From the NCBI GenBank assembly GCA_017979445.1, contig CM030713.1:24783163-24847162 (forward strand): a stretch of DNA of 64,000 nucleotides, in the 5' to 3' direction. Under the pieces are notes generated by a model, which was not told where the DNA came from, searched no databases, and worked only from the letters and a program-made list of their open reading frames with translations. This document shows, piece after piece, positions 1 through 64,000 of the stretch. The position numbers and the translations under genes are program-made. The stretch's first letter is position 1. Each line of letters begins with the position of its first letter. The DNA is from Akebia trifoliata (taxonomy: Eukaryota > Streptophyta > Magnoliopsida > Ranunculales > Lardizabalaceae).

Positions 1-103
1 AGTGCACTAGAACCTCTCTAATTGTGGATTATGAATGAGGATTTTTAGAATATTTTATCGTATTTCTTATCTAGTTTCGACTTTCTCCATTCATGTGGGG
101 GAT
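1..103 (+). mobile_element. Copia-type LTR retrotransposon, 3' internal end with polypurine tract
   Basis: The last bases before the LTR at 104 contain a purine run, GTGGGGGAT (95-103), immediately followed by TGTTGATT. This is the usual arrangement of a Copia polypurine tract and LTR start. Upstream coding sequence lies outside the window, so neither the family nor the target duplication can be checked. Confidence 0.55.
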
Positions 104-822
104 TGTTGATTAATGTGAAATTTATCCTAATGTTTGAATGGAAGTAGAAGTAAAAGTAAATGCAAAAGTAAAAAATAAGAGTAAAAGTGAAGTTAAAGTA
201 AAAAAGTGAAAGTTAGAGTTAAGTGGTTTGTCTGTTAGTTGTGGTGTGAAATTTTAGTCCCACATTGGATAAAAAAAACTAAAAAGTGTAACTCTTATAT
301 AGAAGTTCTTAAATAGTGTAGTAAGTGTGAGAAAGATATGGGTTAAGCCCACATGCACATGAGGGCCCATGGGTCCTAAAAGGGATTTGGATCTATTGGT
401 CCGAAAAAGCTTAGTGCGTGTGTGCATATGCGATGCGCCCGCAGGGGGGTGCAAATCTTTATATTTAAACTTCACGTGGGTGTGTGTGAAAGACCCACTT
501 TTGCTTAAGCTTTGTTGGATCAAGTTTTCTGGAGAAACATTTCAAATTCTATAAATTCTCATTTATTCCCTTTTTTGCATCATTCAATTTTTTGGAAATT
601 TTATTTGTTACATTACATCTTTTGTTTTTTTGAAATTATTCATGAATCCTTGAGAATACATACACAATACAAGTTCGATTGTACATGTACACATGGAGTA
701 CTGCCTTGTACACGTGTGGAGCATTGTATCCTAGGAGATAGACGCTTAGAGACTACTAGCACACTGCAGGGGCGAAATCTATTTTAAGGCTATTGTATTC
801 AATACAAGCCTCGTTTTGTTCA
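104..822 (+). repeat. Probable 3' LTR of Copia element
   Basis: The sequence begins TG directly after a polypurine tract. It carries the 'tagtcccacattgg' block seen near the start of many plant Copia LTRs. A closing stretch around 780-822 (ggctattgtattcaatac, then gcctcgttttgttca) resembles LTR ends. The exact 3' boundary is uncertain (822 or about 827), because the other LTR and the left target duplication are outside the window. Short open frames inside it are not credible genes. Confidence 0.5.
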
Positions 823-3800
823 AATCAATAATTAAGTCCAATCGGTAGTTATTTTACTATTTTATCTATTTCCTGTTTTTTTTTCTAACAACACAAAATA
901 GCATATAAGATGAAAAATTGAGTAAAACATGACAGAAATCAATGGTGATAGCTTCACTATGATTTGATAAATTCCACCTTTCAATTTCCTTCCTGATGAT
1001 CTCAATATCAATTCTAAAGAGTTTTGAAGATCTATTCTTTAAGAACTACCCCACAAGAGCATACTTGAATCTATTTGATCCTTTTTTTATGTCTTCATCC
1101 TGGAAATGCATTGTTGATTCTCGATGCCCTTAGATGGAGATGTCTTTTATCGATTTGAAGAGGAGGTTCAGATTTTCCCCCGATGGCTTTCGTAAAATTT
1201 TTCCACCAAAATTAGCCATTCTCAAAACATTGCAGAAATTAGGAGAAATGAAAAACGAAAAGACAAATCGTGAATCAAAAGAGAAAATGGATGATGTTCT
1301 TCACCCCTAGTAGATTCTTTTCTTACCCAATTAAGGGAGGACTGAATAGTTCAAGAGACATGATTGACAGTAAACAATCATTTCAAGCGAACTCCAAAGA
1401 TATAGTTTTCTCTCTTTAGTGCAGAGCTTCTCTCTAACATTACTAAATCTGATGACAATGATGAAGATTGACTTGTTTACCTTTCGCACTTCCTCGAAGC
1501 ATTGAATCATTACCTAAAAGTGTCCCATAATTAGACAAATGTCTTAATTGATTCATAGTTATTCACTCTCCAACATTCTTATTCTTGAGCAATGTGAGAT
1601 TAAAAACTTTTACATAGAATTCTTAATTTTTTTCATCTTAAGAACATAAAAAATAAAAAATTCATGTAATATATTTTGAAAAATATTCAACATTATCTGA
1701 TTTGTTTGATCTGGTCATGTCATGATCAATGTAAGTCCACACATAACAAAAAAAAATTATAATACTGATCATCCACTTTTAGTGGTGTATCTCCTATCTC
1801 TTAACCTTTCCATGGTGAAATTTTGTGAGAATCTAAAAATATTAGTGATGTCCCTTGTTTCATTTATGCACTTAAGAGCCATCAATTGAGTTATGACTAG
1901 GAGAAGATACTCACTTTTTTGAGCTTTCTAAAGATATCAAGTTAAATATTCGATGATTTAGAAAGGTTGATTATTTTATTAAAGGGTTCCAAATTATGTA
2001 TTGCATGTATTCATGCAATGAAAGTTGTTAAAAACACAACAAAAAATTAGTTGATGCTCCATCATCGTAGAGAAGGATTGATTTTCGACAATTCTAAGCA
2101 TAAATCGAAGTGTGTGGAAAAACAAATTTATCCCCACATAAGGAATTGAGAATGTCCACATAAAAACCAAGATGTGGTTTCATCTCTCATCCTATGGATG
2201 TAAACCCATTTAACATGGTGAAGAGAGGGAGAAAGGTGCGGTTTTTTTGCTCATAGCAAAGTCAGTATGAGATTTCACATGAAGCCTATCAAGTTTAACT
2301 TTGTAAATTCAGGATGTCCTCAATGCATGTGGATTTGCGTGATTGGTCGATCTAAGATTATGTGAAATCTCAAATTGACTTTTCTATGAGTGCAATTTTT
2401 TTTTTTTTAAAACAAAGATTAAATAGGAGCCTTTTACATAAGAAAAATACTAATGTGACTTTCTACATCGACATTGTGCACAAGATTGAGCTGATGTGGT
2501 AATGTGCATATAATCATATAATTTTTTCCTTGTATCTTGAGAAAAAAGATCTATGTTGCATCCGTAGAGTATTAAGCATAGTGTTGTACACAGTCACTTT
2601 AGAATGTCTTTTAACATAAACAAGGGTATTAGGTGTCTTTATCCTTTATTGGTGTGTCGAAAGAATTAGTGTTTAAGAAAAGTTGATGGGATGCTCAATT
2701 CGTAATTCGTACCATAATGAACTTTGATATCAGCACAACTTGACTCTACCTTGGGTTGAGATTATCTACATTGACCAAGTCATTTCTCTCTACTAGTTCA
2801 AACCATATCCGAATCTTTTTTTTTTTGCATTTATTAAACTCATATCCGGATCTTATTCAATTGAATTAATTAATTCGGGTTGGATAATTTCAAATCATTT
2901 GAAAGAAAATTTTTAAAGATTTGGCCAAAGACGATTTAAACTTAAGACCACTCACTTTTTTAAGAGAGGCCTTGACCATTATGCCCAACACTTAATGGTT
3001 GATGAAAAATAATTTGAAAAATATAAAAATATAATATATAAAGTAGTATATCATTCAGATATAGATGGAAATAAGGATATATCCAACTCGGGTCAAGAGA
3101 CATCAACCTATATCCTACCCATATTTTAATTTGGATATACTTGAAGGATTGAAATTTGCTAAAATTATATTTGGATCACTCAAATTTCAGATAGAATCTG
3201 ACCCATTGTAAGCCCCTCTCTCTCTCTCTCACAACCTTTGATTGAGATTGCCATTTATATTCAAAAGACCTTGGAAGTTAATTGTAACTTCCCCAAATCG
3301 TTAGGAACATTGTCCCAGCAGAAATGCTTGGCTATGGTTTTACTTTATTTATTTATTTTTGACTCTTTAGATTAATCGCTTATCTCATACAAGTTTGAGG
3401 CTTTTTCATCAAATGAACAGATGAGATGGGAAGATACTCCGACCCCAAGAAACTTTTATTGATCTCTAAGAAACCTGTGCTTTCTCTGAAAATAAACGGC
3501 TGAGATGGAATGACATTCCTTGGAAAACTTGTACTAACTCTAGGAAACATGTACTGTACTCCAAGAAATTAAATCTTTAGTCTTTCTCATGTATAAACCA
3601 TATGTTTGATGGAGAGCTGCAGACATATTCTGAGGTTAGAAAAGTCCTTTCTGGTGCTACTGTCGTAGGAATCAGGTGAAGTTTCTAGGAACTGCTTTGT
3701 GGGGAATTCATAAGAGTATCTTCCCATCTCAGCCGTTGGTTTGACGGAGCTAGATAGTCTTTGCCTGTCCCCACATGTCACTGTCTCATTAGGTTGTTGG

Positions 3801-3864
3801 ATCTTCAAGAAGCCAAATGAATGAGACATGTGGACTTGACTCAACCACCTATTTATTTATTTTA
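823..3864. other. Unassigned AT-rich interval
   Basis: No gene or transposon domain is recognised. It holds a short imperfect inverted repeat (2249-2280 with 2361-2393), a CT run near 3213-3230, and a second imperfect inverted repeat around 'gatgggaagatactc' (3407-3445 with 3699-3745). A short minus-strand open stretch near 1100-1230 has no recognisable motif. This is probably eroded transposon sequence. Confidence 0.5.
2249..2393. repeat. Short inverted repeat
   Basis: The arm 'gctcatagcaaagtcagtatg' plus 'agatttcac' is answered on the opposite strand by 2361-2393, with about four mismatches. About 80 bp separate the arms. It could be a small MITE or fold-back relic. No target duplication is evident. 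Confidence 0.4.
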
Positions 3865-4683
3865 TCATATTTTTTATTTTTGTTGTTTATCTTTGACAAC
3901 ATGTTTCACATCATGATCATATTCATCTTTGCGATCATGACAGTACATAAATTATGTATTTTGGAAATCTACTTTTTAAAACATGGATTGATTGACTACG
4001 ATGTAAAGACTTGGAAAATTAGCTTGAATTTGTGGCTCATATTGCACGTAGAAAAATGCTGCAGTAACGTTGGAAGTGACATCGTTTTATACATTGCCGA
4101 CGTGGATGTGTGTAAACATCCATGGATGTTTTTGATCGAGATACGATTGAGAAAAATCTATGATTCTGTGCACACCAATGTGTGAAACGATGTCAGTTTC
4201 ATTGTTACTACAGGGCGACACCACATTCCAACATTTATGGTATCTACGTGTCACACAAGGAAATATCCATATGTCCCTCCAACTAGTTTCCAATCCATCA
4301 TTTGCAGCCACACAACTTGTTGGTTGAGTTGGGGTTCCACCAACACACAAAAGGGCACAATATTTCATCTCTCGGTAATGCTTTGTGAAGCTTTGAAATA
4401 AATGGAATTGATAGTCTGCAATTCACTTCTCAACTCACTTGAAAATGCCAACATGCAAGCCCAATTCATTGATGGAAATAATATAATTGCTTGTATTTAT
4501 TTACATTGCTTAGAAGTGGGGTAAGGAAGATAGAAGGATGTGAAGCAAAAGCAACCACGTGCCTCTCTTGATGATGGTTTCAAAACAAAGGAAAGTTGTG
4601 ATAGATTCAAACTGAGGGTTGAGTCATGATGTATTATATATGGTTAGTTTCCTTCATCTTCAAATTAGGGTCACATGAAGGTC

Positions 4684-4728
<45 letters not shown>

Positions 4729-5285
4729 AGTAGAAGTTTTGATTAAGGGCACTTCTCTATAGATTTTTGAATCCTAAACAGCCCTAGATGTATCCATCAT
4801 GAAATAAACTTGATTAGCCTTATTGACTCTTCAGTACCAAAGGAAAAAAGGGTTTGGTTGGTTTCTCATAATTGTCCAAAACAAATTAAATACAGTGGAA
4901 GTGACCTTATTATCTTTGTACTCTTTAGATAATTTCATATAAGAAGGGGTCACTCGTACAAAACTTGTAAAATATTAGAAGCTCATGAAACAAATGAATG
5001 GCCAAGAAGAAACTAATACTAGGCTATTTTTCTTCTATTCTCTTGTTCGATATGCATTCGCTCTTGCTAAGTTTTATTAGCTATCTTTATTCTCAAAGAC
5101 CCATTTAATAGACAATTAAATTTAACTTTTCCTCAAACATATCAAGAAGCATGTTGCTTCAACAATTCAAAGACTTGGACCAGAGATGACTCTGCATGTA
5201 AAGAGAAAATTTTCTAGATTTTATGCTATATATTTGTTTGTAATAAGAAGAAAGGTGATGTATTTTTTCTTATTTTTTATTTTTG
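3865..5285. repeat. 1.4 kb tandem duplication, unit 1
   Basis: From about 3865 ('tattttttatttttgttg') to 5285 the sequence is repeated almost exactly in 5286-6718. Matching landmarks are 'atgtttcacatcatgatc' at 3901 and 5301, and a (GA)n tract at 4686-4724 and 6091-6135. The offset grows from 1400 to about 1434 bp through microsatellite and small indel differences. Both units contain the same short open frames, with stops and indels that argue against coding. No transposase or retroelement motif is visible. Confidence 0.85.
4686..4725. repeat. (GA)n microsatellite
   Basis: About 20 uninterrupted GA units, inside unit 1 of the tandem duplication. Confidence 0.95.
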
Positions 5286-6086
5286 TTTATCTTTGACAAC
5301 ATGTTTCACATCATGATCATATTCATCTTTGCGATCATGACAGTACATAAATTATGTATTTTGGAAAACTACTTTTTAAAACATGGATTGATTGACTACG
5401 ATGTAAAGACTTGGAAAATTAGCTTGAATTTGTGGCTCATATTGCACGTAGGAAAATGCTGCAGTAAATTGACAATGACATCGTTTTATACATTGCAGAC
5501 GTGGATGTGTGTAAACATCCATAGATGTTTTTGATCGAGATACGAGTGAGAAACATCTATGGTTCTGTGCATACTAATGTGTGAAACGATGTCCGTTTTA
5601 ATGTTACTCCAGCGTGACACCGCATTTCAACATTTATGGTATCTACGTGTCACACAAGGAAAGATCCATATGTCCCTCCAACTAGTTTCCAATCCACCAT
5701 TTGCAGCCACACAACTTGTTAGTTGAGTTGGGATTCCACCAACACACAAAAGGGCACAATATTTCATCTCTCAGTAATGCTTTGTGAAGAAGCTTTGAAA
5801 TAAATGGAATTGATAGTCTGCAATTCACTTCTCAACTCACTTGAAAATGCCAACATACATGCCCCAATTCATTTATGGGAATAATAATATTGCTTGTATT
5901 TATTTACATTGCTTAGAAGTGGGGTAAGGAAGATAGAAGGATGTGAAGCAAAAGCAACCACGTGCCTCTCTTGATGATGGTTTCAAAACAAAGGAAAGTT
6001 GTGATAGATTCAAACTGAGGGTTGAGTTATTATGTTTTATTTATGGTTAGCTTCCTTCATCTTCAAATTAGGGTCACATGAAGGTC

Positions 6087-6140
<54 letters not shown>

Positions 6141-6718
6141 TAGACAAAAAGAGATTAAGTAGAAGTTTTGATTAAGGGCACCTCTCTATAGATTTTTGAA
6201 TCCTAAACAGCCCTAGATGTATCCATCATGAAATAAACTTGATTAGCCTTATTGACTCTTCAGTACCAAAGGAAAAAAGGGTTTTGTTGGTTTCTCATAA
6301 TTGTCCAAAACAAATAAATTCAGTGGAAGAGACCTTATTATCTTTGTACTCTTTAGATAATTTCATATAAGAAGGGGTCACTCGTACAAAACTTGTAAAA
6401 TATCAGGAGCTCATGAAACAAATGAATGGCCAAGAAGAAACTAATACTAGGCTATTTTTCTTCTATTCTCTTGTTCGATATGCATTCGCTCTTGCTAAAT
6501 TTTATTAGCTATCTTTATTCTCAAAGACTCAAACCTATTTAATGGACAATTAAATTTAACTTTTCCTCAAACATATGAAGAAGCTTGTTGCTTCAACAAT
6601 TCAAAGACTTGGACCAGAGATGACTCTGCATGTAAAGAGAAAATTTTCTAGATTTTATGCTATATATTTGTTTGTAATAAGAAGAAAGGTGATGTATTTT
6701 TTCTTATTTTTTATTTTT
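5286..6718. repeat. 1.4 kb tandem duplication, unit 2
   Basis: Direct copy of 3865-5285, ending at the same 'cttattttttattttt' that closes unit 1. The (GA)n tract is longer here and is followed by an extra piece, 'tattagacaaaaagaga'. The two junctions share the low-complexity T-rich sequence, which suggests unequal recombination or replication slippage at that motif. Confidence 0.85.
6091..6135. repeat. (GA)n microsatellite
   Basis: About 22 GA units, at the position in unit 2 that matches 4686. The length difference between the two copies gives most of the size difference between the units. Confidence 0.95.
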
Positions 6719-7146
6719 ATAAATTTGCTAAGCTGTAATGTACTGGTTCTTACATGTCTTCAATGAACCTGAAAAAGGTAACAGTTTTAGATACTATGTA
6801 CCCTTTAGGTAAGTGATACCCAAGTGCCCTCAATTGTACTCGATAGACTCAATACAACAATGATAATGCAAGTCCCTAAAAAATCCTAATGTGATAGACA
6901 AACCCTAATTTACCAAGGAGACTAGATTAATGAAGAATCCATAGATCTTCTGATATTTGTAGATCTGACGATTAGGTATCACTATATATGTGTATGTCAC
7001 AGTTACAAGTAGAGCATAAATCGTATAATTGGGTGATTATTTCCATGTAATTGATTCTTTGATCTTAGCACCAACCAAAAACCATGACTCCAATAACACT
7101 CTTAATAACTCAAAACTATATTAGAGGGTTTCTTATTGCACATGTA
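6719..7146. other. Unassigned interval
   Basis: AT-rich sequence between the tandem duplication and the CA repeat. It lies downstream of the minus-strand zinc-finger gene, so it may hold that gene's 3' flank. No gene or repeat family is recognised. Confidence 0.5.
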
Positions 7147-7156
7147 CACACACACA

Positions 7157-7198
<42 letters not shown>
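7147..7198. repeat. (CA)n microsatellite
   Basis: Long CA run with one CC interruption, about 30 bp beyond the stop codon of the minus-strand zinc-finger gene. It would lie in that gene's 3' UTR or just past it. Confidence 0.95.
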
Positions 7199-7223
7199 CA
7201 CACATTAAGATAGTCTCCTCTTG

Positions 7224-7837
7224 TCACTCAAAATTCATTACATCCTTGAGGAGCTTGTACCTGGTAGGCCTCGGCGAAGGGACGCCGCTCGTGTTCTTTC
7301 CCTTCTCATTGCTCTGATCATCCCTATCATTTTGTTTGATCTTGTCTCCAGTTTCTTTTCCAGTTGACTTCTTCGAAGAGACTCTGTGTACTGCATTTCT
7401 CTCTTCACTTAGGCACCAATCACACAATCCTGCTGCCGTGGATGAATCTTTGCAGTAATTACTACAATATCTGTTGATTTTAAAAGAAAAAAATATTGAA
7501 TTATTATTCAAACCAAAAGAGATTTATATATCATGGGAATTATAATCTTCATGAGAAAATAAACCACTCAGAATTAAAATCATGATCATGATAGTGGAGG
7601 TGTCTTATGTTATGTTGATGGACGCGCGTTGACCCATGATGGTGATAATGATATATACGATTGGGTATTTATAAATATTAACGAATATGATATCTATCAT
7701 GATCTTTGTAATGAAGAATGATGATGATCAAAAGCATACGAGTGCTGAAATCGGTTGCAGCATTTGATGCAACGGAAGAGCTTATCAGGAAAACCGATGT
7801 CTCCGCACATACAACAAACCGTCTGGAAGTCCACCAT
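7224..7837 (-). CDS. Plant PHD-type small zinc-finger protein, two exons
   Basis: Exon 1 is 7740-7837 and exon 2 is 7224-7470, giving 345 nt, or 114 aa plus stop. The 269-bp intron has GTATGC at the donor and AACAG at the acceptor; a serine codon is split TC|A. The N-terminus MVDFQTVCCMCGDIGFPDKL is followed by a row of cysteines and histidine (C8, C9, C11, C23, C26, C27, H32, C35, C39) and then an LCDWC motif, which together form the zinc-binding fold of a small plant-only PHD-like family. The tail is basic and serine-rich and holds GVPSPRPTRYKLLKDVM, the conserved ending of the family. No stop or frameshift breaks it, and length fits my memory of the family (about 120 aa). The ATG at 7837 is the conserved start. 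Biochemical role is not established from sequence; a nuclear or protein-binding role is inference. It is the only gene here that appears wholly intact. Confidence 0.88.
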
Positions 7838-7858
7838 TGCTGAAGCTTGAAGAGAGAA

Positions 7859-7952
7859 TAGGAGAGAAACCCAAGAAAACTAAGCAAGGAAAGGTAAGGC
7901 AGAGAGACTAGGAGAGAAACCCAAGAAAACTAAGCAAGGAAAGGTAAGGCAA
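7859..7952. repeat. 50-bp direct duplication in 5' UTR
   Basis: 'taggagagaaacccaagaaa' and the following 23 bases (to 'ggtaaggca') occur twice, at 7860-7902 and 7910-7952, essentially identical. They lie between the TATA box and the start codon of the zinc-finger gene. Near identity suggests a recent duplication. Confidence 0.85.
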
Positions 7953-7968
7953 AGGTTGAGTCGGTTTA

Positions 7969-7979
7969 CTTTATATTTG
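7969..7979 (-). promoter_or_regulatory. TATA box of the zinc-finger gene
   Basis: On the minus strand the bases read CAAATATAAAG, about 135 bp upstream of the ATG at 7837. The spacing fits a 5' UTR of roughly 100 bp that contains the 50-bp duplication at 7859-7952. Assignment is by motif and position only. Confidence 0.45.
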
Positions 7980-9285
7980 ACATATATAAGTCTTCTTGCA
8001 GTTGTTTTTGGTTAGTCCTTGAAGTTTTGGAGTTTTTTTACTTACCACCCAGGATAATGGGACAGATTTGACGTACATCCTTTATATTTATAAAAGAAGA
8101 AAGCTCCAATTCTCACACCATCAATTAGGTGATCTAAACAAAAATTTGTGAGGCAATAGAAATTCAAATCTTACTTAAGGGTTGTGAGCTCACCTCTTGG
8201 CACCGTAAAATATGATGCAATGCCACAGACATGTGGAGGACGAAATTCTAAGAATTTTTATATTTATTTTCAAAACATCACTATTCTTTATCGTTGAATT
8301 TAAATTTTAAGTTTTGACGGTTTTGCATGTTCAATTGCTGTCTATTTTCAACACCTTGGATGAAGTTCAAGAACTACTTTTATTTTTTAATTTTTATAAT
8401 GTGAGTTTTTCCATGAAATCTAGAAGACTGTTGGTGGTTCACAAATTGATAATCTGATTTGAAAATTTTAATTACATAATTATCCTATTTTATCATCTAC
8501 AATTGTCATTTTGTAAATTAGAATGTTAACTAAGAAGATTTTGAATGTAACGTAATAATAAGTTTTTTTTTTTTTTTTTTCTTAAAGTTTAGAAGACTAA
8601 CTATGACATGATTGTTGGAGTCGTGGTTTAAGAGGAGTGAATTTCCCTTGGATGTTGGAACTTTGACTACTTGGCTAGTCTTCCTCCGAATGTCAATAAT
8701 GTCTTGTAGGAGTCAGCCTTGCCACAAATAAGATTTCTAAATAAAGGGCCGTATGTACATTTTGTTATATAATATATAATTTATTTACTTAGCAAAAAAT
8801 AAAAAATAAAAAATAAAAAATAAACATTAAAATAAACATTAAGTAATGTGAGGGCAGTTTTGGAATTTAAATATTTGGTTTGGAACCATTTTTGCATTAT
8901 CTTCTCTCATTGTAACAGTGAAGTTACTAAAACACCAACGTTTCTTTGAAGGAACTAATTATGTTGTCTATGGGTGGATAAAGAGTGAATTTTTGCGCAC
9001 AGAATTTTCAGTCACAGCTCAAATTAAGTCTCTGCACTGTGTGCCATGTCAAACTTCATCACAAGGGTAATTTTGTAAATTAGGGATGCATTCAATACAA
9101 ACAAACTAATGTGATTGGTGTATCCCAAATTTCTGTGAGCAAAATTCAATAAGTAAATTTTTTTTTCATGTTGAAAGCACCTGTCTTTCTTTTTTTTTTT
9201 TTGAAGATTTATGTGTCACACCAACTTTTGTTTTGTGACACACCAAAAACGAAATCAAATATTACGTCTAAGATACAGATGGCAA
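7980..9285. other. Unassigned AT-rich interval
   Basis: Upstream of the zinc-finger gene. It contains a T run (8562-8580), an AAAAAT microsatellite (8797-8825) and another T run near 9189-9202. No gene, transposase or LTR is recognised. Confidence 0.5.
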
Positions 9286-10623
9286 TTTTTTTTTTTAAAA
9301 TCTTTTGATAAGTAAAAATTTCATTAATAAGAAGAAGCAAGGACGGCCAAGATGACCAACCAAGCGAGGACCAATACAAAGAAGACTACTCAATAACCAT
9401 ACTAGACACCCTTTCCCAATTTCCTAAGCAGTTCTCGAAGAAAACTCCTTGAAGATTTTAGATCAAAAGAAGACAAGACCCAAAATATCCAAGATAATAT
9501 CTTTACAATTTTTCCCTATTCCATCGAAAGTGCGACTATCTTGTTCTTTCCAAACACTCCAACAAATAGCAAACGGGATAATGCTCCACCATAGCTGCTT
9601 CACACCTAAGAAAGAGAAACAAAGAGAAACTTAAGAAGCAAAAAGATCTCTAACCGTTCCTGGCATGCATGTTGAGACACCGTACAATCTAAAATAATGA
9701 GATAAAGTCTCACAAGTGAAGCTACAATGAAGAAGAATATGGTCTGTTGACTCCCATCTCTCAAGCACATCAAGGAACAATTGATCCCGCACATACCCCT
9801 CCGCATCAAGAAGTCCATAGTCTAAATTCTACCAAACCCTGCAGTCACGTAAAGAAAGCTATCTTTTTTGGAATCTTAGGACCTGAAGTTCCCTCAATAT
9901 TATATAAAGAGTGATAGAAGGATTTAACAAAGAATCTCCCATCCTTTGCTTTCTTTCCAAATTCTCTCATCCTCTCTCCCAATATTAGACCCATGGGGAG
10001 TAGGGTCGGTGATTAACCTCTCAACTTGACCCACTTCCCAATCATTAAATGATCTACGGAAACCAAAGTCTCAAGCCCACTCACAATCTACAAATCTTCT
10101 GAAACTTAGGAAGGCCCTTCTTTGAAGGAATGGAGTAAAGGGAAGGGAACTCATCCTTAAGAGACTGAGAGCTGCACCAAATATCTTCCCTAAACCTCAC
10201 CCTATCGCCTTTCCCCACCTTAAATTATGTTCTCACCTTAAATTCCAGAAGGGTCTTTATAATATCTTTCCACAATCCACACGTGTGCGAATTCCTTGCC
10301 ACTCTACTCTCCCACACGTAAGTATTAGATTCAAATTTTGCCGTTGTGACCTATCTCCAAAAACTATCCCTTTTCACTCTAAACCTCCATAGCCACTTAT
10401 TGAAAAGGACAGAATTTGCCACCCCTAGTCTCATAACCCCCAGACCTCCAAACTTCTTACTTGAACACACCCATTTCCAACTCACTAGATGAAGTTTTCG
10501 CTTACTTTGAGACAACTTATCAAGCTTTAACTCCATACTTCGGGGAATCTTGATCAAGGATAAGTACACAGGAATACTGGAAAGCATGCTTATTTATTTA
10601 TTTATTTATTTATCAAAGTCAAC

Positions 10624-11130
10624 TTATCCCCTTTGGAAAGATAGTTTGCTTGCCACATGGCTAATTAATTTCCTACCCAGTCTTTTGATGACGGGGTCCC
10701 ACATTGCCAATCTCCTATATGGAGTCCCCAACAGAAGATCCAAATATGAAGTGGGAAGGGCTCCTACTTGCCAACTCAAAGAAGTTGCTAGAAGAGATAC
10801 AACTGGGACTTTCTCCACCGGCAATACCTTACTTTTGCTCATGCTCACTGGAATGCTCAAAATTGCTTCTAAGCAACAAAGTAGAGCACCTAAAGTCCTT
10901 GTTTGATTGATGGAAGCATCAAAGAACCCTAAAGTATCATCCGCGAAATATAAGTAAGACACAATTGGCTCCCCAACACCCACTGAGAAACCGGACAAAA
11001 TATCGTTCACTGCACTTTTGTCCAATATCCGCCCAAGAGCTTCTGTTACAATGCAGAATAAGAAGGGAGAGAGAGGGTCCCCCTGCCAAAGACCTCTCGG
11101 GGCTCCTGAAGAATCCTTGAGGTGACCCAT
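10624..11130 (-). pseudogene. LINE reverse-transcriptase fragment
   Basis: 168-codon open remnant of the RT domain. Visible are the QGDPLSPFLF fingers/palm motif and the catalytic FADD box (in YLYFADDTLGF), followed by the SMSKSKV and SLSWQVGALP motifs. This frame closes near 10624 and the family's next block continues in a different frame. The upstream half of RT is missing or unreadable beyond about 11200. It would have copied the LINE mRNA at the target site; this copy cannot function. Confidence 0.85.
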
Positions 11131-11305
11131 TTATCAAGACCAAAAAGGAAGTGGAAGAAACACAAGACATGATCCACTAGATCCACATTTTGTTTCTTTC
11201 TCAATTTTTTTTTCCTTGAGGTGACCCATTTACCAAGACCCAAAAAGAAGTGGAAGAAATACAAGACATGATCCACGAGATTCACATTTTGTTTCTTTCT
11301 AAAAA
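11115..11305. repeat. 99-bp tandem duplication inside the LINE RT region
   Basis: 'ccttgaggtgacccattta' starts at 11115 and again at 11214, and the following roughly 90 bp match with few changes. On the minus strand both copies read the 'DHVLCFFHF...KW' segment upstream of the RT core, so the duplication happened inside the LINE after insertion. Confidence 0.85.
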
Positions 11306-11310
11306 GCAGT

Positions 11311-11702
11311 AAATGAGATTAAAAGAGTGAGCAAGGGAAAATTGAAGGTTGGCTACTAATAGATTGCTACTCAATTTTGTTTCTTTCTCAATTTTTTTTT
11401 CCCGTATTAAAATGAGTTATGTCTATATCTCTATTTGGTGAGTTATATTAAAATGATGTGTTAAAAAACGTTCTTGGTGCGGCAATAAACCGTCTTATTT
11501 TATTTTTTTATTTATTTTTCTGTTGGTCAACTAAAAAGGTTGGTCTAAGCATTCACTAGTCCAACCCCGTGTATCATGCATGACGCAGACTTTTTAAGGA
11601 CCAGGATGAAGTCAGCAATGTATATAACTCATTTATTTTTTTAAAATAAAAATAAAAATTACTGTATCTTAAATATGATTAATTATATGGTGATTTCAAC
11701 AT
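11311..11702. other. Unassigned interval
   Basis: AT-rich, with T runs near 11390 and 11490. Nothing recognised. Confidence 0.45.
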
Positions 11703-12331
11703 AAGAGATACCCATGTTTTTTTAAAACTGATGACATGCCCCCCAACCTCAGCCTTTTTCTCTAAGACAAATGTTAAACGACCCAAACGCCCACATCTTC
11801 AGCTTTTAGCCAAAAACCCCTTGATTACTCCAAACTTAAACAATATTCTATCTTCTTCAACCTCAAACCTCGAGAACAAGATATACTTTTGGATAAAATT
11901 GAAGGATTTTTACGGGACTTTGAAGGTGATGGATTTGAGACAAAATTGAATATGATAATTTTTTTATATTTATTTTTAAGATTAACAAGTTGAAGTTAAT
12001 GAATTTTTTAATGAAAAAGTAGTCTTCAATTTAAAGATTCTTTCTCTTTCAACCTTCAAATCTCAAAACGAAGATCTTTTTGAAAAAGTAAAAGGAAGGA
12101 TTTTCAAAACAAAATTGAATACGATGGATAGTGAGATTGAATAGGCTAATAAAATAATTTACCCTAGAAATTGATAGCTAGAAGATGACAGATTTTTTTG
12201 GAATAAAACAGGGTAGTATAGCTAGTGGATGAAGCTAAGGGCATTTAGGTCAATTCAAAATTGATCTCTCATTCAAAACTTAGGTCAAGAGGGGGTATGT
12301 CATCAGTTTGAAATTTCAAGGGTATCACTAA
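11703..12331. mobile_element. MITE-like element with about 45-bp terminal inverted repeats
   Basis: Left end 'agagatacccatg' ... 'aaaactgatgacatgcccccc' is mirrored by 12282-12331, which on the minus strand reads TAGTGATACCC ... CAAACTGATGACATACCCCC. Interior is AT-rich without coding sequence. A related single arm appears at 17590-17660. The target duplication is not clear, so the superfamily is unassigned. Confidence 0.6.
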
Positions 12332-13920
12332 TATTAATGAAACATGGAGGGTACCAAATCAACCTTATAAATTTATAGAGAGGTACCTCAGGGTATAGCT
12401 TGGGGAAAAGACAGCTGTAAGTCGAAGGAGGACGTCCTATCCAGCAAACCAGACCGTTCTGGTCATGTTATAGGACCCATTGTTGGGACCACATACTTGT
12501 TGCCCGCACAGACAGGGTTTTGTTAATACACGTGGTGGCATCTTAAAGAGTTGCCAGCAGAATTAGAGGGTACATCCGCTTGACTCTTACGCTGACAAGG
12601 CCTTGGTCATATGCCTTAAAAAAAAAAAAAAAAAAAGCAATTTTTAGTTTTCTTTGCCACTAATATTAGAATTTGTTAACAAATTAACAAATTATAATTT
12701 GTTAATGTCTGTTAGAAAAATAAGTGCAATCGAAATAAAAAAAATGAATCAAAAAATAAAGATAAGATAAATGTAATCATATAAAGAAACACACATATTT
12801 TACGTGGTTTCCTTAGTATTGAGGTATGTCCATGGATCACATCGATTCCACTACGAAGAGAAAACTTGTAGTTACAGATTAAATTCTTTCATCAAAATCG
12901 AGAAATATGAAATTTTCAGGAAACCTAATTAAGATTTTACATAGTATTAATGAAATTATGAAAATGTCCTTGAAAAAATTTCTTGTTGACCAACGTGAAG
13001 GTGTGGCTTGATTTACAGTACCTCCTTATTGACCAGGACTATCAAGCTCCACAGACCACAACAATGCCTACATCATTCCCTCAAGAAAGATAATAGAATT
13101 GTAAGGGTATTATTGTAAAAAAAGTCGCAATGGATTAATATGGTGACTGACGCATTGGACGTGACAGTGCACTGAATCATAATTTTTTTTTTCTTGAATA
13201 AAAAAATTAAAATTGGAGGAATAATCTTGAAAGGAAGGAGAGAAAAAGGAATAAAATTAAAATTATTCCCTGAGATATGAAAAGATTGAATGTGTACTTT
13301 TATAAGAAACAAAAATCTAGGGAAGACAACCATGGTGTTTTATCGTATTAGATAGAACCCCCTTGGGCTATTAACTAGTTTCTTTGACCAAGATAAGATG
13401 TAAAGGTGCCTATGGGCCATAGTTTTAGAATTCATTCAATTGTCTCAAAAATAGGTGGAGTCGACTAGATTGGATTTGTTGGTGACTTGACCCTTAAACA
13501 TAGTAATGAAGTTAGGTTTAGTAAGGTGGGGGTCAATTTGATTTATTTGAATAAATTCATGAAGGTTTTGTAAGCTATGTCCAGAAAATTTTGAAGAATG
13601 TATAAACAGTTTTATAGGTTTTTTTTATCAAAAACCTTCATCTTCAACCTTCCTAAAAATCCTATCTTATTAATTCTTGACATTTTAATGTTTAAGAAAC
13701 TAAAATTTGGAGGTGAAGGAAAAAATGTTACGTGGATATTTTGACATTAGTTGATAAATTGCCAATTAATTCATTGATTTAATTAGTTAATTTCTTACTC
13801 CGATAATTTTTAGAAATTTACAATTCTGCCCTTGAACCCTAACTCAGTTAATTATTAAGTCCAATCATCTACTTGGTTGAGTTAGCTAAAAAAATGCTTT
13901 GAAGTGATATAAAAAAGATT
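12332..13920. other. Unassigned AT-rich interval
   Basis: Contains an A run at 12618-12636 and a block near 12795-12860 ('ttttacgtggtttcc') like the antisense edge of common plant retroelements, without other support. No gene recognised. Confidence 0.45.
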
Positions 13921-14026
13921 GGAAGGATTTGAAGCCAAAGCAACAATGTGCTTAGCTTGGTGGTGGTTTCAAAACAAAGGAAAGTTGTGTCAAATTCAAA
14001 TTGATGGTTTGAGTCATTATGTTTTC
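13921..14026. repeat. Third, diverged copy of part of the 1.4 kb unit
   Basis: 'tggtttcaaaacaaaggaaa' and flanks (13921-14026) match 4532-4640 and 5938-6040 at perhaps four bases in five. The rest of the unit is not found here. This shows that the 1.4 kb unit belongs to, or contains, a dispersed repeat. Confidence 0.65.
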
Positions 14027-15725
14027 AAAAACTGTTGGAAGATCTAAGTGAAGATCATATTGGTAGGAGCATAAAAATCTTGTTATATGGAAGCAATCTC
14101 TTTGAAGTCGTTCTCAGCCTTATGGTGCAAAGAGGGAGATATATAATAAATCCTAACTGTAGAGTGTGAGAAAATTTGTAGACTTTTGAAGGAAAGATAA
14201 GAGCGGTGGAAGATGACAATCGAAGAAACCCAAAGTGTGAAAAAGCTAAATATTTTGCAGATGTAGAGTATTAGATAATAGTTTTCATTAAATTGTTGAT
14301 TAATTAAACATTTGATTGTATTTTTAATAGTCACCATCTAGTCCATCATTGTCACGTCTCATTTATTTTAGAGTTTTTTTGGAACATGTGCTCTACCAAA
14401 TTAGGTTAGAGATGTATATTTTACCTGCAATGTGAAAATTAGATGGAAATTGAGGACAAAAATTGGAACTGAACCCATGAAAAATTGGTTGAGTTCGATT
14501 TGACCTCTCAAGACTAGATCGACCTAGGACTGAAAATCTAAAATTTTTTGAAAAATTTCCAAAAAAAAAAAAAAATTTTGTTGTTACCCCTCCTCCCCCC
14601 TCAACGTCCAACCCGAAACCCAATCCAAACTTGATTTTTGAAAAAAAATGGCAAAAAGTTTCAAAAAAATTTTGAAATTTTTTTACTCACCACCCCAACA
14701 TAATTATTACTGTTTTTAAATCGTTGGGAAGGGGTGGGAGTAAATATGAATGTTTTATTTTTATAAATATGCCAAAATGAATTTCATTATTCACTACAAA
14801 TTCTCTCAAAATTCTTTAAATCTCTCAATCTCTTTAATTTATTTTCATGATTTTATTAAATTATCTAAGATATCAATTGAGATTTATTCTCAATTAATTT
14901 GATCATCAAGTGATTAATATTCTTCTACGTGGCAAGATTAAGATCAAATCATCATCAAGTGATCAATATCAAATTTATCATCAAATTATCAAGAATTTCT
15001 TCTATATGACAAGATCAATCGATTAAATCGACAAGTAACACAATCAACCAATCAAAAATAAATTTTTTGACATAAGGTGTAGTGATTCTAATTTTTTTTC
15101 TTAATATTATTAGATTAAGCTTCTCTTCCCCCCCTCTCCCTTTTTTTATATTTTTTTTTCTACTTTCATGTGAAGTCTAATCAATAAATAAAATGTAATT
15201 ATTGTGGAAAAATTCTAGTTTATTCCAATACATCTACTGGAATGAGCACAATAAATAAATACATAAAAAATACATGTCTAAGAAGAGAACAATCCGATAT
15301 TACTTAAAATTTACTTAGTTGATCAACCACCTACGACATAAACATGTGGTCATATGATGTTGAAAGGGCGCAGCGAAAATTGTTAAATTTTTTATTATAA
15401 AAGAAATGCCTTTTCTAATAATTGAAAAAATACATTATAAAGAATTTATTTAAAAAACCTATTTTTCTACTTTTGAAAGTATTTCTAGAAATATATTAAA
15501 AAGAGATGTAATGAAAATGTTTAAAAATAAAAAAAGAAAAAATAAAAATTTATTACAAAATACACCTAGTAAATATATGCTTAACTTCTGATTTATGAAC
15601 TTCAATTTAAGGTATACCATATATGTATTACAACACATTTTATAGATGAAAATTAAAATTTACATAAAAGAATTGTATATTTTTCTTTATTAAATGCAAA
15701 GCATACCAGCTTAGTAATTTTTGAA
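14027..15725. other. Unassigned AT-rich interval
   Basis: No gene or domain seen. It contains an A run (14561-14575) and short 'atcatcaagtgatcaat' repeats near 14900-15000. Open frames here are short and have no recognisable motif. Confidence 0.5.
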
Positions 15726-15938
15726 ACTTTGCAAAATATTTTATTAGATTATAAAATATTTACAATTACATTAGATAATGTTAATAGTAATAATAATATT
15801 GTAACTTACCTTAAAGATACTTTATTTGACGAACTAATTTTAAAAGAATTATTACATATTCGTTGTGCGACACATATTTTAAATTTAATTGTACAAGATG
15901 GTATTCAATGTATATATAAGGTATATAGTTATTTGTAG
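15726..15938 (+). pseudogene. hAT transposase fragment
   Basis: The open stretch reads KIFTITLDNVNSNNNIVTYL and then LHIRCATHILNLIVQDGI. These are the 'fTiTlDNasnN' and 'iRCaaHilNLivqdGl' blocks of plant hAT transposases, which hold one catalytic Asp and a conserved Cys-His. Only about 70 codons survive. The flanks are AT-rich and the C-terminal dimerisation domain is not found. Confidence 0.82.
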
Positions 15939-15959
15939 TTTATAAGTTATGTAATTTAT

Positions 15960-16145
15960 ATTTTATATAATTATAAAGTACTATGTATATGAATATATAT
16001 ATATATATATATGTATAAATCTGAATTATTATAATATATGTTTATAAATTTGAGTTATTATAATATATGTTTATAAAAACTTATAGGTTATATTTATATA
16101 TGTTCATAAATCTGAGTTATTATAATATATTAATAGTTAAAAAAT
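15960..16145. repeat. AT-rich short tandem repeat
   Basis: A (TA)n tract at about 15990-16010 is followed by three to four copies of a motif like 'aatctgagttattataatat' spaced by about 38 bp up to 16140. Confidence 0.7.
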
Positions 16146-16528
16146 CTAACAGAATAAGCCTTTTGATTTGTTTGTAAGGAATTGTGATTTGTTTCTAATT
16201 TGTGTAAGACATTATTGGTTAAACTCTCCCTAAAGCCATTTTTTTTATTATTATATAAATTTAAACATATATCTCAAAATATGGGTTTACCTAGACCGAA
16301 CCTGAATCAAAAGTTGAAATTTATCCAAAATATTTGATTTGGTTTGGGTTCGATTTCAACATTTGAAATTAGAACCCAGACCAAAATATTACGGGTTGGT
16401 TTTGATTTCAACCCTGCCCAAATCAGTTCGATCCAGTTCAAGTTTACTCGAATGTATATCCCTAGATCAGGTCCATTGTGATCTTTGCCAATAGAATACA
16501 AAACAAGATCATGGTGCTAGACCAAAAA

Positions 16529-17258
16529 ACCTCTAGGCTTGAGACGTCTTGGATGGAAAAGAAGAGATAGTTAGGTATAAATAAATGCATGAACTAAAAA
16601 GGGTTTGTAGAGCTATTTAGTAAATGATGGACTCATCTTAAAGATTTATTTTTCTCTCGTATAATTTCATCAGCATAGAAGTATAATAGCTTCTGCCTTG
16701 AATAAATTTATTAATTACTTGCCTCATTGCCTAGTAATTAAATTATCCTAGATAAAAAGCTTTTAATCGGTGATGTGACTGTGTCTGATCCAAATCGATT
16801 CAAGGTAGAAGCTACTACACAATGTAAAAAAGCCCAAATTTGGCGGCCCTAGGCCATCAAATTTCATAAAATTCGATGGACTAAAGGGTCAAATTGACAT
16901 CAAATTTTTCATTGTCAAATTTTTTTTTTTCGATAGGTTGAAATTGTTCAATTAATGAAGGATGAGAGAAATTTGATAGCTCTAAGCCATCAAATCTGGG
17001 AACATCAAGAATTTCGACGGTCCTAAATCGTCAAAATTCAATTTCTAAAATTCGTTGGCCTTGGTCCTTCAATTTTTTCTGTTCAATTTTGCAATTTTCA
17101 CGTAGTGCTATACCTATATGCTGACCAAATTATGAGAGAAAAAAAGAAAAAAAAATACCTTAAGATGAGTCCTTAACCTATTCTATAAATCAACAAACCG
17201 TTTTTAATTCATGCATTTATTTATACCTATCTTTTTTTTTCCACCCAAGACCTCTAAA
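16529..17258. mobile_element. Inverted-repeat MITE carrying a nested CACTA MITE
   Basis: The outer arms of about 105 bp are 16529-16640 and 17157-17258. For example 'aggtataaataaatgcatga' at 16574 is matched in reverse at 17207-17226, and 'gacgtcttggatgg' pairs with the complement of 'ccacccaagacctc'. Between the arms sits the element 16818-17107 with its own ends and CTA duplication, so insertion order is clear: outer first, inner second. The outer superfamily is not determined. Confidence 0.7.
16818..17107. mobile_element. CACTA-type MITE, copy 1 (TSD CTA)
   Basis: 290 bp, from CACAATGT at the left to CACGTAGTG at the right (CACTACGTG on the other strand), flanked by CTA at 16815-16817 and 17108-17110. 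The interior is made of short inverted motifs around 'ttcgacggtcctaaatcg', a pattern typical of CACTA subterminal repeats. It is homologous to copies at 17899 and 36309 and shares an end with the large element at 42010-46952. No coding capacity. Confidence 0.88.
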
Positions 17259-17589
17259 ATTGGATCCACGATTACAAAATTGAGTTATAGGAATGGCCAT
17301 GACCCTCGCTGTAGCCAACAAAACCGTAGCAAAATGATTCAACGGCAGCCAGCCCGACAGTCGTTGATTGTCGCTAAAGGTGTCATCACTGTTTATTGTA
17401 CGGACAGCTAGCGAAGTTAAAAAACCACTGCTATATTCTCAAAATTTTTTTGGACCTGTAGCAACAGTCATTATTGGTCGCCACCACAAGTGGGTTCTTT
17501 TCATATGCTTTTAGCTACGGCCGTGACCATCGCTATAAAAATATATTTAGGTAAAAAAATGTGATTTTAGATATGCACCTCACATTTTA

Positions 17590-17790
17590 CTGAATATTGG
17601 AAATACCCATGTTTTGAAATTGTTGACATGCCCCCCTTAACCCCACATTCAAAATAGGCTACAAGGAAAATACCCAAATGCCCTCTTCATTATTTTCAAC
17701 CTAGAATATTTTTAGTACCCGCTTCCAAGCCCTTTGCACCTTATGTTTAAGACATACCCCTTGACCCCAGTCTTTTAAGTAGACTAAAAA
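17590..17790. repeat. Fragments related to the 11.7 kb MITE arm
   Basis: 'aaatacccatgttttgaaat' at 17600 and 'gttgacatgcccccctt' resemble the left arm at 11707-11752. A further block at 17745 ('agacataccccttgacccc') resembles the right arm. They may be remnants of one or two such elements. Confidence 0.45.
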
Positions 17791-17898
17791 AAAAAAAAAC
17801 CTAAATGCCCTCATCTTGAATTCATTAAATTTTCTAAAATTTAAAAAAGAACATTTCTACAAAAATCGCCAAAATCAAGTTAAATTTTTTATCGTAAG

Positions 17899-18173
17899 CA
17901 CTACGTGAAAATTGGAAAATTCGACAGAAAAAAATTGACGGGTTAAGGCCTATGAATTTTAGAAATTGAATTTTGACAGTTTAGGACTATCGAAATTCTT
18001 GATGTTCACAGATTTGATGGTTTAAAGCTGTCGAATTTCTCCATCCTTCATTAATTTGACAGTTTCGGTCCATCGAAAAAAAAATTAACAATGAAAAATT
18101 TGACCCCTTGGTCCATCGAGTTTTAAAATTTGACGACCCAAGGCCGTCAAATTTGATCTTTTTTCACATTGTG
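17899..18173. mobile_element. CACTA-type MITE, copy 2 (inverted relative to copy 1)
   Basis: 275 bp starting CACTACGTGAAAATTGG and ending TTCACATTGTG. Flanking triplets are AAG and AAC, an imperfect target duplication. It is the reverse-orientation counterpart of 16818-17107, so the two can pair over most of their length. Confidence 0.85.
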
Positions 18174-18726
18174 AACTCCATTCGCACACTAAAAAGTAGA
18201 AAAATGAAGTAAAAAAAAAAAAAATAAATCAGAGAAATTTTGCGAATGTTTAACCTAATGTACAACAAAAACAAGCAAGAAGTTAGAGAGAGAGAGAGAG
18301 AGTGAGTCCATTAACCAATTATGTATAAATTACAGCAACGACAGAAACATTAGAAAAAAGAAGAAAAAAAACAAAAACTTCAAGCGAAGAAAAATGAAAA
18401 TCAAGAATTAGAGAGAGAGTGTGTAGAAGAACTTGCACTCTCTTGAAAGTGAAGATCTGAATAGTATTCAAGTCTCCATGAGTGTGAGAATATCGCCAGC
18501 AATTCATATTATCATTCAAAGAGCAACATTTAATACACAACGAGAAACACATTAGAAAAAATATTATAAGGTTAGGGAAAATGTAAAATCAGAAAGTTTA
18601 AGTTCCACATGTAACTTGCATGTATGCAAGAAGGGATTATGGTTCTCTTCATTGTCTTCTCAAAGTAAAAAAAAAAAAAAAAATATCAAATAGTGAACAA
18701 TCTACAAAAAGGCAAGAAGCAATGTG
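18174..18726. other. Unassigned interval
   Basis: Contains a GA run (18283-18302) and an A run (18668-18683). It would be the 3' flank of the minus-strand gene ending at 18727. No other gene recognised. Confidence 0.45.
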
Positions 18727-21558
18727 TCAGTTTTCATCATGGAATGTAACTTTGTACCTTGGGGCTTTAGCAATTGGGCCTGACGAGTCAACAGATACTT
18801 GTGAGGTAACTTGCATAACCATCTAACTGATTCAAGTTATTTAGTTTCTACAGTGAGGTTATAAGACAATTGATTGATTAATTGTGAATGAAGTACCTCT
18901 GTCAACAGCTTGTTAAACCTTCCTTCGACTAGTAAAACAATATCATACATTCGCTATGAGTTGCATGCTCAACAACTCAAAACACTATTATGTAGGAGTG
19001 AATATGGAACCATAAACAAAAAAGTAAGGAGAGCAATATAATCTTCCCTAATAAATAATGGAATTCCAATATATTCATTAGCCTTGGTGACCATAACTAG
19101 ATCAAGAAAGACCCTAGTTAGTGTGTAAATAAATTTGTATCCCTAGACAAACATGGAAAATATGTGATGCTTCACTAGCACTGTTGGTGAATCTAACACT
19201 AATGAGAAGAGTCAACCAAAGGTACTTCAACTAAAAAAATGGCCTATTAATGGTTTAAACAATTTTAGAGAATGAAAGTTGAAAATACTATAATGGAAAG
19301 TGGGAACTGAAATGGAGAAATACCAGGCACTTAGGATTGAGTGAACGTAAAATGAAAATAATTTCTAAGAAATTACTTGGCAGTTCTACGAGGATTTGTG
19401 ATGTTTGCTATGGCTCCAACTCCCTCAGCCTCTGTAGCTTCCTCAGAAAAAATTGTATCAAGAAAACAAGAATTATGCACCCACTGTTCTGTATTCTTAA
19501 GTAAACCACAAAAACTAGAAAAAGTAATCAAAACGAACTGATTGTCACATATGAAACTCTATGAGGGAGTCCTGTAATAGCTTTTATTGTAAATCCAGTT
19601 CAATCAAATAACCTAGGAATAAAACATGAATTGGGCAAAACATGCACCAAATTACACTTTTAAAGAACCCCTTCAAGAAATTGATATCTTCAAGCTTGTG
19701 AAATCAATTAAAACCAATTCTAATAATCAAACAAACATTCAATCAGGAAAAAACAACAACACTCAAATTCAATCAACAAATGGGATTAACAAACAATCAA
19801 GTAAAGAAAAAAAAAAAAAAAAAACCAAACCTGTGCATTTGATTGATGGGTGATCATCTGACATGAAACATATTGATATTGCTTGTTCTGTACCCCGAGC
19901 GATCTCGGGGGCAACTGTCATGGAGAAAGAAATCCACCTATATAAAACCAATATCCTACACATTAACAAAAAAATCAACTCAGAAATATCTACAAAAAAC
20001 AAACCGCAGATCATAGAATGCTTAAACAAGAAAGGCCCATCTCTCTCTCAAATACACAGACAGAGCAATTCAAACAGTGCTGCCAGCTTGATCATCATGT
20101 CAACTTCTTCACCCTATGTGGATGAGGACAATAGAGACAATGAATAATTGAGCTTATAGGATAATCCATGTACCTTCTTTCATAAAAATCTCATATTAGA
20201 GTTGCCTCCCTAAAAAAAATAGAGTTGTCTTCTATGATTTTTAATTTCGGTTTTGGGATTTAATATCTATGAGAATGCACAACCATAATGGAACTCAGGG
20301 CCTGTTTGGATACCGTGTTTTATGTTCCCCGACCCATTTCATAATTAAATGATTCAGGGAAAAATTCATTTTTGGAGGGTGGATATTAATCCAAGAAAAC
20401 AATGAATTAAAGTCACATAAAAGCATGTACATTCATTGGCTCAACAACTTGTATATCCCTGTATGGGATTGAATTTGTCCTACTTAAGCTTAACACTTCA
20501 TCCAAACACTTACATTTCAGATCCATGTAAAGATAAAAATGTCATGATGGTATTAATATTGTATGTCTAACTAACACCTCAAGTTTAGAACCTAAGGTGG
20601 TTGTGATCATCCCTTATTCTAGTTCTAATTTTATGATTCAGTCTTTATGTGCATTGCTGTCTTCCTCAACAGAAGCCCCTAATTGATACATCATTCAAGA
20701 CATTAGAGTCGTAAATATTTCATCCCCCACTGACGACAAATAGAAATGAAACTATTAAGTGAATAGAGTTACTGATTGTTCTTTATTTAAGAGAAGTTCG
20801 AAGATTACCTCTATAGTGAACATTCAAATTCTCATCTTTAATAAGATGACGAGCATGGGTTTCCATTAATGCCTTTTCTCGATGAACTTACTTAAGATCA
20901 ACCACACTCCTTATACTTAGTTTTGAAATCCTTGCGTTGATGACATCTTGCAACACATGACACCATAAATCTCTCACTTATGATCAACCATACTTCTTAG
21001 TTTGATATCATTATTTTGATAATATCACGCAGGGTCTAATAGATAAAGACGTAAAGAGTGGGCATTTCATCATCATGACTAACATCCTTGAAAGGTTAAT
21101 GCTAAAATGCAGAAAAATAATGGAAGTTAGACAACAACATAAGTGCTTTTATGCATATTGGTGGATGTTGAGAAATTTAAGTTCAAGAGCAATGTAAATG
21201 CGGGTGGAGATTTTAATGATGAGGTGCAATCTTGAGGTCACTGCAGCATACTCTTAAGACTAATGATATTTGATACGAGACATCACTATCATTGGTTATT
21301 GTTGTTGACTGTGACACCATACGCCTCGAATAGCTACACATGGAGCGAGTCCTACCCACCAATAACTCTATGAAGGTAAGTGAAACAAAAATATTTTCAA
21401 GCCTCACTGTTGTTTTTCTACTTACCCATCAGCTCTACCACCACTAGCCAGGGCAAGAAGAGATGCAAGCCAAGTACCTACCACCACCAAACTGCTCTTC
21501 AAGTTTCCTAACCACATGGTTGCTCTTCTTTGTTTCCTCTACAGTAGCATCTCTTCCG
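18727..21558 (-). CDS. Unrecognised multi-exon gene, 3' exons
   Basis: Exon candidates on the minus strand are A 21482-21558, B 20809-20886, C 19831-19914, D 19377-19488 and E 18727-18809. Donors read GTAGGT, GTAATC, GTTTGG, GTAATT; acceptors read CTTCAG, GTAAG, GACAG, ATACAG, GCAAG. The phases join exactly for A-B (G|TT), B-C (G|TT) and C-D (G|AA). The product contains [75 protein letters not shown] and ends YKVTFHDEN. Exon D does not phase-match E, so an unseen small exon lies between them, or D uses another donor, or E belongs elsewhere. The 5' exons upstream of 21558 were not found. I do not recognise the family and assign no function. No internal stops occur in these exons, so it may be functional or a recent fragment. 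Confidence 0.55.
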
Positions 21559-24486
21559 CTGAAGAGCACTTTGAAGAATAGGAAAAAGTGAAACATCGAA
21601 AGGTATCAGGTGTAACAGAGAAAAGTCTAAAGACACGAATCCATTGACCTACTTCTTTGTTTTGTAATTATTATCATTAAAAAAAAACAAAAGACATTTG
21701 CTGGAAAAAAAAAAAAAACAGAGTTATATATAATAATAGATAGAATTATATACTTTAATTAATATCAGTAAATAAAGCACAACCCAAGATCCTTAGTACA
21801 TAAAAATAAAAAGGAAAAATGTATAAAGTAAAGTAGGAAATAAGATAAGGGGACATAATGGGTTAGAAGATCTCAGGACAGATGCATGTGGTGAGGGGTC
21901 TGTCACACAAGAAAAGGGGGTCCTCATGTTGGAAACGAACTATTATGACTAATTGGTAGACCCTCACACAGAGAAAGAGAGAGACACATACTATTTTAGA
22001 GAAGGGGAAGTCTTAAAGAGAAAAGTAACAGATGGATAAATAGTAACTGTGATTCTCAGACAAAAACATTGACTAGAATTTTTACCCTAACCCAGGTAAC
22101 AGTTTTTTTATATATATTTTCAGGGAAATTTCAAATAATCCACCAAGCCTTTATCAATATTATCATTCATTGATGCCAAATATTAGCCTTTTCCGCTCTA
22201 TTTTATTACTGTTCAAGTAAATAAAGACAGAAATTTGTCTAATTTTCCTTTGTAAGTAAATTCTAAGCCACTAAACTAGAATCCTAAAGTTCATAAAAAA
22301 AACTAAATTCAATATAACCAATACAATTTCCAACATTTACCAATTGAACTCACCTTAGTTTTAGGTCCCGGTGAATTATGACATTTGGTTCATTATTGAG
22401 ATAAGCCATGTCCCTCGCCACATATGGTCAAACTATAATCAGCATGGACATCAATTTGAATAAGTTAGCCTAAAAGGTGACTTAAGGAAATATATATAAT
22501 GCTTCAATGTGTGAAGGCATGATCTGTGCCAACTTTGAATTCCATGCTTAAATCCTCTGAGAATTGAAAAATGCAAGTCCAACAGTCAACTTCAGCATCA
22601 ATTTATGAAAATTTAGCACATTACACAAAATAAGTGAGGAAATCAGACCTCTCTTCAACACGTTGATAGAACTGTCTCAAAAGAATATTTGTGGCTTCGT
22701 TTGATATTAGTGCCAAGTTCATCCATTTCTACTTTTAATAATTGGGTTTGCATGCCAAGAATAGGACATTTACAGCATTTAAATGGATATAACATGAGAC
22801 CCTAATGGAAGCAATTTTGTTGAACTCCATCAACCTCCATATAGAATGAGAGAGCCCTTGATCCACTATTCTAGCTTCATCTCAAACACCTCCACTAACA
22901 CATCCCAAATAGCAATAGTGTTTTAGAATTTAGATAGCTCCCACCTTTGTTGTGTGCCAACTATGACATTATAAATCTCTTCAGTAGTTCAATCTAGATC
23001 ACATGACTTATGCATAAATTATTCTATATGCCCAAAACCACTACATGGCACCTTCTCAAACAACTTAATCACAAAACTTGTGAAAAAGAGAATAGAAATC
23101 TAATGAAAGAATTAAGAATGTCAAGAATGGGAAATATAGTCTTTGGAATTTAAACTCCATAAATCAAGAAACAAAGACTTGAACAACCTTTTGGGGATTG
23201 GTTTCTTGAATCCATTTCTGCTATTACACATTCATTGAATCATACTTCTCCAAATCTTTCCTAGCTTCCTCAATCCATATACATGCATTTTTTTTCTAGG
23301 AATTTCAACTAAAATTATTTAATCCAAAACCATTTATATGGTGAAAATTGGTGATGGAACAGATAAACAATACAATCCAGGAAGACTCAAAGGAATAAGC
23401 AATTCTCAAGGTTTTATGGCTCAAAAAAAGACTTGGGCAAAGTGATCCTCGTTACATAAGGTATAAGAATTCAATAACTCACAAAAAGGAGAAGTCAGTT
23501 TTGGGTCTGCCACCAATCAATAGATGCTTTTGTGAGATGGAAGTGTTTACAAATTTATCTCTCCTATTTTGTTTTTTTAAGGACATTGATCTTACTGAAA
23601 CTGTTTTAAGTGGAAGAAAGAAAGCATAATCAAACATAGGAGAAGTCATGTTTGTTTGTCTGAGATTACTACTAGGGGAAAAAACATGCAATCATTGTGG
23701 AACCCAAATCAGAACCAACCCATATTTCTCCAAAATCTATCTAGAGGACACAATCACAGGTCTTCCATTACTTGGGGTTAGTGGAGGAAAAGCTCCACAA
23801 ATCCATACATGAATTGGTACCAGCCTTCCTAGAATGAACAAAGCAATTTGTGTTGCCTTTTATTATTATAGCATAGAGGTGCATTTGTAAATAGTCTCTA
23901 CTAATGGAATTCTCCCTAATATTGATCTTAGTTTGAATATTTACGACAATGAAAGAGTGTCTGTGTTTCAATGCATTTTGGGAAGTCGGTTTGATATGAA
24001 CTGGAAATTTGGGCCACATGCTTTTCATTATCATCACAGCAGTTTGTAGCAGTTTCAGTAATCCATTAACACGTCAAGAACTAACACTGAAGAACATAAT
24101 GGAAATGAAATTCAAAAACAAAAACAAAATAAATCTAAAAAAAAAAAAAAAAAAAAAAAAAAACTAGTACATAACACATATTAAGAAAGTAGTTTTTTCT
24201 ATAACAAGATCATGGGCCCAAGTGGAGATGATCCAAGAGTTTACGTTTGACAAAGACATTTCCTTACTATGAGATGATTCACACAGAAAATTAGGGTATC
24301 TAAACATCTCTACTCATATCAAAGTTGTATTATTGAATAGCAAGGCGTATACAGTTCATCATACGATTAGCTTGAACATCGTACATTAATAGAATTAGAA
24401 GTTTGGGATGTCAAAACTATAAATTTTACTCAAAAGGATTGATTACCCTCTGAACGTACAAGGAAATACAAGGATATATATATATA
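21559..24486. other. Interval with only the VIK relic recognised
   Basis: Apart from the kinase exon at 22354-22422, no credible gene is seen. It contains A runs at 21680-21719 and a 28-base A run at 24138-24165 that could be the tail of a retrotransposed sequence on the plus strand; its 5' limit is unclear. A (TA)n tract begins at 24474. Confidence 0.5.
22354..22422 (-). pseudogene. VIK-like Raf-type kinase, single exon relic
   Basis: The minus strand reads VARDMAYLNNEPNVIIHRDL followed by a GTGAGT donor. This is the catalytic-loop exon of the plant VH1-interacting kinase group, whose family text is close to 'ARGMAYLHNEPNVIIHRDLKPRN'. HRD with the following lysine is kept, but the preceding residues are shifted and LHN has become LNN. 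Neighbouring kinase exons (GxGxxG, DFG, APE) were not found within 1 kb on either side, so this is an isolated fragment. Confidence 0.7.
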
Positions 24487-24861
24487 GGGTCCCTTTCAGC
24501 AACAAACATTTTGACAAACATTTTGGCAAAACATTTTTCAAAACATGGGTTAGAGGTTTTGGAATGGGCTGATTTTTGGTGAGGATGATCTCTACGGTGA
24601 GGAGATCATCCTCATCAAAAATCAGCCATTCCAAAACTTCTAGCCCCATGTTAACAGGTTGAAAAATCGTGGACCGTCCATTTTTTGTAAACCATTTTTG
24701 ATAGGTTAGAAGTTTTGGAATGGGCTGATTTTTGGTGATGATGATCTATTCCCTGTAGAGATCATCCTCACCAAAAATCAGCCCATTCCAAAACCTGTAA
24801 CCCATATTTTCAAAAATGTTTTGCCAAAATGTTTGTCAAAATGTTTGTTGCTGAACATTTC

Positions 24862-24863
<2 letters not shown>
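24487..24863. mobile_element. (TA)n-associated MITE, copy 1
   Basis: 377 bp from GGGTCCC to TTTCCC, set directly inside a (TA)n tract (24474-24486 and 24864-24898). The terminal repeats pair over more than 60 bp ('tcagcaacaaacattttgac' on both strands). Inside, each half also folds by itself: 'ggaatgggctgatttttggt' is followed by its reverse complement, so the element is two hairpins joined by a spacer containing 'aaaaatcgtggaccgtcca'. Homologues occur at 58840-59219 and 58373-58613. Confidence 0.82.

Positions 24864-24898
<35 letters not shown>
24864..24898. repeat. (TA)n microsatellite
   Basis: Right half of the TA tract into which the MITE at 24487-24863 is inserted. Confidence 0.95.
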
Positions 24899-24899
<1 letters not shown>

Positions 24900-25477
24900 C
24901 CATGGAAAATGGGAATGTTTTCATTACCACACAAACCAAACACCACACAAGCTCCAAATGTGTTAGTTAGAAAGCCAGACCATTGAAAATTAAAGAGAGC
25001 AATGATACAGATAGAAAAACATTAAGTTTGAGCCAAAAGATATGGTGCAGCTTGCACAAAATGCAAATAGCAGGAAATATAACTTCAATTTCAGTATCAC
25101 TACATCGAGATACATACACATTGGTTTACAATGTCACCACATCGAGTCAAAGCTACCCACATCTCCTCCTCTTCTCTTCTCTTTCTTGATTAGCCCAAAG
25201 AAACAACTATGGTGCTGGCCTCTCCTACACCAATTGTAAGTGAAAAACTCCTTGCCGTTGGTCTTCCGTGTCAGATTTTAATCATACAAAATCTCTTAAC
25301 GTTATTATTATTCTATTATTCCCAATGGATCAAGAATCGTGCATATATCTCAAGAACTTATTCATGTTGCTAAGAATCAAAGTTCAGGGTACTTACCTTG
25401 TGTCATAATACAAAAACGTTGATCCGAGATTTGTGCTGGAGGTGTGCCTTTCGCAAGCCAATGAATCGAAGTATGTA

Positions 25478-25482
25478 AACCC
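25478..25482. repeat. Copia target-site duplication, left (AACCC)
   Basis: AACCC here and at 29988-29992 bracket the element exactly. Confidence 0.9.
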
Positions 25483-25682
25483 TGAGAGAGTTTGAAAAAC
25501 CACCAAACCTTTAGTGGTGAGTCCATTTCATCTATATATGCACAGTTCCATATTTGTATATGGTAATTACAAGTATGGAAATAAGCAATCAAATAAAATT
25601 AGAAGCTACAATTTTGGGTCAAAGAGAATGCAAATGGAAAGCTTTGAATTAAGGCTGAGGATCTTGAACATGATCCTTGACA
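25483..25682 (-). repeat. 3' LTR of Copia element
   Basis: 200-bp LTR matching 29784-29987. Short length and TG...CA ends are as expected for compact Copia families. Confidence 0.93.
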
Positions 25683-25690
25683 CCCCTCGC

Positions 25691-27306
25691 AAGTTGAGAG
25701 TCGGATTTGAGGGTATGTGAAGCTTGGATCGGAAGCGTTCAAATAGAGATTTTGATACACTTTTGGTGAAGATGTCGGCAACTTGCAAATGAGAAGACAC
25801 ATACTGAGTACAAAGCTTGCTAGCGATAACTAGCTCATGAAGAAATTGTTAGTCGAGCTCAACATGCTTGGCCCGTTTGTGAGAAACTGGATTGGAGTTT
25901 AAGAAGATGACACTCTTATTGTCACATAAGAGGAAGGGGCCGCTGTGGAATTGGAACTTTGAGGTCACTGAGGAGATGCGTGAACCAAAGAAGTTCGGAG
26001 GCAGTGAGCGCCAAAGCGCAATACTCAGATTCACAACTGGAGCGAGAAATAGTAGGTTGCTTTTTGGCACTCCAAGAAATCAAGTTGCCGCCAAGATAAA
26101 TAGAGTATCCAGAAGTAAAGCGGCGAGTATCAGGGTAGCCTGCCCAATCCTCATCTAAGTAAGCAACTAAGGCACCAAGAGCATCGGATGGATGGAAAGT
26201 GAGGCCAAAGTGTAGTGTGCCTTTAACATAGCGAGGAATGCGTTTAACAACAAGGAAGTGGTTTTCAGTCGGGGAGTGGAGAAATTGATTGACAGAGTTG
26301 ACAGTATGAGCAATATCCAGACGGGTGATGATTAGATACTGGAGAGCACCAACAAGAGATCTGTAAAGTGTAGGATTTGAGAACAAAGGACCATCAACAG
26401 ACAAGTGCTGGGAAACAACCATGGGTGTGTGAATAGGTTTGCTGTCAAGTAGTTGAGCTCATGTGACTGATGAAAAGGCCATCAAAGGTGGTCATTGCTT
26501 CAAGACCAAGGACGTAACTGAGAAGACCTAAATCTTCAGTGAAAAACTCAGAATTGAGTTTGCAAGTAAATCTGTGAAGAAGAGATGAGTTGTTGCCTAT
26601 AATAATGATGTCATCAACATAGAGGAGCAGATAGATTATATCAGAGTGCTTATGAAAAACAAATAGTGACGTGTCTGCACGACTGGAATAAAAACCAAGT
26701 CGAATGAGAAAATAGCTGAGGCGCTGGAACCAGGCACGAGGAGCTTGCTTTAGACCATAGAGAGCTTTCTGCAACTGACATACATGATTGGGAAAACGAG
26801 GGTCAATGTACCCAAGGGGTTGCTCCATATAAACATGTTCACTGAGATGACCATTGAGAAACACATTTTTGACATTAAGTTGACGAAGGGGCGATTTGTT
26901 GGTCACAACAAAGAGAGAGGACAACATGAACTATGGTAGCCTTGATGACAGGGCTAAAAGTGTTAGTATAGTTAAGACCAGGTACTTGTGTGTATCCCTT
27001 GGCTACAAGACGGGCTTTGAGACGTTCGATAGACCCGTCGGGCAAGTATTTGGTTCAAAACACCCATTTGGAACCCACAATGTTGGTGTTGGGAGGCCGA
27101 GGAACCAAAATCCAGGTACGATTGTTTTGCAAAACTTGAACTTCTTCGTCCATGGCAGCAAGCCAAGTAGGAGTTTTAGCAGCAGATTTGAATCCTTTAG
27201 GCTCAGTGGTTGCAAGAAGAGCAGAAAGAAGTCCAGAGGAACCCACAAAGCTAAGATGTGCCGGGTGGCGTTGTTTGAAGATGTCGGTTTTAGCTCGTGT
27301 GAGCAT
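25691..27306 (-). pseudogene. Copia pol: reverse transcriptase and RNase H
   Basis: RT pieces: 'WILVPRPPNTNIVGSKWVF' in the frame at 27055-27306, then '[20 protein letters not shown]', 'QLQKALYGLKQAPRAWF' and the catalytic YVDDIIIIG at 26445-26927. RNase H at 25922-26422 carries LDEDWAGYPDTRRFTSGY and SSCESEYCALA. The C-terminus ('VADIFTKS') runs on in other frames to about 25700. At least three frame changes and a stop between RT and RNase H disrupt it. The enzyme would copy the RNA genome into cDNA in virus-like particles; here it is a relic. Confidence 0.9.
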
Positions 27307-27433
27307 ATGATGAGAACCTAATGGAACAGCTGCAACAGGAGTGCGATCAGTGGTAATGGGCTCCGGAGAACCCGATCTGAAGTCCGAGTGTGACGAAGAT
27401 GGTCCTGTATAAGAATCAACTGCCTGTAAAGAC

Positions 27434-28846
27434 TCATCCAGTACAAATAATACACAAGGTGGATTTGGATTGAGGAATATGTCGGGAGTGTGATGCAGGG
27501 GAAGGTAGGGGCATGTCGGTGGGAGGAAGACTTGGTTCTAGAAAATTTGAGATTTGGAGAGAGGATATGGATTGGGCTTGGCAAGTATGTTGAAAGGGAA
27601 AATAGTTTTCGTCAAATTGGGCATGGCGGGTAATATAGAGTCTGGAAGTGGTGGGGTCAAGACAACGAAAACCTTTATAAGATAAATGATAATCCATAAA
27701 AATGCAAGGGATGCTACGAGGAGAAAACTTGTTAGTCATGTAATCATGTAAACAAGGATAAACACGACAACCAAATGAATGAAAGTTTTCATAATTAGGA
27801 AAGGAACCATATAGAAGTTGAAAAGATGACTTACCTCCGAGAAGCGGTATGGGCAAACGGTTAATGATGCAGGCCGCAGTGGAAGTGTGTGGGAATGTGA
27901 GAATGAAAAAGGAGGGCTAGAACTGTTTTAGGTACATGACAGTGTTTCCTTTCTGCATGACCATTTGGTGCAGGTGTATGAGGACAAGAGAGTTGATGAT
28001 GAATGCCAGACGAATGAAGGTGTGTTTTAAAGCAGTTGCTAGTGAATTTTGTACCACTGTCACTTTGAAATTTTTTTATACGTGCGGAATATTGATTTTC
28101 AACAAAATTTTGAAATTGAATAAAGGTGTTAAAGAAGCTAGATTTCAATTTCAATAGATAAAGCCAAGTGAAACGAGAATAATCGACAATAAATAAAACA
28201 TAGTATGTGAAACCCGAATTTGACTTTACAGGAGATGAGCCCCATAGATCGCAATGAATAAGATCTTTAACACTTTTGAAGATTGATGTTCAGTACAAGA
28301 ATAGGGCAAATGGTGATTCTTTGCAATTTGACCTGTATTACATAACGTAGGAGATGGCAATAAAGAAGTAAGATAAAGCTGTCATTTTTTATTCAGAAAA
28401 GAAATAACAGAATGATTTACATGTCCAAGGCGAGCATGCCATAAATCATATGAAGCATGAAGAGACTTATTTTTCAGGACAGAAATAAAAGTCGAATTTT
28501 CGCGTTCTAACACATATAGGCCACCATCTCGTTTACCAGTTGCCACCACTCTTCTTGTTTGGTGATTCTGAATAGTAAAAAGATTATTAGTAAACATAAC
28601 GGATAATGGAAAATCAGTCGTTAATTTACTAATGGACAAAATATTTTTGATGATTTTAGGGACAACCAAAACGTCTAATAGTTGAAAATCAGGGGAATGG
28701 GAAAGTTTACCAGTGTGGGTAATGGGTATAGACGCACCATTCCCAGCAATAACACAATCCTTACCTGTATAAGAAGTGGACTGGTCCAAGAAGGATTGGG
28801 CTGGAGTCATATGGGCTGAGGCCCCTATATCTAAAAACCAATACAA
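27434..28846 (-). pseudogene. Copia pol: protease, GAG-pre-integrase and integrase
   Basis: 28382-28846 starts with the aspartic protease motif FLDIGASAHMT, where families normally have D-T/S-G, so the active-site triad is altered (T to I). It ends with the pre-integrase block DLWHARLGHVNHS. The integrase core is at 27861-28154 (FQSDSGTKFTSNCF, with SGIHHQ and NGHAERKH), and its C-terminal part, including 'FGCRVYPCLHDYMTNKFSPRS', at 27434-27856. A stop and frame changes lie between these pieces. Normal role: cleave Gag-Pol and join cDNA to the chromosome. Confidence 0.9.
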
Positions 28847-28849
28847 GGC

Positions 28850-29727
28850 CTCATTTCCTGAAATGGAACACGATGCATTAAGGGCTTCGACGAGTTGAGC
28901 CTTAGGGACATGACCATGGCGTTCATACCATTGTCGGCATCGGTCAGCATAATGACCCTCAATGTGGCATATTTGGCAGCGCGGGGGTCGTCTGCCAGAG
29001 GAGTGTCCCTGTCCTCGTCCATTGCCGCTAGTTTGAGTCGGTTGATTGCGAGGTTGCGATTGGTGATTATGAATGCTACAGGAGAAGGTGCAGCCAACTC
29101 CAATGATTTTTGAAAGAGCTCAAAGCTCTCTGCTTTTGGCACAAGATCTGTGAAACAAGGCAAAGGAGTGAGGGCCATTTGGGCCATGGAGAAGCTCGAG
29201 AATTTCGAGCCCAGACCTTCGAGGAACCAGTGCACTTTATCAGTGCCATTGACGGGTCGTCTGATTGCATGGAGTTGATCGCAGAGGGCCTTGAAGGAGC
29301 GTGCATACTCCGAAACAGATCTGCTGCCTCTTTTCATCAGTTACAAGTAATCCATGAGACGGATTTCAGAGGCTTTGGAGCGGTGGCTGAAGGTGTTTTC
29401 CAAGGCAACCCACACCTCACGTGAAGTGGAGAGTCCCACAACTTCAGCCATGGCCTTCTCAATTAGGGAGGACAATAGAAGGCTAAGGAGGCATTGATCA
29501 GTATGTTTCCATGCCACATGTTTGATGTTTGGTGTCTGAGAATTTTCAGGGGTGAAACGAGGTGGGATTTCTATAGTTGCACCCACATAGCTAATTAGTT
29601 CTTGACTTTCTAATAGGGGAAGCAATTAGCTTTTCCATAGGAGATAGTTGGAAGAGGATAGTTAGATTGAAACAATGTGGATGAGGGTATTGAAAGGGAG
29701 AAGAGTGGAGGAGGGTTCAGTAGCCAT
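28850..29727 (-). pseudogene. Copia gag
   Basis: ATG at 29727 opens with MATEPSSTLLPF, but the frame shifts soon after. The UBN2-type capsid region is visible at 29341-29625 (ISYVGATIEIPPRF...WVALENTF) and 28990-29337 (SVSEYARSFKALCDQLHAI). A zinc knuckle CQICHIEGHYADRC (CX2CX4HX4C) is present near 28938-28980 in a frame different from the capsid. Gag would form the particle and bind RNA. At least two frameshifts make this copy non-coding. Confidence 0.85.
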
Positions 29728-29770
29728 GGAAAGGAAAAGAGGATCGTGAGAAGGATCTTAATTTGTATTG

Positions 29771-29783
29771 TCTCTTGATACCA
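29771..29783 (-). other. Copia primer-binding site
   Basis: TGGTATCAAGAGA on the minus strand follows the 5' LTR directly and resembles the initiator-methionine tRNA site (TGGTATCAGAGC) used by most plant Copia elements. Confidence 0.85.
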
Positions 29784-29987
29784 TGAGAGAGTTTGAAAAA
29801 CCATCACACCTTCAGTGGTGAGTCCATTTCATCTATATATATGCATAATTCCATATTTGTATATGGTAATTACAAGTATGGAAAGAAGCAATCAAATAAA
29901 ATTAGAAGCTATAATTTTGGGTCAAAGAGAATGCAAATGGAAAGCTCTTTGAATTAAGGCTAAAGATCTTGAACATGATCATTGACA
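29784..29987 (-). repeat. 5' LTR of Copia element
   Basis: 204-bp LTR, homologous to 25483-25682. It ends TCTCTCA next to the primer-binding site, and its TGTCAATG start abuts AACCC. Confidence 0.93.
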
Positions 29988-29992
29988 AACCC
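29988..29992. repeat. Copia target-site duplication, right (AACCC)
   Basis: Matches 25478-25482. Confidence 0.9.
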
Positions 29993-30011
29993 CAATTGAG
30001 TTCTTCAATTT

Positions 30012-30340
30012 CTAGACCCACCTTCTCTCTCCTCTCTAATAGGATTCTTGTGAGTTATGGATATCACAACGTTCTACATCCTACGAGTATATTATGTGCA
30101 TCTCTCACTATTAGTCTATTATGGGGTGTTGATCCTCTTACATAAATGGAGATAGAGGGCTTAGAGATCCTCTCTTAGGAAGATTCTTATCCATTAATGT
30201 GTCATACTAAACTTAAAAGAGTATATTTCTAATTCTAATGAGATTGGGAATCATCTTTAATATTGACATCCCTAATATATATAGAATCCTTGGCAAGTGA
30301 AATTATTAAAACTGTGTAGGTCAATGGGCCACATGAATTT
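30012..30340. other. Unassigned interval
   Basis: Between the split exon and the GA 2-oxidase fragment. It would be intron of the minus-strand gene if that gene continues upstream. Nothing else recognised. Confidence 0.4.
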
Positions 30341-30664
30341 GATTATAACATTCCGAACATCGATCTCTCACAAAAGAGGTCCCAAGTATCATAACTCATT
30401 GTGAAAGCAAGTGAAGACTATGGTTTCTTTAAGGTGGTTAACCATGGTGTCTCAAAGGAGATAATAGATAGGATGGAAGAAGAAGAGATCAACTTCTTTG
30501 CTAAACTAGTTTTGGAGAAGGAAAGAGCTGGGCCTCCTAACCTTATTGGCTATGGCACCAAGAATATTGGTTTGAAAGGAGATATGGGTGAAGTTGAGTA
30601 TCTTCTCCTTCATACCAATCCTCAATTTATTTCTCAATTATCCAAAGCCATCTCCTTGATTAGG
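30341..30664 (+). pseudogene. Gibberellin 2-oxidase, N-terminal fragment
   Basis: The plus-strand frame reads NIPNIDLSQKRSQVS, a TAA stop (30392-30394), then LIVKASEDYGFFKVVNHGVS, MEEEEINFFAKLVLEKERAG, IGYGTKNIGLKGDMGEVEYL and HTNPQFISQLSKAIS. This is the N-terminal domain of class I GA 2-beta-dioxygenases, which inactivate bioactive gibberellins. Homology stops at the end of what is normally exon 1. The Fe(II)-binding HxD...H and 2-oxoglutarate RxS regions are absent. The stop and truncation make it a pseudogene. A start codon for the intact protein is not visible upstream. Confidence 0.85.
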
Positions 30665-30961
30665 GTAATCAGAAACAGTCTATAAAATGTTAGACTCCTT
30701 GAAAAAATTTGACCATTTGATTGGGGATCAACCACCAATAATCCTTTCAATTGGGGATTAACTGCGTAAATATCAAAATTTTACTATTGAACTCCCTCCA
30801 AAGATTACAATAGAATCCTTATATAAAAAAATAAACATAGTTCTACCATGATTAAACTTCCTAACCAGACTTCTACTTTGATTGAATTTTCTAAACAAAC
30901 AATGAATAAAATTAGGACTTTCTAAAAGCAGCTTCCTAAATTAGGACTCTCTAATAATAGT
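30665..30961. other. Unassigned interval
   Basis: AT-rich sequence with two copies of 'attggggat' near 30722 and 30753. No continuation of the GA 2-oxidase is found. Confidence 0.4.
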
Positions 30962-32724
30962 TGAAAGCGCCCTCGATCCGTGGGGTGCGCGGATCCGCTT
31001 TTGACCCTTGAGGTTTGGGAGTCGCCACCTAGTTATTGTGATCTAGGAACCAAACTGACTCTAAAATGGATAAAAAGGAACTAATCTACTATAGAAATCT
31101 GAATCCGGAGATCATGTTACGGGGTTGGAAGGTGTTAGGCACCAACCCCGCCCGGCCAATGCCGGTCTCTACTTATTCCAAATATAACTACATCGCTAAT
31201 GATAAAACCTAGATTAAAAAATAATAAAAAAACCTTACCTTCGATCTGCAAAAGTACTATTCCCTCAGATCTGAAAAACAGTTCCTTGTACCGTACTCCT
31301 TGCTTTGTTTTGTCTCCGGATCTGATTTCTGATCTCCGAGGCAAAGTGTCTCCTTCTTGGATCTGGATGCTTTGAATTTGTGGTGGATTTTTGGGGTATT
31401 TTTGAAAGGTTTCTAGGTGTTTTTTAGGCTAAAATCGGAGTATGGGTGTTAGGGAAGGAGTTGGGGCTCCAAAATTAGGGTTTTGGGGAGGTTGTGGAGG
31501 CTTCTTCACCTACTTTTTCTAGGGTTTCTTCTTTGATCCGAAAATAGGGTGTGGAGGCTCCTATTTATAAAGTTTTTAGAAGCATTAGGGTTTGATTAGG
31601 GTTTCTTTTAGGGTTTCAATTAGGGTTTTGATTTAGTCTTTAGGATTTTAGGGTTTTAGGGTTTTGACTTTAGTCTTATGAGATTGACTTGATTAGGGTT
31701 TTGATTTAGGGTTTTGACCTTGGTCTTATGAGATTGACTTGATTAGATTAGGGTTTTGATTTGGGGTTTTGACCTTAGTCTTATGAGATTGACTCGATTA
31801 GTTTAGATTAGGGTTTTGACTTTAGTCTTATGAGATTGACTTTAATACTTGACTCTAGTCTTGCTTAATTGACTTTAATTTTGACTTTGGTCTTATTTGA
31901 TTGACTTTAATATCTTGAATTTAGTCTTGCTTGATTGATTTTAAATTTTTGGAGAACCCCTTTCTATTATATCTTTAATTTTTTGGACTCCCAAATGGAG
32001 GGGTCCTTAAAGAAATATCCCACGAACCCTCAACAATTTTGCCTGAGAGTCCAATTAATCGATTTTTTAGGTTCAACTTTTTAAATTAATTTCATTAATG
32101 TTTCACTTTAATTATTTAATGTTTTATTTATTAATTTCGAATTTTTTAATTATGAAAATTGTGAAATTACCGTTTTACCCCCGGAGAGGACTTTTCACGT
32201 TTCAAGTCAATTTTTAATGTTCTAGGATGTTTCAGAATCAGTTTTTCGTAAGGAATTCAATGAGAATGTTGGTTTGTGTCATTTATGAAAATTTTTATGT
32301 GAAATTATTGTGAACTTTATGAGGGGCATTTTCGTAATTTTGTCAAATTTTGTTAAAATTGGTGAAATGATTTATTTGGTTCCGATTTGTTATTTTATGT
32401 GTTTGAGAGAGTTTTTCTAAGCGTAACGTAGGCTCTAGGGTTGTTTTGAGGTTAGGGGTATTTTGGTAATTTAATCATTTTTAGTGATTTTTATCGTGAA
32501 GCTTCTTTTTGGTTTGCAAGATGATGATTTCTATGTTTCTGGGGTCGTATTTTCCTAGCGTAGCGTGGTTTCTAAGTTTTGTCAGTTCGAGATACCTTAT
32601 CCGGATTTCTGAAACATATCTGGTAACAAAATAAAGCATTGGAATAGACATCCATCATTGGGAACCTTTGCGATCGGGTTGACGACTTGATTAATCAGGC
32701 GGATGCAAAAATGGGGTGTCTACC
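30962..32724 (-). mobile_element. Probable solo LTR of an Ogre/Tat-type Gypsy element
   Basis: On the minus strand the block begins GTAGACACCCCATTTTTGCA (32704-32723), a start typical of long plant Tat/Ogre LTRs, and it ends at CGCTTTCA (30962). Other familiar blocks are 'gggagtcgccacctagtta' at 31018 and 'ggtgttaggcaccaacccc' at 31131. The interior is non-coding, with reiterated 'tagggttttga' and 'agtcttatgagattgactt' motifs (31610-31870). Clear 5-bp target duplications were not found, so the boundaries are tentative. Confidence 0.5.
31600..31930. repeat. Imperfect short tandem repeats
   Basis: 'tagtcttatgagattgactt' recurs about every 55-70 bp from 31670 to 31850, mixed with 'ttagggttttga' units. 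It lies inside the probable LTR. Confidence 0.75.
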
Positions 32725-32744
32725 TGTATGTTCTAAATATATCG

Positions 32745-34790
32745 GTTTCCTAACATCCGACCCCCCATGAATCATTGTTTGTCCTCAAACTGGAAAATCT
32801 GAAAAGCGAGTATTGAAAGCATCATAATCTTCCCAATTAGCTTCCTCCACCAAATGATCCTTGCACTTTATGAGCCAACGAGTGACAACATGATTGTTTT
32901 ACTTGAATAAGCCACGATCAAGAATTTTCTCAGGTACCCAATAAAAAACATTGGCATGAATTGATAAGTTTGGATTGGAAGTAACATTGGCACCTAACTT
33001 TATCTTCAAAGCAGAGACATGAAAAACTGGGTGAATTCAATACCCCACAGGAATTTCCAACTTATAGGAAACATGACCAATCTTAATAGTAATTCGAAAA
33101 GGCACATGAAAGGGAGGTGAGAATTTTGAAAAAGATGAAGAAGTAGCTGTGGACTAGCAATATGGTTGCAATCGTAAGTAGACCCAATCATTGATCTCAA
33201 AACTAAAATCGGTGCAATTACCACCTGTATACAATTTCATACGAGCTTGAGCCTTCTGAAGATGATCCTTTAAAAGTTGGATGGTATTATCACGCTACCA
33301 TAAGGCAATATCAACTGCATGAACGTCAATAGTATTACTAAGGCAAGTTGAGATGGAGGGTGGTGGGTGACTGACTATACATAGCCTGAAATGGGGTCAT
33401 CTTAATTGCAGAATGAAAGTTGGTGTTGTACCACCATTCGGCACAAGGTAACCAACATGTCCAAGCCGAAGGTTTTTGACCTGCGAAACAACGAAGGTAA
33501 CATTCCAAAGTGTGATTGGTAACATCGATTTGACCGTCCGTTTGAGGATGATAGGCTGAACTATAACACAATTGGGTGTCTTGCAGTGCAAAAAATACTT
33601 CCCAAAAGTTACTTTAAAAAAATGGGGTCGTGATCACTAACGATAGTATAAGGCATCCCATGCAAACAAACAATATCCCGTACAAAAACATCGGCAATAG
33701 TAGCTGTGATATAAGGATGCGAAAGGGTAGTAAAATGGGCATATTTCAATAGGATCGACAACCACCAAAATAATAGTCTTCCCATTGGAAAAGGGCAACC
33801 AACAATAAATTCTAAAGATAAATCCATCGAAACATCATTGGGGTTGGCAAGGGATTAAGAAGACTAGGAGGCAAGATAGCTCCCATCTTATTTTGTTGAC
33901 AAATATTACATTGAACAACATATGATTTAGTTGCTCCCTTCATTCTAGGCCAATAGAAATTATGTTGCAGTTGTTTATAAGTACGCAAGAAACCAGTATG
34001 ACCACCGGTTGGAGTAGTATGAAATTCATGTAGTAGTTTCGAACACCAATCAGAAGAAGGAACAACCACAATACAACCTTTATAGCGTAGGATGCCATCA
34101 ACATATGAATAATACTCTTAGGAGAGGAGAAATTTTGAATGGCCTTAATAATAGTACTCATAGAAGGATCAAAATGACACTCCCGAACAATATCCTGAAT
34201 GCTAGAAAAAATAGGTGAAGAAAGAACAAAGACGTGGGAAGATTCAAAAACTCAAGATAAAGCATTTGCAGCCTATTTGCGGATTTGGGACGATATAAAA
34301 TTGTATAATCATATCCCAATAACTTCGATAACCATTTTTGTTGCTCAATGGAAGAAAGACGTTGCTCCAAAAAATACTTAAGACTCCGATGATTCGTATA
34401 AATTTGAAAGTGGTGGCCCAATAAGTAATGACGCCATTTCTGCACTGCGTGACAATAACAAACATTTCCTCGTATAAATTGAAAGATTCAAAGCTTTACC
34501 AGAAAGGGTCTTGCTGAAATACGCGATACGACAACCTTCGTGCAAAAGAATCGCATCGAGACCATTGTCGGAAGCATCACTTTCAATGGTAAAATCTTTA
34601 AAGAGCTAACACAGGTACAAAAATAGGTCGACCCTGTAGAGTGCTTGTAATTCGCATAATGTTAGGCCGAGTAGAACCCTTGAAAGCATGCAATGAAATT
34701 TTTGGAGTGGAGAAGTTTGAACCCGAATTATCATCATTAACATTATGTGGTTTAAAAGCGATTTTGTCATTATCGATGTCGATCACTTTC
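32745..34790 (-). mobile_element. Chromovirus (Ty3/Gypsy) relic lacking reverse transcriptase
   Basis: Minus-strand order: protease start (ISLHAFKGSTRPNIMRIT, 34640-34700); then, at about 34615, directly RNase H (DFTIESDASDN, LSGKALNLS; YTNHRSLKYFLEQR at 34158-34445); integrase zinc finger (GHTGFLRTYKQLQ, CNICQQNK; 33812-34069); integrase core (33609-33827; YHPQTDGQIDVTNHTLECYL at 33338-33571); and a chromodomain-like C-terminus (EKILDRGLFK, TRWLIKCKDH, EEANWEDYDAF; 32800-32945). The whole RT between protease and RNase H is missing. Stops and frame changes are frequent, and no LTRs were identified. Confidence 0.85.
33338..34069 (-). pseudogene. Gypsy integrase fragments
   Basis: Three open pieces in successive frames carry the HHCC zinc finger (H...H and CNIC at 33812-34069), the first core Asp region (33609-33827; 'VSDHDPIFLK') and the YHPQTDGQ block (33338-33571), in which the expected catalytic Glu following TDGQ is read as D in 'IDVTN'. 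Normally the enzyme inserts the element's cDNA. Frameshifts inactivate it. Confidence 0.85.
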
Positions 34791-35609
34791 TCTCAGAAGA
34801 TAGAAGCTCTCCTTTTAGAGAAGAAGAAGCTCTCAAGCCCTCCTTTAGAGATAAAACAAAGCTCTTCAAAAGACTCAAACTTCGATTAAAGAGAAGAGCA
34901 AGCCTAAAACCCTTCTTCAAAAATCAAGAAATTTTTCTCAACAGATAAAATGCGAAGTCCGAAGAGAAGAAAATATATAGAAGCCTCTACATAAGATCAA
35001 ACACAAACAAAATCATCGTCAAAGCAACTTTCTCAGTCGATCACGCGCAAAGCCCGGAGAGAAGAAAGCTCCACACATCATCTTTATTTTTTTACTTGAC
35101 TGTTAATTAGAGAAAAATATTGAGATTTGTATCATCACTTTCATCAAAATCAACAAAATCAATAATAAATTTGAAAGATCTATCTCAAGATTTATGAAAC
35201 AAGATCGCGAATGATTTTATATTGATTTTGATAAAAAATGGAGATTACAGATCTTAGTGTTTTCTTCTAATTAATAGTCAAGTATAAAAATAAAGATGGC
35301 GTGTGTAGTTTTTTTTACTCCAGGTTTCGAGCGTGATCGGTTGAAAATGTTGTTTTGATGGTGGCCTTATTTGTGTTTGATTTTCTTAGAGGCATCTGTA
35401 GATTTTCTTCTCTTTGGGATTAGCGCATTATTGGTTGAGAAGGTTTTTTTGGCTTCCAAAGAAGAGTTTTAAGCTTGATTTTCTTTTTTTTCTCTTTAAT
35501 TAGAGTATGAGTCTCTTGAAGAGTTTTGCTTTGTTTTTGGAAGAGGATTTGAAAATTTCTTCTTCTTAGAGGGGGAATATCTATCTTTTGAGAGAAAGTA
35601 CCCAGATTG
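34785..35609. repeat. Large inverted repeat (hairpin), arms about 330 bp
   Basis: Left arm 34785-35115 and right arm 35268-35609 are inverted copies with perhaps 80 percent identity. Examples: 'aacacaaacaaaatcat' near 34998 pairs with the complement of 35370-35385, and 'catctttatttttttacttgactgttaatta' pairs with 35270-35300. The loop is about 150 bp. Both arms include 'gaagaaaatat/ctacag', so the content is the same sequence twice. No coding sequence recognised. Confidence 0.75.
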
Positions 35610-36308
35610 CCTTCTAATGAAGGAGCCTTTGTTATTTATAGACTTAAAGATAGTTTTAATTTCTAATTATGCCCTAACTTAAAGAGCTTTGATTGGTTTG
35701 TTTAAATGCTAAATTTGTCCAAATCTAATTTTAAGGATTTTATGGATTGTTGGTAGGTCACATTTAATTGGGTATGGGGCTCAACATTTAATATGCGGAT
35801 CACTTAACTTTGTTTTAAATCATATGAGGTTTGTCTCAGTCAATGGGTCTTAACTAAAATGTATAGGGTCACATTTTATTTTAGGGACTTTTTGATAATT
35901 TATAGAGTTGCAAGGTTTCTTTAAAAAATTTATGGCTATAGATGCCCCCTCAAGGATGCATTATTGAATGTGTAGCTGACAATGATGCATTTTTGATCCC
36001 CTTGACTAGTACATGATATACTTTTGGTGAAGATGGACTTTTCTATCGATACTTCTATTTTCTTGACGTAGGTTGAGTCATTTGGATATATTTTTTTTTA
36101 TTGACTTTGTGGTTTCAAAATTTACTTGGTGAAGACTTGAGTTTCATGAATATATACATGTCCTTGTCAAATGTCAATATATATATTTTGCCTTTTGATA
36201 TTTACTTGCATGTGTCTTGCTTGTCTTCGGGTTTTCCTATGTGGGTTTTGATTTAAGGGGCAAAAATAGTATCAACTACACCCCAATTTTTTTTTTTTTG
36301 GTATATAT
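35610..36308. other. Unassigned AT-rich interval
   Basis: No gene or known repeat seen between the hairpin and the CACTA MITE. Confidence 0.5.
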
Positions 36309-36586
36309 CACAATGTGAAAAAGCTCAAATTTGATGGCCCTGGGCCGTCAAATTTCATAAAATTTGACAGACCAAGGGGTCGAATTTTTCATTGTCAAAT
36401 TATATTTTTCGACAAGCCGAAAGTGTCAAATTAATGAAGGATGGGAGAAATTCGACAGCTCTAAGCCATCAAATTTGGGAACATCAAGAACTTCGATGGT
36501 CCTAGACCATCAAAATTCAGTTTCTAAAATTTGTGGGTCTTTGCCCGTCAAATTTTTCTGTCGAATTTTTCAATTTTCACCTAGTG
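36309..36586. mobile_element. CACTA-type MITE, copy 3 (TSD TAT)
   Basis: 278 bp, CACAATGTGAAAAAGCTC at the left and TTTTCACCTAGTG at the right, flanked by TAT (36306-36308 and 36587-36589). It is homologous along its length to 16818-17107 and, inverted, to 17899-18173. Confidence 0.9.
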
Positions 36587-36789
36587 TATGTATGTATTCA
36601 CGCTCTACTTTATGGATCAATACCCTTAGCCAGATTTGAATCTTACTAAGTTAGTAAGCTTAGCCTTACTACACTTTTAAATGAATTTTTTTGTTGCTTC
36701 TTTTTCACGTCTCTACTGCACCGAGCCACACTCCTCTCATTCTCTAATCCTTCAACACTACTTCATTTTCTCTATTTATTCTCTTCTCT

Positions 36790-38350
36790 CTACTTGTTTT
36801 TGGTTACTATTGATTTCGTACTATCAAGTTTTTCCATTATGCCCAATTCATTCTCAGAAGTCCCAATCCATTCGCAGACAGAGAATCTTGTACTCTGTGA
36901 GCTGACAACAAAGGCAATGATTATGCCAAGATCAACATTCCATATGGATCCAACATTATCAACCTTGGGTGAAAAATTTCTTATGAGTACACTCAATGTT
37001 CCAGGATGGTCATTATTCCACAATGGCTGATCAAGATCATGTAAACCAGCTTCACCAAGACCAATAGAAGCAGATAACACTCTGTTCAATCCTAAACCAT
37101 CATCAGTTATTCCAGGCTTGCTACTCTTACTATGTAAAGATTTGCTAGGAGCACTAGTCAAAGGTAGAGACTCTATACCAGTTTGTGTCTCCATTAGGTG
37201 TGTACTTGGAAGTGAACCGAGATATTGAACTGTGAGAGGATCTAGACAACTTCGACAACAGTTTGATTTACACCATGCTCCATTGGGCACATATCTCCTC
37301 TCAAACAAAAACTATGCTACTTGAAGCCTTTGTAGCGTTTATGGGGCATGCCAATACTCAATGATTGATTGAATGGTGGTCCAACCGTTCCTTGGAAACC
37401 AAATCAATAGAGTATGTCCATACCCCCATTGGGCATCTCCGAAATTAACCCAAATGGTTTCAACCCCCTTCTTGCATACAGATTAGGCAAGGTAGCCACA
37501 TGTGGACTCATATGTGATACAAAATCAAGTGTTTCAACAGAGCTGAACTTTGAATCATATTGACGCCAGGGTCCAGAACTCCTCGCACTTCCTCTATCTG
37601 TAGGACGGCGACTAAATGATGTAGATAAATCAAAATGAGAGTCACCACGAAATGCCTGGTTTACTCTCATCTGCAAATTAGAATCAAAAGTAGGTTGGAG
37701 TAATTGTGCCAAACCAGGATGTTTTCTTACAAACTTTGTATAGTGATCTCTCTCTAAAGGAATCGAATTACACTCTTTCCAGTTTTCACTTGCTGAGGAT
37801 CACTTTCCAGGAACATCTGCCCATTTTCAATAGATTTGTTATGTTTTCTTTTTGGCTTCCTTAGAAGTTGTCCTTTTACATCTTTGTCAAAAGACTCAGA
37901 CTGGGTTCCCCACCTCTTGTGCTTATGTTTCTGATCGTCATCGTCACTATCACTCACTTCTTTGTCCTCCATATCACTTACATGACTAGAAGGAGAAATC
38001 CCCTCTGGCCTTGAAGACGGATTTTTCAGTTTTATCGGATCTTCCATAATAAGAGACGGAGATGGTTCAACTTGCTTAATAGCATCCAAACTATCAACTG
38101 GTGTTCCAATTGAACATTTTTTAGGGTCTAGAATAATTGTGGAACAAAAAATTCCATATCCCGACCCAAAAATTCAACTAAATTCTTAGAACAAAGATTT
38201 TGTGGCTCTTTGTTAGGTTTGTCCTTCCTTAACAAGGTTGCCACATATTCTGCAAGAATCACAGAGTTAGCCTTTGTTAGAGGTTTGAGATTCTTAACGA
38301 GGTATCTAGTTAAGAAGGAATCCTCAAATTTCATATCTCTAATGGTTCAT
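36790..38350 (-). pseudogene. RBM26/27-type CCCH zinc-finger protein pseudogene
   Basis: Minus-strand pieces in order: PWI-like N-terminus (MKFEDSFLTRYLVKNLKPL, 38128-38334); acidic/basic linker (EDKEVSDSDDDDQKHKHKRW, KRKHNKSIENG; 37754-38089); a middle block (QMRVNQAFRGD, 'GLKPFGLISEMPNGGMDIL'; 37404-37712); a CCCH finger remnant (FCLRGDMCPMEHGVNQTVVE near 37240-37300); then 'SKPGITDDGLGLN' and 'DQPLWNNDHP' (36990-37200). These match the plant CCCH proteins 27/41, RNA-binding homologues of human RBM26/27. Frameshifts near 38110, 37730 and 37310 and a stop after the finger inactivate it. The protein reads from N-terminus to past the finger without clear introns. The RRM is absent. Confidence 0.85.
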
Positions 38351-39069
38351 CATCTATGACTGAAACCGAGGAAGACAAAACCTTAGAAGGCCATTGATGG
38401 AGAAAAAAATTACAGAGTAATTAAAGGATGAAATAATCTTTGGTAGGATATTCAACCTAATTTCTCCTCTCAGGAGTAGAAGCTGAGGAAGATATTTAGA
38501 CTTTCTTGAGACTTGAGACCCGAACAGAAAAGAAAAGAAAAATAAAAAATATTGAGATGAAAAGTCAGGGATTTTAGTATTTCCCCTGGCCTAAAACAAA
38601 GTGTTTTAACCTCTTTTTAGTGAAACTAAAACAAAGAATTTGGCATGAAGTGCATCAAACCTGCAAGAATTTAAAGGCTTACTTATCTAATATTTTCTAA
38701 CCCAATTTTAGCCCTGCGTGATGTTTGAGAAGTTTGTTATTCTGTTCACTTTAATTCATTAGATTCTTTTTGTGGCGTTGCTCAGTATAATGTTTAACCT
38801 ATAGATTTTTCATGTAGTAGCTTCGATCTTGGAAACTAATAGCTTTAGTCTTTGTTATCATGTCTTGACAACTAACACCTTCAATCCTCGTTGTTATGAA
38901 AAAGGTAAAAAAAAAAGTTGAACTTGATCATTATCATATATTTCCTTTTTATTTATGATGAATTGTAACAAGAAGTATAGATCGAGAACTAAACCCTTGT
39001 TAATCAATCTTCGGAGCATTTATTTGTTAGTCATGCTCAAGGGCGGACACCTTTAACTTGTTGAAGATA
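38351..39069. other. Unassigned interval
   Basis: Upstream of the CCCH pseudogene. No gene recognised. Confidence 0.45.
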
Positions 39070-39660
39070 TTGAGTGACAAGAGATGTGTATGTACACTTT
39101 GGTTGGCTAGTTTCCAAAATAGTTGTATACTAGTGGTGCTCGGCGACAGACAATGCTAACTGGCTATAAGAACAACGTGACGAAAGATTTGTACATGCAA
39201 ATTGGCTAATCTCCAAAGTAGTTATGTATCAATGGTGCTCGGGGGAGAACAACGCTAATTGGCTAGAAGAACCATGTGACAAGAGATTTGTACACACTAG
39301 TTGGCCAGTCTCCAAAGCAGTTGTAGATTAGTGGTTCTCGAGGGCAGACAATGCTAACTGGCTAGAAGAACTACATGATGAAAAATTTGAGCAAGCCGGT
39401 TGGCCCATCTCCAAACCAACTCTTTATCAGTGGTGCTCAGAGGCTCACAACGCCAACTGATTAGAGATGTCGTGTGACGAGAGACATGTACACATTGGTT
39501 GGCCAGTCTACAAAGTAATTATTTATCAGTAGTGCTTGGGGGCGGATAACGCCAATTGGCTAGAATAACCACAAACGATAGACATCTATGCGTTGGTCGA
39601 CTAGTTTCCAAAGCAATCAGTGGTGCTTGAGGGCAGACAACGCCAACGAGTACTAGAGCA
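39070..39660. repeat. Tandem repeat, period about 100 bp, six copies
   Basis: Copies start near 39075, 39177, 39278, 39374, 39473 and 39572 with 'gtgacaagagatttgtacac'-like sequence, and contain 'ttggccagtctccaaagcag' and 'agtggtgctcgggggcagac'. They differ by many substitutions, so the array is old. It lies just before the PMD region. Confidence 0.9.
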
Positions 39661-39810
39661 TTATTGAGCATGATGTCTTTTGATTTACACTTGCATCTCA
39701 TATTTTTATGTATCCTTAGTCAACGTGGCACTAGTACTCGGTGAGACATGACATTTTTGAATAAGTATGTTTATCCTTTTTTTTTTTTTTTTCATTTTTA
39801 TTCCATAGGG

Positions 39811-42009
39811 ATGACTAAGGACACTCCTCCCAAAGATTCAAAGAACAAGAATCATTCCAAAATGAGCTTACCATGCGAAATATGGATAGATGACCCTGCA
39901 GATTCTCCTGAAAAGGAAAAATAACAATATTTTCCCCATGTTATGATAATTGGTCATTCAACATGAGGAAATAGCCCATTTGTAGAGTTGAAGCTTGGTG
40001 TGCATACAACGACGATCGATCCTTTAAGGGCACAAGATACAGAAAAGGACACATTGTTCCATATGATAGCTTTACGTGAATATCCTTCAACAGCTAATAT
40101 ACTTTCAAGAGATGAGATTGATATAGAGTGTCAACCATATTTATATCATCCTCTTCATCATGATCAAGCTCAAAATTGTCCACAACCTATTTTGACACAA
40201 AAAATTATGCAATGTTTCACTCAATGGGACTCGAATATTGAACCTCGAGGCGATACTTGATATCTTAGTAGTTTTTGGGATTTGAGCTTAGATGTTAGCC
40301 ATAAGTTGTAGAGCATAGAGGCGATATATTCTCTAGGTGAGGCCACATTTGTAGCAAGTAAGGAATACATTCATCTTAATGGTATGTATCGGGCTTGGTG
40401 TCTTGAGACCAACACTTTTGTGATTGGTCATGAGGAAGTTGACATTTCTTTATGGGAAATACAGAAGATTTCTAGACTTTCTTTCATGTATGAGTATTAT
40501 GAAGAAGTGGTTCCCAATTTTGACAAACTCATGGGTTGCAATGATATTTCAGGACTTCCCATTTCTTACTAGTACTTGTTTAAGGCATACATTTTATTGG
40601 CTTTTTGATAAGGGAATGACTGCATTAGGAATAGTGAGTGACTTGATTTTTGATATACTAGAACTGAATAGATTTTTAATCCTCATCTGGCGATGGAGTA
40701 CAAAGAAAGGTTTTTACTTTGATCATGATGGCAATCAATGTCCTAGAACAAAATTACAAAGTCTCTTCTTTTCTTGAGTCACTTTAACTATAAGAAGTCG
40801 TAAAAAGGGAGAGAATCCATTTATTAAAATTAATTTTCCTATGAATAAAAGTATCGAAGATGAAGTTATGAAGACTGCATATCTCTCCTTATAGTTATGT
40901 TGTTTTGTTTTTCTTTACGAAGGAAGTGATGTTCTTCGCCTAGGCACCTTTAAGGTAGCCGTATTGGTGGCCCGAGGTATTACATTTAGCTTGGTACTTC
41001 AACTTCTGTATTATTTGTATAAAGGTCTAACTCAGACCTATTAGGATATGAAAACACAAATAGTTGTAGGTTTCCTCGACTTATTGGCCCCTTCACTATT
41101 TATTTGGGTTGATTGTATTTCATTTTCCTTAGAAAATATTTGATGACCTTGATGCTAATTATAGACCTCCATATTTAGTTCACACGGCTGGTGTTTCCAA
41201 CTCGTATTTCAGTTGGAAATATATTGCTAAGGATGCAAGGGATTTAATCCTAAACATGGGTTCTAGTGATTTTAAATGATATCCTGAGGAGGTTTGGCTG
41301 CCAAAAAGTGATAGAAGGATATGAACTGATAATAGTGATAAGCCTTATGAGATTCAAGCTTTCATGATAAGTTGTCTTCTTGGATTTGTTGTATTTAATA
41401 ATGGTAATATTTGTGAGGTGGAAATGTACAGTCTTCATAGATTTGCTCGTCAACAAAGTTTTCATCAACGTATTCCTAAAACTCCGAATACTTTTGCAAG
41501 ATCCATGGACATGCTAGAATTACACAATTTATGACTATCTTTAACCCATATAAAGAGTTGATTCAAATTTTTTATTCCTTTGAAAATGAAAAACATCATT
41601 CGACAATTTGATAAGAGTTATAGAGATTGGTAGACTCAAGACGTAGTGACTCACTTAAATGCGCTTGATTCCCGTCTTCTTGAAGATAATGTTTCTATTT
41701 TGAACTTCAATTTTGATGGAAGAAAAGGGATTGATGTTCGTGATGTGTGTCATGGGTTGCTTGCAACACCAAAGCCTTCTCGAAAAAGAAGAATGGAGCA
41801 GACGCATATTAAAGAAATTCAAAAGTTTGTTACGGAGCCTAGATTGAAATTATATTTCAAAAGAACGTTGCTAAGTTCAACAACTATTCAAATAAAGCAG
41901 TACAATATTCTTGGGGTGGATATTATAGAATAGACAGCTCATAGATCAAGCCCTGCATGTCCATTGAAGCTTATTGTTTTTAGGCTGAGCCGAAAACTAC
42001 AAGAACAAT
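39811..42009 (+). pseudogene. Plant mobile domain (PMD) protein, 5' part
   Basis: The frame starts MTKDTPPKDSKNKNHSK at 39811 and is then broken. Further blocks are 'LGVHTTTIDPLRAQDTEKDT' (39991-40050), 'YRAWCLETNTFVIGHEEVDI' then SLWEIQKISRLSF (40387-40490), 'YILLAF' (40585), and the later 'FSWKYIAKDARDLILNMGSS', 'KPYEIQAFMISCLLGFVVF' and 'EMYSLHRFARQQSFHQRIP' (41205-41490). These are the aminotransferase-like plant mobile domain found in plant transposons and their domesticated relatives. Several stops and frameshifts are present. The sequence is interrupted at 42009 by the CACTA element and resumes at 46956. Confidence 0.75.
42007..42009. repeat. CACTA target-site duplication, left (AAT)
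   Basis: AAT here and at 46953-46955. Confidence 0.85.
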
Positions 42010-42034
42010 CACTACCTCAAAAATGTTAAAATTC
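42010..42034. repeat. CACTA terminal inverted repeat, left
   Basis: Pairs with 46928-46952, 20 of 25 positions identical; mismatches at positions 7, 9, 14, 16 and 18. Confidence 0.88.
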
Positions 42035-42363
42035 GTTATTATTGTAGTGTTAAATTCGGCGGCCCAAGACCACCGTTTATTTTTTACTGGCCCAAAACTC
42101 AATTTTAAGCCCAAGAATAAATTTCGACAGCCTTGGCCCAACGAACCACCGATTTTTTTTCTTTTAACAAAAGAAAAAAAAAACCTTTTAACGTCTTAAC
42201 ATTCTTCCTTCTCATTTCAGAGGAAAATCAGATCGAAGAAAATTGCAGACGAATCAGATCTGTCACACTCACCACGTCCCTCAATCTCCCATTTCGGATC
42301 GATCGAGAGCACTGAACGAGATATATCTCTCTCTGTAACTAAGAAAGCTTTTCTACTATTTTA

Positions 42364-43460
42364 ATGGTGGCTTCTCTTTTGCTCTGGAATTCATCCATGG
42401 AGAACAAAGTGGAGGAATCAAAGCGGATAACTGAGAAAAAAGGTTTGGAAGAGAGGATTACGAAAGTAGAGACTACGAAGTCGAGAGGGAGAAAGAGCAG
42501 TAAAACCTCACAGAAGAAACTTCCCCAGAGAGGATTAGGTGTTGCTCAGCTGGAGCGATTAAGGTTACAAGAAAGGTTGAAGAAGATGCCAGAGGTCGAT
42601 CAAGTTCAAACAGTTCAGAATCTCTATCCTCGGTTCCAGTTCTTCCCATTTTTAGATCCGAAGAATGAAGTTTTAGATTCATTCGCAAGGTTCGCTCCTG
42701 TGAACTATGGTCAGCCAAGCTCGCATTCGTAGTTTTTTGGATTTCAGCCGTATAATGGATTTGCAGGTGGGGTTACCGGTTGCTCCGGTGGAAATTCGTT
42801 GTTTCCAGGTCAGTTTCAGGTGGATCGATTATGGATCACGTCTCAAGAGCTCTCTTCAACCCAAAATATCCATTGTTTGTCCGATCGTTGCGATATCTGT
42901 CTTAAGGTAAGAATTAGGGTTTCGGAACAAAACATTGTCTTTCTTCCTTTCAATCTTTCTGTTATTAATTTTTTTTGTGTTGTTTTCATGTATAGAAGAA
43001 GCATATCAATGGCTAGAATTCAGGTTTTAATGGAGGGAGAACCCAATATACGGAGAAGATGATGCCCATTGACTGTGATTTTCTCGGATTGAATCTTGGA
43101 CGAAACAGCAACGTTGATGGATTTAAAGGTGTTAGGCATGCTTGTCATTCTAGATTGACTGTTGATGAGGTAAATTTTCAATCTCTCTCTCTCTCTCTCT
43201 AAATTTCTGAGATTGTTAATGGAAATTAATGGCAGGAAGTGGAGGTAGTAGCAGTTCATAGAAAGGGAAAGTCTGTGGGTGGCAGTAGTGTGTTAATGGA
43301 GTACGAATTCTTCCCTCACAAAGGTAGCAGTAGCAGCTCTTTTAACAATGAATCCTCCATTACAGAAGCAGGAGGAGCAGCATATGCTGCAATCATGGGT
43401 GGAACTTCTTCATCATCTAATACTAATTTGATTGATTTGTCTCTCAAGCTTTCTTGTTAG
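42364..43460 (+). pseudogene. SPEAR/TIE-type EAR repressor gene, captured copy with two nonsense changes
   Basis: Exons 42364-42906, 42996-43169 and 43236-43460 keep GT-AG introns of 89 and 66 bp, all phase 0, 314 codons in total. The SPEAR motif RGLGVAQLERLRLQE is near residue 55, conserved 'SLFPGQFQVDRLW' and 'LSDRCDICLK' follow, then 'DCDFLGLNLGRN', 'EVEVVAVHRKGKS', 'VLMEYEFFPHK' and the C-terminal EAR motif IDLSLKLSC. Intact relatives recruit TOPLESS co-repressors and modulate TCP or sporocyte programmes in the nucleus. Two in-frame TAG codons (42730-42732 and 43014-43016) stand where relatives have glutamine. Otherwise the frame is open. A start at 42397 is also possible. About 300 bp upstream probably contain its 5' UTR and promoter. 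Confidence 0.9.
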
Positions 43461-44242
43461 AAACTTAAGAGAGGTAGAAATTAAAGAAACTTACCTATAT
43501 GCTTTCAGTTTTTTTTTGTTCTTGCTTGAGTTAATCCAACTGAACCAAATCCAAAACACACTTTTGGTCTGCTGCATGGGTACTCTGTTCCAATAATGTG
43601 GATATCCCTGTAGTACTCTATTATTGTTCTCTGCTGCATGGGTACTCTGTTCCAACAACTTGCATTTGAGTAACTAAGTTGGATCTTTCAACTTTGACTG
43701 CAATTTACTCTTAATTGGTCTAGTAAGGTCATTTATTGATTGGCATATGGTTTAAAGTTTTGGTTTGTGTTGGAATGTATTGTATTATTTCCATAGCTTA
43801 GTATTGGTTTAAGTCTCAAATTAGAATAAAAATTTAAGTACCCATTTGAGAATTGAAACCAATGGTTATCCTTAATTTTTAACGGTATTAGAAGTCCAAC
43901 ATCATTAGTTCATAGAAGTCTACTGATTTGATAAACTACCGATGAGATCATTGAGATAAAATTTTAAGGGTGTCTCGTCCCTGAATCTCCGTAAAATTTC
44001 TCTACTATTTACTTACAAAAATTTATTGACATTGTACTTGAGCTGTATTGTTTGTATGACGAGAGATTTATGGCTTATTGCGGACTGCTAATATTGTTGT
44101 ATCATTGACATTGTAAGCTAAATGTTATCGAAGTCATGTTCATGAGGACTGCTAATATTTTTGGCTTATTGCGTTTTGTTATTGTATTTTACTCCTATTT
44201 TTAGTACTTATGTTATTAAATCTGTAAATGTTGCTTTGGCAG
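43461..44242. other. Inter-fragment sequence of the Pack-CACTA
   Basis: Probably the 3' UTR/flank of the SPEAR gene, then TM9SF intron. 'ctgctgcatgggtactctgt' occurs at 43570 and 43632 as a short direct repeat. No other gene seen. Confidence 0.5.
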
Positions 44243-44567
44243 ATTCATTGATTCTCTATTTTCAATTCTTTCATGATGGTTATCTTCCTCACTGGCTTGG
44301 TATCAATGATATTGATGCAAACACTTAGAAATGACTATGCAAAATATGCTCGAAAACATGATGATCTGGAGACATTGGTGACACTCCGCTTTTGTTTCAA
44401 TTTTTTTTTTATTTTTTATTTAAATTATTTGTTGTTCATTTTGTCGGAAACTCGTAATAAATGGGTGATTATTTTCAACACATTGTCAGGAAAGAGATGT
44501 AAGTGAAAAGTCTGGTTGGAAACTTGTACATGGGGATGTTTTTCGTCGTCCTTGCAATTTGGTTGGC
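44243..44567 (+). pseudogene. TM9SF (nonaspanin) fragment, two exons
   Basis: Exon 44243-44377 (after acceptor TTGGCAG) reads [20 protein letters not shown] then [19 protein letters not shown], with donor GTGACA. Exon 44490-44567 (after TTGTCAG) reads [20 protein letters not shown] then PCNLVG and a stop. These are adjoining exons just after the first transmembrane segment in plant transmembrane-9 superfamily proteins of the endosome/Golgi. A TGA replaces a conserved Trp early in the first exon. Only about 70 of more than 600 residues are present. Confidence 0.88.
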
Positions 44568-44735
44568 TAGGTCTCCACAGAAGAGAGATGTCCTTTTTTA
44601 TTTTCTTTTAGAAGTGTCATTGCCTATATAAATATTAATTTCTATGCTTTAATAGTTTGAATTCATGGGGGAAAAAATTCCCAAAACAAGAGAACATTCA
44701 TTTTAGAGAAATTCACAATTGAAGCACATTTTAAG

Positions 44736-44804
44736 GTTTGTGCCATCACTGTCAGTGTGGTTGGGGACATATGCAGGGCATTGGAGGAGGTGTTGCCTTA
44801 CTGT
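44736..44804 (+). pseudogene. Importin subunit beta-1 fragment
   Basis: Reads VCAITVSVVGDICRALEEVL then PYC, matching the HEAT-repeat segment 'VCAvTVGVVGDvCRALEDKiLPYCD' of plant importin beta-1, with one residue deleted after EE. Only 23 codons are recognisable. The reading continues open to 44942 in the same frame with Pro/Thr-rich sequence that I cannot assign; it may be another captured piece. Confidence 0.7.
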
Positions 44805-45262
44805 GGTTGGTTCCCACTCATTTCATTCTTTCCTCCAACACTTCGAGCACTGAGCACTGCCACCAAACACACACCACCAACTCCCCCAACACTCTCCTTT
44901 GACCTACTCCAACAGCACTTATCTTCCAAAGATTTTTCCTAAAGTTGATGAAGAAAATCATTTTTCCTAGGAAAGATGATTCTTTGTAATTTCTTGTGTT
45001 ATTTGAACATTAGGTAATAATAATTTGTTCTTTTGTTTGGCTAAGTGTGGCTGTTAATTAGCCGATAAGTGATAACAGAGAATAGCAACAGTAACTAGAC
45101 TGAAATTTATATAAACTAGTAAATTAGCATCCCTCTTGTTGTTTCTTGTGTGTAAAGATTATTAGTTGAGCTAGTGTATTTACTCAGCTTACCCACTAAA
45201 AAAAAAGGTTAATTAGCATTTTTATTTTCCTAATGGGTCATTTTTATTCTTGTTTCCAATAG

Positions 45263-46041
45263 CCATAGATATTTACTTTGAGTTTGCTTGGGCTTACTCC
45301 ACTTGTTGAAAGAGTATGCTTTCTCACTGAGTAAGTCTTCATTTATGTTTTTATTTTTTGCTAATCAAGCAAAGAATTGTATGTTTAAATATAAATTTTG
45401 ATTTTTTTTAATGGATTTTTGTTTAATTTTCTGTTACTTTTGCAGACAACTTGCGTATTATACTGGTCCAACAGGTATTTTCTACCAACACACTCTCTCT
45501 CTCTCTCTCTCTTATTTTGGAAATTGAAATGGTGATTTATAATTCTTTGAATTTGCAGTTGGGGAGCTTCTTAATGCAACATGTGGTAATGCAACAGAGC
45601 TAATAATAGCATTATTTGCTCTATATGATAGAAAAGTTGATGTGGTGAAGTACTCTCTCTTGGGTTCCATCATATCAAACCTTCTTCTTGTTCTTGGGAC
45701 ATCTCTCTTTTGTGGAGGCCTAACCAACCTCAAAAAAGAACAAAAATATGATAGAGTAAGACCCATCACTAATCAATTCATCACAGTTAAACCCAATTCA
45801 TAGTTGTTTGTAATTTCATCACATGTCTTTATTGATTTAACAGAAGCAAGCCGACGTAAATTCACAACTCCTATTGCTCGGCTTGTTGTGCCACTTGCTG
45901 GCATTGATGTTCAGATACACAACTATTATAGCCAATGAGACTATCAGCTCCACTCTCCTGTTTTCGAGGGCAAGTAGCATCGTCTTGTTGATTGTGTACA
46001 TAGCTTATCTCTTCTTCCAATTGAAGACACATCGAATATAT
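45263..46041 (+). pseudogene. CAX-type vacuolar cation/proton exchanger fragment, four exons
   Basis: Exons 45263-45330, 45446-45474, 45559-45755 and 45844-46041 keep GT-AG introns and matching phases (GA|A, G|TT). They read [50 protein letters not shown] then the [20 protein letters not shown] segment, and KQADVNSQLLLLGLLCHLLA, 'FSRASSIVLLIVYIAYLFFQ' and LKTHR. GNATE is the c-1 repeat motif that lines the Ca2+/H+ pathway in CAX antiporters of the tonoplast. One stop (W to TAG at 45266-45268) is seen. The fragment covers about one third of the protein and ends abruptly where the WD40 piece begins. Confidence 0.92.
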
Positions 46042-46055
46042 TTCTCTCTTTGTAG

Positions 46056-46440
46056 GTGGTGGGGAATCTAAGAGGACACTTAGACTATTCCTTTGCATCG
46101 GCATGGCACCCAGATGGGCAGATCCTTGCCAACGGAAATCAGGACATAAGGAATCTATCGCAATCCCTGGATGTACTTAATGGAAGAATGGGTGCAATAA
46201 GAGGCATTAAGTTCACTTCGGATGGCAGGTTTATGGCCATGGCCGAACTAGCAGACTTTGTTCACATCTATGATACACAGTCTGGGTATAGCCAAAGACA
46301 GGAGATTGATCTTTTTGGGGAGATTGCAGAGATATCATCTGCCCAGACACCGAGGCTCTTTTTGTTGGAGTGGCAAGTCGTACCTAAGGAAGCCTATTGG
46401 AATTTAACAAGCGTCATCGTAACCAATGTCTAGACTCCAT
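46056..46440 (+). pseudogene. WD40 protein fragment (fused downstream of CAX)
   Basis: After an intron-like TTCTCTCTTTGTAG the frame reads VVGNLRGHLDYSFASAWHPD, 'GRMGAIRGIKFTSDGRFMAM', 'ADFVHIYDTQSGYSQRQEID' and LFGEIAEIS. This is the last part of a plant WD-repeat protein related to yeast C2A9.03. Relatives have 'TTCRLW' after GNQD, which is deleted here. A frameshift after EIS and a TAA in the next frame (…VASRT*GSLLEFNKRHRNQ…) precede the family's normal end DSIF*. Host role unknown to me beyond WD40 scaffolding. Confidence 0.88.
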
Positions 46441-46952
46441 ATTCTGACTAAACGCTTCCTTTTTATATCAACCTTGTAATACTAATATAGGATATAAATA
46501 GATGTACATGTTCGCTAAGGTTGCAACCTGCCATATGTAGGATTGAGGCTTGAATGTGTTTTGTGGTTGGTTGAAATTAGAGGTGTTATTTTTTGGACTT
46601 CCAGATTGGGCGAGTCCTAGTTGGGGACCGAATATTTTTTTTTATAAAAAGAATATCCTATAGCGACGGTCGCCGACCGTAGTTAAAGGCTTAATATAAA
46701 TTTTTTTTAATAAAATACCCTATAGTGACGGCCAATAGTGGCTGTCGCTATAAGTACATAGTTGCGACGGGGTTTTAATCTATAGAGACGGTCAGCGACC
46801 GTCGCTATATCTCTAAATTCTATGATTTTTAACTGTCGAATATTTTTTCGACAAGGTAATATTCGATAGACCAATTCGACAGTCAAGACTGTCGAATGGT
46901 CCCATAATTCGACGGTTTTGGACCGTTGAATTTTGAAAATTTTCACGTAGTG
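46441..46952. repeat. Right subterminal zone of the Pack-CACTA
   Basis: After the WD40 piece there are several 'agcgacggtcgccgaccg'-like inverted motifs (46662-46680, 46783-46806), then 'attcgacagtcaagactgtc' and 'ttcgacggttttggaccgtt' palindromes, ending in the terminal repeat. Such motif clusters are where CACTA transposases bind. Confidence 0.7.
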
Positions 46953-46955
46953 AAT
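46953..46955. repeat. CACTA target-site duplication, right (AAT)
   Basis: Matches 42007-42009. Confidence 0.85.
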
Positions 46956-48000
46956 TCTAGGTAAACAAGAAGCTGAAGTTGAAAATGATGTGTCTCCTGG
47001 GAGAGGGAATTTTACGTCCTTTCCCTTTGTTGGATAATTTCACACATATTTTTTAATTTTTGTAATTTGATTATTCTTAAAGGATCATCAACTGATTTGC
47101 ACTTCGTTGTCGATTTTGACCTGAAAGATTTTGTGGACATCCTTATTTTTTCAAGTATAAGAGATGTTTGAAATATTAGTCATCTTAGTGATGAGGTTTT
47201 GAACTTGGCTAGTATTGAAAACTTCTCGAAGAGTGATAGTGATGAGGTTTATTATTGTCCTCGTCAAAGCTCACATGGTATTCCATAAACCACAACATGA
47301 ATCCTGTCACGTTGGCATTACCTATTTCTAATAAGTTGATTCATCAATGATTGCCCCGAAGCTGCGGGGGATACTTACTTTTTCTACCTAGATTCGATAA
47401 GCTTTCTTACATGATAGTGATATCGACTTATGTGTACAACAAACACTTCAGAGACTCATGATGAATTCCTTTGATCTAGGATTTAATTGATACTTAATAT
47501 TTAATTTTCCAATCTTAAAGAATGGTAATCTCTTCATATACCTATGATAGTTTATTCTCGTAAAGATACTTTTAGAATTGATCCTATGTCCTTTGTAAAT
47601 TTCTTCAAGTAACTTATACTTGAAGTGAAGGCGTATCTTTTGAGATGAAAGAGAGTTTTATCATCTTTGTCAACAGATGTAGGGATCTTCAGTCATCTAT
47701 CATGAACAAGGAAGTTCAATTAAAACATCAGTTAGTGGATAATTTATGCATTCAATTGATTGAGGCTAAAGAGAAAAAATGAACTGACTAAAAGAGAAGT
47801 TGAGTTGACTCAGATCAAAGAAATACTACCACAAGCCGTTATTTCTAAAGAATTGCTTAGTACTTAAGTTCAAGAAGAGGAGAGGCTCTACTCACTATTA
47901 AGATTGAGTGCACTCGCCTCTCTTACGCTTCAATTATTGATGATGACGAAGTAGATGCCTACGAGGAGGAGAAGAAGTCTTTGAAGAAGAAGTTTTAGAC
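46956..48000 (+). pseudogene. PMD protein region, 3' part after the CACTA insertion
   Basis: Across the junction the reading SRKLQEQF (before) continues, after a TAG, with VNKKLKLK. Later pieces read as charged, coiled-coil-like sequence ('LQSSIMNKEVQLKHQLVDNL' near 47695-47750; 'DDDEVDAYEEEKKSLKKKF*' at 47940-47998). The end at 47998 faces the integrase end of the minus-strand Gypsy. Numerous stops. Assignment rests on position and on continuity with 39811-42009. Confidence 0.5.
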
Positions 48001-48580
48001 CCTTGCTCTTTATATTAAGTTTATCTTTTCCCTTTTTTTTATTATTGTATAAGACATAGGAAATTATAAAATATTATTTCATTTGAAATTAATAAAATTT
48101 CCTTCTTTTTTATACAAATATATTTTTTGTTGTTGAAGTGATTGAACTAACTTTACAGGCTGCTTACGTACCTAAAATGAGATCAAACCATAAGTTCAAA
48201 TGGATACTGTTCTAAATTTTTCCTAGACTGCCCTCTTGGATTTTCCATCTAGTGAGCTATTTTATTTTTTATTTTAACTATTCACAGTTTTAACTCTTGC
48301 CGGTCAAGAGTATCATGTAGTTTAAACTCGTGCGATAAAGAGCATTATTAGATAGTTTAGGCTAGTGTCGAGGAGCGTGCTCCTTTTAAGCATAATATCA
48401 TTTAAGGAACTTGCTGTTGATTCCTTCTAGTATTATAAGAAGGTATGCATCGGTAGTGTATATGTTGTTCACTATGTGAGGCTCATCCTACTTTGGATCA
48501 AATTTCTTTCCAGAACGATGTGAGATGAGGATTGGTTTCTACACAGCGAACATTAAATCACCAACTTAAAAAGAACGTGG

Positions 48581-49345
48581 TTAAACTTCCTTATTGAAGG
48601 CGTATGAAAAATATGTTTGGTAACATTCTAGTCGTTGTTGTGTTTTTAATATCTTCTCATCCAATCCATTGAATTTAGCTAGATGTAACTTGGTGTTCTC
48701 ATCGTAGGTTAGACCTTTTTGGATTGCGATCCTTAGAGAAGGTATTTGACATTTTAAGAGAAAGACAACTTCAATTTCGTAGACCAATGAGTATGTTGTC
48801 GACTGTGTAGGAGTGAAATATGAGGTTCTGAATGCCCATAATAGTTCTCCAATTCGTTCATGCCAATCTTTCTTTGATTTTTAGACAATCTTTTCAAGAA
48901 GTGTGTAAAGGATTTTGTTGAAGGCTTCAGCAAGTCTATTTACTGGAACATTGTACATTGTATAACATTTATGCTTGATGTTGAACTTCATGTAGAACTG
49001 ATCTATCAAGGTATTGCTAAAAGATTTTTCACTATCTGTCACAATATATCATATGATTCTATAATAGAAGACAATATTATTTTTTATGAAGTCGACTACT
49101 GTTTCTTTTTTCACATCTCAAAGGGGAACTGCTTCCGCCCATTTAGAGATGTAATATATTGTAGCAAGGATGTAGAGGTGTTTATTTGAAGACTTTGGAA
49201 GTGGTCCGACAACATCGAATCCCCACCCATCGAAGGTCCAAGATGCGACTGTAGGATGCAACAATTCTGGTGGTTGACAAATGTAATCTCCATGAAATTG
49301 ACAAGTTTTACACATTTTTAAGTAATTTAAGAAATCTTTCACCAT
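48581..49345 (-). pseudogene. Tat-type Gypsy integrase fragments
   Basis: 49118-49345 spans the zinc finger end (CKTCQFHGDYICQPPELLHP) and the first catalytic-Asp block (GWGFDVVGPLPKSS...KWAEAVPL). 48581-48787 holds the region after the core (MVYEIEVVFLLKCQIPSL...). The intervening catalytic Asp/Glu segment is only partly readable and is frameshifted. Confidence 0.85.
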
Positions 49346-50439
49346 AACGAATTATTAGAATTCCATCCTCTTTAGACTATAATGGAGTTTCGGTCAAGAT
49401 TGATGTGAACCACATACTCTAGAGTGGGCTTATTCTAAAACGTCTTGGACTTCATCATTTCCAAGACATCTTATGAAGATATCGTTGAAAGAGCGACTAT
49501 ATAACTTATCATTGAAGAATAAAAATTGAGGTGTCCTACGATGTATTTTAGTTTTGTACTTCGGATCATTTGATAACTTTTCATACTTTAGGTAGTCGAT
49601 AAGTGCTTCTTTCTAGTCTTCTACTTCAACTTCGAATATTTCGATGGCATTTTCTTCAGGTGGCTCATACTTTTCATATATCTAAAGAGGTAGTACCCAC
49701 CTTTGATAGATAGGGATACTCATTGTCTCTTCTTTTAGTATAACCAAACTTGCAGCAATACTAGCCAACGCAACTTACTTATTTTCAGCTTTTAGTATAT
49801 GTCTGATAATGATGTTATCAAATTGACTTATGAGTTGCATAGCATAGTGGTGATTAGGCACTAGTTCCTACTTTCGAACATCATACTCTACTGAGAGTTG
49901 GTTGATGACGAGTTGTGAGTACTCATACACAAAGAGTTGGTGTTACTTCATTTCTCGCTCAAGTTCTAAATCAATGATAAAGGATTAGTATTCTGCAAGA
50001 TTATTTGAATATATTCTCGTCAAGGTAAATAAGAATAACAATTATTCATTTTGTAGAATGATAAAAACTCCCACTCCATTTCTTCTAGCTGTGCCACCAA
50101 AGAATATTTTTCAAGTTAGAAACACATCAACAGAGAAAACTTCTTATTAGGAACATCGTGAGACAATTCCCAATCTATTGGGAAAGGATGATCAACAAGA
50201 AAGTCAACTGACGCTTGGCCTTTTACAATCTTTTGAGGGTCGTAAGTAATTTTAAATTATGATAAAGAAGGACTCATTTAACTAGTCTTCCCGACAAGAT
50301 TGGCCTTATCATGACATATTTGAGTGGGTTAGCTTGTGTAGTGAGTCGGATTGTATGTGATAACATGTACTGACAGAATTTCTTTGTGGCAAAGATAATA
50401 GTTAAACACATATTTTCGATAGGTGAATAATTCACGTAT

Positions 50440-51161
50440 GTGTAGATGAGAGTTCAACTCAACTAGTAGAGTACACCTTTTTTGCCTTCATCATTTTCTT
50501 GAGTCAATAATACCCCTAGTGACATTTCTTGTGCACTGATATAGAAAATCAAAAGTTTCTTAGGAATTGGCATTGATAAAATCAGTGGCTTGAGAAGATA
50601 CTTTTTGATACCTATCAGAGCATTCTCATAAGTTTCATCCCATTAAAATGATGTATCTTTCTCCATTAATTAACTAAAAGGATGACAATATCGAACTAAA
50701 TTAAAAAATAATCTACAGATGTAAGCAAGTTGGTCTTACAGACTTTTGAGCCTGTGGATGTTTTTGGTGCTGGCATCTTTTGGATGACATCAATTTTTCT
50801 TCGATCGATTTCAATTATGTGGTGTCGAACCACAAATCTTAAGAATTTACCTGAGGCAATCCCAAAAATACATTTTAGTGGATTCATCTTGAGTTAGAAT
50901 CTTCGAAGTCTATTAAAGGTGTCGCGCAAATATTACACCCTCTTTTATTGAATTTTACTACTAGGTCATCGATGTAACATTTGACATTTTTATGTAACAG
51001 GTCATCAAAGATCTTTTGTATAGCTTGCTAATAAGTGGTACCAGCATTCTTGAGTTAAAAAAGCATAACTTTGTAACAATATATATCTTTTGAGATGTGA
51101 AAAAATGTGAGCTCCTTATCTTTTTGAGCCATTTGAATTTGGTTATAACTAGAAGATCCAT
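50440..51161 (-). pseudogene. Tat-type Gypsy reverse transcriptase/RNase H fragments
   Basis: Readable blocks: 'YNQIQMAEKDKELTFF', 'DDLLHKNVKCYIDDLVVK' (catalytic YIDD; the frame changes around it) and 'MNPLKCIFGIASGKFLRFVV', then RNase H ('EMSLGVLLTQENDEGKKGVL'). Multiple stops; not functional. Confidence 0.8.
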
Positions 51162-53045
51162 TAGGCTATAGTAAGACCACGATAAAAGAAATTGATTAGT
51201 TGGGCTTTATCAATCTTATGATGTGGGCATTTTACAAGCAAGTCATTACATTTTTCCCAAGTTTGGAAAAATTCTTCATCAGTTCTACCCTTGAAGTTCC
51301 AAATGGCATTTTTGATTTATTTTCTTTTTTGCTATTGGAAAGAACTTGACTATGGATTTTTTTGATAACTCGTCCCAAGTGGTGATCAAATTAGAGGCCA
51401 AATAATTTAACCATATTATTGCATGATCTTCTATAGATATAGGGAACAACCTCAACTTGACATTTTCATCGTCAAGGTAATCATTTCGAAAGATTTGACC
51501 CTAGGTCAGAAATTTGTTTAAATGGTTATAAGGTTGTTTGCTCTCGAAACCATGAAACTTATGGAGCATATTGATAGTAACTACTCTAATTTCAAATTGT
51601 GTCATATTGGTTGCTGGCAAGGCAATACATGAAGGGGGGTGACTGTACTAGGGATGAATAACTTATTTAGAGTTCGTTGATCTTTTTGGACAATTTGAGG
51701 TGGGGCAATTGGTTGAGCCATCTCGGTTGGCTGAGAGACAAGTAATAAATTGAATTCTCTTCTAATCCTTTGAAGTGGGTGGGATCTTATAATCTTGAGA
51801 TCGAATGATTCAAGTGAATTCTTTAGAGATCTCCTACCTAACACACATTAATGATGCACACAGATAGTAGGGAGGAATTTCACATGTGCTTCATGGGTTC
51901 TTATTATACTAGACAACTCCTAATTATTTCAAAGGGATAATTTGAGCCTCCAACCTAGTTCTCTAAAATCAAAATCAACCAGTTTAATCCCCAGATGAGA
52001 TGTGATGCACGATGCTAAACAAATGCACTCTTAAATCACCTCTTTTTCTAGAATATGCGTAGTTTATCCCCCTAGTACATTAGGATACAAAAAGTTCAAC
52101 GGGATAGGATTTCGCTTAGGTACTGACTTCGATCAAAAAGTGCAATTGGTGCAACTCAAGCTAGCTTTGCCTATTGAACTCGATGAGACTTATGGTTCAG
52201 TTTAATTAAATTTTAATTTATTTTGGGCAAATGTGAATTAATTTCTTAATGGGGCAAGAAATCGGTGATGAAATCTTATTCTTATCTTGTTCGTGCCATC
52301 CTCGTAAAGGTACCATTTTTTATTATTATGCAATCGAAATTGTGCAATAATTTCATCCAAAGTTAATACAAAAATCCACTTACAAGAGTTGCGTGGGGGT
52401 TTCGAGTCTTATCTCCCGTTCTAGGTGAGTGTTGATCAAGTTAAGTCAACTTGGGCCACATACACCAAATTCGGTATACGAACCCGAGGGGCCGAGACAA
52501 TTACGTCCCACCATTGTCCTCCCTTAATTCTATTATAGTCCGAGCCTTCTCGAATTAATTAAAATTAAAATGTAAAAAGAAATTAAAAATTCTAAGAAAA
52601 TCTTATAATAGTTTTATTCTAAATAAAAACTAAAATAAAGAAGGTTCTTATTTCTTCGTCAAAGAATCAGATTTGAGTGGTGGAATAAAAATTTTCAACC
52701 ATATTGCTCATCGCCGAATCCTTCGACTGAAAATAGAGAAAAATCAAAATTTTAATTTTAGAAAAATTATATGTTCATTGAGATCTAAAATTTTGAAGAA
52801 AGATTCTATAAAAATTTAAAGTGCGAATATTGAGGTTTGACCCGTCTCAGTTGACTAAGACGCCACGTTAAAATTTTGATGAAAATGGCTCACATTTTAG
52901 GATTTTGTTCGTACTAACTTTAGGAATCCAACAGTATTTTTTTGAATTTGTCTAAAATAAAAAATTTTGATCAACAGAAAATCGAATTAGATTTTCAAAT
53001 AAAATATGTTGGATTATGCCGTTGTCCTTGGCAGTGACGCCAACT

Positions 53046-54150
53046 TGTTCGAGTTGTAGTTTATGATAAAATAAGAATAAAAGAAAGACCTTGGCAAGCA
53101 AGGTCGAACCACAGAGACAACATTAATCCGATTATCTTTTCACTTTAAATCCAATCTAAATTTAACAAATGATTTAAAAACTATTTTTGAGATGAAATTA
53201 TCTAAAAGAAATACTAAAAGAAAAATGTTTAAAATATGATGGAGAAGTATAGATCAATCAGATCCACCTTCAAAGCTTTATCAATGATTTTTGATCCTTT
53301 ATTTATCTCGATTTATAAAACAAAGCTAATGTTTATGGATCGAAAAATCAAACAATTATTTTAGAAAAGAGATTGAAAGTATGCAATAAATTAAGCTAAG
53401 ATTATGGGATAAATATTAATTGTTCTCTGTGAAACATGGTTCATCTTGAACTTATCAAAGAATGAATTATCAAAACTTTGAGAAAAAATCAATAGTACAT
53501 CTAAAAAAATGCACTTAACAACTATCACAATAAAACGATTAAGCAATTATGAGAACAATAAAAATACCGATAAAGTCTTGCTCCGACTTCCTCAACTGAT
53601 CTAACAGAGAAGTTAACTGATGATTATTGTAAGAATAACAAAATAAAAGAAAATCAATATAATGTAAAAAAGAGAAGAGTGATGAAAGAAAGAGAAATCT
53701 GTATTACTTCTTAAACTTCAAAACCAGTCAGGGTTCTTCGATTACAATTCCTTAAAAAACTAAGAAAAAAATAGAAAATAACAACTATTATTCTTCTAAT
53801 TCTCTAGATGCCTTTAACTTTTGGTCTGGTCTCTTATTTATAGAGAGACGAGATTAAGATTTCGAAAATATTCTGTGGTTATAAAAATTCATAAACCTTA
53901 GTCTATTATGAATGTTTTCCTACCGCTAGCTTTCAGCATGAATTATGAGGCAAGACACTTTGTTTTGATCGCTCCACCCTAGTTAACTTGGGCAGTGTGG
54001 TCAACTTGGGCCCACATGACTTGGGTCTTAGTCAGTTGACTGCTCTCGAGTCTTTGATCGTGATGTATGCTTCAATTGCTCTGACTTATTCCCAGAAATT
54101 TATGATCTTTCTTGTTATACGAAATTAAAAGTAATTAATTCCAAAACACA
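53046..54150 (-). repeat. 5' LTR of the Tat-like Gypsy (boundary approximate)
   Basis: Starts at TGTTCGAG (53046; CGAACA at the LTR end on the minus strand), next to the primer-binding site. It contains 'aagcaaggtcgaaccacag' and a TATA-like 'tcttatttatagagag' near 53830. The far end is not sharply defined because the U3 part has no second copy to compare. Confidence 0.65.
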
Positions 54151-54299
54151 TTATTTAATGGAAATTTATGAGAAATATAAACTAATAATTCATTATATTG
54201 AATAAAGGGATTTGGTATGTAATTTATTTGGAAAATTCATACAATAAGGGCTCTGGAAAGCACTTTCTAGACCTTGACCAGTCAGCAAACGGTGCGTGG

Positions 54300-55241
54300 A
54301 TGTCGGTAAAAGAAACCTTGAGATTTGCACAAGAGTTTTGCAGCTGAAGATGTTTCATAATGAATTAAGGTTTGGAAGTTTTTGTGTTTACAGAAGGGTT
54401 CTGAATCCTAGAAACCCTAATCTGATTTCTATAAATAGGAAACTAGACCAATGCTTAAAGGATATCTGTAAATGTATATATAAAAATTTGAGAATTTTCT
54501 TTCTTATTTTTTTTTTAGTTTTTATTTAAGGTAGAAGCTTTATAATCAAGGAGAACTCTATCGGTTTCAGAAACAATATCCATAAAGAAGAATTTTTGTT
54601 CTCTCATTTTCATGTTCTCTTTCTTTTACTTTTATTTTATTATTCTTACGATGACTATCGACTAAACTTTATGTTAGATCGGTTGAGGAAGCCTGAGCAA
54701 TTTTTGTGAACTTCTTTTAATTGTTCCTATAACAATGTTTTATTGTTTTATTGTGAAAATTCTTAAGTAAAAACTATCTGACGGAATATTGATTGTTCTA
54801 CCAACTTTGATGGTTTATACTTTGATCATTTAAGATAAACTATACTTTTCAAAGAATATTTAATATTTCTCTTATAATTTCGACTTAATAAATTGATCAC
54901 ATAAATTGGAATCCTTTCGTAATATAACTGATTAATATTCCGATCCACAAATATTAGTTTTGTTTCGTGGATTGAGATCAATAAAAGATAGTAAAAACAT
55001 TAACTGAACGTATAAAAGTGGATCAGACTAATCTAAACTCTTGATTAGCGATTTAAATATTTTATTTTATCGTCTTTTTAGATAGTTTATTCTCGAAAAC
55101 TGTTTTTAAATTGGTTACATAAATCTAAATCGGGGTTGAAGTGAAAAGAATATCGAATCAATGTTGTCTCTATGGATCAATCCTTTCTTGCCAAGGTTTA
55201 TATTTTATTTTTATTTTATTGATAATTTACATTGAACAGAA
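54300..55241 (+). repeat. Second LTR of the same family, inverted relative to the first
   Basis: From about 54330 to 55241 the plus strand follows the minus-strand sequence of 53046-53930. Examples: 'aatgttgtctctatggatca' (55161) against the complement of 53105-53125, and 'ctataaataggaaactagac' (54430) against 53818-53840. It ends TTGAACA at 55241 and no primer-binding site follows, so this is a 3' or solo LTR. Together with 53046-54150 it forms a roughly 2.2 kb palindrome. Confidence 0.65.
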
Positions 55242-55635
55242 ATAATGCTGGAAAGTTCATGTTTGGGGGATGATGTAACATGTTGGAAGAGGATATCATC
55301 CTAATAAAATTCAATAATATTTATGAGGCACTGAAATTTTCTAGGCATCGTGATATTCCTCAAGTACTAATCCCATCGGATTCTCTTTATTCGATTAAAT
55401 GCATCCAAAATGAATTCGAACCATCATGGAAATACTTGGAAATCACAAAAGGAGATTCAGCTCTTGTGTAGCAGTTTTGCTACTTGAGATTTTGAATTCT
55501 TTTGTAGGGAGACGAGCAGGGCTGTTGATTTTTTAGCTAAGCTCGGCGTTTTTGTTGATGAATTTTATAATCTTATCCCTCAAGAGCTTAAGTGTTTCTT
55601 AGAAGAAGATCTTCCTTATAACTACACTCGCTAGT
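55242..55635 (+). pseudogene. LINE C-terminal RNase H fragment
   Basis: Reads EALKFSRHRDIPQVLIPSDS, 'SIKCIQNEFEPSWKYLEITK', then (next frame) 'CREtsRAVDFLAKLGVFVD', 'FYNLIPQELKCFLEEDLPYN' and YTR*. This is the RVT_3-type RNase H at the end of some plant LINE ORF2 proteins, with the DS and RAVDFLAK motifs. An in-frame stop (near 55469) and a frameshift inactivate it. It begins right where the plus-strand LTR ends, so the LTR probably inserted in or next to this LINE. Confidence 0.78.
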
Positions 55636-56854
55636 ACTTTACTTTTTAGGGTGGGGACCCTTCATCCCCAGCTTATCAATCAAAAACCAGATTATTGTAA
55701 TTCGTATAGTTTTATGATTTGATCACCTCAAATTTGGTAGCTACCTGACAGAATCTTTTTCAGATTAAAAACGACCTTCCTTTCGCCTTTCTAGCTCCGA
55801 TTTTGTATAACCTCAATTCCTCATTGGAAAAAATCTATCTCATTCAAATTGCACACTCAATTTTTGATATATGTGTCCCAGTCCCAATCCAAGGAAAGAG
55901 GATATTAATATAAAGAAAGATCAAACAAGGATCCACTCCTCTTAGTGAGGGAATGCATAAGCTTTTTTTATTATTTTTCTTCTATTAAAGTCTTCAGATA
56001 CCGGATCTGAAGTAAGTTATTTAAGTTACTCAAACAATTTTCATTCATTATTGATTTATACTGCTCATTTGAATATTTAATTTTTACTAGTAAGCTAGGT
56101 TTTCAAGGGACCCACCGTTCGATAAAGATTAAAGAAGAAAGCTACACGTTATCATCAAATAAATTCTTTTGACAAGTTTGTTGATCGTCAAATAAGCTAC
56201 AAGTATATTGTCTATATATGTAGAATATGATACCACTTGCTGGGAAAAGAAGACCTGAACAATAATTTTGGGTGTGGGATCACGGAATAATCAATGACCC
56301 TTGGCTTATTATATATGTGACATAGTTTTCTTAGGTTTTTTTATTATTATTTATTATTATTAATTTTTTATTTTATTTTTTTGAGGAGATTCGGAGAGAA
56401 TATATCTCTTCCCATCTAAGCTAATTCTTGAACACTACAATTTTGCTAGAATTATTTTCCATGGGTTGAATTGAGTGAATCAGGGCCAAGTCAACCAATT
56501 TAAGTGAGGTCAAGGCTGATAGAAGACTAGTGTACGTATTCGTTCAACTAAAGAAAAAACAGACAAGAGACAAACAGGACTCCTGACTATTTGTTCGTGT
56601 GGGCCGCCTCTCTTACCAAAGAAGTCTACATTGTTGAGAATTGTATCCCTAAAAGTTCGCGAGTATTTTCCTAAGAGATTTATTGGCACACCAACTTTTA
56701 CTTACAACACTCCAATCCTTATGAAATTAAATGGTTATCTACATATAGTTTGGTGTATTATAAGTAAAAAAATTCATGTGTTAATGGAAACATTTTTTTC
56801 CTTAATGATGTAAATTGTAAAGTGTAAAGAACCCTGGCCTCTTTTTCTTAAGAA
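55636..56854. other. Unassigned AT-rich interval
   Basis: Begins with what may be LINE 3' UTR ('gggtggggacccttcatccc'). No gene recognised. Confidence 0.45.
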
Positions 56855-57027
56855 TCATGATAAAATGACTCCCCCACGTGGCATACTCAATCTACTCCCC
56901 TAGACGTGAGATGTACTAGAATCATAGATCTATACTTCTCAAGATACAAGACTGTTCTTTTTATGGGGATGTGCAGTTTTCACTTCAGAGGAGTCGATTG
57001 AGTATGCCATGTGGAGGAGTCATTTTA
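56855..57027. mobile_element. Short MITE with about 42-bp inverted ends
   Basis: Left 'aaaatgactcccccacgtgg', then 'catactcaatctactccc' (56853-56893), is mirrored by 56985-57027 with few mismatches. The interior is non-coding. No clear target duplication; superfamily unassigned. Confidence 0.65.
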
Positions 57028-58308
57028 GGAACTAGATCCTCTGTAGCAAGTATTCTTTATAGTACCTTGTAGTACTTTATCCATAGTAAGAACAAAATAA
57101 AGACACGACCCTTTAATGTTTAGTTCTTAGATTTGATAAATTTTTTTTTCCCAAAAAATGTTATTTTCTTCAAGATCCAACACTTTTTAAATGGTCGGTC
57201 ACTGAATCTCCAATGTTTAACAAATTTTCAATGGTATGTTTCATCTTTCTAGATTATATGACATTCTCATAGTCGTCTAAGCGCTACAAGGCACTACAGG
57301 GAAAACTCTCTATAGAAGATCCGTTCCCATCATTTTATCATTTCTCTTTTCTTAATGAATGAGTGGACCTCTTAAAATGCAATAAATAGGCCTTGAGATT
57401 AAGCATGTGAGGGTATTTTGCTTTAAAAAAAATTGATGGCATTTTCATAGCAAAATTCAATTTCCGTGTATTTATTACGATTCAATGTAATAAAACTCAA
57501 AAATAAAAAAAATAAATCTATGAGAATATTCAAATGATAGTGAAGGGTAACAATCTTATTATATTCCACGATGATAAGTCGTCCATTAAATAGTCCCTTA
57601 TTCCAAGAAATTTCCAAATTTTGGGATTTGACACACGCAACTAACGATAGATGGCAGTGTCTCTAGAAAGTAGTGTTTTAAAATCCAGACCTGAATCAAT
57701 GGTCCAACCGGGTCCAATGAGAGATTTTAGATTTATAGTTTTAGTTCATTAAGAACCCGAATTTAATTAGACACGGCCTGTTTTCATAAAACAATGAATG
57801 AAAACCGAGTTTTTTATTTCTTATTTTTTATAAATTTTTTTAATTATCGGTTCACAAAACTGAAAGAGTTATTCCTTTCATAACAAGTCAAACAACTTTT
57901 TTTAATATATGGAATACATGTATAACTGTCAGTTTGCAATCTTTTCTCTCTGTTTTTTAAAGGTTTATTAAGAAACACACTTCTTAAAATATTAAAATAA
58001 TGTAGGAATTTGGGAATCATTAATTTCTTAAAGTAAAAGAAAAAACAACTCCCCCAAACCTGTCAAAATCTCTCTTCTTAGTCGATTTAATGAGTCAAGT
58101 CAACAACAACTGTCCTGTCATGTGTGTATGTATGTGTGTGGTTGGTTGCGTGGGGGGAGGGTGGTAAATGCTTAACCAATTAGCGGTAACCCAACCCAAA
58201 CCGGATTCTCATGAAAACTAGCTGTGGGATTAGGGGTGAGATAAATGATGAAGAAGATTCCTAGAAACTTGAAATTTCTTCTTGAATTTTTATTATATAT
58301 ACATATAT
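57028..58308. other. Unassigned AT-rich interval
   Basis: No gene or known repeat recognised. Confidence 0.5.
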
Positions 58309-58372
58309 ATGTTTGACAGTGACCTTCCAACGCTCATTTGACGTTAGAAAAGTTTATAAAATGGGTACTCAG

Positions 58373-58613
58373 CTCATTTTGAAACTTCTAACCTTAGTTT
58401 ACAAGTTGAAGAATCGTGGACCGTCCAATTTTTATAAATCACTTTTGACGGAGTTAGAAGTTTTGGAATGAGCTGATTTTTGGTGAGGATGATCTCCTTA
58501 TCATAGAGATCATCCTCACAAAAAATCAGCTCATTCCAAAGCTTGTAACCCATATTTTGAAAAATGCATGACACCATATGGGGCACCATGATGGGACTGT
58601 TGAACCACTCCCA
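58373..58613. mobile_element. (TA)n-associated MITE, copy 2 (left-truncated)
   Basis: Carries the same spacer ('aatcgtggaccgtccaattt') and right hairpin ('ggaatgagctgatttttggt' with its complement) as 24487-24863, and ends 'cactccc' against a (TA)n tract at 58614. The first hairpin is missing or vestigial. Confidence 0.75.
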
Positions 58614-58839
58614 TATATATATATATCCTTCCAACCCTCATTTTGAGTTAGAATATATAGATATATTATGAGGGTTAGAATATATATGTTTGATAGTGAC
58701 CTTCTAATATATATATATTATATATATATATATTATATATTATATATATATATTATAGACAGTGACCTTCTAATCCTAAATGGGCGTTAGAATATATATG
58801 TTTGACAGTGACCTTCTAATATATATATATATATATATA

Positions 58840-59219
58840 GGGTCCCGTTCGGCACCCTAAGTTTTACCACACACTTTAACAAACGCGTTTTGTCTTACAT
58901 GGGTTAGAAGTTTCGGAATGAGCTGATATTTGGTGAGGATGATCTCTATGGTGAGGAGATCATCCTCACCAAAAATCAGCTCATTCCAAAACTTCTAACC
59001 CCATCAAAAATGGTTTACAAAAAATGGACGGTCCACAATTTTTCAACATGTAAACATAAGGCTAAACATTTCGGAATGGGCTGATTTTTGGGGAGCATGA
59101 TCTTCTAATCATAGAGATCATTCTCACCAAAAATCAGCCCATTCCAAAACTTCTAACCCATGTAGGACAAAAAACGTTTGTTAAGTGTGTGGTAAAACTT
59201 AGGGTGCTGAACATTTCCC
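58840..59219. mobile_element. (TA)n-associated MITE, copy 3
   Basis: 380 bp from GGGTCCCGTTC to ACATTTCCC, within (TA)n on both sides. Terminal repeats share 'ggcaccctaagttttaccac' / 'agcaccctaagttttaccac' on opposite strands. It has the same two-hairpin plan as copy 1 at 24487, but the outer 60 bp differ, which indicates subfamilies. Confidence 0.82.
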
Positions 59220-59299
59220 ATATATATATATATATATATATATTAGACAGTGACCTTCTAATCCTAAATGGGCGTTAGAATATATTGTTTGACAGTGAC

Positions 59300-59345
<46 letters not shown>

Positions 59346-59416
59346 CAGTGACCTTCTAATCCTAAATGGGCGTTAGAATATATATGTTTGACAGTGACCT
59401 TCCAGTTAGAAAAGTT

Positions 59417-59423
59417 TATAAAA
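59417..59423 (+). promoter_or_regulatory. Possible TATA box of the WAK-like gene
   Basis: TATAAAA, 68 bp before the ATG at 59491. The same sequence occurs in the outer repeat module at 58351, about 1.1 kb further upstream, so a duplicated promoter piece is possible. Confidence 0.35.
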
Positions 59424-59756
59424 GTGGTACTCTGATCCTATCTCTATATTAAATGCCCACAAAAATAAAAAGAAGAATAAGAAGTTAAAAATGAGTGGGA
59501 ATCAAATGTTGTTATTTTTGTTATGTGTAGTAGCAGCAGCAGCCGAAGAAATCTCTGAAGCTAAGCCCAACTGCCCTGAAAAATGTGGGATGGTCAGCGT
59601 TCCCTACCCTTTTGGTTTTGGCGAAGATTCGAGTTGTTACAAAGATTTAACATTCAAGTTATTTTGTAACGATACTGAACTGTTCTTTTATAACATTCCG
59701 ATTCTCAACATATCGCTGCAAGACAACCTAGTCATCGGCAAAATCGATATGGCTTT

Positions 59757-61549
59757 TGATGAACGGAACGCCTCACGGATTCTTTAAGAGTACGAGAGGT
59801 CTCAGGCAAGGAGACCCTTTATCACCTTTCTTATTTATCATAGTGGCTGAAGCTTTTGGTAAGATGATGGAAAGAGGGGTAGCAAGCGGATCGTTTTCAG
59901 GGTTCTCAGCAGGGGCAGGCACGCTTACCATTTCACACCTCCAATTTGCTGATGATACATTAGTTTTCTTAGATGACTCCATTGATCAGACAAGGAGGCT
60001 AGGCGGATTGTTGTGTTGTTTCGAAGCGATGTCTGGCATTCCAGTTAACACAAGAAAAAGTAAGGTGTTTCCGATCGGCTTGGCTAGATGCACAATCCTT
60101 CTGGCAGCATCGTTGGGTTGGCAAGTGGGTAGTCTTCCTTCGTCCTACTTGGGGATGCCTCTGGGGGCCCCCTATAGGAGGGTGGCAATTTGGGACCCGA
60201 TAGTGGAAAGAATAGAAAGGAAACTAGCAGGGTGGCAAGCGAATTATCTTTCGAAGGGAGGTAAGCTGACTTTGATTAAAAGTGTTCTTTCCAGCATTCC
60301 AATATATTTTCTTTCTCTTCTCTCAATGCCTCGAAGTGTAGAACTAAGGTTAGACAAGTTGTTTCGCGACTTTCTATGGCATGACAGAGTTGGGAATAGA
60401 AAACACCATCTTGTGAGTTGGAAACAAATTTGTTCAAATAAGAAACATGGAGGCCTCGGCATTAGGAGACTTGGGGAGATGAACGTGGCCTTGAGGGGCA
60501 AGTGGTTGTGGAGATTTGGGAACGATGAAAATAGCTTATGGAGACAAGTTATAGAGAGTAAGTTTAAGTTGAACAAGACAGGGTGGGAAAGCGGATCAAC
60601 AAGACAACCATATGGATGCGGGTTGTGGAAGGGTATCATGAAGATCATCCCACTATTCAAAATGAGAATAAAATTCAGAGTGGGTCAAGGCAACCGAGTA
60701 AAATTTTGGGAAGACACATGGTGTGGCAATCGGCCTCTAATGGAGGTATTCCCAACTTTGTATTCCATATCCTCAAAGAAAGGGCAACCAATCACATCCG
60801 TCCGGCGATTTATGGGTGGAGAATGGGCATGGGACCTTGGTTTTCGTAGGGACATTGATGACACGGAAATCCAAGAAGTTGGTAGATTAGTTGGTGAGGC
60901 TTCAAGTATCGTGTTTCGTATGGGAAGAGAAGATGAGAGAATATGGACGGCAAGCAAGGACGGAAGATTTTCGGTACGCTCTTTCTACCAATCCTTGTGC
61001 AATAATGGGGATTCGCTTTTTCCTTATGTCTCTATTTGGGGTCCAAAGGTGCCAAGCAAAGTTGCTTTCTTCACGTGGACGGCGGCTCTAGGAAGGATAC
61101 AAACGACGGATTTGTTGATGCGGCGTGGTTGGTGCGGAACGAGTTGTTGTGTACTTTGTATGGAAAATGGAGAATCATCGGATCACCTCCTAATCCATTG
61201 CAAGTTCTCGCATGGCATTTGGGCTCATTTTTTTAAATTATATGGGGTCTTAACATGCTTACCGGAATCAGTTAAAGATATCTTCATTGGTTGGTCATCA
61301 ATTGGCTATTCGTTTGGCGGCACAAAGTGGTTGCTTTGGACTATTATACCGTTTGCAATTTGTTGGGGGGTGTGGTTGGAAAGGAATAGGCGTATATTCG
61401 AGGGGAAACATAATGAATGTCCAAGCATGATCATGTCTATCTTGGGTCTTATCTTTTGTTGGTCCAAAGTGTATAAGGAGTTTAGGGGTCTGTTTTTTGA
61501 GGATTTTTTGTACAAGTGGGATGGGGTTTGCGGTTCCATTCGTAATTAG
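59757..61549 (+). CDS. LINE ORF2 C-terminal part: RT palm to zf-RVT
   Basis: About 597 codons stay open. They contain GLRQGDPLSPFLFIIVAEAF, the catalytic QFADDTLVFLDD, 'SYLGMPLGAPYRRVAIWDPI' (thumb side), KGGKLTLIKSVLSSIPIY, 'HLVSWKQICSNKKHGGLGIR', and near the end the zinc-ribbon-like CCVLCMENGESSDHLLIHC followed by ...ICWGVWLERNRRIFEG. The endonuclease and N-terminal RT are lost by 5' truncation, so it cannot retrotranspose by itself and has no natural start (first Met at 59759). Intact relatives nick DNA and copy their RNA at the target site. Confidence 0.88.
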
Positions 61550-61640
61550 TGCTGTTTTGTAATGCCCTTCCAAGTTGGTCATCTCGTCCGACTTGGTTTT
61601 TTTCAGAAATACAATACTATTTATCAAAAAAAAAAAAAAA
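59757..61640 (+). mobile_element. Young 5'-truncated L1-type LINE inside the WAK exon
   Basis: Starts within reverse transcriptase at MNGTPHGFF and ends in 15 A residues (61626-61640) after 'ttatc'. The sequence before it (...gcttttgat) and after it (ttgttacaac) shows no duplication beyond at most one T. The 1.88 kb body has a single long open frame with no stop until the natural end at 61549, which indicates recent insertion. It is the same family as the decayed copy at 9286-11310. Confidence 0.92.
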
Positions 61641-61897
61641 TTGTTACAACAGCTCAGGAAATACTAGCAACTTCGTTCAGCCAATGAATCTTACGGGAAC
61701 ACCATTCACGTTTTCAAACACCCGAAACAAGTTCTTCGCCACTGGTTGCGACACAATGGCTTTAATCTCAGAAAATGAAGAATTGATCTCTGGCTCTGCC
61801 TTTGGATGCATCTCTTTATGCAACGCGAACAGCGTTAATGTTAGTGAGGACAGTTCATGCTCAGGGGTCGGCTGCTGCCAGACTGAAATACCCAAAG

Positions 61898-62130
61898 GTA
61901 AATTACAAAAACGGTTATAAGTATTAAAATAACTTTTGTCATAGACACTCCGTTGATGTGATGCTTTACATAGAATCATAGATTTTTGCTCGTATCTCGA
62001 GGAAAATAATCCATGGTTATATACCCCACTGTCTCGTCAGCAGTGTTGTACGAAATCAGTTCAGGATTTTCCTTGTTATAAACACAAGTAGGTATGATAA
62101 AATATTATACTATCATGACCATTATAATTT
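61898..62130. other. Start of WAK-like intron
   Basis: AT-rich sequence after the donor. No further WAK exon recognised before the hAT-like element. Confidence 0.5.
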
Positions 62131-62997
62131 ACGGGTGCACATTGGATTGGGTAAATCTAAGAATCGAACCAGTCCAAAGCCTTTTGGATTGGATTGGATT
62201 GATTCGGATTGAGCATGGTTTGGTTCGGGTGCAAATTGTATATTAAAAAATTCGATTGATTTGGTTCGATTTTAGATTAGGGGTATAATAGAACCAAACC
62301 AATCCGAGAATTGAACTAATCCGAAGTATATGTACATATATATATTTATTTATTTAAAAATAAAATCCTTTCTTAGTTTCGTTCTTCTATTGTCTATTTC
62401 TCTTGTCTTCAATTTCATTTCCTCTATTTTTTTTTCTAATAAAAACTCATAAAAAAAATGTAAACAAATCTCTTTCTCAACTCTCAAATGGATTAATCCA
62501 TTCATAGAAAAACTTTTTCAAAAAGTTTAATTTCTTATTTTTTTATGAGAAACTTGATCCTGTGTTTGTTAGATGAAATATATTAGACGAACCTAGACTT
62601 ATATTCGTTAATCTACCATTTATAGATTAGTTTCCTCACTAATCTATTCAATATACCAATTTTAAAATTATAATTTTTTAGTCTCATTGAACTTATTCTA
62701 ATATTCAATTTATATAGATTTCAATCAAAATTTAATCCTAAAATCATTTTTATTTTAAAAATAGGTATTATTTATGATCTGATCCAAAGGGTTCCTCTTT
62801 TGAAAGAAAAAAAATACTAATTTTTCTATTTTGAAAATATGAGAATCGAGAACCGATCCGAATCAAGATTGATTTGGATTGGTTCGATTTTATAGGATAA
62901 TTTGATTGGTTTAATTCCAAATTTTTAGAATTGATTATGTTTGATTCGATTTCAATTTTGCAAAAATCCAAACTAATCCAAACCATGTGCACCCCTA
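62131..62997. mobile_element. hAT-like non-autonomous element (867 bp)
   Basis: Ends TACGGGTGCACATTGGATTG and, on the minus strand, TAGGGGTGCACATGGTTTGG. Flanks are TTATAATT (62123-62130) and TCATAATT (62998-63005), an 8-bp duplication with one mismatch, the size made by hAT transposases. Subterminal 'ggttcgattt/gattggatt' repeats are common in such elements. No transposase. Confidence 0.78.
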
Positions 62998-63005
62998 TCA
63001 TAATT

Positions 63006-63440
63006 AAGTGAGTTTTTAATTTTCTAAATTTCAGAATATCATTAATTTATATTATGTTATCTATAAAATTAGTTTAATTACAAAAAAAAAAAAAAAAAAA
63101 AAACCTAGGATATATTAAATGTGGGTTTTTTCAAAATGACAATCTCACTAATATTTATTTTTCAAAGTGACAATATGTTTTATTCATATAGCGACGGTCT
63201 GGATAAAAGGTAGCGAACCTGCGAGATCGTTACTTTTATAACTAGAGAGATTCTCACTTTTCAAATAAATATCAGCTATCTCCTATTTTATTTCAGCGAT
63301 ATTTTTATTTTGAATAACCCTTGATCTCACTCTTCATGTTTTTGGAATTAAAATGAAAAGTGAGATGGAATTGGATTTTCGTCAAAAGTTGATCTCAATT
63401 TAGAAAATTTATCTTTAATATATCATATTAAATATAATTT
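63006..63440. other. Unassigned interval with A run
   Basis: Contains a 23-base A run (63081-63103) and a short 'agcgacggtctgg' motif near 63191, similar to the CACTA subterminal motif, but no element boundaries. Nothing else recognised. Confidence 0.45.
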
Positions 63441-64000
63441 TCAAGTTTTATATGTTAGATCTGCCTGCAACTCAATGGCTATGATGTCATCCTCATTTGA
63501 TCCTGAAGAACCTGCAAACAAGAAATCGTTGTTATGATTCCAACCAATGAAACCAAAACCACCCCCTGCTGCTGAAACGGAACCGTCTATGTTGAGCTTG
63601 CTTCCAAGAGAAGGTACAGTTCCAAGATTGGAAGAAATGAGCACTTGAGCAATTTTTGTCATCCGAAACCACCACCCCATCAAATAAAAGAGATAGCTCA
63701 ATTCGAGATCTTCTCCAAGACGGAGTCACGAGATGAATCTACCCCTTCAAAAAGACGCTTATTACTCTCTCTCTCTCTCTCTCTCCAAACATGATAAATT
63801 AGAGAGCAAAAGCAAACGCAAAGCATGCCATAAATGACCTTGGAAGGGAATTTAACTCCTTGGAGCTTCCCATTCAGTAGGGCCCAAATCCATCCGATTA
63901 ACACCAAATTTTCTAAGAATGGATTTTCGAAGCCATCCACTGAAAGGGCATTCCAAGAAAATATGGTTGCTGTCTTCATTAGCTTGGCGACATAAAAGCT
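63441..64000 (-). pseudogene. LINE C-terminal region (zf-RVT and RNase H), truncated by window edge
   Basis: The minus strand reads RQANEDSNHIFLECPFSGWL then 'RKFGVNRMDLGPTEWEAP' (zf-RVT zinc-ribbon region, near 63840-63985). In another frame follow 'VIYGMLCVCFCSLIYHVWRE' and NKRLFEG. Then comes RNase H: SKLNIDGSVSAAGGGFGFIG and 'DDIIAIELQ' (63450-63640). Several frame changes show decay. It differs from the LINE at 59757, which lacks an RNase H, and may be related to the RNase H piece at 55242-55635. The 5' part lies beyond the window. Confidence 0.8.

Follow-up and report, generated by a model that had tools for sequence, protein, structure and literature searches.

The window, a 64,000-nucleotide stretch of the host genome, contains a complete non-autonomous CACTA element that carries pieces of six host genes, introns included, all of them in the sense orientation. 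The kind of element is already known, most clearly from soybean Tgm-Express1; what stands out is that the recognisable cargo is sense-only in stretches of 16 members of the family as well.

Structure, cargo and copies of the element

The termini read CACTAC...GTAGTG, that is, CACTAC inverted at both ends as in the CACTA superfamily. The 25-bp terminal repeats and AAT duplications reported in the initial annotation are borne out, with 20 of 25 terminal positions matching and AAT perfect on both sides. A perfect 3-bp target-site duplication (TSD) likewise flanks all nine family elements with both ends compared, one of which begins CATTAC (the count leaves out L021 on C4, whose left end is cut). 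Short direct and inverted repeats (I3, D16) are listed near the right end, and the same listing gives none that marks the left end.

Table 1. Features of the element and its flanks, in window coordinates, with donor matches in the host assembly
Feature	Position	Strand	Match or remark
Target-site duplication AAT, left	42007..42009	.	
Complete non-autonomous CACTA element	42010..46952		
Left terminal inverted repeat, CACTACCTCAAA...	42010..42034	+	20/25 matches to right end
Left subterminal CACTA sequence, precedes SPEAR piece	42010..42325	+	common to other family left ends (40 of 198 candidates scored)
SPEAR/NOZZLE gene, intron kept	42326..43566	+	donor C11:46.06 Mb, 94.5%
CACTA transposase-gene leader remnant, internal deletions	43592..43932	+	
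159-bp stretch, local duplications of adjoining TM9SF sequence (repeats D4, D10)	43933..44091	+	
TM9SF (EMP70) exon/intron piece	44102..44564	+	donor C4:18.617 Mb, 91%
33-bp inverted filler	44561..44593	-	reverse complement of CAX exon (45697-45729)
Importin-beta piece, intron end and exon	44586..44823	+	C11:26.44 Mb, C15:15.08 Mb, 95-96%
GUN4 coding piece	44813..44935	+	donor C8:28.612 Mb, 90%
Non-coding piece	44930..45191	.	C3:32.632 Mb, 96%
CAX (Na_Ca_ex) exons and introns	45188..46035	+	donor C8:4.403 Mb, 92%
WD40 gene 3' exon and stretch beyond stop	46032..46526	+	donor C2:12.005 Mb, 90%
Right subterminal CACTA sequence	46525..46952	+	at least 34 other places besides copies of the element (40 of 526 candidates scored)
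Right terminal inverted repeat	46928..46952	-	comparison with left end
Target-site duplication AAT, right	46953..46955	.	

The element was said to lack a transposase, and indeed a six-frame Pfam scan of 42300-46540 detects no Transposase_21. What remains is a leader remnant; at nine of the ten closest loci, the counterpart of its 43780-43932 portion is followed some 1.1 kb downstream by a Transposase_21 match on the same strand. Comparing the listed ends and transposase matches by eye (40 of 198 left ends, 40 of 526 right ends and 150 of 590 transposase candidates scored) yielded no autonomous partner whose ends match; at L040/L041, a transposase locus examined over a longer stretch, no such ends are seen. 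With host coding DNA between its ends, no transposase and multiple copies that include the cargo, the element is of the Pack-TYPE class.

Pieces of at least five unrelated genes (SPEAR, TM9SF, importin, CAX and WD40) had been recognized earlier; all five stand, GUN4 is a sixth that had been missed, and the non-coding stretch matching C3 is a seventh captured piece absent from that list. No Pfam family was found in any of six frames in the 3 kb surrounding the C3 match. Within the element, NOZZLE/SPEAR and Na_Ca_ex exceed Pfam's own cut-off, a THOC3-type WD40 match (E=2.4e-4) and importin-beta (E=0.006) fall below it, and the TM9SF and GUN4 identities were assigned through their donor loci. The importin-beta identification is the weakest of the six, and this piece has 28 more partial genome rows besides its best matches and hence several possible sources. 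From SPEAR to WD40, the best donor matches of the six lie on C11, C4, C11/C15, C8, C8 and C2; by sequence, the GUN4 donor is nearest to basal eudicots. This dispersal supports the earlier claim that a Pack-type CACTA captured unrelated genomic DNA, and because the matches fall on different contigs, the alternative of a single contiguous ancestral locus is without support within the host genome.

A search of the 652.5-Mb host assembly recovered three further copies with both ends, on C14, C875 and C16 (four with the window copy), at 93-97% identity and each with its own 3-bp TSD, along with one nearly full and two broken copies. Since several copies have their own ends and duplications, the composite moved as a unit. 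Pairwise distances among the copies are nearly equal (0.032-0.039), with a single exceptional pair at 0.014. The ratio of donor distance to copy distance, each donor age being based on a single distance, is 1.85 for TM9SF and 2.08 for CAX, against 0.66-1.37 for the remaining five pieces; with transversions only, this staging blurs, and SPEAR reaches 1.8, the same as CAX.

Junctions and the route of capture

Seven junctions between pieces can be assigned, with strict exact microhomologies, read by eye from the junction alignments, of 4, 3, 11, 6, 1, 1 and 0 bp. Their sum of 26 compares with 5.2 for random junctions and was reached by none of 100,000 random sets; without the longest microhomology, the observed sum was reached by one of 100,000. 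The 0-bp value belongs to the WD40/right-end junction, where the comparison is with an 87%-identity relative and not the source, and at the GUN4/C3 junction the reading follows the C14, C4 and C16 copies because the window copy changed there later. The count takes in neither the edges of the 159-bp stretch and the leader remnant nor the left-end/SPEAR border, where a CT repeat and five bases of no assigned origin stand in place of microhomology; if that border is entered as 0, none of the 100,000 sets attains the sum either.

The excess of microhomology and the inverted CAX filler fit template-switching repair. A different route, tandem insertion, is favoured for the Pack-CACTA elements of Arabidopsis and maize in the available text of PMC8903248, which describes them as TIR elements that are non-autonomous and contain host coding sequence, and gives Pack-CACTA the largest number of distinct loci in maize. 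In the Arabidopsis model, two CACTA copies lying close together are each stripped of the end that faces the other, and whatever DNA separates them is then carried along as cargo; the accessible portions of PMC8903248 and PMC13317346 put forward such capture for Pack-TYPE elements, Pack-CACTA among them. Here, however, the pieces are small (0.1-1.2 kb), directly adjoining, joined at microhomologies and mostly cut within genes, their matches lie on at least five contigs, and an inverted filler is present, all of which point away from tandem insertion, an improbable source of this cargo, and towards template switching. A parallel is the gap-filling or FoSTeST model for animal Pack-TIRs, which, as far as the available part of PMC8277862 goes, likewise has captured DNA joined at microhomologies and amplified afterwards, and leaves plant Pack-MULEs open; that model was described for animals, whereas the present element is from a plant and has seven readable junctions.

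Taken as a whole, we consider the following account likely. A CACTA element that encoded transposase would have lost its body in internal breaks arising from excision or replication, and the gaps would have been closed by DNA synthesis jumping from one host-gene template to another at short microhomologies. CAX and TM9SF were perhaps captured first, with the other pieces added near the time of amplification. The resulting non-autonomous Pack-CACTA, moved as one unit by transposase supplied in trans, would have spread as a finished composite in a burst and then been methylated; it would make no useful protein, and the sense orientation of its cargo would have been kept by purging, as considered below.

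Orientation of the cargo and its fate

The initial annotation placed all of the cargo on the plus strand, which is correct for the six gene pieces but not for the 33-bp filler, which is antisense to CAX. The uniform orientation of the gene pieces is real and is also seen in other family members. On the antisense strand of the element, the six-frame scan of 42300-46540 gives no Pfam match; in the stretches of 16 family members, all 17 distinct Pfam families lie in sense (14 without the present element), and no antisense family was found there at E values up to 1.2e-3. By-eye sightings of VPS13 (L028) and ATP-citrate lyase (L042) were dropped from the strand count because Pfam did not list either. 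The available text of the literature searched gives no tally, by strand, of the pieces that CACTA elements have captured.

Perhaps this CACTA family incorporates or retains gene fragments solely in its own transcription sense, through either directional capture or a strand-selective filter, a generalization to which we give about even chances. Antisense pieces would pair with donor mRNAs as double-stranded RNA and be purged, and sense pieces would be kept as a result. If the capture step itself were directional, repair on transcribed templates (nascent unspliced RNA, R-loops) would bring pieces in with one polarity, in keeping with the 17 of 17 Pfam families in sense and with introns retained as in unspliced transcripts; introns are explained equally well by plain DNA templates, however, and the antisense CAX filler shows that antisense templates are usable; this route seems rather unlikely. 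Uniform orientation, together with splice-site-like borders (the WD40 piece, for example, begins like a splice acceptor), would also be expected of a living chimeric gene in which a single transcript from the left end joins the exons of all donors, as at the soybean wp allele. In the available text of PMC1947982, the pieces of Tgm-Express1 are spliced into a single transcript, from which one common orientation would follow for them also. Against such a gene in the present case, the SPEAR frame, the only one checked across all copies, has premature stops in five of six copies and is no intact constrained frame, and the copies carry an excess of C-to-T changes at CG and CHG, a methylation-type signature. 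Nor does the first donor bring its own promoter, as had been claimed: the SPEAR piece runs from 38 bp before the ATG, within a CT repeat, to about 100 bp beyond the stop, and the 316 bp preceding it are the CACTA left end, common to other family members. The chimeric-gene reading is thus weak, and we judge it very unlikely; the element is apparently silenced.

Known elements and meaning for the family

Tgm-Express1, described in the available part of PMC1947982 as a 5.7-kb non-autonomous CACTA element with exon/intron pieces of five unrelated host genes, resembles the present element in size, in class and in its multi-gene cargo. It differs in host and genes, and a transcript has been shown for it; for the present element, what is shown is several copies, located donor matches, microhomology at the junctions and a count of cargo orientation across the family.

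How plant cut-and-paste transposons collect gene pieces is an unsettled matter. In this element seven capture junctions can be read, with donor matches placed in the genome, and together they bear the marks of template switching. A strand-selective filter, if real, would hide cargo in sense transcripts and avoid double-stranded RNA against host genes. Counting cargo strands is feasible in any plant genome, and one-way orientation, if it holds true in other genomes, would imply that capture itself is directional or that antisense cargo is strongly selected against.

The composite element and its copies

The element occupies window positions 42010-46952 (4943 bp; the window is G000:C10:24783163-24847162 of the 652.5-Mb host plant assembly), starting with CACTAC and finishing with GTAGTG. 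As the initial annotation had proposed, 20 of 25 terminal bases match between the ends, AAT flanks both sides as a target-site duplication (TSD), and a six-frame Pfam scan of the interior (42300-46540) found no transposase. Element positions 1771-1923 match the leader of transposase genes, and nine of the ten closest leader loci listed carry a same-strand Transposase_21 match about 1.1 kb downstream; the sense strand of the element is therefore plus. The one transposase locus read at length had no ends matching the element, so an autonomous partner was not found. Elsewhere in the window, two open frames were read by eye: one of 605 aa (59732-61549, plus) resembling a reverse transcriptase of the non-LTR (LINE) type that ends in a zinc finger, and one of 245 aa (28382-29119, minus) resembling a fragment of Copia-type gag-pol, with a CCHC knuckle and a protease-like DIGASAHM.

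When the whole element was used as a DNA query against the host genome, the best 40 of 842 candidates revealed near-complete sequence at at least five places: the window, C14 (97% identity), C875 (94%), C4 (94%, left end short by seven bases) and C16 (93%, starting CATTAC). The same 40 included two incomplete copies: one on C6, broken, with extra internal DNA as well as an internal deletion, and one on C13, which is partial. Four copies (window, C14, C875 and C16) are complete at both ends, each flanked by its own perfect 3-bp TSD, that of C16 being less informative because this copy sits in an AT repeat; nine of nine family elements compared have a perfect 3-bp TSD. Given these complete copies with individual TSDs, the composite therefore transposed in its assembled form. 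Pairwise distances among the five copies are 0.032-0.039, except for window-C14 (0.014), and such near-equal distances are the pattern expected of a burst.

What became of the copies? In five of six, the SPEAR frame is interrupted by premature stops. C-to-T and G-to-A changes make up 124 of the 267 singletons found across the five copies, at per-site rates of 3.1% in CG, 2.4% in CHG and 0.8% in CHH; the higher CG and CHG rates would be the mark of past methylation in these contexts, and the copies are read, from sequence, as probably silenced.

Captured pieces and their junctions

Pieces of the element in order (position 1 = window 42010), with exact microhomology to the next piece
Piece	Position	Donor match	Microhomology (bases)
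Left end	1-316		
SPEAR/NOZZLE	317-1557	C11	
CACTA leader remnant	1583-1923		
Stretch without assigned donor	159 bp		
TM9SF	2093-2555	C4	4
CAX filler, inverted	2552-2584		3
Importin-beta	2577-2814	C11 or C15	11
GUN4	2804-2926	C8	6
Non-coding piece	2921-3182	C3	1
CAX	3179-4026	C8	1
WD40	4023-4517	C2	0
Right end	4516-4943		

Pfam matches at the donor loci support the SPEAR (NOZZLE), TM9SF (EMP70), GUN4 and WD40 identities. CAX is identified by a Na_Ca_ex match within the element itself, two further frames scanned at its donor having no match, and importin-beta matches weakly in both element (E 0.006) and donor (E 0.008). No Pfam family was found in six frames of 3 kb of the C3 locus. The importin-beta fragment has many short partial copies (L014, L015 and 28 further partial rows among the matches listed), and was apparently dispersed by more than one carrier. 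The suggestion that SPEAR brought its own promoter is unsupported, because the piece begins just 38 bp before the ATG.

The ratio of donor distance to between-copy distance is 1.85 for TM9SF, 2.08 for CAX and 0.66-1.37 for the remaining pieces, which suggests that TM9SF and CAX were captured before the others; on transversions alone (TM9SF 2.77, CAX 1.80, SPEAR 1.80) this order stands out less. Two related elements, L012 (C11:42.654 Mb; family left end plus TM9SF piece) and L018 (C16:22.237 Mb; CAX piece plus family right end), are possibly intermediates or independent captures, and fit stepwise or repeated capture.

Eight junctions were compared, and at seven the donor matches meet from both sides. 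Strict exact microhomologies, read by eye from the alignments, sum to 26 at these seven, against 5.2 when breakpoints are placed at random in these donors; the observed sum was attained by none of 100,000 random sets (one of 100,000 without the longest junction), the excess being due mainly to the 11-, 6- and 4-base junctions. At the left end/SPEAR junction, five bases beside a CT repeat are assigned to neither side; scoring this junction as 0 does not alter the outcome, with 0 of 100,000 sets (10 without the longest junction). Between TM9SF and importin-beta lies the 33-bp filler, a reverse-complemented stretch of a CAX exon; where it was compared with the CAX donor gene, there are two mismatches. 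Template-switching repair leaves inverted fillers and microhomologies of this sort.

Cargo orientation across the family

Interiors of eight members (the window element, L027, L042, L030, L034, L033, L028 and L018) were scanned with Pfam frame by frame on both strands, and eight more (L043, L044, L047, L050, L052, L036, L037 and L032) were pooled by strand into two sets for the scan. Families were counted at E up to 1.2e-3, excluding overlapping families on WD40 or kinase stretches. The first eight yielded 13 sense families: NOZZLE, Na_Ca_ex, CHX17, aldo/keto reductase, kinesin, peptidase S8 and SUEL lectin, which pass Pfam's own cut-off, and THOC3-type WD40, H_PPase, PCC, PTR2, ribosomal S25 and APG6. 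Four more came from the second eight (Prp19 WD40, KAS III, protein kinase and CMAS), where PTR2 and PCC recur. No antisense family was found in the first eight at this threshold or in the second at E up to 0.01, and L028 had none at threshold on either strand. Weak matches include importin (0.006), RelA_SpoT (0.026) and ISK_Channel (0.035) in sense, and Pox_D5 (0.0077), Njmu-R1 (0.023) and SR-25 (0.038) in antisense.

For independent captures, the resulting 17:0 would arise with a two-sided probability of about 1.5e-5, cargo being partly common to several members and Pfam detecting conserved domains only. Leaving out the window element's three families, whose orientation raised the question, gives 14:0 (1.2e-4). 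Because the left end is seen in only some members, portions of the 4.4-kb stretches possibly lie outside the respective elements. The initial view that all pieces share one strand holds for the gene pieces but not for the 33-bp filler, so very short pieces can be exceptions to the sense rule.

The family member L027 (C2:12173789-12180563; 6775 bp, TSD TTA) carries H+-PPase, aldo/keto reductase and CHX antiporter pieces, all sense, and may have a twin at C1:11542139-11548906, where left and right ends lie at a like distance. L042 (C15:14.59 Mb; 6744 bp, TSD AAG) carries kinesin and PCC (AHL-type) pieces, also sense.

Relation to known elements

According to the published accounts, Tgm-Express1 of soybean is of the same kind, a CACTA element whose cargo, exon and intron fragments from five genes, was spliced into chimeric transcripts (PMC1947982), and in maize no other Pack-TYPE elements contain as many distinct loci as the Pack-CACTAs do (PMC8903248); the kind of element described here is therefore already known. 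Template-switching traces are described for animal Pack-TIRs in an account that leaves plants open (PMC8277862), and the portions of the literature searched held no strand count for CACTA cargo. Most worth pursuing are the junction evidence and the family-wide orientation of the cargo.
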